This document shows positions 1 to 64,000 of a stretch of DNA of 64,000 nt, piece by piece. Where the stretch lies: positions 1 through 64,000 of the forward strand of contig LVBI01000004.1 in assembly GCA_001603145.1 (NCBI GenBank), read 5' to 3'. Each line of letters opens with the position of its first letter. Positions within the stretch are counted from its first letter, which is position 1. The DNA comes from Spirochaetales bacterium Spiro_07 (GTDB lineage Bacteria; Spirochaetota; Spirochaetia; Treponematales; Treponemataceae). The notes under the pieces are model-generated. The model saw only the letters and a list, made by a program, of their open reading frames with translations. It had not been told where the DNA came from and made no database searches. The position numbers were made by a program, and so were the translations under genes.

Positions 1-420
1 TTGATAAGTGCATTTTTTTTACGGATAGTATCAGAAATACTTAGTGTGAAAATTAAAATTCCAAAAGCATAAACAATGGAAAGAAAGATAAAAATTGGAA
101 CAAGCCAAAACCTTTTATGATTATTTATCTGTTCTTTATTTGACTTTGAAAATATGCATTTAAGATTATAAAATGGAACAGGTAAAAAAATATCCTATTT
201 TTTTACCTGTTCCATTAAAAATTTTTACATGTTGTTGAAACAAAGCTAATAGGAAAACAATATCAAAAATTATTGTAAATAAAGTCCAATAATAAGTTTT
301 AAATGTAAGAAAATATATAAAACAAAATCTTATAGTAAAAAAAAGAAAATACACTAAAAAGACTTTCCAAAAGTTTCTTTTTTTTGTAATTCCTGAATAA
401 TCAAAAATATTCAATTTCAT
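1..420 (-). pseudogene. DUF805-like membrane protein, frameshifted and cut by the window edge
   Basis: The track ORF 166..495 starts too early. The likely start is the ATG at 420 (MKLNIFDYSG), with GGAG four bases upstream. The protein begins like DUF805 inner-membrane proteins (an aromatic RxxFW-type N-terminus followed by hydrophobic segments) and reaches a region resembling the family's RRLHDxGKSG loop (here KIFNGTGKKIGYFF) before stopping at 166. Removing one T from the seven-T run at 198-204 restores a frame reading GYFLPVPFYNLKC and then a further hydrophobic segment (FWLVPIFIFLSIVYAFGIL) to the window edge. I therefore read it as one gene broken by a +1 frameshift inside a perfect palindrome, or as a base-calling error at that run. 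The family assignment is by pattern only. Confidence 0.6.
172..216. repeat. Perfect 21-bp inverted repeat with 3-base loop inside a coding region
   Basis: Arms 172-192 and 196-216 are exact reverse complements separated by TCC. It lies in the DUF805-like frame and holds the seven-T run where the frame is lost. No T-tract follows on the coding strand, so it is not a normal terminator. Confidence 0.9.
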
Positions 421-498
421 TTTTCTCCAAAAAGCGCCCAAGTGCGGGCATCCACATAACAACTGGTTGTACCGCACGGCATCTTGATTGGTCATTGC

Positions 499-810
499 TT
501 AAAGCCCTAAAAGCTCTTTCAAGCCGTCTTCGTCGCGGCCGCTTTCAACGCGTGTTAGAATCTTGCCGTCTTTGACGACCATCAAAGTCGGCACGCTCAA
601 AATGCGCAGGCGGTCTGCAATTGAAGGCTCTGCTTCTACGTCAACTTTGTAAAGCTTAACCTTATCGGCATATTCTTTTGCAAAGTCTTCAAGAATCGGC
701 GCGAGCATTTTGCACTGACCGCACCAATCTGCAAAAAAGTCAATGAGTATCAAGCCGGTACTTTTGAAAATTTTCTCATCAAATGTTCCGGCTGTAAGGT
801 TTTCAATCAT
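499..810 (-). CDS. trxA: Thioredoxin with CGQC active site
   Basis: This is a 103-residue single-domain thioredoxin, a normal length for the family. It reduces protein disulfides in the cytoplasm. The active site is WCGQCK near residues 29-34, where most thioredoxins have WCGPCK; the cis-proline loop (VPT) is present near residue 74. AGGAG lies upstream of the ATG at 810. The neighbour at 839 reads the same way 28 bases upstream, so they may be co-transcribed. The Pro-to-Gln change between the active-site cysteines would be expected to alter redox potential; this is inference from thioredoxin variants. No thioredoxin reductase gene is in the window. Confidence 0.93.
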   Translation of the reverse strand: MIENLTAGTFDEKIFKSTGLILIDFFADWCGQCKMLAPILEDFAKEYADKVKLYKVDVEAEPSIADRLRILSVPTLMVVKDGKILTRVESGRDEDGLKELLGL

Positions 811-838
811 GAAAAATCTCCTAGTTTTTAGACGCGGC

Positions 839-1999
839 TCAAGCTTTGCCGCTTATCTGAGCTTGCCCGAGAATCTCGATTTCGCTTATGCCGCGGTGAA
901 TGGCGGCGCGCCTTAAAAGCCCGTCTGGGAACAAAGCAGAGCAGTTTCTTCCGCTTGTCTTGGCAAAATAAAGCGCCTTGTCAGCGCGGTCAAGCAGCAC
1001 TTTCGGCTCGGCCCGTTCAGACGCTGAAATAAGGCACGCGCCGAGGCTTATCGTAACAGAAAGCTTGTTACCGTTCACGTTTACTTCAGACTGGCTCACT
1101 GTTTTTCTTAGCCGCTCCGCAAGTGTGGTCAAGCCGACAGCATCGGTTTCTGGAATAAGTATTGCAAATTCTTCGCCACCGAACCGGCAGAGGCAGTCTT
1201 CTTTGCGCAAAACCGCGCTCATAGAAGCCGCCATAGTAATCAGCACCTTATCTCCGGCAAGATGACCCCATGTGTCGTTGAAATTCTTAAAATGGTCAAT
1301 GTCTATCATTAAAAGGCCGGCCGTGTGCTTGTAGCGGCGCACGATAGCCGTAGTTTCGTCCAGCTTGTTGATAAAATAATCGTATGTGTAAAGCCCTGTT
1401 TTTGGGTCTGTAATCGAAGTCTTGTAATGCATGTCGTTCTGAATCATTACAGAGAGAACGCTGAACATGTGCGTAATATAGTCGATTTCGGCGCGGGTAT
1501 AAGCGTTGCCGGTCAGTTTGTCGCTGAAAATTGCAAAACCGTAAATGCCGCCGATGCCTTTCAGCGGAAAAATCATCAGCGGATGAATGTCAAGAAAATC
1601 TTTTGAAAAGCAGTCGCTGCCGGTTTTGACTTTGATTTTTTCAAATTCGTTTTCGCTGTTGCCTTCTTCATAATATTTGCGGAGCGTCTTGTAGTTTGAG
1701 TCATCAATCCTCTCTGAAACGCGCCCGATGTTTTTGTAGCAATACTGAATGATTGAATTTTCTCTTGGCGGCTGAATCATGAAAGCCATGAACTGCGGCA
1801 AAAAATAATCGAGGAATCTTGTGCTGATGAATTCGAACATGCTGTCTGCGCTCGTAATCAGCAGAAGAGCTGCGCTGTCGTCAATGAGCCTGCGAAGCTG
1901 TCTGTTCTCATGCTGAAGACTTTGGTTCCTTTCGAGCATTCCAGAATTGCTCAAAGAATTGAACTGTGCGATAAAATCGTTAGTTATCTGTTCCGGCAT
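839..1999 (-). CDS. Diguanylate cyclase (GAF-like sensor plus GGDEF)
   Basis: The ORF track starts at a TTG (2020), but the ATG at 1999 (MPEQITNDF) has GAGGA just upstream and is preferred, giving 386 residues. The N-terminal half, after a short coiled segment, looks like a GAF-type sensor. The C-terminal ~170 residues are a GGDEF domain with DIDHFKNFND, the active-site signature RFGGEEF and a final ADKALYFAK helix. An RxxD inhibitory site (RKED) sits five residues before GGEEF, so product feedback by c-di-GMP is expected. No membrane segment is seen, so it should make c-di-GMP in the cytoplasm in response to an unknown ligand. Confidence 0.9.
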   Translation of the reverse strand: MPEQITNDFIAQFNSLSNSGMLERNQSLQHENRQLRRLIDDSAALLLITSADSMFEFISTRFLDYFLPQFMAFMIQPPRENSIIQYCYKNIGRVSERIDDSNYKTLRKYYEEGNSENEFEKIKVKTGSDCFSKDFLDIHPLMIFPLKGIGGIYGFAIFSDKLTGNAYTRAEIDYITHMFSVLSVMIQNDMHYKTSITDPKTGLYTYDYFINKLDETTAIVRRYKHTAGLLMIDIDHFKNFNDTWGHLAGDKVLITMAASMSAVLRKEDCLCRFGGEEFAILIPETDAVGLTTLAERLRKTVSQSEVNVNGNKLSVTISLGACLISASERAEPKVLLDRADKALYFAKTSGRNCSALFPDGLLRRAAIHRGISEIEILGQAQISGKA

Positions 2000-2030
2000 A
2001 TTTTCCTCGTTTTTTTGCAACCTTGTTACA

Positions 2031-2942
2031 TCATACCATAGCTTTGTGGTTTTTCAAGAAATATTTTTCAAGCTCGTTATGCACACGCTTCTTGTCTGCG
2101 CTCCAAAGCGGCGCAATCAGAATCTTTTTTGCGCCGTCGCCGGTCAGCCTGTGAATAACTATATCTTGAGGAATTATGTCCAAAGCCTTTGCGAGAAGCT
2201 CAAAATATTGCTCCATAGAAAGGCATTCAAACTTATGCGCAAGATAATCTTCCGCAAGGCCGGTGTTCTTCAAGACATGAAGCAGCGCAATTTTTATGCC
2301 GTCTGTTCCGGCTTTTATTGAATGGCGCACAGTGCTAAGCATATCTTCTTCAGTTTCGCCCGGCAGCCCGAAAATTATGTGCGTAACAACGTGAATATCT
2401 TTTGAAATGCCGTGAAGCTTCCGCACAGCTTCATCGTATTCGGCTGTTTCATAATTGCGGCGGATGTATTCAATTGATTTTGGGTTTGTCGTCTGAAGCC
2501 CAAGCTCAACCGAAACAAAAGTCTTGCGGCAAAGGTGGGCTAAAGCGTCTAAGACAGCCTGACCGAGGCAGTCCGGGCGCGTGGCAATAGCTACACCCAC
2601 AACTTTTTCAGCTTGCGCCGCCTTATTCCAAAGCGCCTCAAGCCGCTCGATGTTGCCATAAGTGTTGGTAAAATTCTGAAAATAGGCGATGAATCTGCCT
2701 TCGTCTTTGTGCTTGCCGAGCTTTGCAAGCACTTTTTGTTTTGCCTGTTCAATTTGTTCTTCAATCGGAAGGCTTCTCGCGGCGGCAAAATCGCCAGAAC
2801 CAGATTCGCTGCAAAAGATGCAGCCGCTTGTTCCTTTTGTGCCGTCGCGTGTTGGGCATGTGCAGCCCGCATCAAGCGAAATCTTGTAGACTTTGCAGCC
2901 GAATTTTTCCTTGTAGAAGCTTGAAACGGAACGGTAAAGCAT
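2031..2942 (-). CDS. Radical SAM protein, YhcC/TIGR01212 family
   Basis: The family signature is visible near the N-terminus: SLDAGCTCPTRDGT followed by GCIFCS, the cysteines that bind the 4Fe-4S cluster and SAM. Later motifs include VELGLQT and HIIFGLPGET. The length of about 304 residues matches the family. The biochemical role of this family is not firmly established; relatives resemble the tRNA-modifying Elp3/MiaB lineage. The track uses a TTG at 2963, two bases after the upstream stop; the ATG at 2942 aligns better with relatives, but neither has a clear ribosome-binding site. It directly follows the CapA-like gene and is probably co-transcribed with it. Confidence 0.85.
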   Translation of the reverse strand: MLYRSVSSFYKEKFGCKVYKISLDAGCTCPTRDGTKGTSGCIFCSESGSGDFAAARSLPIEEQIEQAKQKVLAKLGKHKDEGRFIAYFQNFTNTYGNIERLEALWNKAAQAEKVVGVAIATRPDCLGQAVLDALAHLCRKTFVSVELGLQTTNPKSIEYIRRNYETAEYDEAVRKLHGISKDIHVVTHIIFGLPGETEEDMLSTVRHSIKAGTDGIKIALLHVLKNTGLAEDYLAHKFECLSMEQYFELLAKALDIIPQDIVIHRLTGDGAKKILIAPLWSADKKRVHNELEKYFLKNHKAMV

Positions 2943-2964
2943 AGGCAAAATGCGGCGGCTCAAA

Positions 2965-4272
2965 TTAGCGCATAATCCAGACTTTGTAGCGCAGCGGCGT
3001 GTCTGTATAAAGCGTATCGGGCAATATCAGATATTTAGCCGGAATTATTTGCTTTGTCTGCTTCAAAATGTAATTGTAGTTAAAGCCCGGCGTGAAACGC
3101 TTTACGCCGTGCTTGCTTGCAAGTTCCGGCGTGTATGTGGTAATCGGGTAAATGCCAATATTTGTAAAGCCGATGCCGTAATTCGTTACGAGCGGCAGCA
3201 GAGAAACGTTGCTGAACTGTGCTTCGCCTGTGTCGAGGTTCTTTTCGATTGTCATTGAAAGCATGCCGCCGATTACGCGCAGCCCTTCGTTCTGGCTTGA
3301 AATGAGGTTGCCGAGCGAATAAGCAACAAGCACGAGCCGGCCGTCGCTTGCGCGAAGTTCTTCGATTGTCTGAAGCACATGCGGGTGCGTGCCGATGATT
3401 ATGTCCGCGCCCCAGTCGGCAAGCTTTTGCGCCATGTCTGTCTGCCGTTTGTTTGGCTTTATTTCATATTCTTCGCCCCAGTGTGCAGAAACCACAACAA
3501 GGTCGCTTTGCGCTCTTGCGTCTTTTATCATCTTTTCAAGCTGCGCTTCATCTGAAGCATAGGCTATCTGAAGGCTTGACTGCACCGGCAAAGTCAGGCC
3601 GTTGAGCGAAGACGCAAAAGCCAAAAAGCCTAGCTTTATGCCGTTTTTTTCGATAACGCGGATTGTGTTCATGTCTTCTTCATCAAAAAAAGCGCCGGAA
3701 ACTACTGCTTTGTCTTGGCCGCTCCAATAATTCAGCGAATCGCGCAAGCCTGCTTCGCCTTTGTCGAGCATGTGGTTGTTTGCAATGCTTATCATGTTGA
3801 AGCCAGAATCAAGCACAAAGTCGCCCATTTCTTTTGGCGAGCAGAAGCGCGGGTATGTTGAAGGCGGAAATGACGGCGCAATTAGCGTTTCTTGGTTGAT
3901 GAACGCGAAATCTGCAAGCTTTACGAACGGCAGCAGTTCCGAGTATGCGTTTTCAAAAAGATATTTTGGAATTTCTTCGTTTGTATTTTCCAGCTTTGCG
4001 GCTTTTGCCCTGTTTTCCGCTTGGTTATAAATTGGCGCATGAATCAAGTTGTCGCCAACCGCAATAAGGTTTGCGCTGACGATGTTTGGTTCTTTCTCTT
4101 TTGGATTTGATTTTGACTGATTCTTGGCGGACTGTGATTGTGCTTGTGTCTGTTCAGAAGCTGGCTCTGTTTCAATGCCGCCTTTTTGCTTTGATGTACC
4201 TTTGCTTGTCTCGCAAGATGTAAGCAATAAAACAATTAATAAAAGTAAAATACAGGGTTTTATGCGTGCCAT
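2965..4272 (-). CDS. CapA-family lipoprotein (poly-gamma-glutamate synthesis-type metallophosphatase fold)
   Basis: The N-terminus has a short basic stretch, a hydrophobic core and the lipobox LTSC, so it should be a lipoprotein. A low-complexity Gln/Ser/Lys tether (~30-65) precedes the domain. The domain shows CapA-type metallophosphoesterase motifs: AVGDNLIH, ISIANNHMLD, SAHWGEEY and IIIGTHPHVLQ. The length (435) is normal. CapA proteins act in capsule or polyglutamate export in Bacillus; here no capB/capC partners are adjacent, so the substrate is unknown. No good ribosome-binding site is seen. A TTGCAA/TATTTT pair with 18-base spacing ends six bases before the ATG, a weak candidate for the leaderless class described in the findings. 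Confidence 0.85.
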   Translation of the reverse strand: MARIKPCILLLLIVLLLTSCETSKGTSKQKGGIETEPASEQTQAQSQSAKNQSKSNPKEKEPNIVSANLIAVGDNLIHAPIYNQAENRAKAAKLENTNEEIPKYLFENAYSELLPFVKLADFAFINQETLIAPSFPPSTYPRFCSPKEMGDFVLDSGFNMISIANNHMLDKGEAGLRDSLNYWSGQDKAVVSGAFFDEEDMNTIRVIEKNGIKLGFLAFASSLNGLTLPVQSSLQIAYASDEAQLEKMIKDARAQSDLVVVSAHWGEEYEIKPNKRQTDMAQKLADWGADIIIGTHPHVLQTIEELRASDGRLVLVAYSLGNLISSQNEGLRVIGGMLSMTIEKNLDTGEAQFSNVSLLPLVTNYGIGFTNIGIYPITTYTPELASKHGVKRFTPGFNYNYILKQTKQIIPAKYLILPDTLYTDTPLRYKVWIMR

Positions 4273-4390
4273 TTATATAAAATAGCCTATTATGCGCAGT
4301 TTTTGCAAGTTGTGTGTCAAAATGCTTAAGTAAATGCATTATAAAAACCTTAAAATAAGGAATTGACAATGCGGATTTTCATGGTTTTGT

Positions 4391-5194
4391 TTAATCTAAA
4401 AAGTTCATATAGTAGAAAACATCAATTTTGGTTACGCAGGTATCATTGTATTTTGTACCTTTATAAACTTCGTCTATAACGATTTTTACGTGCTTTGAAT
4501 CAGCAGGAATTTCAAATTCAGTGAATTCAACGAAATCGTTAAAAGTCAAATCCATGTATTTTTTGCCGTCTACATAAATGCTTGCTTTTTTAATTCTGTT
4601 GTTTTCATAGAAAAGCGGCTGCTTATAAGGATTAACAAAACCATTCAAAATAGAAACTTTAATATCGTCTCTAATTTCTTTTCTTCCAGCACCATCTGAA
4701 TAAGCATCGTAAACGCTCATAATATCAAACTCGATGCTTTCGCCAATTCCTTCGTCAGCTTTTCCTTCTGCCCAAGGCAAGTTTTGAACATAGCAGTTTG
4801 GTCTGCATGGGAAAGTGACATTCTCAATATCATAAGAATAATTTTTGTCTTTAAGCGTAGACGAAGCTTTTATGTTATCAACAAAGGAAACTAATGAAGG
4901 GCAGCCTCTTTTGTACATTTCATAAGTTTTAGAATCTTTCTTTATTGTAGAATAAGAAAATTCGCTAGCGCGCATATCAGGAATTTTAAAAAACTGATAA
5001 TCATATTTTCCATCTATAACTATTGTATCAACAGTCCAAATCATATAGCCGTATTCATTCAAGTGTTTATCAACACCCGGAATCATTTTTTCTTCATGAC
5101 TACCAACATAGTATGTATCCAGTTTAAATTTTTCAGAAAAAAGGCTGGTAGCGCATAAGATTGTACAAGCGATTGTAAGGATAATCTTCTTCAT
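4391..5194 (-). CDS. Exported protein with NADase-type glycan-binding (discoidin-like) domain
   Basis: It has a clear signal peptide (MKKIILTIACTILCATSLFS) and GGAG upstream of the ATG. The C-terminal ~140 residues match the pattern of the NADase-type glycan-binding domain common in treponemes: an SVYDAYSDGAGRKEI-like start, then ILNGFVNPYKQPLFYENNR and alternating beta-strand segments such as ASIYVDGKK and VKIVIDEVY. The first ~100 residues are unassigned. It is probably periplasmic or surface-associated and may bind carbohydrate; the ligand is unknown. It stands alone between a kinase gene and the CapA-like gene. Confidence 0.7.
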   Translation of the reverse strand: MKKIILTIACTILCATSLFSEKFKLDTYYVGSHEEKMIPGVDKHLNEYGYMIWTVDTIVIDGKYDYQFFKIPDMRASEFSYSTIKKDSKTYEMYKRGCPSLVSFVDNIKASSTLKDKNYSYDIENVTFPCRPNCYVQNLPWAEGKADEGIGESIEFDIMSVYDAYSDGAGRKEIRDDIKVSILNGFVNPYKQPLFYENNRIKKASIYVDGKKYMDLTFNDFVEFTEFEIPADSKHVKIVIDEVYKGTKYNDTCVTKIDVFYYMNFLD

Positions 5195-5217
5195 TTGTTT
5201 CTCCGTTTGTATTGCGC

Positions 5218-6696
5218 CTATATCGTGCCGCTTTCTTTTGAGAAGCGAATTGTCATGGTTGTGCCTTTGCCCAAGCCTTCGCTTTTGGCTGAAATTGTTG
5301 CGCCTAGATTTTTTGTGAGCGTCTGCGCAATTGCAAGCCCAAGCCCGGAGCCACCTGTTCTGTGGTTGCGCGATTCGTCTGTTCTGTAAAGACGCTCAAA
5401 AATATGCGGCAAGTCTTTTTCCGCAATGCCGTTGCCTTTGTCTGAAACAGAAAGCGCGTTTGTTTCAGGCTCAAATGTAAGCGTAATCTGTGCCGGTGCA
5501 GGGCTGTAAAAAATGCTGTTCGTTATAAGAATGCGCAAAATCTGCGTAAGAATGTCGGGGTTCGTAAAAAGCACAGCGTCTTGCGGACATTCTATAGAAA
5601 ACTGAACTTCCGGCGAAACAAGCTTGAAATCGTTGACAATCTTGTTCAGCATAAAGCTGATTTTGACGAGCAGCTTTTCGGGCGGGGCCTGCCGCTCGCT
5701 TCTTGAAAGCAAAAGCAGATTTTCTACAAGAGACTGCATTGACTTTGTTTCTGCATAAAGCGTTTCAAGCGAAGAATCAAGCACGTTGGTGTCTGTCTTG
5801 CCCCAGCGGCGAAGCAAATCAAGATGACCAAGCAGAACGGCGAGCGGCGTTCTAAGCTCATGCGAAACGTCTGACGTGAAGCGCCGTTCACGGTTAAAAT
5901 CTTGCTGAAGCCTTGCAAAAAGGCTGTTGAATGTCTTTGCAAGTTCTTGAAGCTCGTCTTTTGAGTTCGGTTCTGGAATACGCTTGTCAAGCTGAGACGC
6001 GCTTATTTCGTTTGCCGTGCGCGTAATGTCTGCAACCGGGCGCAACATTCTTGAAGAAAGAAATTTAGCCATCAAAAACGAGATAATCAGCAGCGGAATA
6101 GCAAAAAAGAGCATGACAATCGGCAGCTTTGTAAGCAGCTTGTCGATGCTGTCAACTTCCATGTTCAGCGAAGTCTGTATGTTCAGCGACCCGGACGGGA
6201 TTGACAGATAAAGAATGTTCAAATCGCCGTCGGTGTAGTAGCTCTTTTCAAAGTGGCGTTCGGGCTGCATATCGTCAGACAGCGGCAGCACCGGCAGATA
6301 CGGGTCGTTCGAGCCGAGCAGCACAGGCTTGTCTGTCTGCGTTATAAAATAGACTGTGTACGAAATGTAATACGGAATGCGCGCCTGGCGCACGAGGCGG
6401 TCTACAATGTCATAGCTGTTCTGCCTGTCTTGCCAGCGCGCTGATTTTTCGTCCGAAAGCTTTATCGCAAGCGTTATCAGTTCAGATTGAATGTCATAGT
6501 CTTTGAATTCGGCTGAAATGCGCTTTGTGTTTTCGATAAGCTCGTCAGATTTTTGGGCGAGCACCGTAGTTTTCAAGATGTTCGTTATAAGATATGTTGA
6601 AATCGAAACAATCAAAAACGTGAGCAGACAGAAAATCAATGCGATTCGCGTTGAAATTGATAATCTTATGTCTTTGCGCTTAAGCCTTTTAAACAT
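5218..6696 (-). CDS. Membrane sensor histidine kinase (HAMP-HisKA-HATPase)
   Basis: It has 492 residues. Two membrane helices (about 15-38 and 190-212) enclose a periplasmic domain of ~150 residues, followed by HAMP (~215-265), HisKA with the phospho-acceptor motif SHELRTPL, and HATPase with N-box, DKGNGIAEKDLP and GGSGLGLAI. The gene overlaps the regulator stop by eight bases (6689-6696), so translation is coupled and the two form a two-component pair. The periplasmic sensor is not a recognised fold. The operon context with exported proteins suggests an envelope or metal signal, but this is inference. Confidence 0.93.
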   Translation of the reverse strand: MFKRLKRKDIRLSISTRIALIFCLLTFLIVSISTYLITNILKTTVLAQKSDELIENTKRISAEFKDYDIQSELITLAIKLSDEKSARWQDRQNSYDIVDRLVRQARIPYYISYTVYFITQTDKPVLLGSNDPYLPVLPLSDDMQPERHFEKSYYTDGDLNILYLSIPSGSLNIQTSLNMEVDSIDKLLTKLPIVMLFFAIPLLIISFLMAKFLSSRMLRPVADITRTANEISASQLDKRIPEPNSKDELQELAKTFNSLFARLQQDFNRERRFTSDVSHELRTPLAVLLGHLDLLRRWGKTDTNVLDSSLETLYAETKSMQSLVENLLLLSRSERQAPPEKLLVKISFMLNKIVNDFKLVSPEVQFSIECPQDAVLFTNPDILTQILRILITNSIFYSPAPAQITLTFEPETNALSVSDKGNGIAEKDLPHIFERLYRTDESRNHRTGGSGLGLAIAQTLTKNLGATISAKSEGLGKGTTMTIRFSKESGTI

Positions 6697-7414
6697 TTGA
6701 CGGCTTCCGGATTGTATAGCCTGCGCCGCGGACTGTTGTTATATACGAAACGTTGAAAACTTCGTCGATTTTGGTGCGGAGATAGCGCACATAAACGTCA
6801 ACAGAATTTTCGTCAATGTAGTGGTCTTCGCCCCAGACTTCGTTGATTATTTCAGTTCTTGAAAGCACTTCACCTTGATGGCAGAGCAGGCACTTTAAAA
6901 GCAGAAACTCAGTTTTTGTAAGCGCAACCAACGTCTGGTCGATAAAAACTTCGTAGCTTGCCGGGTTCAGCGTTAGCCGGTCAAAAGTAATCAGCTGAGA
7001 CGGTGACGGCGAATTTGCGCGCCCTGCTTCGCTGCTTGAAGAACGGCGGAGCACAGATCTTATGCGTGCCAGAAGCTCTTCAATGGCGAATGGCTTGGCG
7101 ATGTAGTCGTCTGCGCCTGCGTCGAGTCCGTTCACCTTGTCAAAGGTTTCGCCGCGCGCCGTTACAAGCACAACCGGAATTTGCGACAATTTGCGGATGC
7201 GGCGCAAAACTTCGATGCCGTTCAGTTCTGGCAGCATTATATCAAGAAGAACAATCGAAAAAGGCTCTTCCGTGTTGTCGTTGAGGCTCTTCTCAAAGAT
7301 TGTAAGCGCTTCCCTTCCGGTTTGTGCCAGAGTTACGGTGTAGCCTTCGTGTTCCAGTTCAAGCTTTTCAAAGCTTGCGATATTCGGTTCGTCTTCAACT
7401 ATAAGAATTTTCAC
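6689..7414 (-). CDS. OmpR/PhoB-family response regulator
   Basis: It has 241 residues. The receiver domain carries the acidic pair VEDE, the phospho-acceptor Asp58 in LLDIMLPE and the conserved Lys in AKPF. The C-terminal winged helix shows LTKTEFLLL and the ending VDVYVRYLRTKID...VRGAGY typical of OmpR regulators. The start is GTG at 7414, preceded by AGGCGGA. An insertion before the Asp58 strand makes the receiver slightly longer than usual. It lies between an exported protein gene and its kinase. The direct repeats in the 7.94-8.06 kb promoter region are the natural candidate binding sites. Confidence 0.94.
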   Translation of the reverse strand: MKILIVEDEPNIASFEKLELEHEGYTVTLAQTGREALTIFEKSLNDNTEEPFSIVLLDIMLPELNGIEVLRRIRKLSQIPVVLVTARGETFDKVNGLDAGADDYIAKPFAIEELLARIRSVLRRSSSSEAGRANSPSPSQLITFDRLTLNPASYEVFIDQTLVALTKTEFLLLKCLLCHQGEVLSRTEIINEVWGEDHYIDENSVDVYVRYLRTKIDEVFNVSYITTVRGAGYTIRKPSNV

Positions 7415-7428
7415 AATTATTCCGCCTG

Positions 7429-7935
7429 TTATTTATAAGCAACGCTGAATTCAAGATTTTCAATTGAGCGGCCGTCTATATTTGAGCCATCATTGGCTGT
7501 TATTTTATCAATGTGAACAAGAAGCTTTTTTTTGTTACCAGAATCGATTTCGTGTATTTTATCCATTGGAATGAAAATATGAACTTCGTTGCCTATTCTG
7601 TTGAATTTAATGACAACGGCGGAATCAAGCGGAATTTTGTTGATTGACACCGAAGAAGGGCTAATCGATTTCGGATTTATGGGAATATTGAACGTTACTA
7701 TAACTATTACTGAAAGCTCTGTCTGCTGCAACGAAGTTTTTTCTACTGTAAGACGGCGCTGCTGTGTTTCGGCAAAGCTGCTCACGTTGCTTTGCAGCTC
7801 GTCACGGGAACTTGCCGAAATGGGCATACGCTGCTGATGCCGTGATTGCGCATTAGCACAAACAGCCGCCAAGCAGAAGCCTATAGAAATGAGAAAGACT
7901 GGAAATGTATGAGAAAAACATTTTATTCTAAACAT
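7429..7935 (-). CDS. Exported protein, Ig-like (SbsA/Big_5-like) pattern, first gene of the two-component operon
   Basis: The ATG at 7935 (MFRIKCFSHT) gives a typical signal peptide ending CANAQS and a protein of 168 residues; the upstream track start lies inside the promoter. The mature part has strand-rich segments such as TFNIPINPKSISPSSVSI, reminiscent of the Ig-like Big_5/SbsA domain that begins 'F...pvdp.si...sv'. The match is suggestive only. It lies 14 bases before the regulator gene, so it is probably co-transcribed with and controlled by the kinase pair. A TATACT -10 ends eight bases before the ATG, so its mRNA is probably near-leaderless. Confidence 0.7.
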   Translation of the reverse strand: MFRIKCFSHTFPVFLISIGFCLAAVCANAQSRHQQRMPISASSRDELQSNVSSFAETQQRRLTVEKTSLQQTELSVIVIVTFNIPINPKSISPSSVSINKIPLDSAVVIKFNRIGNEVHIFIPMDKIHEIDSGNKKKLLVHIDKITANDGSNIDGRSIENLEFSVAYK

Positions 7936-7943
7936 CCAGATTG

Positions 7944-8056
7944 AGTATATACCGTATTGAAATAACAGTACATTAAAATTCGCTAAAATCTGCACATTTT
8001 TTATAATATAGTTTTAATCTTATTTTAATGTACTGTTGAAAAAGCAAGGTTATACT
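7944..8056. promoter_or_regulatory. Divergent promoter with mirrored 16-bp boxes and OmpR-type direct repeats
   Basis: A perfect 16-bp inverted repeat (7964-7979 and 8022-8037, core TTTTAATGTACTGTT) places the same box in front of each of two divergent TATACT -10 elements (7949-7944 minus, 8051-8056 plus). Each box is the second of two tandem TTTTA-type half-sites with a 10- or 11-base period (TTTTAAT at 8012 and 8023; TTTTAG and TTTTAAT at 7988 and 7978 on the minus strand). This is the geometry expected for an OmpR/PhoB-type activator next to promoters lacking a good -35. Binding by the 6689-7414 regulator is inference. Confidence 0.65.
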
Positions 8057-8205
8057 GACTTCATAAAGATTGCTAGGGCAAACTGAATTTCCATTTGGAT
8101 AAAAGGCTGGAATAAACAGGTTTTTAGAGGACGACTGAAAACCTGCTTAGTTCAGCCGGATTTTGAAAATTGTATTTTGCTTGTTATGCAAATCAGGAGC
8201 TTATT

Positions 8206-8820
8206 ATGAAAAAAAAGCTGATTATAACTTGTCTGCTTATATCTTGCGTTGCAGCTGCATATATTTGTGCGCAGCCTGGCCCTCCGCCTCGTCGCAGACC
8301 GGGGCCGCCGCCTAGTTCGCCGCTGCTTCTTACACCGAAGCATGCACCTGCGCCGCCGATGCATCACCACCATCATCCGCCGAGACGGCCGCTGCCGCCG
8401 CCACGCTCAAGGGTGTATATCCATATTTCACGGCCGGTAACAGTTTACAAAAGCACACGCAGCACTTACCGTGACCCGCCGCCAGTAAGACGTGATTTGC
8501 CTATATCAAAGGTTGAATACGAATATGTGTATGACGTTGACTATGAGTGCTCTGTCCAGGGCATGGTCAAGGCTATAGACCCTGATGCCGGCACTTTGGT
8601 AATTGACACAGACGGCGACACGCTTATCGTGGCGGCTTCTGCTTCAACAAAAGTGTTTAAAGATAATGACGACCCGAACAACAACAGCCGTGTACGCGGC
8701 GTAATAAGCATCGGGCTGGGCGACGTTCACAAAGGCGATTTTGTAGGTGTTCAAGTTTCAGACACCGGCGATGTTACGCTTTCGGCTTCAATCGTTCATG
8801 TCTTTGACTTGACTAGATAA
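8206..8820 (+). CDS. Exported Pro/His-rich protein with C-terminal DUF5666-like beta domain
   Basis: The ATG at 8206 has AGGAG upstream; the track start (TTG 8170) is too early. A signal peptide ending CAQP is followed by a Pro/Arg-rich low-complexity stretch (PPPRRRPGPPP) and a five-His cluster (MHHHHHPPRR) within mature residues ~20-60. The C-terminal ~90 residues (VQGMVKAIDPDAGTLVIDT, GLGDVHKGDFVGVQV) look like the small OB-like domain of DUF5666-type exported proteins. The His cluster suggests metal binding in the periplasm; this is inference. It is transcribed away from the two-component operon from a mirrored promoter. Confidence 0.72.
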   Translation: MKKKLIITCLLISCVAAAYICAQPGPPPRRRPGPPPSSPLLLTPKHAPAPPMHHHHHPPRRPLPPPRSRVYIHISRPVTVYKSTRSTYRDPPPVRRDLPISKVEYEYVYDVDYECSVQGMVKAIDPDAGTLVIDTDGDTLIVAASASTKVFKDNDDPNNNSRVRGVISIGLGDVHKGDFVGVQVSDTGDVTLSASIVHVFDLTR

Positions 8821-8859
8821 TGTGTTTGCAGGGCTGCATCTTGTGTGCGGCTCTGCGGA

Positions 8860-8910
8860 TACAGCATTTCAACAAGCTTATGTTTGACACAGGCTTGTTA
8901 AAATGCTGTA
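8860..8910. repeat. 18-bp near-perfect inverted repeat downstream of the His-rich gene
   Basis: Arms 8860-8877 and 8893-8910 (TACAGCATTTCAACAAGC and its partner, one mismatch) form a long stem with a 15-base loop. No T-tract follows, so it may stabilise the 3' end rather than terminate. Confidence 0.7.
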
Positions 8911-8982
8911 AGCATGTATTGCTTGTTGCATTTGAGATTTGATTGTTCTCCTTTTTCCTCCTTACTTACTTTCTTGCTTTCT

Positions 8983-9032
8983 GGAGGAATGCAGATTTTG
9001 AATCATCGGTCTGCATTCCTCCTTTCTTTTTT
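8983..9032 (+). terminator. Rho-independent terminator
   Basis: A perfect 13-bp stem (GGAGGAATGCAGA and its complement at 9010-9022) is followed by a T-rich run. It ends the transcript of the 8206 gene. The rest of the 380-base gap holds the hairpin at 8860, a dispersed palindrome at 9075 and the uppP leader. Confidence 0.88.
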
Positions 9033-9074
9033 CCGATAAAACTTATTAGAAATTGCTGATTAACTTATGTGTTG

Positions 9075-9106
9075 TGTCATTATCGGGCTTGACCCGATAA
9101 TCTTGG
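9075..9106. repeat. Dispersed intergenic palindrome (GTCAT family), copy 1
   Basis: The stem TTATCGGG/CCCGATAA encloses CTTGA, with GTCAT before and TCTTGG after. The same arrangement recurs near 27.6, 27.75 and 61.58 kb. Confidence 0.65.
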
Positions 9107-9201
9107 GTTGCGCTTTTGTTGAATCCGCTAAATATGGCAAAGACATGCAGACATTTAATCAGTGTTTCTAATATACTGAAATGCGAATCAGGGAGTGTTT
9201 T

Positions 9202-10044
9202 ATGAATATATTTCAGTCAATCTGTCTTGGAATTTTGCAGGGAATAACGGAATTCCTTCCGGTTTCAAGCTCAGGGCATCTTGCAGTGGCTCAAAAATTG
9301 TTCAGCTTGGACGATGTGCCGCTAATTTTTGATGTATGCCTTCACGTTGCAACGCTTGTAGCTGTTGTGATTTTCTTTAGAAAAACCATAATCGATTTAA
9401 TCTGCGTGTTTTTACGCATGATAACACGGAAGCCGCTTCACGGCGATAAGCCAAAGCAGATGATGATTTTTGCCGTTATAGTTGCAACTCTGATAACCGG
9501 CGTGCTCGGCATTGTTTCAAGCCATTTTATAGAAGATGTGCCTGTAAAGTTTGTCTGCATTGGCTTTATATTGACCGGCATTCTTCTTGTTGTTGCTACG
9601 TTGCTGGATAAATCTGGCAAGGCTGGTGCAAAGCAAGGTGAAGCCGAAAATCAGTCTGGAGAGCCAGATAACGGCACTGTAACGATAAAGCAAGGCATAA
9701 TCTGTGGCATCGCACAAGGCTTTGGCACATTGCCTGGCATTTCACGTTCGGGCAGCACCATCTCGGCGGCGCTTCTTTCGGGCGTAAGCCGCAAAACCGC
9801 AGGCGAATTCTCTTTTATCTTGTCGATTCCGGCCATTTTGGGTGCGTTTGTTCTTGAAGTCAAAGATTTGGGCGAAATGGCGAGCGTTGTGCCCGCATCA
9901 AGTCTTGTAGCTGGCTGCTTGAGTGCGTTTGTGGCTGGGCTTGGCGCGTTGTTCGTGCTTATGAAGCTTATAAAAAGCGGCAAGCTCGGCTTCTTCGCCA
10001 TTTACTTGATTCCGCTCGGAATTCTTGGGCTTTTCTTGTTTTAG
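9202..10044 (+). CDS. uppP: Undecaprenyl-diphosphatase UppP (BacA)
   Basis: It dephosphorylates undecaprenyl diphosphate at the membrane to recycle the lipid carrier for peptidoglycan synthesis. Both family signatures are present: GITEFLPVSSSGHL near the N-terminus and PGISRSGSTIS near residue 180. About seven to eight hydrophobic helices are visible, with a short charged loop (~140-160) in the middle. The ATG at 9202 has GGGAG upstream; the track start is 21 bases too early. Length (280) is normal for the family. Confidence 0.96.
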   Translation: MNIFQSICLGILQGITEFLPVSSSGHLAVAQKLFSLDDVPLIFDVCLHVATLVAVVIFFRKTIIDLICVFLRMITRKPLHGDKPKQMMIFAVIVATLITGVLGIVSSHFIEDVPVKFVCIGFILTGILLVVATLLDKSGKAGAKQGEAENQSGEPDNGTVTIKQGIICGIAQGFGTLPGISRSGSTISAALLSGVSRKTAGEFSFILSIPAILGAFVLEVKDLGEMASVVPASSLVAGCLSAFVAGLGALFVLMKLIKSGKLGFFAIYLIPLGILGLFLF

Positions 10045-10060
10045 CGTTGCGTGCTTGCAG

Positions 10061-10124
10061 CTTGATAATTTACACAGGCTCGCCTGTTTGGGCAAAACTG
10101 CGCGGGCTTGTGCAAATTATCAAG
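10061..10124. repeat. Inverted repeat between convergent genes
   Basis: Arms CTTGATAATTT (10061-10071) and AAATTATCAAG (10114-10124) are exact complements around an inner ACAGGC/GCCTGT palindrome. It sits between convergent uppP and the lytic transglycosylase gene, so it may act as a two-way transcript end. There is no clear T-tract. Confidence 0.6.
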
Positions 10125-10193
10125 TTGGTGCACTTTGAGCGCCAGACCAACCGTCGCGGGCGGCTTGTTTGTTTCTTCAAGCGCATGGTGCAA

Positions 10194-12491
10194 TCATTTT
10201 GCTTTGTCGCCGCTTTTGGCGTCTTTTCCGTCTGAAAGCTTGTTGCCTTCAAGTGTTTCTTTTGTGCCGATTATTTCTTGCACAACTTGATGCACAGTCT
10301 TGTTATAGTAAAGATAACCGTAAAGTGCAGCGGCGGAAAGCACTTTTCTGCCGTAGCTCCGCGTTTCAAGGAACGGAACAGTTTCAAGGAACAAGTCTAT
10401 CGGCAAATCTTTCGCTTCTTTTTGCCACCGGCGCACACGGCCCGGACCGCCGTTATATGCAAAAAGCGCCATCATAACAGAATTATCCAGCCTTTCCGTC
10501 AGATTATTCAAATAATATGCGCCGAAATTTACGTTTGTCTGTGCGTCCTTTAAGTCAAATTCTTTGATTTTCAGCTTTCTTGCAATGTCGTTTGCTGTGC
10601 CTTCCATAAGCTGTGCAAGACCGGTCGCGCCCGCACTCGATGAGATGGTCTTGTCAAAATAGCTTTCTGTCCTTATCAGCCCGAAAAGCACCGGCTCGCT
10701 TACGCCGAATGTTTCTGCCGCGTTTTTGACTTCTTGAAGATATGGGCGCGGATAAAGCAGATAAAGCACATCTTTTGTCAGCGGCGTGTCGGGGCGGCTC
10801 GCAGCGTAGCTAATAATGCTAAGCGCGTCATAATGCAGCGTGCAGTCTTTTTCCGCCGCCCTGCTGAAAATTTTTGAAAGCTCGCAAGCACATTCAATGC
10901 TTATGTCCTGATAATGCGCGATGTAAGTTTTGTACGCTTCTTCAAAGAGCGCGTGCTCCGCATAACCAAGCACAAGTGTCTCCAAAGCTTTGTCGCTTTC
11001 CGGCTGAACTGTGTCGTCGCGTTCAATGTTTTCTTCAATCGCAATGGCGAGCTGCTCTGCTGCCAGAAATCTGTAGTAAAGCGCCGTGTGGTTGCCGTCG
11101 TAAGCTTTTTCATAGCAAGATTGCGCCGCCTGAAGCCGGCTCAGCCTCGGAAACGGGTTTTTCGACATTGAATCTTCGATAAGACGGCCGCTGATGTAAG
11201 CATATTGCGCCTGAGAATTTGGGTCTGCATAAGGCTGAACCGCCGCGTATGTTTCGACAAAATCATCCCAGTAACGTCCCTGCAGCAAGTCAACCGCAAA
11301 GTCGCGCAGAAAATCCTCAAAATATTCAGGGTCTTGCCATGTTGAGGCGTAAGTCTTTAGCGCGTTTTTTGCCGCTTCAAGCGAGACAGTCTTTGATGTT
11401 TTAAGATAATACCACAATGCGTTGTCATATTTTGCCGGTGTCGGCGCGGAATGCATTGAAAGCACAAACGCATTCAGCGCGGCATCAAAATTCTTTTCGT
11501 TGACCGAAAACTGCGCGCAATAAAACCAGGCAAGAAACGCAATGTCAGGGTCTTTTGTTTTTTCCGCGATTGACCTGAATGTTGCTGCGCCTTCTTTTGC
11601 TGAAACGCCGCCGTATAATTGCGCGCGCCCAAAATCAGAAAAAAGCTGGCTTGTAAAAGTTTCCGGCGAATACGGCAGCTTTTCAAGCTGGTTGAGAGCG
11701 TCTCTGTATTTTTTTTGCCTTACAGTCACCCTGAATTTGAGCAAATCAGCCAAGGTGCTTGGGTTCTGTCCGTTCGCAATTTGCGCCGAATCTCTTTCTT
11801 CTTGCGAAAGTTCGTTCCAAATGTCAAGAAACGATTCATGCTCGCCAGAAATTGCCCAGTTGTTCACCCATAAAGAAAAATAATCTGCAAATTTTGGGCT
11901 GTCTGTCTTTAAAAGGCAGAGAAGCTGATATTTTGTTTTTTTGTTCTGCGCCTCAATGTTCTGTCTTATGCGCTTTTTCTGTGTTTCTGTTTTTGCTTTC
12001 TGTTCATCTTGCGGAAAAGCAAAATCTGCCAGCGGCATCAACGGGCAAGCTTTCAGCGCGTCTTTGTACTTGCCTTGATAGAACAGCTCTTGAAGCAGAT
12101 AAAACTCCGCGTCGCGTTCCTGCGGGTAAGCTTCTGCAAAATATTTTGCGGCCGCTTCTTTTTGCTGCGAAGTGCCGAGCGTGCAGAGCTTTCGCGCACA
12201 TTCTTGTGCAATCTGCCATGAGGCGTGGGTTTTGCCGTATTGCAGAAGCTCAACCGCGCTTTCGGTTTTGTCTTGCTTTAAAAGATGCAGAGCCGCAAAG
12301 TAGCATGAATCAGGCTCAATCGTCAGTGCAAGCGACGACGGGCTTGACGCAAGCTCATCGAGCGCGGCGTAATCTCGGTCGTTGAGAATTCTCAATAATT
12401 TTTCTTGATTTTCAGTTGTATTTTGGGCTTTGCAAGCCGTACATGCCAAAAGCGGCATGCAGACAGCCATGATGAGACATAATATACGCAT
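10194..12491 (-). CDS. Soluble lytic murein transglycosylase-type protein with long helical N-terminal domain
   Basis: The C-terminal ~170 residues are an SLT goose-lysozyme-type domain: the catalytic Glu is in GLIRTESYFD, followed by SSSAGATGLAQLM, NVNFGAYYL and ALFAYNGGPGRV. The preceding ~550 residues are alpha-helical repeats resembling the ring domain of Slt70, so it should cut peptidoglycan in the periplasm. The N-terminus (MRILCLIMAVCMPLLACTAC) looks like a signal peptide with a possible lipobox. I prefer ATG 12491, six bases after the LysM gene stop; ATG 12521 is possible. It is translationally coupled to the LysM protein gene. Confidence 0.9.
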   Translation of the reverse strand: MRILCLIMAVCMPLLACTACKAQNTTENQEKLLRILNDRDYAALDELASSPSSLALTIEPDSCYFAALHLLKQDKTESAVELLQYGKTHASWQIAQECARKLCTLGTSQQKEAAAKYFAEAYPQERDAEFYLLQELFYQGKYKDALKACPLMPLADFAFPQDEQKAKTETQKKRIRQNIEAQNKKTKYQLLCLLKTDSPKFADYFSLWVNNWAISGEHESFLDIWNELSQEERDSAQIANGQNPSTLADLLKFRVTVRQKKYRDALNQLEKLPYSPETFTSQLFSDFGRAQLYGGVSAKEGAATFRSIAEKTKDPDIAFLAWFYCAQFSVNEKNFDAALNAFVLSMHSAPTPAKYDNALWYYLKTSKTVSLEAAKNALKTYASTWQDPEYFEDFLRDFAVDLLQGRYWDDFVETYAAVQPYADPNSQAQYAYISGRLIEDSMSKNPFPRLSRLQAAQSCYEKAYDGNHTALYYRFLAAEQLAIAIEENIERDDTVQPESDKALETLVLGYAEHALFEEAYKTYIAHYQDISIECACELSKIFSRAAEKDCTLHYDALSIISYAASRPDTPLTKDVLYLLYPRPYLQEVKNAAETFGVSEPVLFGLIRTESYFDKTISSSAGATGLAQLMEGTANDIARKLKIKEFDLKDAQTNVNFGAYYLNNLTERLDNSVMMALFAYNGGPGRVRRWQKEAKDLPIDLFLETVPFLETRSYGRKVLSAAALYGYLYYNKTVHQVVQEIIGTKETLEGNKLSDGKDAKSGDKAK

Positions 12492-12496
12492 TAAAA

Positions 12497-13792
12497 TCAC
12501 AGAGGCGGAATCTTTATCCATGTTCCAGACAAGATGAAGTCCGGGTTTTTGATATTGTTTGCCTTGGCGATTTTGTCATACATCCACGGATTTTTGTAGA
12601 ACGTATCGGCAATATCCCAGAGCGTGTCGCCCCACTTAATCTGATAATCTTTGGTGTCTTTTTCAGAGACAGTCTTTGAAGCCGGTGCCGGAATTACGAC
12701 AGGCGCATCAATGATGACGATTGAATCTTCTTTTGCCAAAGAGGTCGAGCTTATGCGGTCTATCAAGGCGGCATCAACAGGCTCAGGCTTTTCCGTAACG
12801 ACTGTTACAGATTGATACCTTACGGCCGGCGCTTTTTCAACAGTTAAAGGCGGCAGCGGCTGCTTGTTCTTCTGGCTGAAAAGCCAAATGAAAATGCAAG
12901 ACAAAAGCGAGATAATCGCACAAACTACGCAAATAACCGGCACGAGCGGAATCTTAGATTTGCCCGCGTTCGGGTCAAGAAAGTCAAAGTCTGAAAAGCC
13001 GCCAGAAGCCGCCGCCGGCTCATCTGAGAAAAGGTCTGGCGCATCATCAGATAGAGCGTCATGGTCTGTTCCGTCATAATCCGGAATATCGTAATTGTCG
13101 TCAGAAGCAAGAAGCGCACTTTCTGCGCTTGCTGTTGCAGCTGCACCGACCCCGGCTGTTTCTGCAATAGCTTCGTAAGTTTCGTCTGCAAATGCATCAT
13201 CTGCAAACGCGTCGTCTGCAACGCTTTCGTCTGTGTACAAAGACGGGTCGTTTATGTCAAAATTCAGGTCGTCGTTGCTTAAAGCTTGGCTGTCACCGTC
13301 TGAAGCTTGCTCGTTGCCGCCGTCTGCAAAATCAGGTTCGGGCAAATCAAAATCGTCAAGGTCTGCAAGAGCGAGCGAATCATCGCCTGCATTTGTGCTT
13401 GCATCAAACGGCACTGGTTCATCTGAAATGCTTAAGTCATTGTCAGAGCTGTTAGTGCCGATGGCAACAAGAGAGACGGCGCTGTTTGTTGAGCCGCCGC
13501 TTTCCTTGTCGTAAACTTCAGCAGAAAGCTCATCGTTTTCGTCAATCGAAACAACGAAGTCTATATCCACGGCTCTTTTCTCGTGAGGTTTCAGCCCCTC
13601 TATCATGAGCGTGTCGACATATTCGGCATCGGAAAAGCTTTCGTCAGATGCGCAAAAAAGCGTTATCTGCGCGGCTGTCTGATTGTCACTGGCTGTAGTA
13701 ATCTGCAGTCTTTTCTTTGCGGGCGTGCCCCTCTTGAGAATTGGATAAAAAGTTCCGTCGGCTTGTTTTATGCCTATAATATTTTTGCTCAT
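12497..13792 (-). CDS. Membrane protein: DnaK substrate-binding-like domain, acidic linker, TM helix, LysM
   Basis: Four parts are visible in 431 residues. Residues 1-~105 closely follow the beta-sandwich substrate-binding domain of Hsp70 (PILKRGTPAKKR, TTASDNQTA, then DIDFVVSIDENDEL and VYDKESG, compared with the familiar DnaK run 'STAADNQTAVTIHV...VTFDIDANGIL'). No ATPase domain is present. An Asp/Ala-rich acidic linker (~110-275) follows, then one membrane helix (PLVPVICVVCAIISLLSCIF), a Pro/Val-rich stretch and a C-terminal LysM (YQIKWGDTLWDIADTFYKNP). The topology predicts a cytoplasmic DnaK-like domain and a periplasmic peptidoglycan-binding LysM. It is paired with the downstream lytic transglycosylase gene. 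Confidence 0.82.
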   Translation of the reverse strand: MSKNIIGIKQADGTFYPILKRGTPAKKRLQITTASDNQTAAQITLFCASDESFSDAEYVDTLMIEGLKPHEKRAVDIDFVVSIDENDELSAEVYDKESGGSTNSAVSLVAIGTNSSDNDLSISDEPVPFDASTNAGDDSLALADLDDFDLPEPDFADGGNEQASDGDSQALSNDDLNFDINDPSLYTDESVADDAFADDAFADETYEAIAETAGVGAAATASAESALLASDDNYDIPDYDGTDHDALSDDAPDLFSDEPAAASGGFSDFDFLDPNAGKSKIPLVPVICVVCAIISLLSCIFIWLFSQKNKQPLPPLTVEKAPAVRYQSVTVVTEKPEPVDAALIDRISSTSLAKEDSIVIIDAPVVIPAPASKTVSEKDTKDYQIKWGDTLWDIADTFYKNPWMYDKIAKANNIKNPDFILSGTWIKIPPL

Positions 13793-13842
13793 AATATACT
13801 TTACATGGTATTATGGTATGTCTTTCTTGTCAACGCAGTTTC

Positions 13843-13881
13843 TTGACAGGTTCAAAATGTAACAGCATAATAAACTATATG
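13843..13881 (+). promoter_or_regulatory. Predicted leaderless promoter of the TPR gene
   Basis: TTGACA (13843-13848), 17-base spacer, CATAAT (13866-13871), then seven bases to ATG 13879. Transcription should start at or next to the ATG; no Shine-Dalgarno sequence is seen. Confidence 0.75.
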
Positions 13882-15237
13882 GTTTTTCCTATTATTATTT
13901 CAATAATCGTTATTGGCCTCGCCTTTTTGCTCATAATGAGCTTTATGACCGAGCAGAAAAAAACAAACAAACCTGAAAAGAAGCGTGACAGGCAGTCAAT
14001 CATGCGCGAAGCGAACCGCAAGCTTGCGCAAGATCCGCACAATCCGCAGGCGCTCAAGATGCTTGCCGACTTATATTTCAGTGAAGCAGCCTGGGACAAG
14101 GCTTTTCCTTTATATAATCTTATGCTTGACATTTCAGCCGCCCATCCGGAGATCAACACCGTGACGACCGGCTTGAGATATGGCATTTGCGCAATCAAAA
14201 TGGACAAAGCGGCAGACGCTTTTAAGGGGCTTGTTGTTGCCCATAAATTTGAACCGAACAATGCAGAAGTGAACTATTATCTCGGTCAGGCTTTTTATTT
14301 CAGCGGCGATTACGAAAAAGCTTCGCCGCTTTTCAAGCGCACTCTCATAGTTTTTCCTTCAAACATGGAAGTGTACAGATTTCTCGGCCTTTCGCTTGAA
14401 AAAGGCAAGAAATACAAAGAATCGCTTGCTTATCTTAAGCAGTCAATCGACAATACCCCAGAAGACAAGGAAGTGCTTTTCTGTCTGGCCGAAGCTTTTG
14501 CCGAGACGAACGCGATTGAACGTTCTATAAAGATTTTCACGCATTTGCGGTCTGACCCTGTTTATGGCCCGAAATCAAGCCTTCAGGTGGGCATTCTTCA
14601 TGCAAACACAAATTCGCCGGAAAAGGCGTTGCAGGACTTTGAAATCGGCTTGAAGCATGAAAATATTCCGGCTGACATCGGAGCGGAAATGCGTTACAGA
14701 ATGGCGCAGGTTCATTTGAAGTTGCAGAACATCGGTGAAGCGCTTGAGCTTTTCAACCAGATTCAGACTATCATGCCTGGTTACAAGGACACGAAAGCGC
14801 TCATCGAGCAATATCAGGAGCTGAACCAGAACAAGAACCTTCAGATTTATCTGATTGCAAACCAGAGCGACTTTACTCTTTTGTGCAAGCAGATTGTTTC
14901 TTGCTATTTCTCAAAATCAGTTGCGCGCATTCTCGATATTACTTCTTCAAACGATAATACTGAAATTCTTGCGGAAATTGACACGTCTAAATGGACTGAC
15001 GTTGTTTTGTTCCGCTTTTACCGCACAACGAGCATTGTCGGCGAGCTTTATGTAAGAGATTTTCACGAAAAGATTAGAGATACAAAAGCCGGAAGAGGCA
15101 TCTGCTTTACGGCAGGCACTTTCAGCGACGAATCGCGCAAATTTATTGACGGCCGCCCGATTGACTTGATTGAGCGCGAAGCTTTGAACAAGTTCTTGAG
15201 CAGCATCAACCAAGTTCAGGTGCGCGACGAAGACTAA
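13879..15237 (+). CDS. Membrane-anchored TPR protein with C-terminal restriction-endonuclease-like (Mrr-like) domain
   Basis: The start at 13879 (MVFPIIISII) fits the promoter; the track start lies upstream of it. One N-terminal membrane helix is followed by a charged segment and TPR repeats from ~50 to ~310 (DPHNPQALKMLADLYFSE, VNYYLGQAFYFSGDYEKA, MEVYRFLGLSLEKGKKY). The last ~120 residues (VGELYVRDFHEKI, GRGICFTAGTFSDESRKF, IDLIEREALNKFL) resemble the Mrr/restriction-endonuclease-like fold with its 'GvfiTtg.fs.eA...i.LidG..L' ending, but clear catalytic residues are not seen. Function is unknown; a scaffolding role is plausible. It is divergent from the LysM gene. Confidence 0.75.
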   Translation: MVFPIIISIIVIGLAFLLIMSFMTEQKKTNKPEKKRDRQSIMREANRKLAQDPHNPQALKMLADLYFSEAAWDKAFPLYNLMLDISAAHPEINTVTTGLRYGICAIKMDKAADAFKGLVVAHKFEPNNAEVNYYLGQAFYFSGDYEKASPLFKRTLIVFPSNMEVYRFLGLSLEKGKKYKESLAYLKQSIDNTPEDKEVLFCLAEAFAETNAIERSIKIFTHLRSDPVYGPKSSLQVGILHANTNSPEKALQDFEIGLKHENIPADIGAEMRYRMAQVHLKLQNIGEALELFNQIQTIMPGYKDTKALIEQYQELNQNKNLQIYLIANQSDFTLLCKQIVSCYFSKSVARILDITSSNDNTEILAEIDTSKWTDVVLFRFYRTTSIVGELYVRDFHEKIRDTKAGRGICFTAGTFSDESRKFIDGRPIDLIEREALNKFLSSINQVQVRDED

Positions 15238-15430
15238 GCTGAAAAATCTGCCGCTGGGGCTGACCAAAACGTTCGTTACGCAGCGTCATTCCGAAATAAA
15301 TTCAGCATGGCAATACTTTTAGGTCAGCACCATGTTCCGTCAATGATTACGCTGATGGCGCGGTGGTTTTCAGCTCAGCATCTACGCTGCACAATTTTAG
15401 CGTCAAGCCTGCCGCTTCATCTTTTTAAGC

Positions 15431-16774
15431 TCAAGCCCACAAGAGCCAGAGAACGAGCGCAGCCACGGCGGTAGTCAAAATTGTGAACGTGCCGCCAATC
15501 TGAAGCCACTTGCCGAAATTTATAGGATAACCTTCTTTTTTCAAGATTCCCATCGTTACTACGTTTGCACTTGCGCCGTAAGGCGTAAGATTACCGCCGA
15601 GACAAGAGCCGATCAGAAGCGCGAACATGAAAAGCTCTTTTGCTATGCCCATGCTTTCAGCAAGAATGCCTGCAACCGGCAGCATGACGATGATGTACGG
15701 CACGTTGTCTACAAAGCCCGAAATTATGACCGAAACAGCCATAATCAGCAGAAAGCCTGCAACAACGCTACCGCCGCAAACAACTGCAAGGAAATCCGCA
15801 AAATCGCTCAAAAGCCCTGTCTCGTTTATCGCACCGACAACGACGAAAATGCCGATTAAGAAGCAGATTGTTTCCCAGTCGAGGTCTTTTATCATATCAA
15901 AGGTTTCTTGCTTCGTTTTTTTCTGCGGAACTTTGTACCAGAAAATGCCGGCCAAGCCCAGAAGCATTACATAGCTGCCCGAAAAACAGCTGAATGACTC
16001 TGTTACCGCTTCTGGCAAAAACGAAATAAGCGCAAGCCCGACAATCATCAGTACGAGCAACACTGCCGGAACGTATGAAACTGGAACAGTCTTTTCGATT
16101 TCGGGCTTGGTTTTTGCCTTTGCAAAGAAAAAGTAAAAGAAAATGCAGCCCGAAAGCATTCCAGCCTGAATTATGAAGAAAATCGAAAGATGCCCATTAT
16201 GAAAGAAAAAGTCGTTGAACGTGTAGTTCGCATAAGACGCAAAAATCATTGATGGCGGGTCGCCGACTAAAGTTGCCGTGCCTTCAAGGTTAGACATAAC
16301 CGCAAGACCGATTAAGAAGCAGGTCGGGTTGAGCTTGAGCTTCTTGCACATTGCAAGCGCAATCGGCGCCATAACAAGCACCGTGGCAACGTTTTCGACG
16401 AATATTGAGATTATGCCTGTCATTGCAAGAATAAGCACGATTGCGATGCCGGTGCTTGGCGAAATTTCCGTGATTTTGTCTGCAATACATGCCGGCACGC
16501 GCGAATAAATGAAAAGCGCGGCGATAATCATGCTGCCGACGTAAATCATCAGCACATTCCAGTTGATAAGCTCAAAAAATACGTGATAAAGCACGGCAAG
16601 GGAGGGCGCATTTGTGTAAGAGCCGAGATTGAAGATTTTTTCCGGCTGAAAAACCGACAAAACGACAATAATCAACGCCGCAAGGGTGGTGAACCAGATT
16701 TTTTTGTTCTGAAAGCAGATTACGAGCAGATACATTACGACTGCCAGTGCCAGAACAAGCCATTTCATTTCCAT
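15431..16774 (-). CDS. ArsB/NhaD-SLC13-type ion or anion permease
   Basis: It has 447 residues with 10-12 hydrophobic helices. The ion-transporter-superfamily hallmarks are two similar halves with conserved re-entrant segments (NLEGTATLVGDPPSMIF and GSCLGGNLTPYGASANVV). The start at 16774 has GAGGAG eight bases upstream. The substrate cannot be read from sequence: arsenite, Na+/H+ exchange, citrate or dicarboxylate are all possible in the family. It converges on the TPR gene; the 190-base gap between them shows no clear terminator. Confidence 0.85.
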   Translation of the reverse strand: MEMKWLVLALAVVMYLLVICFQNKKIWFTTLAALIIVVLSVFQPEKIFNLGSYTNAPSLAVLYHVFFELINWNVLMIYVGSMIIAALFIYSRVPACIADKITEISPSTGIAIVLILAMTGIISIFVENVATVLVMAPIALAMCKKLKLNPTCFLIGLAVMSNLEGTATLVGDPPSMIFASYANYTFNDFFFHNGHLSIFFIIQAGMLSGCIFFYFFFAKAKTKPEIEKTVPVSYVPAVLLVLMIVGLALISFLPEAVTESFSCFSGSYVMLLGLAGIFWYKVPQKKTKQETFDMIKDLDWETICFLIGIFVVVGAINETGLLSDFADFLAVVCGGSVVAGFLLIMAVSVIISGFVDNVPYIIVMLPVAGILAESMGIAKELFMFALLIGSCLGGNLTPYGASANVVTMGILKKEGYPINFGKWLQIGGTFTILTTAVAALVLWLLWA

Positions 16775-16888
16775 GAAGAGACTCCTCTTTTGTGGTGAGA
16801 ATCATTGTATATCAGAAAAAATAAAAAAGACAAGATGCGGTTCAGCTGAAACAAAGTAATAATATTTCAGGCATTAAAAAATGTTTCT

Positions 16889-16929
16889 TTGCAAATGTAA
16901 TATAAGGGGGTATAATTACAACGATTATG
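16889..16929 (+). promoter_or_regulatory. Predicted near-leaderless promoter of the LacI-GGDEF gene
   Basis: TTGCAA (16889-16894), 16-base spacer, consensus TATAAT (16911-16916), ten bases to ATG 16927. A G-run sits 16 bases before the ATG, too far to serve as a Shine-Dalgarno site and upstream of the expected transcript start. Confidence 0.75.
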
Positions 16930-18813
16930 AAAGAATCACGACCTAAGACGATAGCTGTATGCACATTGACTTGCTCATTCGGTTCTGATTTTGAGATGCT
17001 TCAGGGCATCTGTCTTGAAGCCAAAGAGCAAGGTTTTGCGACGCTTATTTTTGACGCGCCGGAAAACTACGCATCAAAGCTTACAGACAAAATCGGGCGG
17101 GGCATTTTCAAGCTTATAGATTACGAAAACATTGACGGCGTAATCATTTCGCAGCGTGTAATGTATGCGTCTCAGACTTCAAAAGAAATAATAAGGCTTT
17201 GCGAAAAGCATAACGTTCCGGTTGTTTCGTTGAATTTCCCTGACAAGCAGATTCCTTCAGTGTGCTTTGATGATGATCATTCATTTGAGATGATGGTCGA
17301 GCATCTTATCGAAAAGCACGGCTGCAAAAAATTCCGCTTCGTCGCCGGCCCGAAAGACAACGGCTATTCAATAACAAGATTAAACGCATTCAAAAGGGCG
17401 CTTGAGCGTCACAATCTTCAGTTTGACGATTCAGAAATCATGTACGGCGATTTCTGGCGGATTCCAGCATTGCAGCGGATGGACGAATTTTTTGCGTCAG
17501 GCGCGCCTATGCCAGACGCTTTTGTCTGCGCCAACGACGCGATGTCTATTGCCGTCTGCGAAAAGCTTTTCGAAAAAGGCTTTCATGTGCCAGACGACGT
17601 GATTGTCACAGGCTTTGACGGCATAGACCTCGCCGATTATCACATACCGAAGATTTCAACCGTAAAATGCGACAACGTTTATGCCGGACGGGAAGCTGTA
17701 AGAATTATGGCGTCTCTGTTTAAGGGCGAAGACATTGCGCGGCTAAGGCTGCTTGAACCGACCATGATGTTCAGACAGTCTTGTGGCTGTCAGAAAATCG
17801 ACATATTGAACGCGAACAATTACGCATATCTTTCGGAGCGCGACATTGGACATCAGCTTTATTTGAACTATATTCAGCAGGAATTGGCAACTTATTCGGC
17901 TGCATCAGACCGCCTTGCTGACTTGAAGAAGATTCTTGTAAAGAAGATGCCGTTCTCGAACAATGCGTGGATAATGCTCAACCACGGCTTTATGAACAAA
18001 GATGAAGACAAGCATTTTTCTGAAGAAAAGCCGTTTGACGATTGCATTGACACTTTCTTGTGCATACAAGACGGAAAGACACGCGAATTCCGCCCGATTG
18101 ACAGGCAGAAATATCTGCCGAATCTTGATGAAGCTTTTAAGAAAGGCTACACGAACATAATTTTTATGCCTTTCATTTTTGGCGAAGAATTCTTGGGCTA
18201 TCTTGCAGTTCTTTTTGAGAACACGAACCTTGAAATTTCAAGATACGAGCGGTTTGCGCAGAACTTGAGCCAGTCTCTTGCTTCGGTTAAGACACGCGAA
18301 AAGCTTGAATATCTGCTTGTAAGAGACCAGCTTACGGGCGTGTTCAACAGGCGTGGCTTTTACAGCCAGATTGAGCGTTTTATTTTTCAGAGCATCAAGA
18401 AAAACAGCGGAAGCAGCCTTATAATTTATTCAATCGACATGGATTCTCTGAAAGAGATAAACGACACATACGGTCACCACGACGGTGATTTTGCCATCAA
18501 GCTGCTTGCTGATGCAATTTCTGAAAGCGCGGGCGAAAATTCAGTTTCTGCAAGATTCGGCGGCGATGAATTTGTCTGCGCCAAGATTGAAGCCGGAAGC
18601 TGTGATAAGGCGATAGAAGATTTCCGCGGAAGGTTTCAGAAATGCCTTGACGATGCGAATGAAGCTTCGGACAAGCCTTATAAGGTGAGCGCAAGCCTCG
18701 GCGCACAGTCTGCCTTGATAACAGAAAAACTTTCTGTTGAAGCGATAATCGCAAAGGCAGACAAGCTGATGTATACGGAAAAATCTTCAAAAAAACGTGC
18801 CCGCGCCAGATAA
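16927..18813 (+). CDS. Diguanylate cyclase with LacI-type sugar-binding sensor
   Basis: Residues ~8-285 are a LacI/periplasmic-binding-protein fold without the DNA-binding helix-turn-helix: IAVCTLTCSF, NIDGVIISQR, KFRFVAGPKDNGYSI, PDAFVCANDAMSIAV, DDVIVTGFDG. A middle region of ~170 residues is unassigned. The C-terminal ~160 residues are GGDEF (YSIDMDSLKEINDTYGHHDG, RFGGDEFVCAK). No RxxD inhibitory site precedes GGDEF, in contrast to the 839-1999 enzyme. There is no signal peptide or membrane helix, so the binding fold should sense a cytoplasmic ligand such as a sugar and set c-di-GMP synthesis. Confidence 0.88.
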   Translation: MKESRPKTIAVCTLTCSFGSDFEMLQGICLEAKEQGFATLIFDAPENYASKLTDKIGRGIFKLIDYENIDGVIISQRVMYASQTSKEIIRLCEKHNVPVVSLNFPDKQIPSVCFDDDHSFEMMVEHLIEKHGCKKFRFVAGPKDNGYSITRLNAFKRALERHNLQFDDSEIMYGDFWRIPALQRMDEFFASGAPMPDAFVCANDAMSIAVCEKLFEKGFHVPDDVIVTGFDGIDLADYHIPKISTVKCDNVYAGREAVRIMASLFKGEDIARLRLLEPTMMFRQSCGCQKIDILNANNYAYLSERDIGHQLYLNYIQQELATYSAASDRLADLKKILVKKMPFSNNAWIMLNHGFMNKDEDKHFSEEKPFDDCIDTFLCIQDGKTREFRPIDRQKYLPNLDEAFKKGYTNIIFMPFIFGEEFLGYLAVLFENTNLEISRYERFAQNLSQSLASVKTREKLEYLLVRDQLTGVFNRRGFYSQIERFIFQSIKKNSGSSLIIYSIDMDSLKEINDTYGHHDGDFAIKLLADAISESAGENSVSARFGGDEFVCAKIEAGSCDKAIEDFRGRFQKCLDDANEASDKPYKVSASLGAQSALITEKLSVEAIIAKADKLMYTEKSSKKRARAR

Positions 18814-18927
18814 AATGCGCACCGAAAACTTTTTTACAAAAGTGTAACCTAAATGGTTATCAATCATTTAAAAAATGCAGATAACTGCATTATGGAACAC
18901 TTTCATAAGTTCAACTAGGAGGAGTTT

Positions 18928-19398
18928 ATGAAAAAAACTATTTGCATTTTAGGTATTCTTTTATGTGCGGCTGCCCTTTTTGCCGTTCAGAACGGCGAAA
19001 CAGTGTATGTTGCGGTAAAAAAAGCTGCCATTAAATCTGGAACTGGAAATTTCGACAAAGTTGTAGCTCAAGCCTCTTATGGTGACGAGCTTGTTGTAGA
19101 TAAAGCAAGCAACAAATTTCACCGAGTTCATAAAGCAAGCGATCCGTCAATAACTGGATGGATTCCTGCAACAAGCGTTACGACCAAGAAAATCGTAGCA
19201 AGCTCAAAAAAAGTAACAGCATCAGCTGATGAAATTGCACTTGCCGGAAAAGGCTTTTCTGAGCAGGTTGAAGACGGCTATAAGACGTCAAACAAGAAAC
19301 TTGATTATGCAAGCGTAGACAAGCTTGAATCATTCAGAATTACAGATTCTTCTTTGAAGACATTTCTTGAAGACGGCGATCTTAACGGAGCTGAGTAA
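18928..19398 (+). CDS. Exported SH3-domain (SH3b-like) protein
   Basis: It has 156 residues with a signal peptide (MKKTICILGILLCAAALFAV) and AGGAGG upstream. Residues ~24-90 follow the bacterial SH3 pattern (VYVAVKKAAIKSGTGNF, ASYGDELVV, ITGWIPATSVT), which often binds peptidoglycan or other envelope ligands. The rest is charged and helical. It is separated by 12 bases from the M48 peptidase gene, and probably forms an operon with it and the CHASE2-cyclase gene. Confidence 0.8.
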   Translation: MKKTICILGILLCAAALFAVQNGETVYVAVKKAAIKSGTGNFDKVVAQASYGDELVVDKASNKFHRVHKASDPSITGWIPATSVTTKKIVASSKKVTASADEIALAGKGFSEQVEDGYKTSNKKLDYASVDKLESFRITDSSLKTFLEDGDLNGAE

Positions 19399-19410
19399 CG
19401 GAGCTTGATG

Positions 19411-20316
19411 ATGAATAAAAAAATAGCTGCAATTGTTGCAGTTGCTTTCCTTTTGCTTCAAGGTGTTTGCTTTGCAGAGAAAGAAAAATTCAAATTTTCA
19501 GACTTGAAGGAAAAAGTTCAGTTTGACCAGAAGACAAAAGAAAGTGCAAAAAAGACTTCTGAAGCTTTAGGAAAAGCTCAGGAAGAAATTACGCCCGAAG
19601 AGGAATATTACATCGGGCGCGCCGTAGCCGCACAGCTGCTTACGCAGTATAAGCCGCTGAAAAACGAAAAGCTTCAGGCTTATCTGAATAAAATCTGCTA
19701 TGCGCTCGTAATCAATTCAAACAAGCCTGAATTGTACAACGGTTACCGCGTTATGGTTCTTGATTCAAACGAAGTGAATGCATTTGCAACGCCGGGCGGG
19801 CATATTCTTGTTACGAAAGGCCTTATAAAGTGCACCGAAAACGAGGATGCTCTTGCAGCCGTAATCGCGCATGAAGTTGCGCATATTCAGCTGCAGCATG
19901 CAGTAAAGGCTATCAAGTCAAAACGCACGCGCGCGGCAATTTCTTCTGCTGCCAAGACAACCACTTATGCGCTCGGAAACGACGCGCTCAACGAGATGGT
20001 TGATTCATTTGACGAGAACATCGGCGACATTGTAAGAACAATGACAACAGCCGGTTATTCTAAGCAGCAGGAATTTGACGCTGACAATAACGCGCTGAAG
20101 CTGCTTGAAAATGCTGGCTATGACCCGCACGGCCTTGAGTCAATGCTCAAAACGCTTCAGCAGAAAGCGTCAAGCTCAAGCGGCGGCATGTATTCGACAC
20201 ACCCGTCGCCAGAAAGCCGGTTGAGCAACGTCAACATGCGGCTGGGCAAGTACCAGTATGTTTCAAATCAGTCTGTGCGCATGCCGCGCTTTAAGGCAGC
20301 TCTTGCAGGCCTATGA
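19411..20316 (+). CDS. Exported M48-family metalloprotease
   Basis: The third of three adjacent possible starts (ATG 19411) lies seven bases after GGAG and gives a clean signal peptide (MNKKIAAIVAVAFLLLQGVCFA). The zinc site is HEVAH (AAVIAHEVAHIQLQH) with downstream QEFDADNNAL supplying the third ligand, and VNAFATPGGHILVTKGL is typical of BepA/YggG-like M48 peptidases. It should act in the periplasm on misfolded or envelope proteins. Its stop overlaps the cyclase start (ATGA). Confidence 0.92.
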   Translation: MNKKIAAIVAVAFLLLQGVCFAEKEKFKFSDLKEKVQFDQKTKESAKKTSEALGKAQEEITPEEEYYIGRAVAAQLLTQYKPLKNEKLQAYLNKICYALVINSNKPELYNGYRVMVLDSNEVNAFATPGGHILVTKGLIKCTENEDALAAVIAHEVAHIQLQHAVKAIKSKRTRAAISSAAKTTTYALGNDALNEMVDSFDENIGDIVRTMTTAGYSKQQEFDADNNALKLLENAGYDPHGLESMLKTLQQKASSSSGGMYSTHPSPESRLSNVNMRLGKYQYVSNQSVRMPRFKAALAGL

Positions 20317-22484
20317 AATTATTGAACAATAAATATGCACGCACCGCAATTATCGCTTTGGGAACAACAATATTTGCGGTGCTGTTTCTTGCAATTAACG
20401 TCCTTTCTTACCCCGAAAATAAAGTCTATGACACAATGATGCGCGCAACAGCAGACCGTTCCATGCCTTCAGACGACATAATGATTATTCTGCTTGACCA
20501 GGAAAGCATTGACTGGGCGCAGCAGGAACTCGGCTGGAGCTGGCCGTGGCCTAGAAAGGCTTATGGCGACATTGTGCGCTATCTTGCAGACGGCGGCGCA
20601 AACTCTTGCGCGTTTGATGTTATGTTCACAGAGCCGTCTGTCTATGGCGATGAAGACGATCGCAGCTTCAAAGAAGCATCGGAGCAGTTTACCGGCGTTA
20701 TTCATACAGTCTTTTTAAGCGAGCAATACGGAAACACACAAGACTGGCCTGATGAAGTTGAAACGCCTGTTTTTGAGCTTGAAGGCTTTGACCGCAAAAG
20801 CTTGAAACGTGCCTCGCCTGTTCTGCCTGCGCTGTTTCCGATAAAGGCTTTGCGCGAGACGGCGGGCGGCATCGGTAACATAAGAAGCACGTCTGACAAA
20901 GACGGAATAATCCGCCGGAGCAATTTGTTCTATATAGTAAACGAGCGTGCCGTGCCGTCTTTGGGCATTGAATCTTTGCTTGTGCGCGAAGGCGTGAACG
21001 AGCCGCTGTCTTATGATTCAAAGAGCAAATCAGTTTTGTTCCGCGGCGAGCCTATTCCGGTTGATTCAGAATACAAGCCGCTTCTGCGTTTCCGCGGCGA
21101 GCTTGACAGATACATTCCGTACAGCGCAATGCAGATTCTGCAAAGCTATTACGCCATTCAGAACGGCGAAGAGCCGCTGATTGAGCCTGAAAATTTTGCC
21201 GGAAAATATGTGTTCTTTGGCTTTTATGCTCCGGGGCTTTTCGATGTGTGCGCCACTCCGATATCGACTTTCTATCCAGGGGTCGGCGTTCATATAACGA
21301 CCCTCGACAACTATCTTCAGGGCGATTTCATAAAGCCGTCTTCTTTCTTGTGGAATGTGCTGTTGCTTTTTGCAGCGGCGCTGCTCGGTTCATTCGTTCT
21401 GATGATTACGGAAACTCTGCCTTTTATAAGACGATTCTCGTTAGTTTTTTCTCTGCTGTTTGTGGCGCTGCTTGCGGGTGCAATTTTTGCGATTGCACTG
21501 TCGCTGTTCGTCAACGGCGTTTGGGTTCCGTCTCTTTCGGCAGCGTCTACGCTTGTTTTCAGCTATCTGATTACAGTGCTTGTTGACTATGCTTTTGAAG
21601 GCCGCCAGAAAAAGTACATAAAATCTGCGTTCAAGCAATATCTTAGCCCTGTTGTAATTGACGAGCTTATTGCGCATCCAGACCGGCTCAAGCTCGGCGG
21701 CGAGCGCAAAGAGATAAGTATCTTCTTTTCAGATTTACAGGGTTTTACAAGTATTTCTGAAAAACTGAATCCGGAAGAGCTTACGGCTTTCTTGAACGAT
21801 TATCTTTCAGCCATGTCTGATGTAATCCTTGAGTCAGGCGGAACAATCGACAAATATGAAGGCGATGCGATAATCGCGTTCTGGAATGCGCCGTCAGAAC
21901 AGAAAGACCATGCACGGCGCGCCCTTGAAGCCGCAATGAAATGTCAGCAGCGTCTGCATGAAATGCGCCCCGAACTTTCGCTCCGCGTAAATTCCGGTGT
22001 GTACATGCGCATCGGCTTGAACACAGGCAACGCAGTTGTCGGCAACATGGGTTCGCACAACAGGTTTGACTACACCATGCTCGGCGATTCCGTAAACCTT
22101 GCGGCGCGCCTTGAAGGGCAGAACAAGCAGTTCGGCACTTATACGATGTGCACTGAAGCTATGAAAAACGCTGCCGAAGCGGCCGGAACTGCGGTGCATT
22201 TCCGCGAACTTGCAAGAATTGCTGTTGTTGGCAAAAAAGAAGCCGTGCGCGTTTTTCAGCCGCTCAACACAGAAGAATACACTGCCATGAAAGACATGCT
22301 GCCTATTTTTGATGCGGCGCGCAAGCTTTTCTACGACGGTGCGCTCGAAAAGGCGCTTGACGCTTTCGAGAAAATCCGCAATCAAGACCGTGCGGCGCAA
22401 GCTTATTGCAACAAATGCAAGGCGCTTCTTGCGTCTGACCTTTCAAGCTGGCCGACCGGCGTTTGGGTTGCAACAACCAAATAA
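20313..22484 (+). CDS. CHASE2-domain adenylate/guanylate cyclase (class III)
   Basis: It has 723 residues. An N-terminal helix is followed by an extracytoplasmic CHASE2 domain (~35-340; VYDTMMRATADRSM, SWPWPRKAYGDIV, GANSCAFDVMF), three membrane helices (~345-425), and a class III cyclase catalytic domain (EISIFFSDLQGFTSIS, GTIDKYEGDAIIAFW, TGNAVVGNMGSHNRFDYTMLGD). A short helical tail ends the protein. The metal-binding Asp in FSDLQGFT and the Lys in IDKYEGDA are in place, favouring cAMP. Translational overlap with the M48 gene suggests envelope status is read out as cAMP; this is inference. Confidence 0.92.
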   Translation: MKLLNNKYARTAIIALGTTIFAVLFLAINVLSYPENKVYDTMMRATADRSMPSDDIMIILLDQESIDWAQQELGWSWPWPRKAYGDIVRYLADGGANSCAFDVMFTEPSVYGDEDDRSFKEASEQFTGVIHTVFLSEQYGNTQDWPDEVETPVFELEGFDRKSLKRASPVLPALFPIKALRETAGGIGNIRSTSDKDGIIRRSNLFYIVNERAVPSLGIESLLVREGVNEPLSYDSKSKSVLFRGEPIPVDSEYKPLLRFRGELDRYIPYSAMQILQSYYAIQNGEEPLIEPENFAGKYVFFGFYAPGLFDVCATPISTFYPGVGVHITTLDNYLQGDFIKPSSFLWNVLLLFAAALLGSFVLMITETLPFIRRFSLVFSLLFVALLAGAIFAIALSLFVNGVWVPSLSAASTLVFSYLITVLVDYAFEGRQKKYIKSAFKQYLSPVVIDELIAHPDRLKLGGERKEISIFFSDLQGFTSISEKLNPEELTAFLNDYLSAMSDVILESGGTIDKYEGDAIIAFWNAPSEQKDHARRALEAAMKCQQRLHEMRPELSLRVNSGVYMRIGLNTGNAVVGNMGSHNRFDYTMLGDSVNLAARLEGQNKQFGTYTMCTEAMKNAAEAAGTAVHFRELARIAVVGKKEAVRVFQPLNTEEYTAMKDMLPIFDAARKLFYDGALEKALDAFEKIRNQDRAAQAYCNKCKALLASDLSSWPTGVWVATTK

Positions 22485-22508
22485 CCTGCGCAAAACGCGC
22501 TTTGATAA

Positions 22509-22539
22509 GCCCGAAAGAACTTCGCTTTCGGGCTTTTTT
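22509..22539 (+). terminator. Rho-independent terminator after the cyclase operon
   Basis: Stem GCCCGAAAG/CTTTCGGGC (22509-22517, 22525-22533) followed by six Ts. Confidence 0.9.
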
Positions 22540-22653
22540 ATTCGGTCTTGAATTTAAAAAAAGCCCTGCATTTAAATGTGGGAATCTATCTTAATGCAAA
22601 TGATTACTTGATATTAAAAAAACTTGATATGAGTTATGGCTTTATAAATATGC

Positions 22654-22986
22654 TCATTTAGATGAGTTCAAATACTTTAGAATAATTTCTTCGATTTGTC
22701 TGTTTACAGATTCCTGCAAATCTCTTTTTAGCCGGAACAGGTTGATTCTATCTGAATCAATGTTGCTGTCTGACGGCATTAGCAGCTCTGCTGGAGATGT
22801 ATGAAGTGCTTCTGCAATTCTAATGATTGACTTGTCGCTGACCCAAGTTCTGCAGCCTTCAATATCATTTATTGTTTGTGCAGAAAGGCCTGTTTCTTCT
22901 GCTAGCTTTTCTTGTGTAAAGGCATATATTTTACGGCGTTTCTTTATATTGGATGATAAACATTTTCTTAGTTCAAGCTGATTCAT
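22654..22986 (-). CDS. XRE-family regulator (XRE1)
   Basis: It has 110 residues with an N-terminal XRE helix-turn-helix (TQEKLAEETGLSAQTINDIEG) and a helical C-terminus. It is a paralogue of the 35706-36062 regulator, sharing the NIKK.R start and the INDIEG recognition region. It is divergent from the poly-glycine lipoprotein genes. A TTGATA/TAGAAT pair (spacing 16) ends seven bases before its ATG, so its transcript should be leaderless. An ACTTGC half-site abuts the -35, consistent with autoregulation. Confidence 0.88.
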   Translation of the reverse strand: MNQLELRKCLSSNIKKRRKIYAFTQEKLAEETGLSAQTINDIEGCRTWVSDKSIIRIAEALHTSPAELLMPSDSNIDSDRINLFRLKRDLQESVNRQIEEIILKYLNSSK

Positions 22987-23145
22987 GCTACAAATTCTAT
23001 GGTAAAAGTAATAGTTATCAACTTGCTAATATCGTATCACGGTATAACTTATAACGAGCATTTATTGTTGTAAAATATAGGAAATTCAATTGACAACTTG
23101 TTAATACCGATAATAATATATTGACAATAGCAAGTATTATCTTGC
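22987..23145. promoter_or_regulatory. Divergent promoter region with repeated ACTTGC-type half-sites
   Basis: Minus strand: TAGAAT (22994-22999) and TTGATA (23016-23021) for XRE1. Plus strand: TTGACA (23090-23095) with TAATAT 18 bases on, and a second TTGACA at 23121. Half-sites are ACTTGCTAATA (23021), ACTTGTTAATA (23096) and GCAAGT (23130), the last forming GCAAG-N6-CTTGC (23130-23145). The repetition and position suggest XRE1 operators. Confidence 0.55.
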
Positions 23146-23286
23146 AGATAGATACAACCAAATTTAATAACAAGTATCATCACTAAAAGTCTCAATCTTA
23201 TTCATCATTAAGGAGAAAATGCGATGAAGAATTTTACAAAGGTTGTAGGTTTATTATTGGCTCTTACACTTCTTACCGCTTGCGGT
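23138..23286 (+). repeat. Duplicated 5' module, copy A (leader plus signal-peptide code)
   Basis: It aligns without gaps to 24481-24629. The ~86 bases before the ATG differ at about five places and the first ~65 coding bases are identical, including silent positions. The similarity falls away within the poly-Gly code. Confidence 0.85.
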
Positions 23287-24390
23287 GGCGGTGGAGGCGG
23301 CGGCGGCGGCGGTGGAGGAGCTGCAGGTGGTGGTTCTAGTGCTTCTACCGGAAGAAGCACGTATAGCGGAGATTTTTCTGTTGGCGGAAAAAGCTACAAT
23401 ACGTTTGTTATGGACGGAAACGATGAAAGCGGTAAAATAAGCTTGTGTGGGACAAACGGCTTTTTGGACGGAACATACCAAAAACAAGCAACTAATGCAG
23501 CAGCTGCTATAAATGGCACATTTACTATTACATTTGATAATGGTGAAAGCATAACAATCACACTTTCAAGCTCGAATATTTCATTTTCAAGTGGTTCGAT
23601 AGACGCCAGTGGTTCTGCAACAGTAAATGGTGATGTTGTCGTTACGGAATATATAATAGCAACAGCACTCGACAATGGAATTCAATTTATTATACGGAAA
23701 CCTAATCATCCCTCTTATGCTACAGGATTTGGACAAGTTATCATTGAAGCAACTTTTAAAGCAACTCACTATCCTCCGAACAGGGATTATGTAAGTATTC
23801 TTTATCCCTTTGTTGATGCTGGCCAAAAATTCAACTTTTATTATCAGATAGATTCTGCAACATGGAATTCCGAGGCTTGTGTTAATGGAGATATTGAAAT
23901 AACAGCGAGAAATGGTGTGGGTGCAATCGTTCCAAACGGTTTTAATTACGACACAAGTACTGTTGTGTCGTATTCTGGTGGCAGACCTCATGTTAATGTG
24001 ACAGGCGGAACTGTTCCGACTCCATCGTTGCTCCCTCCTGAAATACAGAATCAGTTTTCAGGTGCGCAGAATGCAGGAATTTGGGTCGGTTTTGTAGCAG
24101 CAAAAACTCCCGAATTGGGTTGGAGTGATTGCAAATGGCTTATGGATTATACAGCATCAAATAATACCTATGCTGATATTAATCCTGATTCAAATTGGAT
24201 TAATATGTTTAATGCTAATTATAAAAATGCATATCAGCAAGGATATCAGTATCTTTCTGCATCATATTATTTTAGATGCAGTCTTAATATTCCTAATTAT
24301 GAGGAACCTATATTAGACATACATGGAAATAACTTTTGGGACACTGGTAAGATTACATGTGCTTATCCTGCTTTAGCAGATATACCGTAA
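23224..24390 (+). CDS. Lipoprotein with 12-glycine tether, paralogue A
   Basis: It has 388 residues and AAGGAG upstream. The signal peptide ends in lipobox LTAC; the acylated Cys is followed by 12 glycines and then a Gly/Ser/Ala stretch, an unusually pure flexible tether. The mature domain starts STYSGDFSVGGKSYNTF and is beta-rich with no family I recognise. The next gene is a paralogue with the same architecture. In spirochaetes the residues after the lipid Cys influence final localisation, so the tether may matter for surface display; this is inference. AT-rich codon use differs from the flanking housekeeping genes. Confidence 0.75.
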   Translation: MKNFTKVVGLLLALTLLTACGGGGGGGGGGGGAAGGGSSASTGRSTYSGDFSVGGKSYNTFVMDGNDESGKISLCGTNGFLDGTYQKQATNAAAAINGTFTITFDNGESITITLSSSNISFSSGSIDASGSATVNGDVVVTEYIIATALDNGIQFIIRKPNHPSYATGFGQVIIEATFKATHYPPNRDYVSILYPFVDAGQKFNFYYQIDSATWNSEACVNGDIEITARNGVGAIVPNGFNYDTSTVVSYSGGRPHVNVTGGTVPTPSLLPPEIQNQFSGAQNAGIWVGFVAAKTPELGWSDCKWLMDYTASNNTYADINPDSNWINMFNANYKNAYQQGYQYLSASYYFRCSLNIPNYEEPILDIHGNNFWDTGKITCAYPALADIP

Positions 24391-24409
24391 TTTTATAAAA
24401 ATTTAATAC

Positions 24410-24443
24410 AAGCTGTCCGAAAAAATCACTTTTCGGACAGCTT
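24410..24443 (+). repeat. Strong hairpin between the lipoprotein paralogues
   Basis: A perfect 14-bp stem (AAGCTGTCCGAAAA and complement) with a six-base loop lies 20 bases after the first lipoprotein stop. Only GTCAATAT follows, so termination would be weak; it may be a partial terminator or protect the 3' end. Confidence 0.7.
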
Positions 24444-24480
24444 GTCAATATCAATAATATCGTATTGGTAATAGCAGTAC

Positions 24481-24629
24481 TATCTTGCAAATAGATACAA
24501 CCAAATTTAACAATAAGTACCATCACTAAAAGTCTCAATCTTGTTCATCATTAAGGAGAAAATGCGATGAAGAATTTTACAAAGGTTGTAGGTTTATTAT
24601 TGGCTCTTACACTTCTTACCGCTTGCGGT
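24481..24629 (+). repeat. Duplicated 5' module, copy B
   Basis: This is the second copy of the leader and signal-peptide module described at 23138-23286, lying 1343 bases downstream. The upstream TTGACA of copy A is TTGGTA here, so promoter strength may differ. Confidence 0.85.
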
Positions 24630-25751
24630 GGAGGAGGCGGCGGCGGTGGTGGTGGCAGTTCATCTGGTACAGCCGCAAATGTTAAAAGCACATACACAGG
24701 AAATTTCACTGTCAATGGTCAAAGCTATAATACACTTGTTATGGAAGGTACCACAGAAAGCGGTACTGCAACTTTTGCAGGCAGCAGTGGTTCTTTGACA
24801 GGAAGCTATTCAAAAACAACTTCTGCTTCTGCAATGCATTCCCGTGCAGCTTTTGACGGTTCATATACCATAACATATGATGCTGTTGGCAATGTTGTTA
24901 TGGTTTTTACAGGTGATTCACTTGCTCTTAATGATGGCAGTGGTGCTACTGCAAGTGGTTCAGGAAATGTGAGCACAGACGTTTTTGTTGCTCCTCATGT
25001 AATTGCAACTGCCCAAGCCAATGGGATTCAGTTTGTTGTCTTAAAGCCGACCGACAGTTCGTTTGCAACTGGAATTGAAGAGATTAAAATACAAGATAAC
25101 ACTGACAATTATGTATGGGTACAGATATGGAATCCTGGAAACAGCAGTAGCTATTCATTATTATGGCCTCTTTGTTCGTCAGGGAAAAATTATAAATTTG
25201 AAGTTACTATCAGACCTATGCATACTGACAATGTCCACATGGGAACAAGTTATTTTGAAAATATAGAAATAACAGCAAAAGGTGGTATTGGAAATCTTGA
25301 TTTCAACAAAGTTCCCGGCTTGTTAACTACAACACCAACTCTTGCTTATTCTTCCGGTACTATAACTTTTAACTGCCCTAGTTTTAATATTACACCTGCC
25401 CTTCCTTCTGGAGTCGCTGCCACCCACTCTTATGTGCTGTTTAATTCTCTGGATGATAATACTTTTACTTCCCATATTTCATCTGCACCGGCAAATCCTT
25501 GGAATTCAAAATTCCGTCATATTGGAATGCATCAGTCAACCACAATGGAATTCAACTTTACTCTTACGGAATCAAGTCAATGGGATTATAATCCAATTGA
25601 AAATGCAATACGAGTAATTAGGGATGACGAAGTAAAATTTTTCTTTGGAGGTATAGGCTGCAAGCTAAGTGTTACAGGGGCATCTTCTTCTGCAAACGAT
25701 GTCAGATGGTATTCGAATCCTCTGAGCAGCAATGTTGTAGCTCTGCCGTAA
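24567..25751 (+). CDS. Lipoprotein with ~10-glycine tether, paralogue B
   Basis: It has 394 residues. The first 20 residues (MKNFTKVVGLLLALTLLTAC) are identical to paralogue A at protein and DNA level, then 10 glycines and a Ser-rich spacer. The mature part is recognisably related (STYTGNFTVNGQSYNTLVME; later HVIATAQANGIQFVV against IIATALDNGIQFII) but diverged, most of all in the C-terminal half. No known family is recognised. It was probably made by tandem duplication followed by diversification, with the 5' part kept similar. Confidence 0.75.
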   Translation: MKNFTKVVGLLLALTLLTACGGGGGGGGGGSSSGTAANVKSTYTGNFTVNGQSYNTLVMEGTTESGTATFAGSSGSLTGSYSKTTSASAMHSRAAFDGSYTITYDAVGNVVMVFTGDSLALNDGSGATASGSGNVSTDVFVAPHVIATAQANGIQFVVLKPTDSSFATGIEEIKIQDNTDNYVWVQIWNPGNSSSYSLLWPLCSSGKNYKFEVTIRPMHTDNVHMGTSYFENIEITAKGGIGNLDFNKVPGLLTTTPTLAYSSGTITFNCPSFNITPALPSGVAATHSYVLFNSLDDNTFTSHISSAPANPWNSKFRHIGMHQSTTMEFNFTLTESSQWDYNPIENAIRVIRDDEVKFFFGGIGCKLSVTGASSSANDVRWYSNPLSSNVVALP

Positions 25752-25792
25752 TAATAGGTATATTAATTACATTTGTTTGCAAGTCTATTTGC

Positions 25793-25827
25793 AAGCCCGG
25801 TTTCTGTTTTGAAGCCGGGCTTTTTTT
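25793..25827 (+). terminator. Rho-independent terminator after lipoprotein B
   Basis: Stem AAGCCCGG/CCGGGCTT (25793-25800, 25815-25822) running into seven Ts. Confidence 0.88.
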
Positions 25828-25944
25828 ATTCGTGCATGATTATCATTTTCGTTTTTTTCTAAAAGAATTATTCTTTACTTCAAAGAGTTTTTCCCTTAAA
25901 ATTATAAAGTCTGCTTTGACTTAATAAATTAACTGGAGAAAAAA

Positions 25945-27486
25945 ATGTCTGTACAGATTGTAGCAAAAATCGTTGCATTTGTTTTGTACTTGGGTTTTAT
26001 GATTTACATTGGCTTGAGAAGTGCAAAGAACAACAACAGCCCTAAAGATTTCTTTTTGGGCGGCAGAAAGGTCGGTCCGTGGGTAACAGCTTTGAGCGCA
26101 GAAGCTTCTGACTCTTCTGCTTGGCTTTTGATGGGGTTGCCCGGATTGTGCTATTTAGGCGGCATAAAAGAAACAGTCTGGACTTCTTTAGGTCTGATTG
26201 TCGGAACTTATTTGAACTGGCTTTTTGTGGCCAAGCCGCTCCGCAAATGCTCTGTGGCTTTTGACGATGCCATCACGATTCCGAGCTTCTTTTCAAAAAG
26301 ATTCAACGACAAGTCACACGTTCTTACGATAGTGTCTGCTTTCTTTATCGTGTTCTTCTTTACGATTTATACTGCTTCTGGTTTTGTTGCGTGTGCAAAA
26401 CTTTTCCGCTCTGTTTTCGGCTTGAATTATTATGTCGGTCTTATCATCGGTCTTGTGGTCATTTTGACATACACGATTCTTGGCGGCTATCTTGCAGTCT
26501 GCACAACAGACTTTTTGCAGGGCTCGCTGATTTTCATCGCGTTCGTAATTTCTTCGATAATTCTCGTTATCACATTGGGCGGCCCCGGAAACGCAATCGA
26601 TCAAGCTTCTCAGTTCAACGCGCTTGCGCTTGCCGGTCAATTCGGTGAAGAAATCAAGAACGCATTCGCCGGCAACTCAAATTTCAGCTTGTTCAGCGGA
26701 ATTTCTGCATTCTCTTGGTGCTTGGGCTACTTCGGAATGCCGCACATCATCATCAGATTTATGGGCATCCGCTCAAATGATGAAATCAAGAAAGCAAGAC
26801 GCATCGGCACATCTTGGATGGTAATTTCTTATATCGGAACATTCATCATCGGTACGCTTGGCACTGTTTATCTTGCCGGTTCAAACCTTTCTAACCCGGT
26901 TATGCTTTTGACCGGCGGTGCGCAGGAAACAGTTTTCAGCGAAACAATGCTCAAGATGTATCCGGCTTTTATTGCGGGTCTTTTCTTGTGCGCAATTCTC
27001 GCCGCTTCAATGAGTACCGCAGACAGCCAGCTTTTGAGCGCGTCTTCTTCAATCAGCTTTGACATTTACAAAGGAATCATCAACAAAGACGCCGACGAAA
27101 AGAAGGTGCTTCTCATAAGCCGCATTTCTGTTCTTGTGATTGCAATAATCGCATTCGGGCTTTGCCTTTTGCCGAACAACGACTCGATTTTCGGTCTTGT
27201 AAGCTACGCTTGGGCTGGCTTCGGCGCAACGTTTGGCCCGCTTATTCTGCTTTCGCTTTTCTGGAAAAACTGCACGAAAGAAGGCGCAATTTCCGGCATT
27301 ATCGGCGGCGGCATAACTGTTGTTGCTTGGCACAATTTTGCGTGGATGGGCGGAATTTTCAAGCTTTATGAAATCGTTCCGGGCTTCATCGTCTGCCTTT
27401 TGCTCGCTGTTGTTGTCAGCTTGTGCACCAAAAAAGACGAAGAAGTGCTTGCCGCCTTTGACAAATACAAAGCGTTGGCAGACTAA
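25945..27486 (+). CDS. putP: Sodium/solute symporter, PutP-like
   Basis: It has 513 residues and about 13 hydrophobic helices of the SSS family. Motifs close to E. coli PutP are visible: DFFLGGRKVGPWVTALSAEA, SDSSAWLLMGLPG, and the Na+-site helix CAILAASMSTADSQLLSASS. It should import proline or a related solute with Na+. GGAG precedes the ATG. It is a single-gene unit bounded by terminators. The substrate call is by similarity of motifs only. Confidence 0.9.
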   Translation: MSVQIVAKIVAFVLYLGFMIYIGLRSAKNNNSPKDFFLGGRKVGPWVTALSAEASDSSAWLLMGLPGLCYLGGIKETVWTSLGLIVGTYLNWLFVAKPLRKCSVAFDDAITIPSFFSKRFNDKSHVLTIVSAFFIVFFFTIYTASGFVACAKLFRSVFGLNYYVGLIIGLVVILTYTILGGYLAVCTTDFLQGSLIFIAFVISSIILVITLGGPGNAIDQASQFNALALAGQFGEEIKNAFAGNSNFSLFSGISAFSWCLGYFGMPHIIIRFMGIRSNDEIKKARRIGTSWMVISYIGTFIIGTLGTVYLAGSNLSNPVMLLTGGAQETVFSETMLKMYPAFIAGLFLCAILAASMSTADSQLLSASSSISFDIYKGIINKDADEKKVLLISRISVLVIAIIAFGLCLLPNNDSIFGLVSYAWAGFGATFGPLILLSLFWKNCTKEGAISGIIGGGITVVAWHNFAWMGGIFKLYEIVPGFIVCLLLAVVVSLCTKKDEEVLAAFDKYKALAD

Positions 27487-27505
27487 CTTATTAGTCTAAA
27501 TATCG

Positions 27506-27557
27506 TGTCATTGTCGGGCTTCTGCCTGTGGCAGACAAATGGCCCGGCAACTTTTGC
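27506..27557. repeat. Dispersed intergenic palindrome, copy 2 (with nested hairpin)
   Basis: It begins GTCATTGTCGGGCTT and ends GGCCCGGCAACTT like the other copies, but a small CTGCC-TGT-GGCAG hairpin replaces the centre. Confidence 0.55.
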
Positions 27558-27560
27558 ACA

Positions 27561-27599
27561 AAAAAAAGCCGCCAGAGGTTGATGCTTCGGCGGCTTTTT
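27561..27599 (+). terminator. Rho-independent terminator after putP
   Basis: Stem GCCGCC/GGCGGC (27568-27573, 27589-27594) flanked by an A-run and a T-run, so it could work in both directions. Confidence 0.88.
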
Positions 27600-27615
27600 C
27601 ATTATTAGTTAGAAT

Positions 27616-27780
27616 TTGTCATTGTCGGGCGTGCTCCGGCAATCTCGCTACAAACTAAACAAGTTTTTGCCTGTGAAAACTTGCAGCGGTTCGCCAGAAA
27701 AAGCTTATCCAGAAAAAGCTTGTGTTGTAGATTTAGCTCAATTGCAGCCCCGAGATTCCCGCGTCAAGCGCGGGAATGAC
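27616..27780. repeat. Pair of inverted GTCAT-family palindromes flanking ~100 bases
   Basis: One copy (27616-27648) reads forward and another (27752-27780) reads as its reverse complement. The interior holds a direct repeat of CCAGAAAAAGCTT and no ORF. The 300-base gap between putP and the hybrid kinase holds only this pair, the copy at 27506 and the terminator. The arrangement resembles a small non-coding mobile unit. Confidence 0.55.
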
Positions 27781-27786
27781 ACGGTT

Positions 27787-30700
27787 TTACTTCAGATTGT
27801 TCAGCAACTTTGAAACGGCGGCGATGATTCCGTCATAATCGAAAATATCGGCGGCGGCCTTTATAGCTTTTATGTGCGCCGAATAAGGTTCTTTCCAGAA
27901 ATATTTTGCAAGCTCGTCGAGCGTGTCTTCAATGGCGATAATATCCGTGTTTTGCGCCCTGTCCAAAATGAATGTGGCCTTGCGCTTCAAAAGCTCGTTG
28001 TCTCCGGCTTCAAGATTATCAAAAATATTCATGTTTTCAACCGAAACAAGATATTCCTTTATGTTGTCTGTCATCTGCGAAAGCTGAAGCAGAAACGCCG
28101 TGATGTTCGTCTGAATATAAGCTGTGTTGACTTGCTTGCCGGCATCCTCCATGCGCAGCGCAAAAGCCGAAAGCTCTTCTGCACCGATGTTTGCCGCCGC
28201 GCCTTTAAGCGCATGCGAATAAACCGCGTAAAGATGCCAGTCCTGCTGGTCAAACGCATATTGAAGTTGCTGAATCTTGTTCGCTGCATCTATAACGAAA
28301 GTCGTAAGAATATCGTGATAAGCGTTCAAATCGTTGCCCGCAAAAGAAAGGCCAATCTTGTAGTTTACGTCTGCTATAAAAGGCTTGTCTTCTACGGCTG
28401 GTTCGCTCGTGCGCTTTTTCTTGAAAATCTTTGTTTCGGGCAGCCACTTCTGCAAAATGGCGTTGAGCTTTTCAGGCTCAATTGGCTTGGCAAGAAAATC
28501 ATTCATGCCTTCAGAAACGAACATTTCGCGCACGCCGCTTATTGCGTTTGCCGTCAGCGCGATTATCGGAATGCTGCCGTTTTCATTGTTCAGACCGCGC
28601 ACAGCATGTGTCGCGTCAACGCCGTCCATTTCCGGCATCATGTGATCCATGAATACAAGGTCGTAGATTGTTTCTTTAATCTTGTTGATTGCCTCAAAGC
28701 CGGACTGCGCCGTATCTGCATCGATGTCGTGGCTCTTTAAAAGACCGGCTGCAACCTTGATGTTCACCGCATTGTCGTCAACAACCAGCACTTTTGCGTC
28801 TGGCGCGCTTACCTTGTAATTGTTTTCTGCAACAAGATTTGCAGACGCTTGCGTTACAAAGCCTAAAGAAAGCACCTGCGCAAGCTGAATGCAGTTTAAC
28901 GGCATCGGCACTATCAAAAGGCTCTTGTCATACTGAAAATCGTTTGAGCCTTCCGCAAGCACGGCGAATTTCGTTTTGAGCTTCTTCTGCTTTGCAGAGA
29001 TGAAAAGCTTTCTGTAATGAATCGAAGATACAAGCACAAAATCGAACAAGCCTTCGCCGTCTTCGCTTTTCTCGTTAAGCATTGCTTCAAATTCGTCCGG
29101 CTCGGCAGTATGAACGTAATTGAGATGCAAATCTTTCAGAATTTCTATGATGTTGTCCGCATAATCCTTGCGCGGCTCGTAAATCAGCACAGATTTTTCC
29201 GTGCTGTCCGAAAGCGCAATCAACGGCTCGTCGCTCTCAACTTCTTGTTCGATTGTGGCCGTAAAGACAGAGCCTTTGCCGTATTCGCTCTGCACCGAAA
29301 TAGTTCCTTCCATCATTTCGCAGAGCTGCTTTGTAATAGAAAGGCCTAAGCCTGTGCCGACAATGTTGCGGTTGCGCTTTGTGTCAACTCGCGAGAAAAG
29401 CTCGAAAAGCTTAGAGAAGTTTTCGTCTTTTATGCCGATGCCCGTATCTGCAATGCGGAAATTGAGCCTTATCGTTCTGCCTTGCACCGAACCGGTAACG
29501 TCAATTCTTACATGGCCTTCGCGCGTATATTTTACGGCATTGCCCAAAATATTGATGAGAATCTGCTTTACGCGGTTTTCGTCGCCGATAAGCTTGTGCG
29601 GCAAATTCGGGTCTATGCGCACAAAGAATGCAAGGCCTTTGCTTGCCGTTCTCATCTTTATAAGCGTAAGCACATCGTTAATAAGCGCGCCCAAATCATA
29701 CTGAACTGGCACAAGGTCGAGCCTGCCCGACTCAATCTTGGAAATATCGAGAATGTCGTCGATTATGCTCAAAAGGCTGCGTGTCGCCGTGTTGATGTCG
29801 TGTGCATATTCTTTGATGAGCGGCGGCAGCTTTTCAAGCAGAATCAGCTCAGACATGCCGAGAATCGCGTTCATCGGCGTTCTTATTTCATGGCTCATGT
29901 TCGCCAAAAAGTTTGATTTTGCCTTTGTAGCCTGAAGCGCGACTTCCTTTGCTTCAATCAAAGAATGGGAAGTTTCGTCTTGAATAATCTGCGCTGCAAA
30001 AATTCTGGCACACGTAGCAAGAATCGCTTCTTCGTCAGATGTAAAAGCCCGCTCTTCGTGGCAGTTGTCGTAGCACATAAAGCCCCAGAACTGGTCTTGA
30101 AACACAAGAGGAATTACAAGCGCCGAAAGAATTTCGAGCGGGCGGTACAAAGTTTCAGATGCCGTAATCGCCGAATAGTTTCCGTTTTTGATGCCTTCAG
30201 TTTCAAGCTTGTGCTTCCAAGAGCGGAGCGTGCCCGTCTTGTCTTCATAAACTTTGGGCAGAGCCGGCGTGTTCAGAAAGGCAATGCGCGGAGACTGCCA
30301 CAATGCGACAAGCTTGCATGAATCGGTTTCACCTTCGGCGCTTGCCCAAGAATTGCGCCAAATATGCACGCGGTCAATGCCGAGCTGCTCGCCGATTTTT
30401 TTCAAACCTGTCTTGAGGCGGTCAAAAAAGCTTATCTGAGAAACTGAAGTGAGTTCCTTCGTTATTTCAGTTACTGTAGAAAGCAGAAAATCTCTTGCGC
30501 CGATTTCCCTGATGCTTTCTTGCTGGAAAATATATGCCAGAATCATGTGGCCGCAAGTGTTTATGATGTTTTCCTGGCTTGGCGAGAAAAGCCGCTCTTT
30601 TCGGCAGTCGCTTACACCGATGTAGCCCCAGTATTCGTTGCCGAGAACAATCTGAATTGTCAACTGAGAAAGCACATGCTGCTCAAGCAGGCTTTCGTAG

Positions 30701-32088
30701 CCGCGCGGCTTGTCGCGTGCAACCCTTATGTTCATCAGCATGTTGTCCGGCCGCATGTGATGCTCAACGTCTTCATGAGAAAGTCTTTTGCGGTTTATAA
30801 GGCCTTGCGGATTTTCCGGTGCGTCCTGTGATTCCCAATAATACTTCAGCGTAAGCCAGCAGCCGTTTTCGCAGTCTTCGGTCTTTTGCCAGATTACTAT
30901 GCGGTCAGCTTCAACAGATTCGCCGATTACGCGGAGCGCGTTGAGGATTCGCTCATCAAAATTTGTGCCGTCGTTTATTGTCAGCACGCGCGTTACTTCG
31001 TTGCTTGCTTCAACAAGCTTGTCCTGCTTCTGCTTTGCAAGCATTCCGTCATGTTTGGTGATATGATCAAGAAACATGTAGGCGCATGTGTTGAGAATGT
31101 TCTCTTCGTTTTGGGTGAAAAGTCGCTCGCGGTGGCAGTCGTCAAAACCGATAAAGCCCCAATATTTATCGCCGAGAAAAATCTGCACAACCAAAAGCGA
31201 AAGTATATTGTCTTGCTGCTTGCCTTCCCAGTCGCGCGGCTTGTCTGAAATGCGCGCGTTCAAGAAACGCTGTTCCGGCTGCTTTTTAAGCGCAATCTCT
31301 TCTGCGCTCATGAACCAGCCCGAATGGTTTTTGCCCGGGCGATAAGGCGGTGCGCCTGCCGCCTGCCATGAAAACGAAAGCTCGATGAAGCAGCCGCCGC
31401 TTTCTTCGCGCGTGTTGCGGTAGACATAAGCCCGGTCAACGCCAACAGCTTCGCCTACAATGCGGAGCGCCTCGTTCATGCGCTGCTCAAAATTGCTTTC
31501 GTCTGATGAATTGAAGATATTCGTAACGTCGTTTGTGGTCTTTAAAAGCTTGTCCCTGTGAATTTGCTGAAGCTCAAGCGTTTCTTCGCAGTTTTCGGAA
31601 TTATTGTTCTGCTCAAAATAAGTACACGCCAGCACATGAAAAATCTCTGAAAGGATAGTGCTGTCATCTTGAGAAAGGCTTTGCACGGCGCGGTTTTTCA
31701 AAAGCCCGAAGCCTATAAAATTCTTGTTCTGAATAACCGGAAAAACTGTGTCTGAATCTAGAAGCGGCAGCCTGTCAATTTCGCCGGAGCAAATCTTTGA
31801 AAGCCTGCTCTTGAAAATTGTGTCAAAGCTAATCTGGCGCGCCGCGTCTTGCTTTTTCAGGCTTTTGTCTGCAATGGCAATAGCCCTGCATTGGCAGAGA
31901 AACGAAGCGCCGTCTGATTTTGTTACAGCCCAAAGCTCGGCGGTCTGTGCTTTTGCGGCTTCTGCCACAGAGAGAAGCGCCTTGTTGATTACGGCTGTGT
32001 CATGTGCATTGCTTGCAGAATTTACAAGCTGCGTTATTTCTTTGAGAAGCTTTATAGGTTCTTCTATTGATATGTGCTGTACGGGCAT
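27787..32088 (-). CDS. Giant hybrid histidine kinase: four GAF domains, HisKA, HATPase, two REC, Hpt
   Basis: It has 1433 residues and no membrane helix or signal peptide. Order: GAF-like 1 (~15-165), three GAF repeats that resemble each other (each with 'YWGF/YIG..DC..ER.F...EE.IL.TC': near 310-325, 500-515, 680-695), HisKA ([17 protein letters not shown]), HATPase ([18 protein letters not shown]), a degenerate receiver (LVSSIHY where the Asp is expected), an intact receiver ([11 protein letters not shown]) and an Hpt domain ([13 protein letters not shown]). It is a cytoplasmic phosphorelay hub with several ligand inputs; its output regulator is not nearby. The start ATG lacks a clear ribosome-binding site. 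Confidence 0.93.
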
Positions 32089-32285
32089 TAAACTTTTTTA
32101 ACCTTCTAAATACTTTTAAAAATTCAATTCAGCGCAACTCTGCGATACATTGTAAATATCGGCAGAATTGCAAATTTGACCCACTGCAATATGTCTTAAT
32201 AAACTATATCATGGTTTTGAAGTTTTGTGCTATGAAAAACTCTAAAAACTTTAATTCTTAAGGAAAATTGCTTAATCTCAGACAG

Positions 32286-32381
32286 CTGTGAAAGCTTTCA
32301 CAAGAAAAACTGAAATTTTGTTGACTCTTTTTTTTGAGAGTGATAGTATGCCGCCATAAGGTGTTGTGAAAACCTTCACAT
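32286..32381 (+). promoter_or_regulatory. rex promoter with two Rex operators
   Basis: Operator 1 (32286-32303, CTGTGAAAGCTTTCACAA) and operator 2 (32364-32381, TTGTGAAAACCTTCACAT) match the known Rex site TTGTGAA-N4-TTCACAA. Between them are TTGACT (32321-32326) and TAGTAT (32344-32349) with 17-base spacing. Operator 2 lies just after the expected transcript start. Autorepression is the simplest reading. Apart from this the 333-base gap shows no gene. Confidence 0.85.
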
Positions 32382-32421
32382 TGGTTTTGCGTTTATAGAA
32401 GCTCAGACTTGTGGTGGTGCG

Positions 32422-33048
32422 ATGGAACAGAAAATTTCAAAACCTGCAAGGGAACGTTTGATTCGGCTTGCCAGATTGCTGGAGCAGCTTGAAAAAGCTG
32501 GCAAGCAGACAGTTTCTTCCGCTGAAATTCAAAGTCGTACAGGCTGGACAAGTTTTACTATAAGGCGCGACATATCAATGCTTGGCGTGCGTTGTGCGAA
32601 TGCTGCTGGCTACAATGTGGCAATGCTTAAAGATACGATAGGCACTGTGCTTTCATTGGGAGCAGCTGAGAAACGCTGCTGTATCGTGGGGCTTGGCAGA
32701 TTAGGCGAAGCCCTCGCAGGTTTCACAGGCTTTGTTAATTCGTCTTTCGTTATTGCGGCCGGATTTGATTCAAGTATCAATAGAACGGAAACACTGCGGG
32801 CGCCGTTTCCGCTTTATTCAACTTCAAAGCTTGAACAGGTAATCGCAGACGAAAAGATTGAATACGCGATTCTGGCAGTGCCGGAATCTGTGGCGGAGCA
32901 GGTGGCGCTAAGGCTTTCTGCTTGCGGCATAAAAGGAATAGTCAATTATACGGCGGCAATTCTTCATTTGCCGGAAACGACCGCAGTTGAGAATCTGTCG
33001 GTCATAGATGCACTTCAGAATCTGTCGTGCAAGTCTTTAGAAAAGTAA
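32422..33048 (+). CDS. rex: Redox-sensing transcriptional repressor Rex
   Basis: It has 208 residues, normal for Rex. The N-terminal winged helix shows PARERLIRLARLLEQL and SSAEIQSRTGWTSFTIRRDISM. The Rossmann domain has the NADH-binding GLGRLGEA and the family stretch ILAVPESVAEQVA. Rex releases DNA when NADH rises and controls fermentation and anaerobic genes. Two Rex operators lie in its own promoter. The recognition helix differs from the Firmicute consensus (WTSFTIRRD against the usual SPAQIRKD), though its operators look standard. Confidence 0.92.
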   Translation: MEQKISKPARERLIRLARLLEQLEKAGKQTVSSAEIQSRTGWTSFTIRRDISMLGVRCANAAGYNVAMLKDTIGTVLSLGAAEKRCCIVGLGRLGEALAGFTGFVNSSFVIAAGFDSSINRTETLRAPFPLYSTSKLEQVIADEKIEYAILAVPESVAEQVALRLSACGIKGIVNYTAAILHLPETTAVENLSVIDALQNLSCKSLEK

Positions 33049-33138
33049 ACGATCTGGTTTTCCAGTTCAAATACAACAACAAGAAGATAAAATCTTCGGA
33101 AAAGCACCGCTTCAGCTATGCGGTTATAGGAGTCTAAA

Positions 33139-34260
33139 ATGGCAAGAGTTTTCAATTTCAGTGCTGGTCCTTCAGCATTACCGGAAGAAGTTTTGAAAGA
33201 ATGTGCAGCAGAAATGCTTGATTGCAACGGAACAGGTCAGAGTGTAATGGAAATGAGCCACCGCTCAAAGGCTTTTGAACCGATTATTCAGGACGCAGAA
33301 GCAATGGTACGCAAGCTGATGAACGTTCCTGCAAACTATAAGATTTTGTTCCTTCAGGGCGGTGCATCTACACAGTTTGCAATGATTCCGCTTAACCTCG
33401 GAATTAAGACTGGCAAGGCTGCTTACATCAAGACAGGCGTTTGGGCAAAGAAAGCAGAAGCAGAAGCCAAGAAGCTCGGCATTGAAGTTACAACACTTGC
33501 TTCAAGCGAAGACAAGAACTTTACATATATTCCGCGTGTTGAAAAAGTAACAGGCGACTATGACTATGTTCATATCACTTTCAACAACACGATTATGGGA
33601 ACTCATTACGAGTACATTCCAGATACAGGCAATATTCCGTTGGTTGCAGATATTTCTTCTTGCATTTTGAGCGAACCGCTTGATGTTTCAAAGTTCGGCT
33701 TGCTTTATGCTGGTGCTCAGAAGAACCTCGCCCCGGCCGGCGTTACTCTTGTAATCATCCGCGAAGACCTGATTACAGACACACCTCGCCCAGGCACACC
33801 GACAATGCTTACATACAAGACACACGCAGACGAAGGTTCAATGTTCAATACACCGCCTTGCTACACAATCTACGTTCTCGGCAAGGTTATGCACTGGATT
33901 GAAAAGAACGGCGGCGCAGAAGGCATGAAGAAGCGCAACTACGAGAAAGCAAATCTGCTTTATGACTATCTTGATAAGTCAGATTTCTATCATGCAACAG
34001 CTGAAAAGGGCAGCCGCTCAATTATGAACGTGCCTTTTCTTACAAAGTATTCAACTGGTGCAAAAGACGATGCAAGCGTTGCCAAAGAAAAGGAAATCAA
34101 CGATGCCTTTGTTAAGGGCGCAACAGCAGCAGGTCTTGTAAACTTGAAAGGCCACCGTCTTGTTGGCGGTATGCGCGCTTCAATTTATAACGCCATGACA
34201 CTTGACGGCGTAAAAGCACTTATCAAATACATGGATAAGTTCGCCGCAGAAAACAAATAA
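33139..34260 (+). CDS. serC: Phosphoserine aminotransferase
   Basis: It converts 3-phosphohydroxypyruvate and glutamate to phosphoserine in serine synthesis. It has 373 residues, the family length. Visible motifs are FNFSAGPSALPEEVL, FLQGGASTQFAMIP, the PLP-site region YAGAQKNLAPAG with the Schiff-base Lys, and the ending LVGGMRASIYNAM. AGGAG precedes the ATG. It is followed by serA with a 107-base gap holding a dispersed palindrome, so the two pathway genes are neighbours. Confidence 0.96.
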   Translation: MARVFNFSAGPSALPEEVLKECAAEMLDCNGTGQSVMEMSHRSKAFEPIIQDAEAMVRKLMNVPANYKILFLQGGASTQFAMIPLNLGIKTGKAAYIKTGVWAKKAEAEAKKLGIEVTTLASSEDKNFTYIPRVEKVTGDYDYVHITFNNTIMGTHYEYIPDTGNIPLVADISSCILSEPLDVSKFGLLYAGAQKNLAPAGVTLVIIREDLITDTPRPGTPTMLTYKTHADEGSMFNTPPCYTIYVLGKVMHWIEKNGGAEGMKKRNYEKANLLYDYLDKSDFYHATAEKGSRSIMNVPFLTKYSTGAKDDASVAKEKEINDAFVKGATAAGLVNLKGHRLVGGMRASIYNAMTLDGVKALIKYMDKFAAENK

Positions 34261-34293
34261 TCGGAACGGCGCGAATAAGCGCCGGGCAAGCGA

Positions 34294-34322
34294 TTGTCAT
34301 GCTGAACTTGGTTCAGCATTCC
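34294..34322. repeat. Dispersed intergenic palindrome, variant stem
   Basis: GTCATGCTGAAC TTG GTTCAGCAT follows the same GTCAT-stem-CTTG-stem plan as the copies at 9.08, 27.6, 52.4 and 61.58 kb, with a different stem sequence. It lies between serC and serA. Confidence 0.6.
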
Positions 34323-34367
34323 GCAAAACCTTTTTAGGTTTTATCAAATCATTCTTGGAGGAATAAA

Positions 34368-35552
34368 ATGTTTAAGATTCAGACTTTAAATAAGATTTCA
34401 GTTGCCGGTTTGGAAAAATTTCCGCGCGAAGAATATGAAGTAGCTTCAGAAATCAACAACCCGGATGCAATTCTTCTTCGCTCTGCCGACATGCACTCAA
34501 TGGAATTGCCTGCAACAGTTAAGGCTGTTGCACGCGCCGGTGCAGGCACAAACAATATTCCGATTCCGGCTATGACAGAGAAAGGCGTAGTTGTTTTCAA
34601 TACGCCTGGTGCAAACGCAAACGCCGTAAAAGAGCTTGTAATCGCCGCATTGCTTTTCTCTAGCCGCCCTGTACACAAGGCCGCAGCTTGGGCAAAGACA
34701 CTCATCGACAAAGGTGATGAAATCCCTGAACTTGCAGAAAAAGGCAAGAGCCAGTTTGTAGGCCCGGAGATTAAGGGCAAGACTCTCGGCGTAATCGGTT
34801 TGGGCGCAATCGGCGCAATGGTTGCAAATGCTGCAATTGAACTTGGCATGAACGTAATCGGCTACGACCCGTTCCTTTCAGTTGATGCCGCTTGGAGCTT
34901 GAGCCGCGCCGTTCACAAGGCAGAAAGCCTTGATTCTCTGCTTTCAAAATCAGATTACATCACAATTCATATTCCGCAGACAAACGACACAAAGGGCTAT
35001 ATCGGTGCAGACCGCCTTGCAATCATGAAGAAAGGCGTGCGCATTTTGAACTTTGCGCGCGGCGGTCTTGTGGTAAACAAAGACATTCTTGCTGCAATTG
35101 AAGCCGGAAAAGTTGCATGCTACGCTTGTGACTTTGCTGACGAAGAATTGCTGAAAAACGACAAGGTTATCTGCTTGCCGCACCTCGGTGCTTCTACACC
35201 AGAAGCCGAAGACAACTGTGCTTTCATGGCTGTTGCCCAGCTCCGCGACTTCCTTGAAAACGGCAACATCGTCAATTCAGTCAACTTCCCGAAATGCAAG
35301 ATGGACGAACCGGTTCCTGCAAACGGCACAAGAATTTGCATCGCCAACAAGAACATTCCAAACATGGTTGGTCAGATTACAACAGTTCTTGCAGACGCAA
35401 AATGCAACATCGCCGCTATGGTAAACCAGAACCGCGCAGATGTAGCTTACAACATCATTGACGTTGAAAATGCAATCGATGATGCTGTTGCAGCAAAGCT
35501 CAAGGCCATCGAAGGCGTAATCGCAGTCCGCCTGATTACAGCAAACGCCTAA
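34368..35552 (+). CDS. serA: D-3-phosphoglycerate dehydrogenase with ACT domain
   Basis: It catalyses the first step of serine synthesis, oxidising 3-phosphoglycerate with NAD+. It has 394 residues. The nucleotide-binding motif is GLGAIGAMVANAA with DP at the strand end (GYDP); catalytic ARGG (NFARGGLVV) and the LPHLGAST His loop are present. A C-terminal ACT domain (~325-394; NIPNMVGQITTVLADAKCNI) suggests serine feedback. GGAGG precedes the ATG. This is the short ACT-only form rather than the longer ASB-containing form. Confidence 0.96.
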   Translation: MFKIQTLNKISVAGLEKFPREEYEVASEINNPDAILLRSADMHSMELPATVKAVARAGAGTNNIPIPAMTEKGVVVFNTPGANANAVKELVIAALLFSSRPVHKAAAWAKTLIDKGDEIPELAEKGKSQFVGPEIKGKTLGVIGLGAIGAMVANAAIELGMNVIGYDPFLSVDAAWSLSRAVHKAESLDSLLSKSDYITIHIPQTNDTKGYIGADRLAIMKKGVRILNFARGGLVVNKDILAAIEAGKVACYACDFADEELLKNDKVICLPHLGASTPEAEDNCAFMAVAQLRDFLENGNIVNSVNFPKCKMDEPVPANGTRICIANKNIPNMVGQITTVLADAKCNIAAMVNQNRADVAYNIIDVENAIDDAVAAKLKAIEGVIAVRLITANA

Positions 35553-35570
35553 ATCAGCACAAGCTGAAAA

Positions 35571-35612
35571 AAGGCTGCCGGAAACTTCAAGTTTCTGGGC
35601 AGCCTTTTTTTA
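35571..35612 (+). terminator. Rho-independent terminator after serA
   Basis: Stem AAGGCTGCC/GGCAGCCTT (35571-35579, 35598-35606) with an inner GAAAC/GTTTC extension and a T-run. The outer stem is the same as in the terminator after the GH13 gene at 59.5 kb. Confidence 0.9.
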
Positions 35613-35705
35613 TTACTTGTTCCGAAACCGAATAATCTAACACCGATTACAGAACGTTCTCGCGCACTAATTACAAATCTTCTAGCAAACTCATATAAGA
35701 ATTAT

Positions 35706-36062
35706 TTATAAATTTGTTATTTCCCATTTATCAAGCAATTTATTCATAGATTTTCGAAAATCAGAAATCAACTGTTCTTGAATTTTTAAACGGATTTTTA
35801 TGTTTTCATCAATTTCATCAATTTTTATATTACTCAAATCATGAGGGATAAATAATTGATATACTTCTATTTCCAAAGCCTCTGCTATTTTGATTAGTGT
35901 TGATTCTCGTGGCCAACGACGTTTGCCTTCAATATCGTTGATATTCTGTACAGATACACCGATTTTTTCAGCAAGTTGTTCTTGAGTAAATTTCCCTTTG
36001 CGATATTTCTTTATGTTTTGAGAAAGGGTTTCATGTAGTTGTTGTTCTGTCATTACTTGCAT
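35706..36062 (-). CDS. XRE-family regulator (XRE2)
   Basis: Start candidates are ATG 36062 (MQVMTEQQL) and 36053; the track start is far upstream. The protein has ~118 residues with XRE helix-turn-helix (TQEQLAEKIGVSVQNINDIEG) and a charged helical C-terminus. It is a paralogue of XRE1 at 22654. It is divergent from three small genes and faces a perfect ACTTGCA-ATA-TGCAAGT palindrome in their promoter. The sequence is AT-rich compared with neighbouring serA. Confidence 0.88.
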   Translation of the reverse strand: MQVMTEQQLHETLSQNIKKYRKGKFTQEQLAEKIGVSVQNINDIEGKRRWPRESTLIKIAEALEIEVYQLFIPHDLSNIKIDEIDENIKIRLKIQEQLISDFRKSMNKLLDKWEITNL

Positions 36063-36090
36063 TTTGATAGTATTTATTAAATTTTTACAC

Positions 36091-36134
36091 TTGCGTTTAG
36101 CGGAATGGTGAGTTATACTTGCAATATGCAAGTA
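36091..36134 (+). promoter_or_regulatory. Promoter with XRE2-type operator
   Basis: TTGCGT (36091-36096), 17-base spacer, TATACT (36114-36119). The palindrome TACTTGCA-ATA-TGCAAGTA (36116-36134) covers the -10 and the expected start site, a repressor position. A further TTACTTGCA half-site overlaps the XRE2 start codons at 36053-36062. Confidence 0.7.
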
Positions 36135-36157
36135 ATAATAAACCAAAGGAGTTGTGT

Positions 36158-36310
36158 ATGAAAAAATTTAAAATTATTTATGTACAGGAAAGTGGAATTC
36201 AAGGTTCTATAGTTCTTCAGGCAAACTCGAAAGCTGAAGCAAAAGGAAAATGGTTGCTACAACAAGGTTCACATTCAAAAAGGAAAATTGTTCAAGTTTA
36301 TGAAGTGTAG
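36158..36310 (+). CDS. 50-residue protein of unknown function, first gene of the XRE2 cassette
   Basis: The ATG at 36158 has AGGAG upstream; the track start is earlier and inside the operator. The product is MKKFKIIYVQES... with strand-helix-strand character and a basic C-terminal half (SHSKRKIVQVYEV). No family is recognised. Its stop overlaps the next gene by 11 bases, a sign of translational coupling. The good ribosome-binding site, the operator and the overlap support it as a real gene despite its size. Confidence 0.65.
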   Translation: MKKFKIIYVQESGIQGSIVLQANSKAEAKGKWLLQQGSHSKRKIVQVYEV

Positions 36311-36533
36311 ATTTTGTGGTGAAGAATTAAAAACTGGAAGTGATAAATGTCTTTGGGGGCGTTACGGAAAACTTTGCAAAACAAGCATAACAAAAATGCA
36401 TGTAGCAATTACGGATGGTAATAGTTGTATTTATTGTGGTGAAGCTGTAAAGACAACTAGCAGTAACGCACTTTGGACACGCTCAGGTCCTTCTTGCCGC
36501 AATTCACCTACAGGACAACACTGCTTGCAGTAG
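36300..36533 (+). CDS. Small protein with two tandem CxxC zinc-ribbon-like modules
   Basis: The ATG at 36300 (MKCRFCGEELKTG) gives 77 residues. Two related modules of ~36 residues are visible: CRFCGE..KT.S...LWGRYGKLC and CIYCGE.VKT.SSNALWTRSGPSC, each with CxxCGE, a central LWxR and a closing Cys; the second ends with an additional HC. Each module has three conserved Cys plus nearby His or Cys to complete a metal site. An internal duplication is clear. Function is unknown; zinc-dependent nucleic-acid or protein binding is plausible. Confidence 0.7.
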   Translation: MKCRFCGEELKTGSDKCLWGRYGKLCKTSITKMHVAITDGNSCIYCGEAVKTTSSNALWTRSGPSCRNSPTGQHCLQ

Positions 36534-36570
36534 ATCTCAATAAAAGAGATAGATTAAAGAGGTATTTTAT

Positions 36571-36777
36571 ATGACAAGAGAAGAATTTGAAGAAAAAAGA
36601 GATAATTTTAACTCACAAAGGAATGATTATTTAGAAAAACAGAATGAGAGGGATATTGTATACAAACAAAAAGTTAAAGCCGGGAATGCTTCTGGTTTGG
36701 ATAAATTTCTTCATGTATTGGGATCGATTGTTAAGTCTATGAGTGATTCTATGGCTGACAGAGTCAACAAAATGTAA
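36571..36777 (+). CDS. 68-residue charged helical protein, third gene of the XRE2 cassette
   Basis: It has GAGG eight bases before the ATG. The first ~40 residues are highly charged and helical (REEFEEKRDNFNSQRNDYLEKQ), probably coiled coil; the last ~25 are amphipathic (FLHVLGSIVKSMSDSMADRV). No family is recognised. It follows the zinc-ribbon gene by 37 bases and precedes a terminator, so it closes the cassette. Confidence 0.6.
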   Translation: MTREEFEEKRDNFNSQRNDYLEKQNERDIVYKQKVKAGNASGLDKFLHVLGSIVKSMSDSMADRVNKM

Positions 36778-36862
36778 AGTTCGCAACTGGGGATTATTTA
36801 TATATCAATTGCATGATTTTGTTGAAATTGTTCTCCAGCTGTTTTTGTAGAAGATTTAAAAC

Positions 36863-36907
36863 GAAAAAGCACGCCCGAAGCAGTCGGCTTCAATGGCGTG
36901 CTTTTTT
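36863..36907. terminator. Bidirectional rho-independent terminator
   Basis: Stem GCACGCC/GGCGTGC (36868-36874, 36894-36900) with five As before and seven Ts after serves the convergent XRE2 cassette and CPBP protease gene. Confidence 0.88.
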
Positions 36908-36963
36908 TATGCCGTTTTTAGCTGTCGGTCAAAGCAGGTGCGTCATCATGACGTTTTGGAAAA

Positions 36964-37806
36964 TCAACTGCCAGATTTTTTAATCCTCATGTAAACGATA
37001 ACTGAAACCAGAACAAATCCTATAATAGCCGGCAATGCTGCTTCTACTCCAAAGTTTCCGCCTGTAAGCAATGTGCTTGTTGATTCAATCGGAATAACAA
37101 TATAGGAATTGTTTTTCATTCCGTTAACGATTTCGCCGATTCCAAATACATTGCCGATTATTAAAAAATTCCAGAGAGAATGAGCTAAAGCTCCTGGCCA
37201 TATAGAATTAGATTCTAGTGCAAATAAAGTAAACATTATAGAAACAGAAGAGCCTGCAAGAATAAGAAGTATTAAATCTAATAAATTAAAGTTTGTCATA
37301 TTCAGAATATGAAGGCATGCAAATAAGATAGCAGGAACTATGACAGCTATCTTAGTTCCTAAAGTTTTTTTCATGTATCGGAAAATCATACCTCTAAAAA
37401 TCAACTCTTCTGTTATTCCAGAAGAAAGTCCTGCAACAAAAAATCCAAAGATTAAAGACTCTAACAGTTTTCCCTCTTTTGCAACAAAAGGTTTTCCAGG
37501 CAAAATAAAAGAATAAAAGATTATTATCAAAACTGGCAGAAGAATTGAAATAACAATCCAACGGTAATTGATTACGGTAAATTTAATTCCCAGACATTCT
37601 GCATCCATTTTCAAAAATTTTGCAGAGACAATCCATGCCAGAAATGAAATAACGGCTATTTTAATAATACAATAGACAATAGCCCCCAGATATTGATTGC
37701 TAATAAAACGCCTTAAAAGATCTGAAGAAAGACTTCCTACAATAAAAATAGCAATAGCTAAAATTATGACCCCGATGTTTTTCAAAATGTTTTTAAACAA
37801 ATTCAT
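36964..37806 (-). CDS. CPBP-family intramembrane metalloprotease
   Basis: It has 280 residues with about eight hydrophobic helices. The Abi/CPBP motifs are present: ITEELIFRGMIF (EExxxR), FACLHILN and ALAHSLWNF. These proteins cleave substrates inside the membrane and include CAAX proteases and bacteriocin-immunity proteins. No bacteriocin gene is adjacent, so the role is open. A GGAAG-type site precedes the ATG. AT content is higher than in the neighbouring core genes, like the XRE2 cassette next to it. Confidence 0.88.
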   Translation of the reverse strand: MNLFKNILKNIGVIILAIAIFIVGSLSSDLLRRFISNQYLGAIVYCIIKIAVISFLAWIVSAKFLKMDAECLGIKFTVINYRWIVISILLPVLIIIFYSFILPGKPFVAKEGKLLESLIFGFFVAGLSSGITEELIFRGMIFRYMKKTLGTKIAVIVPAILFACLHILNMTNFNLLDLILLILAGSSVSIMFTLFALESNSIWPGALAHSLWNFLIIGNVFGIGEIVNGMKNNSYIVIPIESTSTLLTGGNFGVEAALPAIIGFVLVSVIVYMRIKKSGS

Positions 37807-37880
37807 AACGCTTCCATGGTGATTATAAATTATCCTTATTGAATTATAGCATTGGAATCTGCCGGTTCGTACCGGTATAA

Positions 37881-38768
37881 CTACTTAAGGCTTGCTCTTG
37901 AAAGCGGTGAACCAATCCACACGCCTTCGCTGCCAAGATAGTCTTGCTTCATGCCTTCAATGAGAAACTGAACGCTGTCTACAGAGTCAAACGAGGTTGC
38001 AGTGTACACAATCTGAATCAGCTGGCCGAAATAGCCCTCAACGCCGTATTTGTTCCATTGAAAAGCGTCATTGAAATTAAGATATGCAACTTTGTTCTTT
38101 ATGCTTGCTGAAAGCAGCGTCGAGCCTTCCGGGATGAGCGAAATGTAGCCTTTTGACTCTTCTTCTGTGCTTGTGCCTGCAAGCAGCGTCTGCAATGTTG
38201 CTGTAAGCGGCGAGCTTGTTGCCGGAATTGAGCGGTGGGTTTCTTTGCGGATAAGATTGCCGGTGGCGTCGATGTACATAAAATAAAGCGAATAATCCCG
38301 CATTTCGGTGCGGGCCGGTTCAGGCTTGTCTGAATCTTTTGTTTCTGGCTCTGCAACGTTCTCTTCCGGCTGAAGCGGAAGCTTGTTATCGGTTCTTGCG
38401 GCTATGTCCGGCACATCAGGCTGAAACGCGGGTGCAATTGTGTTCGCGTCTTCGTTGCCGGTTGATTCTGAAACTGTGGTAATGTCAATCGAAAAGTTGT
38501 TTTCTTCCGGCTGAAGCGGCCGCGTAACGTTTTCTGATGCAACCGGCTCCTGCACTGCAAAGTCGATTTCGTTTTTTACTTCAACTTCTTTGGTTTCTTC
38601 CGGTTTTTTGGCTGTTTCTTTTTCGGGTCTGCCGAACACAGATTCAACAAAATGTGTTTCTTCGAGAACTTCTTTAATGCGGTTAAGGTTCATCGCGAAA
38701 ACTGAAAGAATTATTGCGCCAAAAACAACGCAGAACAACGCGACGGATGAATTATTTTTATCAGACAT
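37881..38768 (-). CDS. Membrane-anchored GerMN-domain protein
   Basis: The ATG at 38768 (MSDKNNSSVAL) is preferred because a consensus TATAAT (38784-38779, minus) ends ten bases before it; the track start would lie upstream of that promoter. One N-terminal membrane helix is followed by a long acidic Pro/Glu-rich linker with repeated LQPEEN segments (three copies, near residues 85, 130 and 150), and a C-terminal GerMN domain (YIDATGNLIRKETHRSI, TLQTLLAGTSTEEE, SIKNKVAYLNFNDAF). GerMN domains occur in envelope proteins outside sporulation. It probably acts in the periplasm. Confidence 0.83.
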   Translation of the reverse strand: MSDKNNSSVALFCVVFGAIILSVFAMNLNRIKEVLEETHFVESVFGRPEKETAKKPEETKEVEVKNEIDFAVQEPVASENVTRPLQPEENNFSIDITTVSESTGNEDANTIAPAFQPDVPDIAARTDNKLPLQPEENVAEPETKDSDKPEPARTEMRDYSLYFMYIDATGNLIRKETHRSIPATSSPLTATLQTLLAGTSTEEESKGYISLIPEGSTLLSASIKNKVAYLNFNDAFQWNKYGVEGYFGQLIQIVYTATSFDSVDSVQFLIEGMKQDYLGSEGVWIGSPLSRASLK

Positions 38769-38908
38769 AGCACATAAGATTATAATACAAATCAAATTAA
38801 AGGTCATCTCTAAAAGCAGCGTTTCAATAAAATTTTAGAGATTCTGCCGCTTTTTAAGCTTGTTTCTGTGCCTTGTACTGCTGTTTGTAAAAACTTTTTT
38901 GGGCAGGT

Positions 38909-38947
38909 TTGACAGTCATCGCGCGCGCTGATATATTCATATTCATG
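38909..38947 (+). promoter_or_regulatory. Predicted leaderless promoter of ptsI
   Basis: Consensus TTGACA (38909-38914), 17-base spacer, TATATT (38932-38937), seven bases to ATG 38945. No Shine-Dalgarno sequence exists. The track ORF start at 38909 is the TTG of the -35 itself. Confidence 0.82.
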
Positions 38948-40672
38948 AAGATTTTACAGGGCGTATCTGCCTCAGCCGGCATCGGTGCAGGTGCTGTTTA
39001 TGTTGTTCCTGAAGCAGAGCAGGCAGCTGTTGATAAAAGACCAATCTCAGAATCAGAAGTTGAAACCCAGTGGAAACGTTTTTTGCAAGCTGTTGAGCAA
39101 GTAAAGAAAGATTTGAGCGCAATAAGCGACGCTGCCGCCAGTTCAGACAACAAGGAACAGGCTGACATTTTTGCGGCTTATTCTGTTATGCTTGACGACC
39201 CTGTTTTTGCAGATCAGATAAAGAAAGCACATGCTTCAAGCCTTTTGAACATTGAATACGTTGTTTACGAGCAGTATCAGCTTATGGCAGAAACTATGCG
39301 CAGCACTGGCGACGCATATTTAAGCCAGCGCGCCGACGACATTTGCGACGTTTTCGGCAGAGTGGTCAACTCGCTGCTTGAAAAAAAGCGCTTCGACGTT
39401 GAGTCTGTGCCTGAAAAAGCTGTAATCGTTGCCAAAATGCTGATGCCGACCGATGCGGTTATGCTTGCCAAGCGTCATCCGGCGGCGGTTGTGCTTGAAG
39501 AAGGCGGCGTGAACAGCCATTTCGCGATTCTTGCAAGAAATTATGCAATTCCGGCTGTTTTGGGCATAAAAGACATTCTGCAGAACGCCACCAACGGCGA
39601 CCGTGCCATCGTAAACGGCGACACCGGCTCTGTAGTTATAAACCCTGATGAAGTGAAGGCGCGCCAATATGAGCGCGACCGTGCCGCAGAAGAAAAGCGC
39701 GAAAAAGAGCTTGCCGCCTTTAAGACAAAAGAGGCCGTTTCAAGCGACGGCGTAAAATTCGGCATATACGCTAACATCGGCTCAACTGAAGAAGCCGAAG
39801 CCGCTTCTAAAGAAGGCGCGGACGGCATCGGGCTTTTCAGAACAGAATTTTTGTTCATGAACGCAAACCGCATTCTTTCTGAAGACGAGCAGTACAAAGT
39901 CTATTCAAAAGTGCTAAAGACCATGGGCAAAAAGCCTGTGACTATACGCACGCTTGATGCCGGTGCAGACAAAGTTGTGCCTCTTGAAGAGCTTACCGAA
40001 GCTGACGAGACGAACCCGCTGCTTGGCTGGCGCGCAATCCGTGTTAGCCTTGCAAAGCCTGAATTGTTCAAGACGCAGCTCCGTGCATTGTTCAGAGCAA
40101 GTGTGCACGGCAACTTGCGCATAATGTTTCCGCTTGTCTGCACTGTTGAAGAGCTTGAAAAGGCGCTCGAAATTGCCGCTGAAGTCAAGCAAGAGCTTAA
40201 AGAAGAGAAGATAAAGTTTGCAGAAGATGTACAAACCGGCATCATGGTTGAAACAGCTGCCGCCGCATTTATTTCAGACTTTTTTGCCGGCATGGCAGAC
40301 TTCTTTTCAGTCGGCACGAACGATTTGACGCAATATTCGCTCGGCGTAGACAGAGACAACACAAGGGTGTCTTATCTTTTTGATGAAATGCACCCGGCAA
40401 TTCTCCGCATGATTCAGCAGGTTGTGAAAAATGCGGCGGCAAAAGACATTCCGGTTTCTGTCTGCGGCGAAATGGCTTCAAGACCGGTCGGAATTGCTGT
40501 TTTGGCAGGTCTGGGCGTGCGTAATTTCAGCATGAGCGCAAGTCAGGTTTGCACCGCAAAAGAGCTTCTCTCAAAGCATTCTGTAAAAGAATTTGAAGCA
40601 CTTGCCCAAAAAGCCTTGAACACTTCTTCTGCCGCAAAAATCAAAAAGCTTGCAGAATCTTTGCTGAACTAA
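38945..40672 (+). CDS. ptsI: Phosphoenolpyruvate-protein phosphotransferase (PTS enzyme I)
   Basis: It transfers phosphate from PEP to HPr. From ATG 38945 the protein has 575 residues, the usual length. The phospho-His motif is in GGVNSHFAILARNYAIPAV; the PEP-binding domain shows GIGLFRTEFLFM, GTNDLTQYSLGVDRDN and the catalytic Cys near VSVCGEMAS. No sugar-specific permease gene is nearby, but a free EIIA is at 51.1 kb. Der follows by 38 bases with its own ribosome-binding site. Confidence 0.96.
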   Translation: MKILQGVSASAGIGAGAVYVVPEAEQAAVDKRPISESEVETQWKRFLQAVEQVKKDLSAISDAAASSDNKEQADIFAAYSVMLDDPVFADQIKKAHASSLLNIEYVVYEQYQLMAETMRSTGDAYLSQRADDICDVFGRVVNSLLEKKRFDVESVPEKAVIVAKMLMPTDAVMLAKRHPAAVVLEEGGVNSHFAILARNYAIPAVLGIKDILQNATNGDRAIVNGDTGSVVINPDEVKARQYERDRAAEEKREKELAAFKTKEAVSSDGVKFGIYANIGSTEEAEAASKEGADGIGLFRTEFLFMNANRILSEDEQYKVYSKVLKTMGKKPVTIRTLDAGADKVVPLEELTEADETNPLLGWRAIRVSLAKPELFKTQLRALFRASVHGNLRIMFPLVCTVEELEKALEIAAEVKQELKEEKIKFAEDVQTGIMVETAAAAFISDFFAGMADFFSVGTNDLTQYSLGVDRDNTRVSYLFDEMHPAILRMIQQVVKNAAAKDIPVSVCGEMASRPVGIAVLAGLGVRNFSMSASQVCTAKELLSKHSVKEFEALAQKALNTSSAAKIKKLAESLLN

Positions 40673-40710
40673 GTTGTCCTGTGGACAAGCCCTAAACGAA
40701 AGGACTTTTT

Positions 40711-42162
40711 ATGATAGAAGACAATGAAATAATCGAGAACATTGAAAATGCTGAATCTGCTGAACAGCAGCCGCTTTTCGATGAGAACAAAAAATATAAG
40801 AACCTTCCCAAAGTGGTTATCGCAGGTCGCCCGAATGTGGGTAAGTCTACATTGTTCAACCGCCTTTTGCACGAGCGCCGCGCAATAACAGACCCAACGC
40901 CGGGTGTTACGCGCGACCCGATTGAAGAAGACTGCTTTATATGCGGTTATCCTGTGCGCATAATGGACACGGGCGGCTTTAAGCTTGAACGCGAACCTGG
41001 TACAGTTGAAGCCATGCTCGATGAGCTTGTCGTCGAAAAAACGCTTGCTTCGCTTAAATCAGCCGATTTGATTCTGCTTTTGCTTGAAGCTGGCACAATT
41101 ACAGCCGAAGACGAAGAATTTATCGCGCTTTTGCGCCCATACTGGAGCAAGGTTGTTGCCGCCGTAAACAAGACTGAAGGCGGCAGACGCGAAGAAGAAG
41201 CTTATAACTTTTATCAGTACGGCTTTGACGAGCTTATCTTTATCAGCGCGGAACATGGCGACAGAGTTGATGAGCTGTCCGAGATGCTCGTCAAGAAGCT
41301 CGATTTTTCTAAAGTTGAAGAAGGCGAGGAAGAGAGCAAAATACGCATTGCAATTGTCGGCAAGCCGAATACAGGCAAATCTACGCTTGCAAACAGGCTG
41401 ACGCATTCAGAAGCTTCAATTGTAAGCGATTACGCCGGAACTACGCGTGACATCGTTGAAGGCGATTTTGAGTACAAAGGCCAGAAATTTCACATAATCG
41501 ATACAGCCGGAATACGCCGCAAGGCAAAAGTGCATGAAAACGTTGAATATTATTCCGTGAACCGTGCAATAAAATCTTTGGACGATGCGGACATTGTTTT
41601 TCACATGATAGATGCGCAGGAAGGGCTTGCCGAGCAAGACAAAAAGATTGTTTCTTTAGCTTGCGAACGCGGTCTCGGCGTAATTTTCGTTTTAAACAAA
41701 TGGGATACGCAAGACCAAAGCCGCAAGACTTTCAGAAATGCAGAGCAGAACATGAAGATTATGTTCGGGCAGATGAGCTATGCGCCTGTTGTTGCCTTGT
41801 CTGCTCTTGAAGGCAAGGGCATCAAAGACCTGCTCAACACTGCGCTCGAAGTTTATGGCCAGCTGACGCACAAGATTGAAACAGGCCCGCTCAACACTGC
41901 GCTTAAAGACTGGGTTGCGGTTTATCCGCCGCCTGCAAGCCGTAGCGGCCAGTTCAAGGTGCGCTATATCGTGCAGACAAGCACAAAGCCTGTAAATTTT
42001 CTGCTTTTCTGCACGCGGCCTGAAGTTGTTTCGCAAAGCTATCTGACTTTTCTCAAGAACCGCATAAGAAGCGACTTGGGCTACGATAAGATTCCTGTTA
42101 AGCTTGAGCTGAAGGCAAGCCGCAAGAAGTGGGAAAATTACAAAAAGGAAAGAGATACTTAG
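40711..42162 (+). CDS. der: GTPase Der (EngA), ribosome assembly
   Basis: It has 483 residues with the two tandem GTPase domains that define Der: first Walker A GRPNVGKSTLFNR with DTGG, second GKPNTGKSTLANR with DTAG and NKWD, followed by a C-terminal KH-like domain (FKVRYIVQTSTKPVNF). It acts in 50S subunit maturation. A 25-residue acidic N-terminal extension precedes the first G domain. AAAGGA lies before the ATG. It is followed by merR-like and rsm22-like genes in the same direction. Confidence 0.97.
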   Translation: MIEDNEIIENIENAESAEQQPLFDENKKYKNLPKVVIAGRPNVGKSTLFNRLLHERRAITDPTPGVTRDPIEEDCFICGYPVRIMDTGGFKLEREPGTVEAMLDELVVEKTLASLKSADLILLLLEAGTITAEDEEFIALLRPYWSKVVAAVNKTEGGRREEEAYNFYQYGFDELIFISAEHGDRVDELSEMLVKKLDFSKVEEGEEESKIRIAIVGKPNTGKSTLANRLTHSEASIVSDYAGTTRDIVEGDFEYKGQKFHIIDTAGIRRKAKVHENVEYYSVNRAIKSLDDADIVFHMIDAQEGLAEQDKKIVSLACERGLGVIFVLNKWDTQDQSRKTFRNAEQNMKIMFGQMSYAPVVALSALEGKGIKDLLNTALEVYGQLTHKIETGPLNTALKDWVAVYPPPASRSGQFKVRYIVQTSTKPVNFLLFCTRPEVVSQSYLTFLKNRIRSDLGYDKIPVKLELKASRKKWENYKKERDT

Positions 42163-42171
42163 GGCTTGAAT

Positions 42172-42507
42172 ATGGCGACAATGACGATTGGGGAAGTAGA
42201 ACAGTTGACGGGTGTAAAGGCTCATGTGCTGCGCTATTGGGAAGAGCATATTCCGTTCCTTTCGCCGCAAAAAGACGGCTTCGGCAGACGCGTCTATTCT
42301 TCGCGCGATGTTCAGCTTGTGCTGCGCCTGAAATATCTTGTGGGCGACCGCAAATTTACGGTTGAAGGCGCGGCGGAGCAGCTTATGCGCGAAAGCACCG
42401 AAACTGACAATTCAAAGCTCAAGACAGACATTAATCTGCTCAAGAACGAACTTATAGATTTGTACACAAAAGTAAACAGCATTTCGAAAACTCAAAAGGA
42501 ACAGTAA
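42172..42507 (+). CDS. MerR-family transcriptional regulator
   Basis: It has about 111 residues. The N-terminal winged helix shows TIGEVEQLTGVKAHVLRYWEE and GRRVYSSRDVQLVLRLKYL, the standard MerR DNA-binding domain. The C-terminal helix (~75-111) is short with no effector domain, so it is like HspR or small orphan MerR proteins. ATG 42172 lies six bases after AGGG; the track TTG start is upstream of it. It begins ten bases after der and precedes the rsm22-like gene. Confidence 0.9.
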   Translation: MATMTIGEVEQLTGVKAHVLRYWEEHIPFLSPQKDGFGRRVYSSRDVQLVLRLKYLVGDRKFTVEGAAEQLMRESTETDNSKLKTDINLLKNELIDLYTKVNSISKTQKEQ

Positions 42508-42550
42508 ATCTTTGAACAAGAACGAAAAGAAGCCGTTTTATGCTGATATA

Positions 42551-43924
42551 ATGGCAAAAAAAACAGCAAAATCTGGTTCAGCCGCAAAGAAACCGGCATC
42601 TGATTCTATGTCAGATGTTTCTAGCAGCAAAGCCGGAAAAAAATCGAAGAATCAGGGCGGCCGCGCCGGGCTTGAAAAAGCTGAAAAGCCCTATAAACAG
42701 TCTGACACAAAGCCTGTCGTAGCCAAGTCTGCTAATGCCGCCAAATATGAAGCGAAGACCGGTATTTTTATGCCTTTGTCTGAACATACAAAACGCCTGC
42801 TTGAAGGCTTTGACGAAATAATTCAGAGCGTAAGCCCGCTCAACAGCAAGCAGCTTAGCACTTTGCCCTATAAAATCAGAGATTTGTCGCACGAGCTGAC
42901 AGACGCGCGCGGCAAACGCCGCATGGGCTATATGAACAGCAAAGAGTCTGTATCTGCTTATGTGCGCTATTTTTCGTGGTGGAATTTGTACAGGCTTTGC
43001 GGCGTGCTTGAACCGCTGCCAGCCAAAGCTTTTGACTTTTTGGGCGACGGCGATACAGTCCTTGACATTGGTTCGGGACCGCTGACAGCCATAATTGCGC
43101 TGTGGGTTTCGCGCCCAGAGCTGCGCAAGAAAAAGCTTAACATCATCGTTACAGACTTGTCGCACAGCGTTCTTCAGCTTGGCGAAGAATTGTACATGGC
43201 CGTCGCCGCGCGCACTTGCTCAGAGGGCGAAGAGCCGTGGCGCATAACGAGGGTGAAAGGTACTTTCGGTGTTGAAATCCGCCAAAAAGCTTCGCTCGTA
43301 ATTTGCACGAACATGATAAACGAGCTTGTGCAAGATTCAGAGCGCACGCCCGACGAAGATGCAAAATCTATTCAGAAAAAGCTGTTCGCTTATGCAGCCG
43401 AAAAAGCCGCGTTCTTTGTGGTTGAACCGGGCGTGCCGCGCGGCAGCAGATTCATCTCTTTGTTCCGCGACGGCTTTATAAGAAAAGGCTTTTACATTTG
43501 TTCACCGTGCCCGCATTGCGACGCATGTGTCTTCCCCGGCACAAGAAACGCAAAATGGTGCCATTTTGTGCGCGGCACAGATGAAGCGCCGGACGCGCTT
43601 GCGAAGCGTTCAGAAGCAGCCGGGCTGCCGAAAGATAGGGCAGCAATTTCATTTGTTCTTGCGCTGCCTTCAGATTGCGGCCTTGCAAAAGAAAATGATG
43701 CAAAAGACGCGCTGCAAGTGCGCGTTGTGTCTGACTCAATCGCGTTGCCGGACGGCTTGAAAGGGCGTTACGGCTGCAGCAGATGGGGTGCAGTGCTTTT
43801 GACAGGCCGCCGTCTTAAAGGCATCAGATCCGGCTCGCTTGTCAACATCAAAATAGACGAATCAAAAAAGGCAGCTTTGCCCAAAGACAGCAAAACCGGC
43901 TTTTTAACAATCGCGCTGGATTGA
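42551..43924 (+). CDS. Rsm22-like small-subunit methyltransferase-fold protein
   Basis: It has about 457 residues from ATG 42551; a TTG at 42512 is an alternative and neither has a strong ribosome-binding site. The N-terminal ~70 residues are Lys/Ala/Ser-rich low complexity. The SAM-binding motif is VLDIGSGPLTAIIALW. The C-terminal half carries SPCPHCDACVFP and KWCHF, the Cys cluster typical of Rsm22 proteins, whose mitochondrial relatives act in small-ribosomal-subunit assembly and carry an iron-sulfur cluster. Its position in a der operon fits ribosome assembly. Residue-level catalysis is unproven for this family. Confidence 0.82.
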   Translation: MAKKTAKSGSAAKKPASDSMSDVSSSKAGKKSKNQGGRAGLEKAEKPYKQSDTKPVVAKSANAAKYEAKTGIFMPLSEHTKRLLEGFDEIIQSVSPLNSKQLSTLPYKIRDLSHELTDARGKRRMGYMNSKESVSAYVRYFSWWNLYRLCGVLEPLPAKAFDFLGDGDTVLDIGSGPLTAIIALWVSRPELRKKKLNIIVTDLSHSVLQLGEELYMAVAARTCSEGEEPWRITRVKGTFGVEIRQKASLVICTNMINELVQDSERTPDEDAKSIQKKLFAYAAEKAAFFVVEPGVPRGSRFISLFRDGFIRKGFYICSPCPHCDACVFPGTRNAKWCHFVRGTDEAPDALAKRSEAAGLPKDRAAISFVLALPSDCGLAKENDAKDALQVRVVSDSIALPDGLKGRYGCSRWGAVLLTGRRLKGIRSGSLVNIKIDESKKAALPKDSKTGFLTIALD

Positions 43925-43950
43925 AACGCCGCGATGGTGTTCAGCTAAAA

Positions 43951-43997
43951 AAAATGCCTTCCAAAAACTGAAGTCAGTTTCGGAAGGCTATTTTTTT
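43951..43997. terminator. Bidirectional terminator between convergent genes
   Basis: Stem GCCTTCC/GGAAGGC with inner AAACTG/CAGTTT, preceded by an A-run and followed by a T-run. It ends the rsm22-like and acyl-CoA ligase transcripts. Confidence 0.85.
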
Positions 43998-44021
43998 GTT
44001 TTCAGCTTTTAACTTATCAGC

Positions 44022-45944
44022 TTATTCAAACAAAGCGTGTATTTCTTTTGCGTAGATTTTCTGAATCTTGTGGCGCATTATTTCTTGTTTTGCAGAAAGC
44101 TCAACGCCAACTTCAAACGGCTTCTCGAGCAGTGCAAAGCGGTTGATTCTTTCAAAAATCTTAAAACCGTTCTTCGCGTTTACAAGATTCTTGATTTCAG
44201 CGTCATATTTTTTGATAATCTCGGAATTTGCAAGCAATTCCTTGTAGTCTTTAAATTCAATGCTGTTTTCTTCAGCAAAAGCGATAATTTCATCTTTGCT
44301 CGGCACGATCAATGCAGCCAGATAACGCTGGTCTTGGCCGTTGCTATCTTGCCCGATTACAACAGCTTGTGAAACATACTGAGATTCGGCAATTTTCATC
44401 TCGATTGGCAGCGGCTCGATGTTTTCGCCGCCTCTGAGAACGATTGTGTCTTTCTTGCGGCCTTTCAATGTGATTTCGCCGTCAATTGTGAGCATCGCAA
44501 GGTCGCCGGTGTCAAACCAGCCGTCTTTGTCGATGACCTTTGCTGTTAGGTCGGGCTTGTTGTAATAGCCTTTCATTACGGTTGCGCCCTTAACAAGCAG
44601 CGAACCTTTTTTGCCCGGCGGAAGAATGTTGCCGTTGTCGTCTACGACGCGCGCTTCAACACCTCTAATAGGCTTGCCGACAGTTCCGAAAATCGGGCGG
44701 TCGTAAGGTCTAACTGAAATTACAGGCGCAGTTTCTGTAAGGCCGTAGCCTTCAACAATCTCAACGCCGATAGCCCAGAAGAATTCGTCTACAACAGGCG
44801 GCATCGCACCGCCGCCAGAAACGCCGTGCTTGAAAGCGTTGCCGAGCTTTGCCTGAATCTTCTTGAAAACAAGCTGATTGCCGAGCAGCTTGAGCGGCCA
44901 CAGCAAAAGATATGGAATTATCAGCAGAATCCAGAAAAGCCATAAAGGCTGCTTTCTGAACCGCGCGCCCTTTTTGAAAAGAAGCCGGTCAATTCTAGAA
45001 AAGAGAATCGAAGCTTTTACAAAGAAATTGAACAATATGAGCGTTATGCCGCCGGTCTTGCGCATTGTGCGAAGAACGCCGTCATAGATTGCTTCAAAGA
45101 CGCGCGGAACGCCCGGCATAATCTGCGGATTGAGCTTCTGAAAGTCCGGCAGAAGCACGCTGCCAATCGGTTTTGAATAGCTTACGGCCGCGCCAACTGA
45201 AAGCACGACATATTCGCAGAGACGCTCAAACGCGTGCCAGACCGGCAGCACGCAAAGCGCTCTTTCGCCTGTGCGTATGTTGATGCGTTCCGGCAGTTCG
45301 TCAAGCTGTGTAATGAAGTTTCCGTGCGTAAGCACAACGCCTTTCGGCTCGCCAGTTGTGCCTGAAGTGAAGATGATTGTTGCAACATCGTCCCAAGAGC
45401 CTTTTTCAAGCTCTGCTTCAACTGTGCCCGGATTATTGATGCGCCATGCCTTGCCTGCTGCAATCAGGTCGTCATAGCAGTAAAGTTCTGTATTGTTTTC
45501 TGTGCAAAGCTTCTTTGTTTCGTCTGAAGGCGCATCAATGATTATGAGCGCGGTCATCAGCGGTAGGTTCGGCTTTAAGCTCAGTATCTTTTTTACTTGT
45601 GTCTGATTTTCAGCAATTACTACCTTACATTCAGCAAAAGAAAGAATATATGAAAGGTCATGCTCTGTCGCGTCGCAGCCACGCGGTACGTCGATTGCGC
45701 CTATAGACAAAAGACCCATGTCGGAAATGGCCCATTCCTTTCTGTTGTCGCAAATAAGCCCGATATGCTCGCCCCTTGTTGAGCCTATCGACAAAAGGCC
45801 TGCACCAAAATCAAGTGCAGTCTGAAAATAGTCTTTGTACAGTGTCGGAACGAATTCGTCTTTTTCGTTCTTGCTGTAGTGTGAAGCAACATCAGGGTGC
45901 TCTTCGGCAATGCGCTTGAGCAGTTTTGGTAATGTCTGGTCCAT
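44022..45944 (-). CDS. Long-chain acyl-CoA synthetase (AMP-forming)
   Basis: It has 640 residues with the ANL superfamily motifs: the P-loop-like FTSGTTGEPKGV, EGYGLTETAPVI, WFDTGDLAML and the C-terminal KGRKKDTIVLRGGENI. It activates fatty acids to acyl-CoA, probably to scavenge host or environmental lipid. A hydrophobic stretch near 335-365 (PLWLFWILLIIPYLLLWPL) suggests membrane association, as in related spirochaete enzymes. GGAA lies seven bases before the ATG. An inverted repeat overlaps its promoter. Confidence 0.92.
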   Translation of the reverse strand: MDQTLPKLLKRIAEEHPDVASHYSKNEKDEFVPTLYKDYFQTALDFGAGLLSIGSTRGEHIGLICDNRKEWAISDMGLLSIGAIDVPRGCDATEHDLSYILSFAECKVVIAENQTQVKKILSLKPNLPLMTALIIIDAPSDETKKLCTENNTELYCYDDLIAAGKAWRINNPGTVEAELEKGSWDDVATIIFTSGTTGEPKGVVLTHGNFITQLDELPERINIRTGERALCVLPVWHAFERLCEYVVLSVGAAVSYSKPIGSVLLPDFQKLNPQIMPGVPRVFEAIYDGVLRTMRKTGGITLILFNFFVKASILFSRIDRLLFKKGARFRKQPLWLFWILLIIPYLLLWPLKLLGNQLVFKKIQAKLGNAFKHGVSGGGAMPPVVDEFFWAIGVEIVEGYGLTETAPVISVRPYDRPIFGTVGKPIRGVEARVVDDNGNILPPGKKGSLLVKGATVMKGYYNKPDLTAKVIDKDGWFDTGDLAMLTIDGEITLKGRKKDTIVLRGGENIEPLPIEMKIAESQYVSQAVVIGQDSNGQDQRYLAALIVPSKDEIIAFAEENSIEFKDYKELLANSEIIKKYDAEIKNLVNAKNGFKIFERINRFALLEKPFEVGVELSAKQEIMRHKIQKIYAKEIHALFE

Positions 45945-45970
45945 AAGTTTTCCGATTATGTATATTGTTT

Positions 45971-46008
45971 ATTATAAAATGACATTCTTTGTTGTTTGTG
46001 TCATTTTA
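45971..46008 (-). promoter_or_regulatory. Candidate operator at the acyl-CoA synthetase promoter
   Basis: Arms TAAAATGACA (45975-45984) and TGTCATTTTA (45999-46008) form a perfect 10-bp inverted repeat with 14-base spacing. One arm touches a TATAAT (45976-45971, minus strand). A repressor site controlling the acyl-CoA synthetase gene is plausible; the regulator is unknown. Confidence 0.45.
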
Positions 46009-46030
46009 GATTTTCATTATACAGTGACTT

Positions 46031-46067
46031 AAAAAAAAAGACAACACGCCGAGCGTGCTGTCTTTTA
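46031..46067 (-). terminator. Terminator after the small membrane protein gene
   Basis: Read on the minus strand, the stem AAAAGACAGCACGC/GCGTGTTGTCTTTT (one wobble pair) runs into a long T-tract (46031-46039). Confidence 0.82.
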
Positions 46068-46084
46068 AGATATTTATCTTGCGG

Positions 46085-46333
46085 TTAGAATTTCTTGCCC
46101 ATGATAAGACGAACAATGAAAATCAAGAGACATGTGCCCAAAACTGAAATAATCAGCTGAACAATCAAGCCGCCGCCGATATGAAGGAGGTTGGCACACC
46201 AGCCGCCGAGAGCTGCACCGACAATTCCAAGAAGACAGTTCATCCAGAAACCGTGCTTGCTTTTCATAAACATTCCGGCAAGCCAGCCAACAAGGGCACC
46301 AATCAAAATTGTGAGAACAATAGACAATATCAT
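46085..46333 (-). CDS. GlsB/YeaQ/YmgE-type small membrane protein
   Basis: It has 82 residues, almost all hydrophobic, in three helices with Gly-rich faces (GALVGWLAGMFMK, MNCLLGIVGAALGGW, IISVLGTCLLIFIVRLIMGKK). This fits the YeaQ/YmgE (transglycosylase-associated) stress-response family of ~80-residue inner-membrane proteins; their molecular role is unclear. I chose ATG 46333 because GAGGTG lies six bases before it; the track ATG at 46342 is too close to that site. It forms a single-gene unit with its own terminator. Confidence 0.85.
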   Translation of the reverse strand: MILSIVLTILIGALVGWLAGMFMKSKHGFWMNCLLGIVGAALGGWCANLLHIGGGLIVQLIISVLGTCLLIFIVRLIMGKKF

Positions 46334-46423
46334 TGCATTCACCTCGTGATGAAGAATTAGGGCTTAGAAATAAGTCCTTTATAGCAGATTATATCACGGT
46401 TTATTTTAAAAGTGGAAAAAAAA

Positions 46424-48367
<1,944 letters not shown>

Positions 48368-48370
<3 letters not shown>

Positions 48371-48509
48371 GTCATAAAGGTTATTCCATTTGGCAGATAT
48401 TGTCAAAAAATATGTACAATGTTTCTTACACTGACATATCAGTGTGTTAATTGTTTTTCTTTTGAATATATTGCAATTGTTGCGGTTTTTTGTCATACTT
48501 TTCAGCATG
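48368..48509. promoter_or_regulatory. Divergent predicted leaderless promoters of recQ and the SLT gene
   Basis: Minus: TTGACA (48406-48401), 17 bases, TAACCT (48383-48378), seven bases, ATG 48370. Plus: TTGCAA (48471-48476), 17 bases, CATACT (48494-48499), seven bases, ATG 48507. Neither start has a Shine-Dalgarno sequence. Confidence 0.75.
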
Positions 48510-49280
48510 ATAACTATGAGCAAAACTTATTCACGAAAAATGAAGAACGCTGCAATTAATCCTGATTTTTTGAGATTCTTAGTTTGTCTTTTTATTTGTG
48601 CTTTGCTTGTTTTGGCTATTACAACGAAATTGCAGCCTGCTATTCAGAATGCCGGTAATGAAATTATTCAGTTGGAACCTGCTGTAGAAGAAATTCCTTC
48701 TGTAAACCCTGATGATTTTCAGAAGATTGCCGTAAACCATGCCCGCAAAACTGATTCGGGGCTTTTGCTTTACAGAGATGAAGCTTCAAGACCGAAAGTT
48801 GTCTGGTTTTACAGCCACATAACCGGCAGCGAGTCTGTTGCAAACGCGATTCTTGTGAATGCAGATAAAAATGATATTCCGCTTTCTCTTGCGTTTGCCC
48901 TTTCTTATGTTGAAAGCCGCTATAAGGCAAAGGCCGTAAACCACAACAAGAATTCAACAACAGACCGCGGCTTGTTTCAGCTTAACAGCGCGTCTTTCTC
49001 AAAGCTTTCTGAAGAAGAGTGCTTCAACCCGGACATAAACGCAAAGCATGGCTTGACCCATTTGCGCTTCTGCCTTGACACAGCCGGAAACGAAGTTGCG
49101 GCTCTTGCAATGTACAATGCCGGAACTGTAAAGGTTAAATCGGGTTCTACACCGCAGATGACGCTTGACTACGTTTCAAAAATCATGAGCTACCGCGAAG
49201 GGCTTGATTCGCTGTTCGCGCAAGAAGTTGTTGCAAAGCTTGAAACCAGTCAGCCTGTAAGGGTTGCTGTTCTTAACTAG
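48507..49280 (+). CDS. Membrane-anchored lytic transglycosylase (SLT) domain protein
   Basis: The start at ATG 48507 (MITMSKTYSRK) is chosen from the promoter; ATG 48516 is possible. The product has 257 residues. One membrane helix (LRFLVCLFICALLVLAIT) precedes a periplasmic SLT domain with the catalytic Glu in ALSYVESRYKAKA, TDRGLFQLN and ALAMYNAGTVKV. It should cleave peptidoglycan glycan strands. It is followed eight bases later by a radical SAM gene, so it is probably the first gene of a two-gene operon. Confidence 0.88.
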   Translation: MITMSKTYSRKMKNAAINPDFLRFLVCLFICALLVLAITTKLQPAIQNAGNEIIQLEPAVEEIPSVNPDDFQKIAVNHARKTDSGLLLYRDEASRPKVVWFYSHITGSESVANAILVNADKNDIPLSLAFALSYVESRYKAKAVNHNKNSTTDRGLFQLNSASFSKLSEEECFNPDINAKHGLTHLRFCLDTAGNEVAALAMYNAGTVKVKSGSTPQMTLDYVSKIMSYREGLDSLFAQEVVAKLETSQPVRVAVLN

Positions 49281-49288
49281 CATAATCA

Positions 49289-50302
49289 ATGAGCGATTCG
49301 TCTGTCTTTTATAGGTCGTGCCTTCTCTGCCCAAGACGCTGCAATGCAAACAGAAACAGCGGAAAACTTGGCTTTTGTGCCGAAACTTCGGAGCTTAAGC
49401 TTGCGTGGGCAGGGCTTCACTTTGGCGAAGAGCCTTTCATCACCGCTGCCGGCGGTTCGGGCACAATCTTCGTTACGGGCTGCAACCTAAAATGCGCTTT
49501 CTGCCAGAATTATCAGATTTCGCAAAAAGGCACAGGTTCAGCCGTAGGGCAGGAATTGTTCATACGAATTTGCCTTGCGCTTCAAGAAGCAGGCGCAGAA
49601 AACATCAACATAGTGACCGGCAGCCATGCAATTGCTTCTTTAGCACCTTTCTTGAGATGCGCCAAGTCTTCGGGCTTAAAAATTCCAGTCTGCTGGAACT
49701 GTTCGGCGTATGAATCGATTGAAGCGCTTGAACTGCTTTCAGATGTGGTGGACATTTGGCTGCCTGACTTGAAGACGCTCAACCCTCTTATAAGCGAAGC
49801 AGTTTTTGCCGCAAAAGATTATCCGCAAGTTGCAAAGCGGGCAATAAAATGGATGATTGAGCACAGCAATCCTGAATTCACTACAGTTTTTGACAAGCAG
49901 GGTAAAAAACATCAGAAAATGCTTTCGGGCGTAATCGTGCGTCACCTTGCTTTACCCGGTAGAATCGAGGATTCTGCACTAGTTCTCGACTGGTTCGAGA
50001 AACACGCTGACAAAAGGGCTTATCTTTCGTTGATGAGCCAGTATACGCCCGTGCCTTTCAGCCAAGAAGAGATGCAGCAGCGGCAAAAAGCGTTGAGCGC
50101 GTTTCAGAACCGCTACATTGAGCAAGACGAATTCGACAAGCTACAGCAGTTGATAGAATCTTATGAAATTGAAAATGGCTTTTACCAAGAACTTGTGCAA
50201 GACACCGAATGGCTGCCCGATTTTAACCGCGTTCAGCCTTTCTCTTCTGAGCTTGCCCGCCCAATCTGGCATTGGTCAAATCCTTCCGAGATAATCCGCT
50301 GA
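49289..50302 (+). CDS. PflX-like radical SAM protein
   Basis: It has 337 residues. The N-terminus has a Cys-rich segment (CLLCPRRC...GFC), then the radical SAM cluster CNLKCAFC within VTGCNLKCAFCQNYQIS, and further motifs (NIVTGSHAI, DIWLPDLK). It matches the uncharacterised pyruvate-formate-lyase-activase-like group (COG1313, PflX). The extra N-terminal cysteines suggest a second metal site. The substrate is unknown. No Shine-Dalgarno site is seen, but the gene begins eight bases after the SLT stop and may be translated by coupling. Confidence 0.85.
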   Translation: MSDSSVFYRSCLLCPRRCNANRNSGKLGFCAETSELKLAWAGLHFGEEPFITAAGGSGTIFVTGCNLKCAFCQNYQISQKGTGSAVGQELFIRICLALQEAGAENINIVTGSHAIASLAPFLRCAKSSGLKIPVCWNCSAYESIEALELLSDVVDIWLPDLKTLNPLISEAVFAAKDYPQVAKRAIKWMIEHSNPEFTTVFDKQGKKHQKMLSGVIVRHLALPGRIEDSALVLDWFEKHADKRAYLSLMSQYTPVPFSQEEMQQRQKALSAFQNRYIEQDEFDKLQQLIESYEIENGFYQELVQDTEWLPDFNRVQPFSSELARPIWHWSNPSEIIR

Positions 50303-50479
50303 GGTGCGGTTAGTTTGTGCGCAGCTTGCACCGGCTCGTGGTTGCACCAGCTTTTGTGGGTGTGCCGCTGCACCAACTTTGTATGCCGTTACACCAGATT
50401 TTGCGTGGCGCGTTTGTGCTGGCGCTTGCAAACACTGCTGATTCGCACCAGCTGATTTCCGCCCGGCACCAAGCTTAAG
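50303..50479. other. Intergenic stretch with degenerate GCACCAGC-type repeats
   Basis: Short related segments (GCACCGGCTC, GCACCAGCTTTTG, GCACCAACTTTG, ACACCAGATTTTG, GCACCAGCTGA) recur at roughly 15- to 26-base intervals. There is no ORF, terminator or tRNA. Confidence 0.5.
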
Positions 50480-50884
50480 CTACAGCACCTTTCTTTCGAC
50501 GATTGCGCTCATTATAGAAGAAAGCACTTCAAGCGGCAAATCTTCTGCTTCTGCATTGACTGTATCGTTGATTTCAGCCCAGTCTTTTTTGGGAAAATCC
50601 TGGTCTGGCTCAAGCTGACCGTCAAAAAGAGCAAGCACATTTGCAAGCCAGTCTATGTTCGTTTTCTGCGGTTCTTCCGCAAGATTCGCGCTTTTCTGAA
50701 TGTAAGTCTGCTCCCAATATTCGGCGAGCGGCTCTGCAATGCATTCCAAGCCTCTGCTGTATGAAATGAAAAGCTTTTCTATGGCGCGGCTCGCCCTCAA
50801 GCCGTCGTAATTTCCGTTGTGGTCTGCGCGTTCATGCTTAAGGCAGCGCTGAACGTCGGCGTAAAATTTTCCTAAATCTGTCAT
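50480..50884 (-). CDS. Conserved-looking protein of unknown function
   Basis: ATG 50884 (MTDLGKFYADVQ) is preferred over the track start, giving 134 residues. It is helical and acidic, with no signal peptide or membrane segment. Segments include CLKHERADHNGNYDGLRASR and ALFDGQLEPDQDFPKKDWAEI. No family is recognised. It converges on the radical SAM gene and is divergent from the PTS EIIA gene. AAGG lies only two bases before the ATG, a poor ribosome-binding site. Confidence 0.6.
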   Translation of the reverse strand: MTDLGKFYADVQRCLKHERADHNGNYDGLRASRAIEKLFISYSRGLECIAEPLAEYWEQTYIQKSANLAEEPQKTNIDWLANVLALFDGQLEPDQDFPKKDWAEINDTVNAEAEDLPLEVLSSIMSAIVERKVL

Positions 50885-51073
50885 AGCCTTATGATAACCG
50901 ATTTTCAAATAAGTTTATAGGCTTTGAAGTTTTGCGTAAAGAATTCTGGCAAGAAATCTTTTTGCATGATTAAAGCGCGGTAATTTTGATAATTCTTTAT
51001 TTTGAAAAGATTTATGCTTTGTTTTGCGCGCGTCCGTCTATTGCAAAATAGGCGCAAAAAATTGAATTTTTTC

Positions 51074-51111
51074 TTGACTTTAAATCTAAGTAAACGTAAA
51101 CTGAGTTTATG
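51074..51111 (+). promoter_or_regulatory. Predicted leaderless promoter of the PTS EIIA gene
   Basis: TTGACT (51074-51079), 17-base spacer, TAAACT (51097-51102), six bases to ATG 51109; no Shine-Dalgarno sequence. Confidence 0.75.
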
Positions 51112-51555
51112 AACTTAAGAACTGTTTTAACCACTGACACTGTAAACTTGCATCTCAAAGGCACAACAAAAGAGCAGATTATTGATGAGATGCTTGATAT
51201 TTTGGTAAATGCTGGCAAGGTAAAAGATAAAGAGACTGCAAAAGCTTGTGTTCTTGACCGCGAACATAAGATGTCTACCGGCATGAAGCATGGAATCGCC
51301 ATTCCGCACGGAAAGACTGATACTGTTGACGATTTGGTTGCTTGTATCGGTATTTCTGATAATCCTGTTGATTTCGATTCGCTCGACCAGGAACCATGCC
51401 GTATTTTCATTATGACATTGTCTCCAGTCAACAAGACAGGTCCGCATCTTCAGTTCCTCGCTGAAGTAAGCCTTCTTTTCAAGAGCGCTGAAAAACGTCA
51501 GGAAATTTTGAAGACTGTTGATAAAGCAGAAGTTATCAGAATTTTGACTGAATAG
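51109..51555 (+). CDS. PTS EIIA type-2 (fructose/nitrogen-type) protein
   Basis: It has 148 residues, the full length of a free EIIA. The phospho-acceptor His is in GIAIPHGKTDTV; VLDREHKMSTGMKHG precedes it as usual in the PtsN/FruA group. With PtsI in the same window but no EIIB/EIIC genes, it fits a regulatory PtsN-like branch rather than sugar transport, as reported for other treponemes. The HPr and kinase genes are not in the window. A terminator follows directly. Confidence 0.92.
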   Translation: MNLRTVLTTDTVNLHLKGTTKEQIIDEMLDILVNAGKVKDKETAKACVLDREHKMSTGMKHGIAIPHGKTDTVDDLVACIGISDNPVDFDSLDQEPCRIFIMTLSPVNKTGPHLQFLAEVSLLFKSAEKRQEILKTVDKAEVIRILTE

Positions 51556-51580
51556 TCTGAAATTTTGTTTTTCTAACGTG

Positions 51581-51614
51581 AATAGACCGCTGTTCTGGCG
51601 GTCTATTGTTTTTT
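51581..51614 (+). terminator. Rho-independent terminator after the EIIA gene
   Basis: Perfect 10-bp stem AATAGACCGC/GCGGTCTATT (51581-51590, 51598-51607) followed by GTTTTTT. Confidence 0.9.
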
Positions 51615-51638
51615 ATAGCGAATTCCTAAAAAGAAATT

Positions 51639-52169
51639 ATGAAACTATCAGAAAAAGACTATTTTGCGCAAGATTATAAGCTTGCAACCGCAGCCGGAAA
51701 GCAATTTGAATCGGCGTCCATCATTAAGCTTTCGTCAAAAGACAATTTTGAACCAATCGAAAAAGCCCAAAAAGACAAGCTTTGTATAATTGAATTTGAC
51801 TCTGCTTTTGCAGGCGTTGCGCCAGATGAATTCGATGAAGCCTTTCTTGCGTCTTTCCGCGAAAGCTTGAAAAAGCTTGAAGAGGGCGGCGCAGCATTCT
51901 TGCTCAAGCCTTTGCTTGCCGGTGCTGTTGCCACAGAAGAAGCAGCAGAAAACTTGAACGCGCTTTTCTATCATATTGCGCGCCGCCTTAAAGACTGCGC
52001 CTGTGTTGCAGGTTTTGACTTATCAGCTTTAGACGCAGATGTTAAGCGCAAAGCCGCCGTTATAGATGCGCTCAAAAAGAAACACCCCGAATATGTCTAT
52101 TTGCTTAAAGACAAAGCAGAAGCCGCTGCTATTGAAGGTGATTATCCGGGGCGGCTTGTGCTTTACTAG
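51639..52169 (+). CDS. Protein of unknown function, 176 residues
   Basis: It is a soluble, helical, Ala/Lys-rich protein (MKLSEKDYFAQDYKLA...) with no signal peptide. Segments such as LCIIEFDSAFAGVAPDEFDEAFLASF and CACVAGFDLSALDADVKRKA suggest an alpha/beta fold, but no family is recognised. Codon use matches neighbouring core genes. It lies after the EIIA terminator and starts with AAAGAAATTATG, a weak ribosome-binding site. Confidence 0.6.
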   Translation: MKLSEKDYFAQDYKLATAAGKQFESASIIKLSSKDNFEPIEKAQKDKLCIIEFDSAFAGVAPDEFDEAFLASFRESLKKLEEGGAAFLLKPLLAGAVATEEAAENLNALFYHIARRLKDCACVAGFDLSALDADVKRKAAVIDALKKKHPEYVYLLKDKAEAAAIEGDYPGRLVLY

Positions 52170-52402
52170 CTGATTACCGGCTTTCATGTTGTGCGCGGCC
52201 AGTGCCTAAGCTTTGAGTGTGGCGCGCGCTGTGCATGTCTAGCAGCCTTTTCAACTCTGTCATTGTTTTATAGCAACAGATTTTCTCCCGTATTTTCAAC
52301 TTTCCGTTGAGTCATTTCCAAAAATAAATTGTTAGGATTTTTCTTAGACATCTGCTAATATACAATTACCGCGCGGAATTAAAGACTGGCAGCTTTCAGT
52401 TC

Positions 52403-52432
52403 TGTCACCCTGAACTTGTTTCAGGGTCTCAT
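52403..52432. repeat. Dispersed intergenic palindrome, variant stem
   Basis: TGTCACCCTGAAC TTG TTTCAGGGTCTC follows the GTCA-stem-CTTG-stem-TCT plan of the other copies. It lies in the leader of the XRE-type gene. The rest of this 300-base gap (52170-52469) holds only a TAATAT-like -10 and no gene. Confidence 0.6.
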
Positions 52433-52469
52433 AAATCAAGCTTGCCGGAACACAAGGAGACAAAACAAA

Positions 52470-53606
52470 ATGAAAAACTCAATTGGTTCAAACATCAAAT
52501 ATTACAGAAAGCAGCTGGGGCTCACACAGGAAGAACTTGCGGGCCAGCTCTTTGTAACTTCTCAGGCGGTGAGCAAATGGGAAAGCGACGCGGGTCTGCC
52601 GGATACTGCGCAGATTGTTCCACTGGCGAAAGTGCTCAATATTTCAACTGACGCACTTTTTGGCCTTGAGCAGGGAAATTATGATGCAGTGACAGCCGCA
52701 AAGGTTCATGTAAAATTCCGCGAGCTGCGCAGTCAGATTGATAAAAAGAAGGGAGCTCTGGAAGCTTGCGAATATCTTCTTTCTGAATGCGAGGCAAATC
52801 CCTTGAACTTTGAAATCTACATGTACTTTGTTCAGAGTGTTGCAAACTTAAGCCGCAATATCGATCCATTCGGCGAATACAAAAAAGGCATGAATGAAAC
52901 CTACGACAAATATTTTGACGAGGCTTTGAAAAAGTCTGTTCAGGTTATCCGCTACTGCAAGGAAGAAGATTTTGTTGAAAAAACTCACTTCGCTCTTTCC
53001 TGGATTTACATTCACTGCAAGGAATACGAAAAGGCTCGCGAACACATAGCAAAGCTTCCGAGCATAAAATCTAACATGCTCAAGGAAAGTATTCTTGCCA
53101 AACTGGAAGGCTTTGAAAATGGCGTAGAGGCACAGCTTAAGGCCCAGCACAATAATTCTCAGCTCATGTGCCTGCCCTTCAACAAGGAGTTTGTATATTC
53201 CGCAGAAACTTATTTCTGGAACAAGCCTGAACTGGCGGCCGACTATTGCGAATGGGCTTTGAACATAATTTTTGCAATCTGCAAGGATCCGACAATGAAG
53301 CCATTCTGCCAGGGCTTTGTGAAGGATTTGTATGCCTTTAAGATTTGTGGTGAACTGAAATCCGGTCGCGCCGAAAATATCAAAGCCGCCCGCAAAGATT
53401 TTGCCGCACTCAAAAAACTGATTTATGATTATGTCGATTTTTGCGCAGCCGAGTTTGAGCGTAAAGACCTTCTGAATGTCTATGACGAAAAGGGCATCCT
53501 GAATATGAAGCTTTACACAAAAGAAGATGGTGACCGCCGCATAAAAGAACTTGAAGAAAAAATCAAAAACTGGTGCGGCGAGGAAGCACTAAAGAAAGTA
53601 TTGTAA
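52470..53606 (+). CDS. XRE-family regulator with long helical (TPR-like) C-terminal domain
   Basis: ATG 52470 (MKNSIGSNIKYYRK) follows AAGGAG by ten bases; the track start is upstream. It has 378 residues. Residues ~5-65 are an XRE helix-turn-helix (TQEELAGQLFVTSQAVSKWESDAGLPD), close to the Firmicute stand-alone XRE type. The remaining ~310 residues are helical with repeated aromatic and charged pairs (YMYFVQSVANLSRN, FALSWIYIHCKEYEKAREHIA), like TPR sensor domains of Rgg-type regulators. Its ligand and targets are unknown. Codon use (more GGC/CTC) differs slightly from its neighbours, hinting at acquisition. Confidence 0.85.
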   Translation: MKNSIGSNIKYYRKQLGLTQEELAGQLFVTSQAVSKWESDAGLPDTAQIVPLAKVLNISTDALFGLEQGNYDAVTAAKVHVKFRELRSQIDKKKGALEACEYLLSECEANPLNFEIYMYFVQSVANLSRNIDPFGEYKKGMNETYDKYFDEALKKSVQVIRYCKEEDFVEKTHFALSWIYIHCKEYEKAREHIAKLPSIKSNMLKESILAKLEGFENGVEAQLKAQHNNSQLMCLPFNKEFVYSAETYFWNKPELAADYCEWALNIIFAICKDPTMKPFCQGFVKDLYAFKICGELKSGRAENIKAARKDFAALKKLIYDYVDFCAAEFERKDLLNVYDEKGILNMKLYTKEDGDRRIKELEEKIKNWCGEEALKKVL

Positions 53607-53742
53607 GTTTTTGGTATCTCTTTGGAAAAAAGCAAACATACGGGATTCTGATGCTTAGAAACGCAGCTGCTTCCGAACAGCTCTGTGTTTTTCAAAGCTT
53701 TTTTCTGGTAATTGCCAAATTTCTGTGTTAGAATATTTTGCA

Positions 53743-55710
53743 ATGACTAAGAAACAGAACAATAAATTACCACATTTGACCGGCACAGCCGTGCCTGTCA
53801 GTGCTTTGAAAACTTCCGAAAGCTGCGGTTGCGGCGAATTCCTTGATCTTATTCCCTTTGCAGAGTTCTGCGCTTCATGCGGGCTAAAGCTTATTCAGCT
53901 TCTGCCTGTAAATGATACTGGAACTGAAAGTTCGCCTTACAGCGCGCTTTCTGCATTTGCGCTCAACCCGATTTATATGCGCCTGCAAGCCCTGCCCGAA
54001 GCTAAAAACTTCAAGGTGCAGATTACAAAGCTTTGCAAGAAACATGCCGGAAAGAGCCGCTTCAACTACCGTGAGCTTAGGCAAGACAAAATAGAGCTTC
54101 TCATCAAGATATTCGGCGAAGAAGCGGACAAGCTGATAAAAGACATCGCGCTTAATAACTGGATTAAGGCGCACGAATGGATTGTGCCTTACGCTGTGTT
54201 TATGCAGAAGAAGCATGAAAATCACGAAGCTTCTTGGAAAAGCTGGGCAGACAATTCTGCCGGCGCGAAAGAGCTGATTCAATCTGAATGGAAGAAAACT
54301 TCAAAAAAGAAGAACCACTATTTCTGGGCGTGGGTTCAGATGCGCCTTGACGAGCAGTTTTCTCAAGCTGCTGAAGAAGTGCGCAAAGCCGGGCTTATTC
54401 TCAAAGGCGACATTCCGATTATGATGAACGAAGATTCGGTTGATGTCTGGTCTTGCCCCGAATATTTCAACATGAGTCTTCGCGCCGGTGCGCCAGCCGA
54501 CGGTTTTAACCCGCTCGGGCAAAACTGGGGCTTTCCGATTTACAATTGGGAAAATCTTAAAGCAGACGATTATTCGTGGTGGAAAAAGCGCCTTGCGAGC
54601 GCTGCAGCTTATTACGATGCATATAGAATTGACCACGTTCTCGGTTTTTTCCGCATTTGGGCTGTGCCTGAAGGCGAAAGAACGGCCGCGCTCGGTTATA
54701 CGCAGCCGCTTGTCTGCATTACAACAAAAGAGCTTGCCGCGCTCGGTTTTACGCCGGAACGCATACGCTGGCTTTCAAAGCCGCATGTGCCTACACGTGA
54801 AATTGAAGCCGTAAACAACAACGACTATCTTGGAACGCACGGCATTCTTCATAAATTGATGGACAGAATCGGCGAAGAAGAGATGTGGCTTTTCAAAGAA
54901 GAAATTGTCACAGACAGCGACATCATGAATGCGGAGCTGCCCGAAGCTGTGAAGAACAGATTGTGCGAATTCTGGCGCAACCGTGCAATTATTGAAGTTG
55001 CAAAAGGCAAGTTTACGCACAACTGGACTTACCGCGACTCAACAGCGTGGAAAAGTCTTTCTGGTGAAGAGCAGCAGCAGCTTGAAACGCTTTTCAAGGA
55101 AAAGCAGGCTAAAATGGAAAAGCTCTGGGAAAAGCAGGCAAAGACCATTCTCGGCGAGCTGACTTCAAGCGTGAGTATGATTCCATGTGCTGAAGATTTG
55201 GGCGTGAACCCCGAATCTGTGCCGCGCGTCATGAAAGCGCTGAACATTTTGAGCCTCCGTGTTATGCGCTGGTCAAGAATCTGGGACGAACCCGGTCAGC
55301 CTTACGTCAAACCTGAAGATTATCCGGAAGTGAGCGTGGCGTGCAATTCTGTGCATGATTCTTCAACAACGAGAGGCTGGTGGCTTAACGAAAATGCGGG
55401 CAAAGATTTTATGCGCGATTTTCCGGCTGAAAATGGAATTACGCCCGACGGCTTTGACGAGCATACGGCGGCATTTGTGCTTAAGACGATTGCAAGCGCA
55501 AAAAGCGCGTTCTGCATTCATCCGCTGCAAGATTTGCTGCATCTTTCGCCGTCTTATTACGACGAAAACCCCGAAAACGAGCGGATAAACATTCCGGGCA
55601 GTGTTACAGACTTCAACTGGACTTACAGAATTCCGAAACCTGTTGCACAGCTTGCAAAAGATAAGGCTTTGATTAATGCCATAAAGGAAATAGTTGCGGC
55701 TCATCGATAA
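53743..55710 (+). CDS. malQ: 4-alpha-glucanotransferase (amylomaltase, GH77)
   Basis: It transfers alpha-1,4-glucan segments in maltodextrin and glycogen metabolism. From ATG 53743 it has 655 residues. GH77 landmarks are LIQLLPVNDTG, SPYSALSAFALNPIY, FNPLGQNWGFPIYNW, the nucleophile region YDAYRIDHVLGFFRIW and the acid/base loop CAEDLG. TAGAAT ends eight bases before the ATG and there is no Shine-Dalgarno site, but the -35 is poor. A large GH13 gene follows 39 bases later. Confidence 0.95.
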   Translation: MTKKQNNKLPHLTGTAVPVSALKTSESCGCGEFLDLIPFAEFCASCGLKLIQLLPVNDTGTESSPYSALSAFALNPIYMRLQALPEAKNFKVQITKLCKKHAGKSRFNYRELRQDKIELLIKIFGEEADKLIKDIALNNWIKAHEWIVPYAVFMQKKHENHEASWKSWADNSAGAKELIQSEWKKTSKKKNHYFWAWVQMRLDEQFSQAAEEVRKAGLILKGDIPIMMNEDSVDVWSCPEYFNMSLRAGAPADGFNPLGQNWGFPIYNWENLKADDYSWWKKRLASAAAYYDAYRIDHVLGFFRIWAVPEGERTAALGYTQPLVCITTKELAALGFTPERIRWLSKPHVPTREIEAVNNNDYLGTHGILHKLMDRIGEEEMWLFKEEIVTDSDIMNAELPEAVKNRLCEFWRNRAIIEVAKGKFTHNWTYRDSTAWKSLSGEEQQQLETLFKEKQAKMEKLWEKQAKTILGELTSSVSMIPCAEDLGVNPESVPRVMKALNILSLRVMRWSRIWDEPGQPYVKPEDYPEVSVACNSVHDSSTTRGWWLNENAGKDFMRDFPAENGITPDGFDEHTAAFVLKTIASAKSAFCIHPLQDLLHLSPSYYDENPENERINIPGSVTDFNWTYRIPKPVAQLAKDKALINAIKEIVAAHR

Positions 55711-55749
55711 ACAGCCGAACTTTCTTAGATTTTGATTTTTGGAGCAGAT

Positions 55750-58700
55750 ATGAACGCTGATAAATTTGATACGATTTTTTCCGCTGAAGAAGAACTTCGG
55801 CTTTCAGAATACCCGTGGTTTGAGTTTCACGTTTCAAGAGAAATGCGCGACCGCTGTCAGTTTGACGGCACACTTTTCGCAACAACCGGCAACGTGATTC
55901 TTGCAAATCTTAAGAACGTCCGTTTGTTCGCCAAGAAAATCAACGACACGATTGACCCGGTTCTTCACCCTGAACAGATGATAAAAGCCGGCCAGCTTAA
56001 CGCGATGGGGCTCATCGACGAGATTTTCCATTATGTGTGCTTCCTTTACCGCCGGGAAGTAAATCCACAGGCGTTTGTTAATTTGCTGAAAATTTGTGAC
56101 GACGAATTCGGCAAAGAAAACATCGACGAGCTACTTCTCGATTTTACAGGCGAGTTTCCGCCGAATGACGTGTACAACAACGTGGTTTTTGCAGAAACAT
56201 ACCTTGAAAGCATCAACCCGGCGACCGGCATAAACAACCGCATAACCACGCTTGAAGAGATGATTCTTCTGCGCCTTGCGAACGAAAACCCGGCGTTTGA
56301 GCCTTTCCTCATGCTGTTCAGCGACAAAAACCTTGCGCAGAACCCGCTTTATGAAAAGCTCTGGCTTAAAATAAAGGAATACTTCGCCGGGCAGCCGAAA
56401 TTCGGCCCGAAAAACAATGACCTGATTACAATGCTCAAAGAGCCTGTCGTTTTCAGCCCGAAAAGCTTGAAAGGCCAGCTCGATTATATCCGCACTTATT
56501 GGGCAGAATTGCTCGGTGACTGGCTCAAGCGGCTTCTTGCCGGAATCGATATGATTTCAGAAGAGGAAAAACCGGCTTGGCACGGCTTCGGCGGCGGCGA
56601 CCTGCCACCGATGGACGCATACAATTATGATTATCTGACAAATGAATACGAACGCTACAGCCCTGACCGCGACTGGATGCCGCGCGTTGTGCTTATGGCA
56701 AAAACCGTGCTTGTCTGGCTTGACCAGCTCAGCAGCAAATATCAGCGCGACATAAAACGCCTTGACCAGATTCCTGATGAAGAGCTTGATTTGCTTGCAC
56801 AGCGCGGCTTTACAGGCTTGTGGCTTATCGGCTTATGGGAACGTTCGCACGCAAGCCAGCGCATCAAGCAGATTAACGGCAACCCCGAAGCCGCCGCGAG
56901 CGCATATAGCCTTGAAGATTACAATATAGCTTCAAACCTCGGCGGCTGGGACGCGCTTGACAATCTGCGCCGCCGATGCTGGCAGCGCGGAATCCGCCTT
57001 GCTTCTGACATGGTGCCGAACCACACCGGTATGGACGCAAAATGGGTTGTTGAGCGGCCTGATTTGTTCATTCAGCGGCGCGACTGCCCGTTCCCGACTT
57101 ATACGTTCAATGGCGAGAATCTTTCGCATGACGGCCGCGTGGGCATTTATCTTGAAGACCACTATTACCAGAAATCAGACTGTGCTGTTGTGTTCAAGCG
57201 CGTAGACAATTACACAGGCGACGTGCGCTACATCTATCACGGAAACGACGGTACTGGAATGCCGTGGAACGATACGGCGCAAATTGACTTTTTGAACCCG
57301 GAAGCGCGTGAAGCCGTAATTCAGGAAATCCTTCACGTTGCAAGAAATTTCCCGATTATCCGCTTTGACGCGGCAATGGTTCTAGCCAAAAAGCACATAA
57401 AGCGCCTTTGGTACCCTGAACCTGGTGCAGGCGGCGACATTGCGACGCGCTCTGAATCAGCGTTGAGCCGCGAAGAATTTGAAGCGCGCATTCCGAATGA
57501 GTTCTGGCGCGAAGTAGTTGACCGCTGCGCTAAAGAAATTCCTGATACTCTGCTTCTTGCCGAAGCTTTCTGGATGATGGAAGGCTATTTTGTGCGCACG
57601 CTCGGTATGCACCGCGTTTACAACAGCGCGTTCATGAACATGCTCAAAAAAGAAGAGAACTACAAATATCGGCAGACGGTCAAGAACACGCTTGAATTTG
57701 ATCCGCAAGTTCTGCGCCGCTTCGTCAACTTTATGAACAACCCAGACGAAGAGACGGCGGTTGCACAGTTCGGCAAAGGCGACAAATATTTCGGTGTTTG
57801 TACGCTCATGGTAACAATGCCGGGCTTGCCGATGTTCGGTCACGGTCAGATTGAAGGCTTCACCGAAAAATACGGCATGGAATATCAGAAGGCATATTGG
57901 AATGAAACGCCCGATTATGATTTGATAGACCGCCATAACCGCGAGATTTTCCCGCTGATGAAAAAGCGCTATCTCTTTGCCGAAGTTGACAATTTTTATT
58001 TTTATGATGTTTGGGATAATGGGCATGTAAACGAAAACGTATTCGCCTATTCAAATGCTTTCGGCGAAGAAAAAGCTGTTGTTTTCTATAACAATGTCTA
58101 CCAGCAGGCTGTCGGCTGGATAAAAGAGTCTTGCCGCTACGCAGTTAAGACTGGCGAAGACAGTGTTGAGCAGCGCACATGCTCAATCGGCAATGCGCTC
58201 GGCCTTTCAACTTCAGACGGAATGTACTGCATTTTCCGCGAACAGCGCAGCAACTTGTGGTACATCCGCACATGCAAGGAAATTCACGAAAAAGGCTTGT
58301 TCCTAAGCCTTAACGGTTTTGAATCGCAAGTTTTGATGGATTTCAGCCAGGTTGAAGACGACGAAACCGGAAAATACCGCATCTTGTACGAAACTCTTGG
58401 CGGCAGAGGCGTTGAAGACATTGAGATTGCGCTTCAAGAGATTTTCTTAAAAGACCTTTACAAAGCTTTGAGCGATTTTGCTTCTAAGGAATTGTTCGAG
58501 AGCTTCAAGTATATCTGCTCTCCGTCGGTTGTGCTGCAGCAGTCAAAGATAAAGCCACCGAAGCTTGCTGATGTCTTGAAGAAAGCCGAAGAACCGGGTT
58601 TAGCTTATTTTGCAAAGCTTGTCGAGTTTGTCCGCGGAAATTACGGCGCGTCTCAGCTTTTTGCAAAATCGCTTATCGATGCTTCTGTTGATGAAAAGAA

Positions 58701-59517
58701 ACTTTGGAAGAGCTTTGCAGCTGACCTAACGCAGATTGCTCAGTTCAAGAGCCTTGCCGAAAAGCCGGGCACAAGCATTTCAAAGCAGGAAATTTCTTAT
58801 ATCCGCGATTTGTACGAAACGCTGCTTGCAAAGCCGCACGGTGCGGAACACGCATTGATTTTTGCCGTTATTAACGCGACACGGCTTGCAATCGGCAAAA
58901 AAGCAACAGCCGCTGACGGTGCAGAGCTTGCACGTTACTGGGGCTTGAGCCGCAAGATGTTTGCCTTGCTTAAAGATGCGGTCTCTGTCGATTCTGATGC
59001 TTATGTTGCACAGCGTCAGACTGTCGCCATGGCGGCGCTTTGCGATGCAGCGGTTTCAGCCAAAACTGAAAAGCTTGCTGCTTTCGAAGTTGTTTCTGCA
59101 TTGTTCAGCGACAAAGAAGCTTATGCTTTGACGGGCTTGAACACATACAATAATGTCCGCTGGTTCAGAAAAGAGCAGATGGAAGCAACGCTGCAGCAGA
59201 TTGCGCTTGCGCAGGGCATTGTGCATTATAAGAAGCTCGGCTTTGAAAAGCTTGCTTCTTTCAACAAGCTGCTGAACAAATACGTTAAAGAAGCTGAATA
59301 TAACGCAGACAATCTGCTTAAGCTTCTTGAACCGCCGAAGCCAAAGGCTAAAGCGGCGGCCAAAAAAGCTGATGCTAAAAAAGGAACTGCAAAGACCGCA
59401 GCCAAGAAGCCAGCCGTCAAAAAAGACGCTGCTTCAAAAGCCGCACCTAAAAAGCCGGCAGCGCTTAAAAAAGCGCCAGCAGAAAAAGCTGTAAAGCCAA
59501 AGAAAACTAAGAAATAA
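55750..59517 (+). CDS. Very large GH13 (alpha-amylase superfamily) protein with histone-H1-like Lys/Ala/Pro tail
   Basis: ATG 55750 follows GGAG; 1255 residues. The N-terminal ~300 residues are unassigned. The GH13 barrel (~335-760) shows DMVPNHTG, the nucleophile in IIRFDAAMVL, the acid/base Glu in LLLAEAFWMMEG and NNPDEETA where the third acidic residue is expected. A long C-terminal region (~770-1190) is helical and unassigned. The last ~65 residues are repeats of AAKK/KKPA-type (KAKAAAKKADAKKGTAKTA), strongly basic like histone H1 or HctA tails. No signal peptide is present, so it is cytoplasmic. With malQ it suggests storage-glucan metabolism; the exact reaction is unknown. Confidence 0.85.
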   Translation: MNADKFDTIFSAEEELRLSEYPWFEFHVSREMRDRCQFDGTLFATTGNVILANLKNVRLFAKKINDTIDPVLHPEQMIKAGQLNAMGLIDEIFHYVCFLYRREVNPQAFVNLLKICDDEFGKENIDELLLDFTGEFPPNDVYNNVVFAETYLESINPATGINNRITTLEEMILLRLANENPAFEPFLMLFSDKNLAQNPLYEKLWLKIKEYFAGQPKFGPKNNDLITMLKEPVVFSPKSLKGQLDYIRTYWAELLGDWLKRLLAGIDMISEEEKPAWHGFGGGDLPPMDAYNYDYLTNEYERYSPDRDWMPRVVLMAKTVLVWLDQLSSKYQRDIKRLDQIPDEELDLLAQRGFTGLWLIGLWERSHASQRIKQINGNPEAAASAYSLEDYNIASNLGGWDALDNLRRRCWQRGIRLASDMVPNHTGMDAKWVVERPDLFIQRRDCPFPTYTFNGENLSHDGRVGIYLEDHYYQKSDCAVVFKRVDNYTGDVRYIYHGNDGTGMPWNDTAQIDFLNPEAREAVIQEILHVARNFPIIRFDAAMVLAKKHIKRLWYPEPGAGGDIATRSESALSREEFEARIPNEFWREVVDRCAKEIPDTLLLAEAFWMMEGYFVRTLGMHRVYNSAFMNMLKKEENYKYRQTVKNTLEFDPQVLRRFVNFMNNPDEETAVAQFGKGDKYFGVCTLMVTMPGLPMFGHGQIEGFTEKYGMEYQKAYWNETPDYDLIDRHNREIFPLMKKRYLFAEVDNFYFYDVWDNGHVNENVFAYSNAFGEEKAVVFYNNVYQQAVGWIKESCRYAVKTGEDSVEQRTCSIGNALGLSTSDGMYCIFREQRSNLWYIRTCKEIHEKGLFLSLNGFESQVLMDFSQVEDDETGKYRILYETLGGRGVEDIEIALQEIFLKDLYKALSDFASKELFESFKYICSPSVVLQQSKIKPPKLADVLKKAEEPGLAYFAKLVEFVRGNYGASQLFAKSLIDASVDEKKLWKSFAADLTQIAQFKSLAEKPGTSISKQEISYIRDLYETLLAKPHGAEHALIFAVINATRLAIGKKATAADGAELARYWGLSRKMFALLKDAVSVDSDAYVAQRQTVAMAALCDAAVSAKTEKLAAFEVVSALFSDKEAYALTGLNTYNNVRWFRKEQMEATLQQIALAQGIVHYKKLGFEKLASFNKLLNKYVKEAEYNADNLLKLLEPPKPKAKAAAKKADAKKGTAKTAAKKPAVKKDAASKAAPKKPAALKKAPAEKAVKPKKTKK

Positions 59518-59523
59518 AGCGAA

Positions 59524-59560
59524 AAGGCTGCCGGACAAGTGTTGTCAGGCAGCCTTTTTT
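59524..59560 (+). terminator. Rho-independent terminator after the GH13 gene
   Basis: Stem AAGGCTGCC/GGCAGCCTT (59524-59532, 59548-59556) plus Ts. The stem sequence equals that of the serA terminator. Confidence 0.9.
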
Positions 59561-59603
59561 GTTGTGCCGTCACTGGCACGGCGGGGCAGACGTGTAAAAC
59601 CTT

Positions 59604-61502
59604 TTAGCGCAAATGAACCATCAGAAGCATTATGTCAGACTGGCGGATGCCCGAAATGCGCCCCGCCTGACCGAGCGTCTGCGGCCTAATCTTTTCAAGC
59701 TTCTGGCGCGATTCAGCTGAAAGGCTTACGACTTTTGCATAATCAAAATCAGCCGGAATCTTTGTTTCGTCCATGCGGCGCATTTTCTCGATGCGTCTGT
59801 TCTGCTTGTCTATGTAATGTTCGTATTTGTAATCAACTAAAGCCGCTTCCCACAAATCTTGCGGATAGCCCGGATTCGGAATATCCGCGAAAAGCTGGTC
59901 TTCTTTGTTTATGGAATTATGCGGCTGCTCATCGGCAAAATCTGCTTCGGCCGGCTCTTCCGTCTGGCGCGCGGCAAAGACAAGCTTTGTAATTTTCGGG
60001 TCTTTGCGAATTTTGGCGATAATCTCTTCTTTTGCGGCCTTGCGCTCGTTTACAGCGTCAAGTTCAGCCTTTGTGCGCAAGCCCGATTCAAAGCCTTTCT
60101 GGCAAAGACGCTCGTCGCAAGTGTCGTGGCGCAGCGCAAGCCTGTATTCGGCACGCGCCGTAAACATTCTGTAAGGCTCTTTTGTGCCGAGCGTAACAAG
60201 GTCATCGATTAAAACGCCGATGTAAGCTTCGCTTCTTGAAAGCACGAGCGGCTCATAAGGTGCAACTTCTGCCGCGCCCTTCGATTTCTGTGCGTGGCAG
60301 TATCTTGAAGCGTTTATGCCGGCCACAAGACCTTGCCCTGCCGCTTCTTCGTAGCCGGAAGTGCCGTTAATCTGCCCTGCGCAAAAAAGCCCCGACATGT
60401 GCTTTGTTTCAAGAGACGGAAAAAGCTGCGTCGGGTCAAGATAATCGTATTCAACAGCGTAGCCCGGGCGCGTTACTACGGCTTTTTCAAAGCCCGGAAG
60501 CGTGCGCAAAAATGCGTCCTGTACTTCTTCTGGCAGAGAAGACGAAAAACCGTTGAGATAAATTTCCTGTGTTGCAAGCCCTTCTGGTTCAACAAAAAGC
60601 TGATGCCTGTCGCGTTGCGGAAAACGGCGCACCTTGTCTTCGATTGAAGGGCAGTAGCGCGGGCCTATGCCTTCGATTTTGCCGCTGAAAAGCGGCGAGC
60701 GGTGTATGTTTTCTCTGATTATTCTGTGAGTTTCCGGGTTTGTGTACACAAGCCAGCACGGCACAGAAGGGCGGTCGACGCGTTCTGTTCTGAACGAAAA
60801 AGGCTGCGGCGTGTCGCCGTTCTGTATGGCGAGCTTTGAAAAATCTACGGAAGAGCGCAAAATTCTTGGCGGCGTGCCTGTTTTTAAGCGGCCAACTGTA
60901 AAGCCGAGCCGCCTTAAGCTTTTGCCCAAGCCTAAAGCCGCCATTTCGCCTAATCTGCCGCACGGCGCATCATATTCGCCGATGAAGATTCTGCCTTCCA
61001 TGAATGTGCCGGTCGTAAGCACAACTGCTTCAGCCGGAATCTGCCGGCCGCGCTCTGTGATTACGCCTTTGCAGTTCAATCTGCCGTCGCTTGTGTTTTT
61101 GAGAGGTTCTGTAATAAGGTCAACGGCTGTGTCCTGCAGCAAATCGAGGTTCGGCTGGTCTTCAACCGTCTTGCGTGCAAGCGAAGAATAAAGCAGCTTG
61201 TCTGCCTGTGCGCGCGGTGCTTGAACTGCCGGGCCGCGGCTTTTGTTCAGCATTCTGAACTGAATCATCGATTTGTCGATGAGCTTTGCCATTTCGCCGC
61301 CGAGCGCATCAATTTCGCGGACGATGTTTCCTTTTGATATGCCGCCGATTGAAGGGTTGCATGACATGCGCCCGATTGCGTCTATTGATTGTGTCAAAAG
61401 CAATGTTTTGAGGCCTGTTCTTGCACACGCAAGTGCTGCCTCTATGCCGCCGTGGCCTGCACCCACGACAATTACGTCATAAGCAGGTGATATAAAGCTC
61501 AT
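59604..61502 (-). CDS. mnmG: tRNA uridine-5-carboxymethylaminomethyl synthesis protein MnmG (GidA)
   Basis: ATG 61502 (MSFISPAYDVIVVG) gives 632 residues, the family length; the track start is 54 codons too early. The FAD site GAGHGGIEAALACARTG opens the protein, followed by MSCNPSIGGISKG and RGPAVQAPRAQADK, both hallmark MnmG motifs, and the C-terminal helical domain (QTLGQAGRISGIRQSDI). With MnmE it modifies U34 of certain tRNAs; mnmE is not in the window. It is divergent from the DUF2156 gene. Confidence 0.97.
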   Translation of the reverse strand: MSFISPAYDVIVVGAGHGGIEAALACARTGLKTLLLTQSIDAIGRMSCNPSIGGISKGNIVREIDALGGEMAKLIDKSMIQFRMLNKSRGPAVQAPRAQADKLLYSSLARKTVEDQPNLDLLQDTAVDLITEPLKNTSDGRLNCKGVITERGRQIPAEAVVLTTGTFMEGRIFIGEYDAPCGRLGEMAALGLGKSLRRLGFTVGRLKTGTPPRILRSSVDFSKLAIQNGDTPQPFSFRTERVDRPSVPCWLVYTNPETHRIIRENIHRSPLFSGKIEGIGPRYCPSIEDKVRRFPQRDRHQLFVEPEGLATQEIYLNGFSSSLPEEVQDAFLRTLPGFEKAVVTRPGYAVEYDYLDPTQLFPSLETKHMSGLFCAGQINGTSGYEEAAGQGLVAGINASRYCHAQKSKGAAEVAPYEPLVLSRSEAYIGVLIDDLVTLGTKEPYRMFTARAEYRLALRHDTCDERLCQKGFESGLRTKAELDAVNERKAAKEEIIAKIRKDPKITKLVFAARQTEEPAEADFADEQPHNSINKEDQLFADIPNPGYPQDLWEAALVDYKYEHYIDKQNRRIEKMRRMDETKIPADFDYAKVVSLSAESRQKLEKIRPQTLGQAGRISGIRQSDIMLLMVHLR

Positions 61503-61685
61503 GTGCTTATTATGCGCAAAACGCACATAAAACGCAATATCTGCAAAAAACGCGCATATTTGCAGTGTTTGACGACATGTCATTGCCCGGCTTGACCGGG
61601 CAATCTTGAAACTTTTGTTATAACGCGGAAGAATCGCCGTTGCTGTTTGACATTTGCATTTCAAATCATTAAGCTCAGTTTTATG
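61500..61685. promoter_or_regulatory. Divergent predicted leaderless promoters of mnmG and the DUF2156 gene, with a dispersed palindrome between
   Basis: Minus: TTGCGT (61537-61532), 17 bases, CATAAT (61514-61509), six bases, ATG 61502. Plus: TTGACA (61647-61652), 17 bases, TAAGCT (61670-61675), seven bases, ATG 61683. A GTCATTGCCCGG-CTTGA-CCGGGCAATCT palindrome (61578-61605) lies between them. Confidence 0.75.
61578..61605. repeat. Dispersed intergenic palindrome (GTCAT family), clear copy
   Basis: The stem ATTGCCCGG/CCGGGCAAT around CTTGA is flanked by TGTC and CTTG. It matches the 9075 copy in plan and loop. Confidence 0.7.
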
Positions 61686-62555
61686 AGCAAAATCCCTGAA
61701 TATCCGGAATCTGCGGCTTTTTCAAAAGACCTAAAAGACACAATTGAGCCTGTCTTGAACAGCTTGCAAGACGGAATTTCAGAGCTGACCTTTTACAGCT
61801 TGCTTATTCATAAAGAAAAATATGACTACAGGTTGAGCAGCACAAAATCCGGGGCGCTGCTGCTTTTGCGCAAAAAGAACGGAAAAGACTATTTCGTGCC
61901 GCTTAACGCCATGCCGTCTGCTGCTGAAATTGAAATGCTTGCAAAAGACGGCTTCAAGCCAGTGCTTATCGGCGAATCAATTCTAAAAGCTTTTTTGCAG
62001 AACGCACCTGAAAAGGCAGGGCTTTTTGCAGCAGACCGCGACAACGCAGATTATGTCTATCTTAAGACAGACCTTGCAGAGCTTAAGGGCAAGCAGTTCC
62101 ACAAAAAGAAAAATCATGTGAATTCGTTTGTAAAAGCTTATTCGCCGGAAGTTGAGCTTTTGACGGCGCAAAACGTGCATGACGCAGAAGTCGTGCTCGA
62201 AGCCTGGCAGCAAGAGCACCTCGACATTCAGTCTGATTATGGAACGGCAAAAGCAGCATTGCAGCTTGTGGGCGAAGCACCGTTTTTCGGTATAATCGTT
62301 TATGTTGAGTCTAAGCCGGTGGGCTTTGCGCTTGGCGAAACATTGTGCGGCGGCGAAACTTTCTGCACGCACTTTGAAAAAGGCATAGAAAGCTACAAAG
62401 GCATTTACCAATATCTGAACCAGATGACCGCCGCACGGCTCAGCGACGAGATTCAGTTTATAAACCGCGAGCAAGATTTGGGCGATGAAGGCTTGCGCCA
62501 GTCAAAACTGACGTACAGACCGTGCAAATTCATTGAAAAATACACGCTCAAGTAA
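61683..62555 (+). CDS. DUF2156 / phosphatidylglycerol lysyltransferase C-terminal-domain protein
   Basis: ATG 61683 (MSKIPEYPESAAF) is chosen from the promoter; the track start is the TTG of the -35. It has 290 residues. It resembles the GNAT-like DUF2156 fold: a D-x-x-Y-V-Y motif (NADYVYLKTDLAELKGKQFHKKKNHVNSF), a middle acyl-acceptor stretch (FFGIIVYVESKPVGFALGE) and the ending FINREQDLGDEGLRQSKLTYRPC. The long integral-membrane part of full MprF is absent. Stand-alone members are of uncertain function; aminoacyl or acyl transfer is likely. Confidence 0.85.
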   Translation: MSKIPEYPESAAFSKDLKDTIEPVLNSLQDGISELTFYSLLIHKEKYDYRLSSTKSGALLLLRKKNGKDYFVPLNAMPSAAEIEMLAKDGFKPVLIGESILKAFLQNAPEKAGLFAADRDNADYVYLKTDLAELKGKQFHKKKNHVNSFVKAYSPEVELLTAQNVHDAEVVLEAWQQEHLDIQSDYGTAKAALQLVGEAPFFGIIVYVESKPVGFALGETLCGGETFCTHFEKGIESYKGIYQYLNQMTAARLSDEIQFINREQDLGDEGLRQSKLTYRPCKFIEKYTLK

Positions 62556-62699
62556 TGCAGCACTTTAATGTGCAGCCCGGCAAAAATTGGTATATTCTAA
62601 AAGCAAAAAGCAAAATCATAAAGACAAAACGGAAAAACTCTGTTATATTGTTGAAAACTTCAGACATGGGTTCTTGCTTGCACCTTATGGGAGGAAATT

Positions 62700-64000
62700 A
62701 TGCAATTTGTAAGTACGAGAAATCCAGATAAAAAAGTTTCATTTTCAAAAGCAGTTTTGGACTGCATTCCTTCAGACGGTGGCCTTTACACGCCGGCTTA
62801 TGAAGAAAACTTGAGTTCATGGATTTTGTACATGAACGAAAATACATCGTTTACGTCAATAGCCGGCTCGCTTACGTCGGCACTTATAAAAGAAGAGTTC
62901 AGCCCGATTATTTCTGAAGCAATCGCTACGAACGCATTCACTTTTGAGCCGGTGCTGAATCAGCTTGACGACAGGCTCTATCACCTTGAGCTTTATCACG
63001 GCCCGACCGGTTCTCATAAAGATTTCGGTATCTCTTATCTTGCGTCTTGCCTTGAGCATATCTGCATAATGAAAGAGACTGAAGCAATTGTCATAACGGA
63101 CACAACCGGCGAAACTGGCGCAAGCATTGAGCGTGCCTTTAAGAACAAAAAGCACCTTAAAGCTGTGCTGCTTTATCCGAAAGGCTCAATGCGCGGGCTT
63201 TCGCCTGAAAGCTTTTTCTGGAACGGCGGAAACATCTACCCGGTTGAGGTGAACGGCTCTATAGACGATTGCATTGAGCTTGTAAGGCAAATCTATAATG
63301 ACCGCGCGTTGGTCGAAAAATATGGGCTTACGCTTGCAAATACATCGAACATCGGGCGGCTTCTGCCGCAGACGTTCTTCTATACTTTTGCGTTTACGCG
63401 CCTAAAGAACCGCGTTTGCAGCGACATTTTTTACGCGCTTTCTTCGAGCAACTACGGAAACTTGATTGCAGGGCTTTACAGCTGGAAATTCTCGCTGCCG
63501 GTCAACGGCTTTATCACAGACTGCACTTCATCGCTGCGCGTTGACCCGATGAATATGTGCGATTTGACTGACGCCGCTATTCCGCTTTCAAAGCGCGGCC
63601 CTGCAAACCCGGCTGTGCCTTCTAACCTTGAGCGGCTTGAATCTCTGTTTGAGACAAGCCCGGCCGTAATGAAGGGGCTTGTCTTTCCGGCGGAAGTTTC
63701 TAAGGAGGACCGCAAGGCAGCTGCAAGGCGGCTTTTTGTAGACTATAACATCATGGTTTCGCCGCAGACGGCAGACGCTTATGCGGCAGCTTTTAAGCGC
63801 ACCGAAATGATTGAAGAAGACGGCGGCGTTGTGGTTCTCATTTCAAGAGACCACCCGGCGTTTTCAGCTGACAGCATCAGGCAAATGTGCGGCGAAGCCC
63901 CCGAAATGCCGGCCAATATAGCCGCCGTGCTCAAAAAGATAGAGCCAGAAAAGACGATCGAGCCGCAAAAAGCCGCCGTCGTCTCAATTCTGCAAGAGCT
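62700..64000 (+). CDS. thrC: Threonine synthase, 3' end cut by the window
   Basis: It makes threonine from O-phosphohomoserine with PLP. The ATG at 62700 follows GGGAGG, and about 433 codons are present before the edge; the track misses it because it lacks a stop. Motifs: FVSTRNPDKKVSFSKAVL and PSDGGLYTP at the N-terminus, GPTGSHKDFG with the PLP Lys (the usual motif is GPTLAFKDFG), TDTTGETGAS and ALSSSNYGNLIAGL. The 144-base leader shows no obvious attenuator or riboswitch. Confidence 0.93.
   Translation, partial: MQFVSTRNPDKKVSFSKAVLDCIPSDGGLYTPAYEENLSSWILYMNENTSFTSIAGSLTSALIKEEFSPIISEAIATNAFTFEPVLNQLDDRLYHLELYHGPTGSHKDFGISYLASCLEHICIMKETEAIVITDTTGETGASIERAFKNKKHLKAVLLYPKGSMRGLSPESFFWNGGNIYPVEVNGSIDDCIELVRQIYNDRALVEKYGLTLANTSNIGRLLPQTFFYTFAFTRLKNRVCSDIFYALSSSNYGNLIAGLYSWKFSLPVNGFITDCTSSLRVDPMNMCDLTDAAIPLSKRGPANPAVPSNLERLESLFETSPAVMKGLVFPAEVSKEDRKAAARRLFVDYNIMVSPQTADAYAAAFKRTEMIEEDGGVVVLISRDHPAFSADSIRQMCGEAPEMPANIAAVLKKIEPEKTIEPQKAAVVSILQE

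Follow-up and report, generated by a model that had tools for sequence, protein, structure and literature searches.

What is a 1.29-kb AT-rich block, in which an XRE repressor gene diverges from three short genes (encoding 50, 77 and 68 aa), doing between serA and a CPBP gene of a spirochaete? The locus lies in a 64,000-nucleotide stretch of Spirochaetales bacterium Spiro_07 DNA, the whole of which is called the window here. A four-gene AT-rich unit had been noticed at this position from the letters alone, and ORF positions and GC content (28-37% in the cassette vs 44-51% in serA) agree with that description. In the relative G003, serA (95% identical over 483 bases) runs straight into sequence matching window positions 36858-36917, and the intervening block is therefore an insertion (Table 1). 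The cassette is acquired DNA. The same comparison overturns the "shared terminator" that had been assigned to the small genes. Since G003, which has no cassette, carries this terminator after serA, the element now closing the cassette is serA's own ancestral one.

Table 1. Coordinates of the cassette and its elements in the window.
Feature	Position	Strand	Evidence or remark
Terminator, now immediately 3' of serA	35567..35610	+	Inverted repeats I2 and I3
Inserted block	35571..36857	n/a	No counterpart at serA flank of relative G003
XRE (Cro/C1-type HTH) repressor, 115-118 aa	35706..36062	-	Pfam HTH_3 5.3e-13; 98/118 aa identical in L051 cassette
Second operator-like site, palindrome with 2 mismatches, over XRE start	36054..36072	.	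Palindrome scan
Probable promoter, TTGCGT (36091-36096), 17-nt spacer, TATACT (36114-36119)	36091..36119	+	Weak match; inferred from sequence only
Operator, perfect 8+3+8 inverted repeat TACTTGCA-ATA-TGCAAGTA	36116..36134	.	Overlaps probable -10 box
50-aa leader protein, predicted beta-beta-alpha-beta fold	36158..36310	+	Structure model mean pLDDT 89.8
77-aa double CCCH zinc-finger protein	36300..36533	+	ATG overlaps end of 50-aa gene by 11 bases (36300-36310)
68-aa protein, charged N-terminal part, amphipathic C-terminal stretch	36571..36777	+	Relatives in L012 and L125
Terminator, now cassette end	36864..36906	+	12-bp perfect stem; equivalent position after serA in G003

The divergent gene encodes an HTH_3 protein well above the curated Pfam cut-off (49.2 bits vs 23). 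Read from its stop at 35706, a conserved start (MQVM, 36062) yields 118 aa and an alternative start at 36053 yields 115 aa. A repressor-type operator over the promoter had been described there, and as a sequence feature it is present: the perfect palindrome covers part of the probable -10 box, in a promoter that a 9-of-12 consensus scan does not recover. Operator-like sites with at most three mismatches number four in the window vs 0.51 expected, a count reached in no shuffle. The closest comparison is with a cassette from an uncultured Treponema (L051/L081, a single contig, CAMGTC010000071.1), in which the XRE gene, the operator, the 50-aa gene, the zinc finger and the 11-base overlap are all kept. 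It differs from the window cassette in genus, locus and last gene, which encodes a 380-aa ankyrin-SHOCT protein in place of the 68-aa one. Between the two, 18 of the 19 operator bases are identical and lie within a 22-base identical run, the final base of the operator being different; one half of the second operator-like site is also kept, though it is partly coding. The XRE gene itself is under purifying selection (dN/dS 0.105). This anatomy, together with operator conservation, suggests that XRE represses via the palindrome. Bound there, it would keep the operon, and probably its own gene, nearly silent; once the repressor lets go (phage entry or another stress would be a guess at the signal), the three small proteins would be made together.

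A repressor facing its operator and a set of short genes is equally the layout of a phage immunity region, and the cassette may be a remnant of one, in which the repressor and early genes of a prophage or satellite have persisted. The XRE protein is similar to phage repressors (phrog_8, 5.3e-14), and the first of the small proteins adds a structural hint. Its predicted model resembles many phage proteins of 50-60 aa in fold; T7 Gp2 and two proteins annotated as RNA polymerase inhibitors are among the phage proteins close to it. The nearest folds found by Foldseek are L20a-type ribosomal proteins, YkzG (RNA polymerase epsilon), T7 Gp2 chains and phage proteins, all at E > 0.001. For T7 Gp2 and YkzG the likeness is one of predicted fold, with query-normalised TM scores of 0.78 and 0.71, set against E values of 0.26 and 0.15 and equally good matches to L20a-type ribosomal proteins. 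By hhalign, the probability of a match to T7 Gp2 is 0.25%, i.e., there is no sequence relation; the protein has no Pfam match either, and so no sequence-family membership in T7 Gp2 or RNA polymerase epsilon.

Other observations argue against a phage remnant. The insert carries no integrase or other phage gene, the partners of related operons are of cellular type, and neither the window zinc finger nor a related query has a sequence relative in phage, plasmid or viral-contig collections. The phage derivation first suggested for the cassette thus retains a hint from the 50-aa fold and loses the finger, and overall such an origin appears unlikely. Compact three-unit CCCH fingers do adjoin phage-like genes at two loci, one in genome G088 (L090) and one on a viral contig (L087:6001-6255), which counts in favour of a phage origin. 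Used as a query, the G088 form had no match in phages or plasmids and matched one viral contig at 100% identity.

The family of the 50-aa protein is present in 24 of 274 Treponemataceae genomes, and the gene is usually the first one opposite a divergent XRE gene. This arrangement was found in 13 of the 17 copies examined, with the near end of the XRE gene at most about 180 bases upstream, a count in which several of the XRE proteins had been used in building the model. Among the 14 strongest copies, nine have a zinc-finger gene no more than 5.6 kb away. Compared with L051, 31 of 50 residues are identical and dN/dS is about 1.05 over few sites, indicating no constraint in that comparison, though the family is conserved.

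The zinc-finger protein is the more widespread component, occurring in 38 of the 274 Treponemataceae genomes, and more distant, compact versions of it are present in other parts of the phylum; for both families the search of other genomes thus revealed conservation. The protein had been called a double zinc ribbon. The duplication is real, and the classical four-Cys ribbon is not: each unit, present twice, follows the pattern C-x2-C...C-x7-H, with three Cys and one His. All eight ligands are invariant across 20 aligned relatives, and comparison with L051 (62/77 residues identical, 81%) gives a dN/dS of 0.234, again indicative of purifying selection. Such selection on coding sequence bears indirectly on whether the genes are translated. 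The overlap with the preceding gene is exactly of the 11 bases first reported, and the zinc protein would be made through translational coupling to the 50-aa protein. No meaningful match was found for the finger in Pfam, NCBIfam, PHROGs or PADLOC and none among PDB sequences, and a Foldseek search with its model returned nothing significant. All three target proteins are absent by sequence from these same libraries, in keeping with the original impression that they stand outside recognised families.

The genome of the window bacterium contains two further finger copies, in one of which TGA replaces an invariant Cys. Selenocysteine at this codon was considered and rejected, as no SelB match exceeded the family cut-off in a genome that is 85% complete; a pseudogene or sequence error is the probable cause. 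This third copy (L009:6680-6904, contig C26) has a TerB-like gene in its vicinity, as well as an AAA gene of IetA-like type. In oral-type treponemes the finger stands alone, adjoining housekeeping genes; among the loci with a solitary finger (L013, L041-L044), several place it next to truB, rbfA and infB.

As to the last gene of the cassette, strong relatives of the 68-aa protein occur only in G003 and G082 among the 145 genomes searched, and at another locus (L127) a similar 63-aa gene comes after a leader gene. Residues 42-59 have a hydrophobic moment of 0.55, and on this calculation the protein is proposed to act at the membrane. An amphipathic end of this kind would also suit a toxin, which raises the question of whether the cassette is a toxin-antitoxin module, with XRE as its antitoxin and a toxin among the small proteins. 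XRE proteins are frequent among antitoxins, and apart from generic HTH matches the repressor has a weak match to couple_hipB (34 bits, cut-off 71.65). Type II modules with XRE antitoxins share with the cassette an XRE regulator and small partners; they differ from it in that here the regulator is divergent instead of co-operonic, the partners are exchanged between loci, and a toxin family is absent. The conserved parts are the 50-aa fold and the zinc finger, neither a known toxin, and beyond generic HTH no toxin or antitoxin family exceeds the cut-offs of Pfam, NCBIfam or PADLOC. The toxin-antitoxin-like role once considered therefore finds no family above cut-off to attach to, its partners vary by locus, and a module of this type is quite improbable.

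Around the zinc finger, partners change from locus to locus. DUF1232 occurs near 8 of the 38 finger loci; other partners include TerB, dynamin-type GTPase, AAA, DUF697 GTPase and ankyrin proteins, with SHOCT in two loci. Proteins of the TerB and DUF1232 types, a CxxCxxCC chelating domain at one locus (L057) and the zinc finger itself could belong to an operon for stress or metal response that has nothing to do with phages, in which these partners serve in envelope or metal stress. Such an operon is difficult to reconcile with the patchy distribution and the location at a variable site, and the window cassette has no metal transporter or sensor, making this explanation doubtful. The best reading is that the window cassette is the smallest member found so far of a modular XRE-controlled operon family in Treponemataceae, undescribed relative to the libraries searched. 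The set proposed to define this family, namely a divergent XRE gene with a 50-aa leader and a double CCCH finger, occurs together in the window cassette, and reading the locus as a repressor-controlled unit of small genes fits its sequence. Literature on DUF1232/TerB/XRE operons and on Treponema zinc-finger operons did not yield the architecture of these operons.

A use for such operons is suggested mainly by the site of insertion. The serA flank is a variable site that in sibling genomes holds restriction or defence-candidate genes. In G001, an XRE gene, an EcoRI-type methylase and a GmrSD_N-HNH nuclease lie 3' of serA (L143), probably forming a restriction-modification set. The same flank in G006 holds a DUF3990 gene matching PDC-M13B, and in G005 serA is followed by the counterpart of the window gene at 37881. 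That siblings use this site for restriction-modification or defence-candidate genes makes a role against phages plausible.

Defence profiles from PADLOC contribute less. The cassette proteins have no specific defence-model match, XRE matching generic HTH models and the other three nothing significant. Operon neighbours of zinc-finger relatives do match candidate families, among them PDC-M40B (2e-44), PDC-M09A (2.4e-27) and PDC-M72A; these families are absent from the window cassette, and neither the finger nor the 50-aa protein is in PADLOC. In a control at 1e-10, covering 71 operon neighbours, 71 flanking genes of those loci and 37 window genes as housekeeping background, PADLOC matches failed to separate the operons from either comparison set. 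Among the families listed, the background included DpdF, PycC and LeoA, matched through shared folds by genes that are probably those of RecQ, of a cyclase and of Der, and the flanks included MTase, AbiQ and PDC-M13. Enrichment was consequently dropped as support for defence beyond the specific PDC matches, and the match between the dynamin-type partner and LeoA was discounted because a window housekeeping gene, probably a Der-like GTPase, matches LeoA too. PDC names among the families listed fell mostly to the operon neighbours (M72A twice, S01, M40B, M09A and S29), with M13 alone in the flanks and none in the background, a pattern that leans toward defence in small numbers and is suggestive only. 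It is thus mainly the insertion site that speaks for action against phages. The defence connection proposed at the outset is thus plausible from that site and from some operon neighbours, and the PADLOC control did not add to it.

Taken as a whole, the locus is best explained as a modular XRE operon, a reading to which we would give an even chance of being correct. Two of its parts recur: the 50-aa leader, which probably binds or regulates, and the double CCCH finger, probably an adaptor. The last gene is its exchangeable part, represented by the 68-aa protein here and by ankyrin-SHOCT in the closest relative. Points against this reading are the solitary finger of oral-type treponemes, the PADLOC control, the two strong relatives of the 68-aa protein and the dN/dS of the 50-aa gene. 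Action against phages or other mobile DNA is the most likely use, tentatively put at somewhat less than an even chance. A more specific version, in which a phage-inducible class of modular defence operons combines a Gp2-fold leader acting on RNA polymerase with a double CCCH adaptor and an exchangeable effector, is speculative and probably incorrect. Three proteins without a family now have a place in an operon architecture that recurs, has named members and includes both a conserved operator and an exchangeable part. Should these operons work against phages, a compact and minimal case would be available in Treponema; otherwise, annotation models are still needed for the families of the zinc finger and the leader.

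Elsewhere in the window, positions 23224-25751 encode a pair of paralogous lipoproteins; close to the N-terminus both have long runs of glycine, specified by mixed GGN codons and not by a homopolymer tract.
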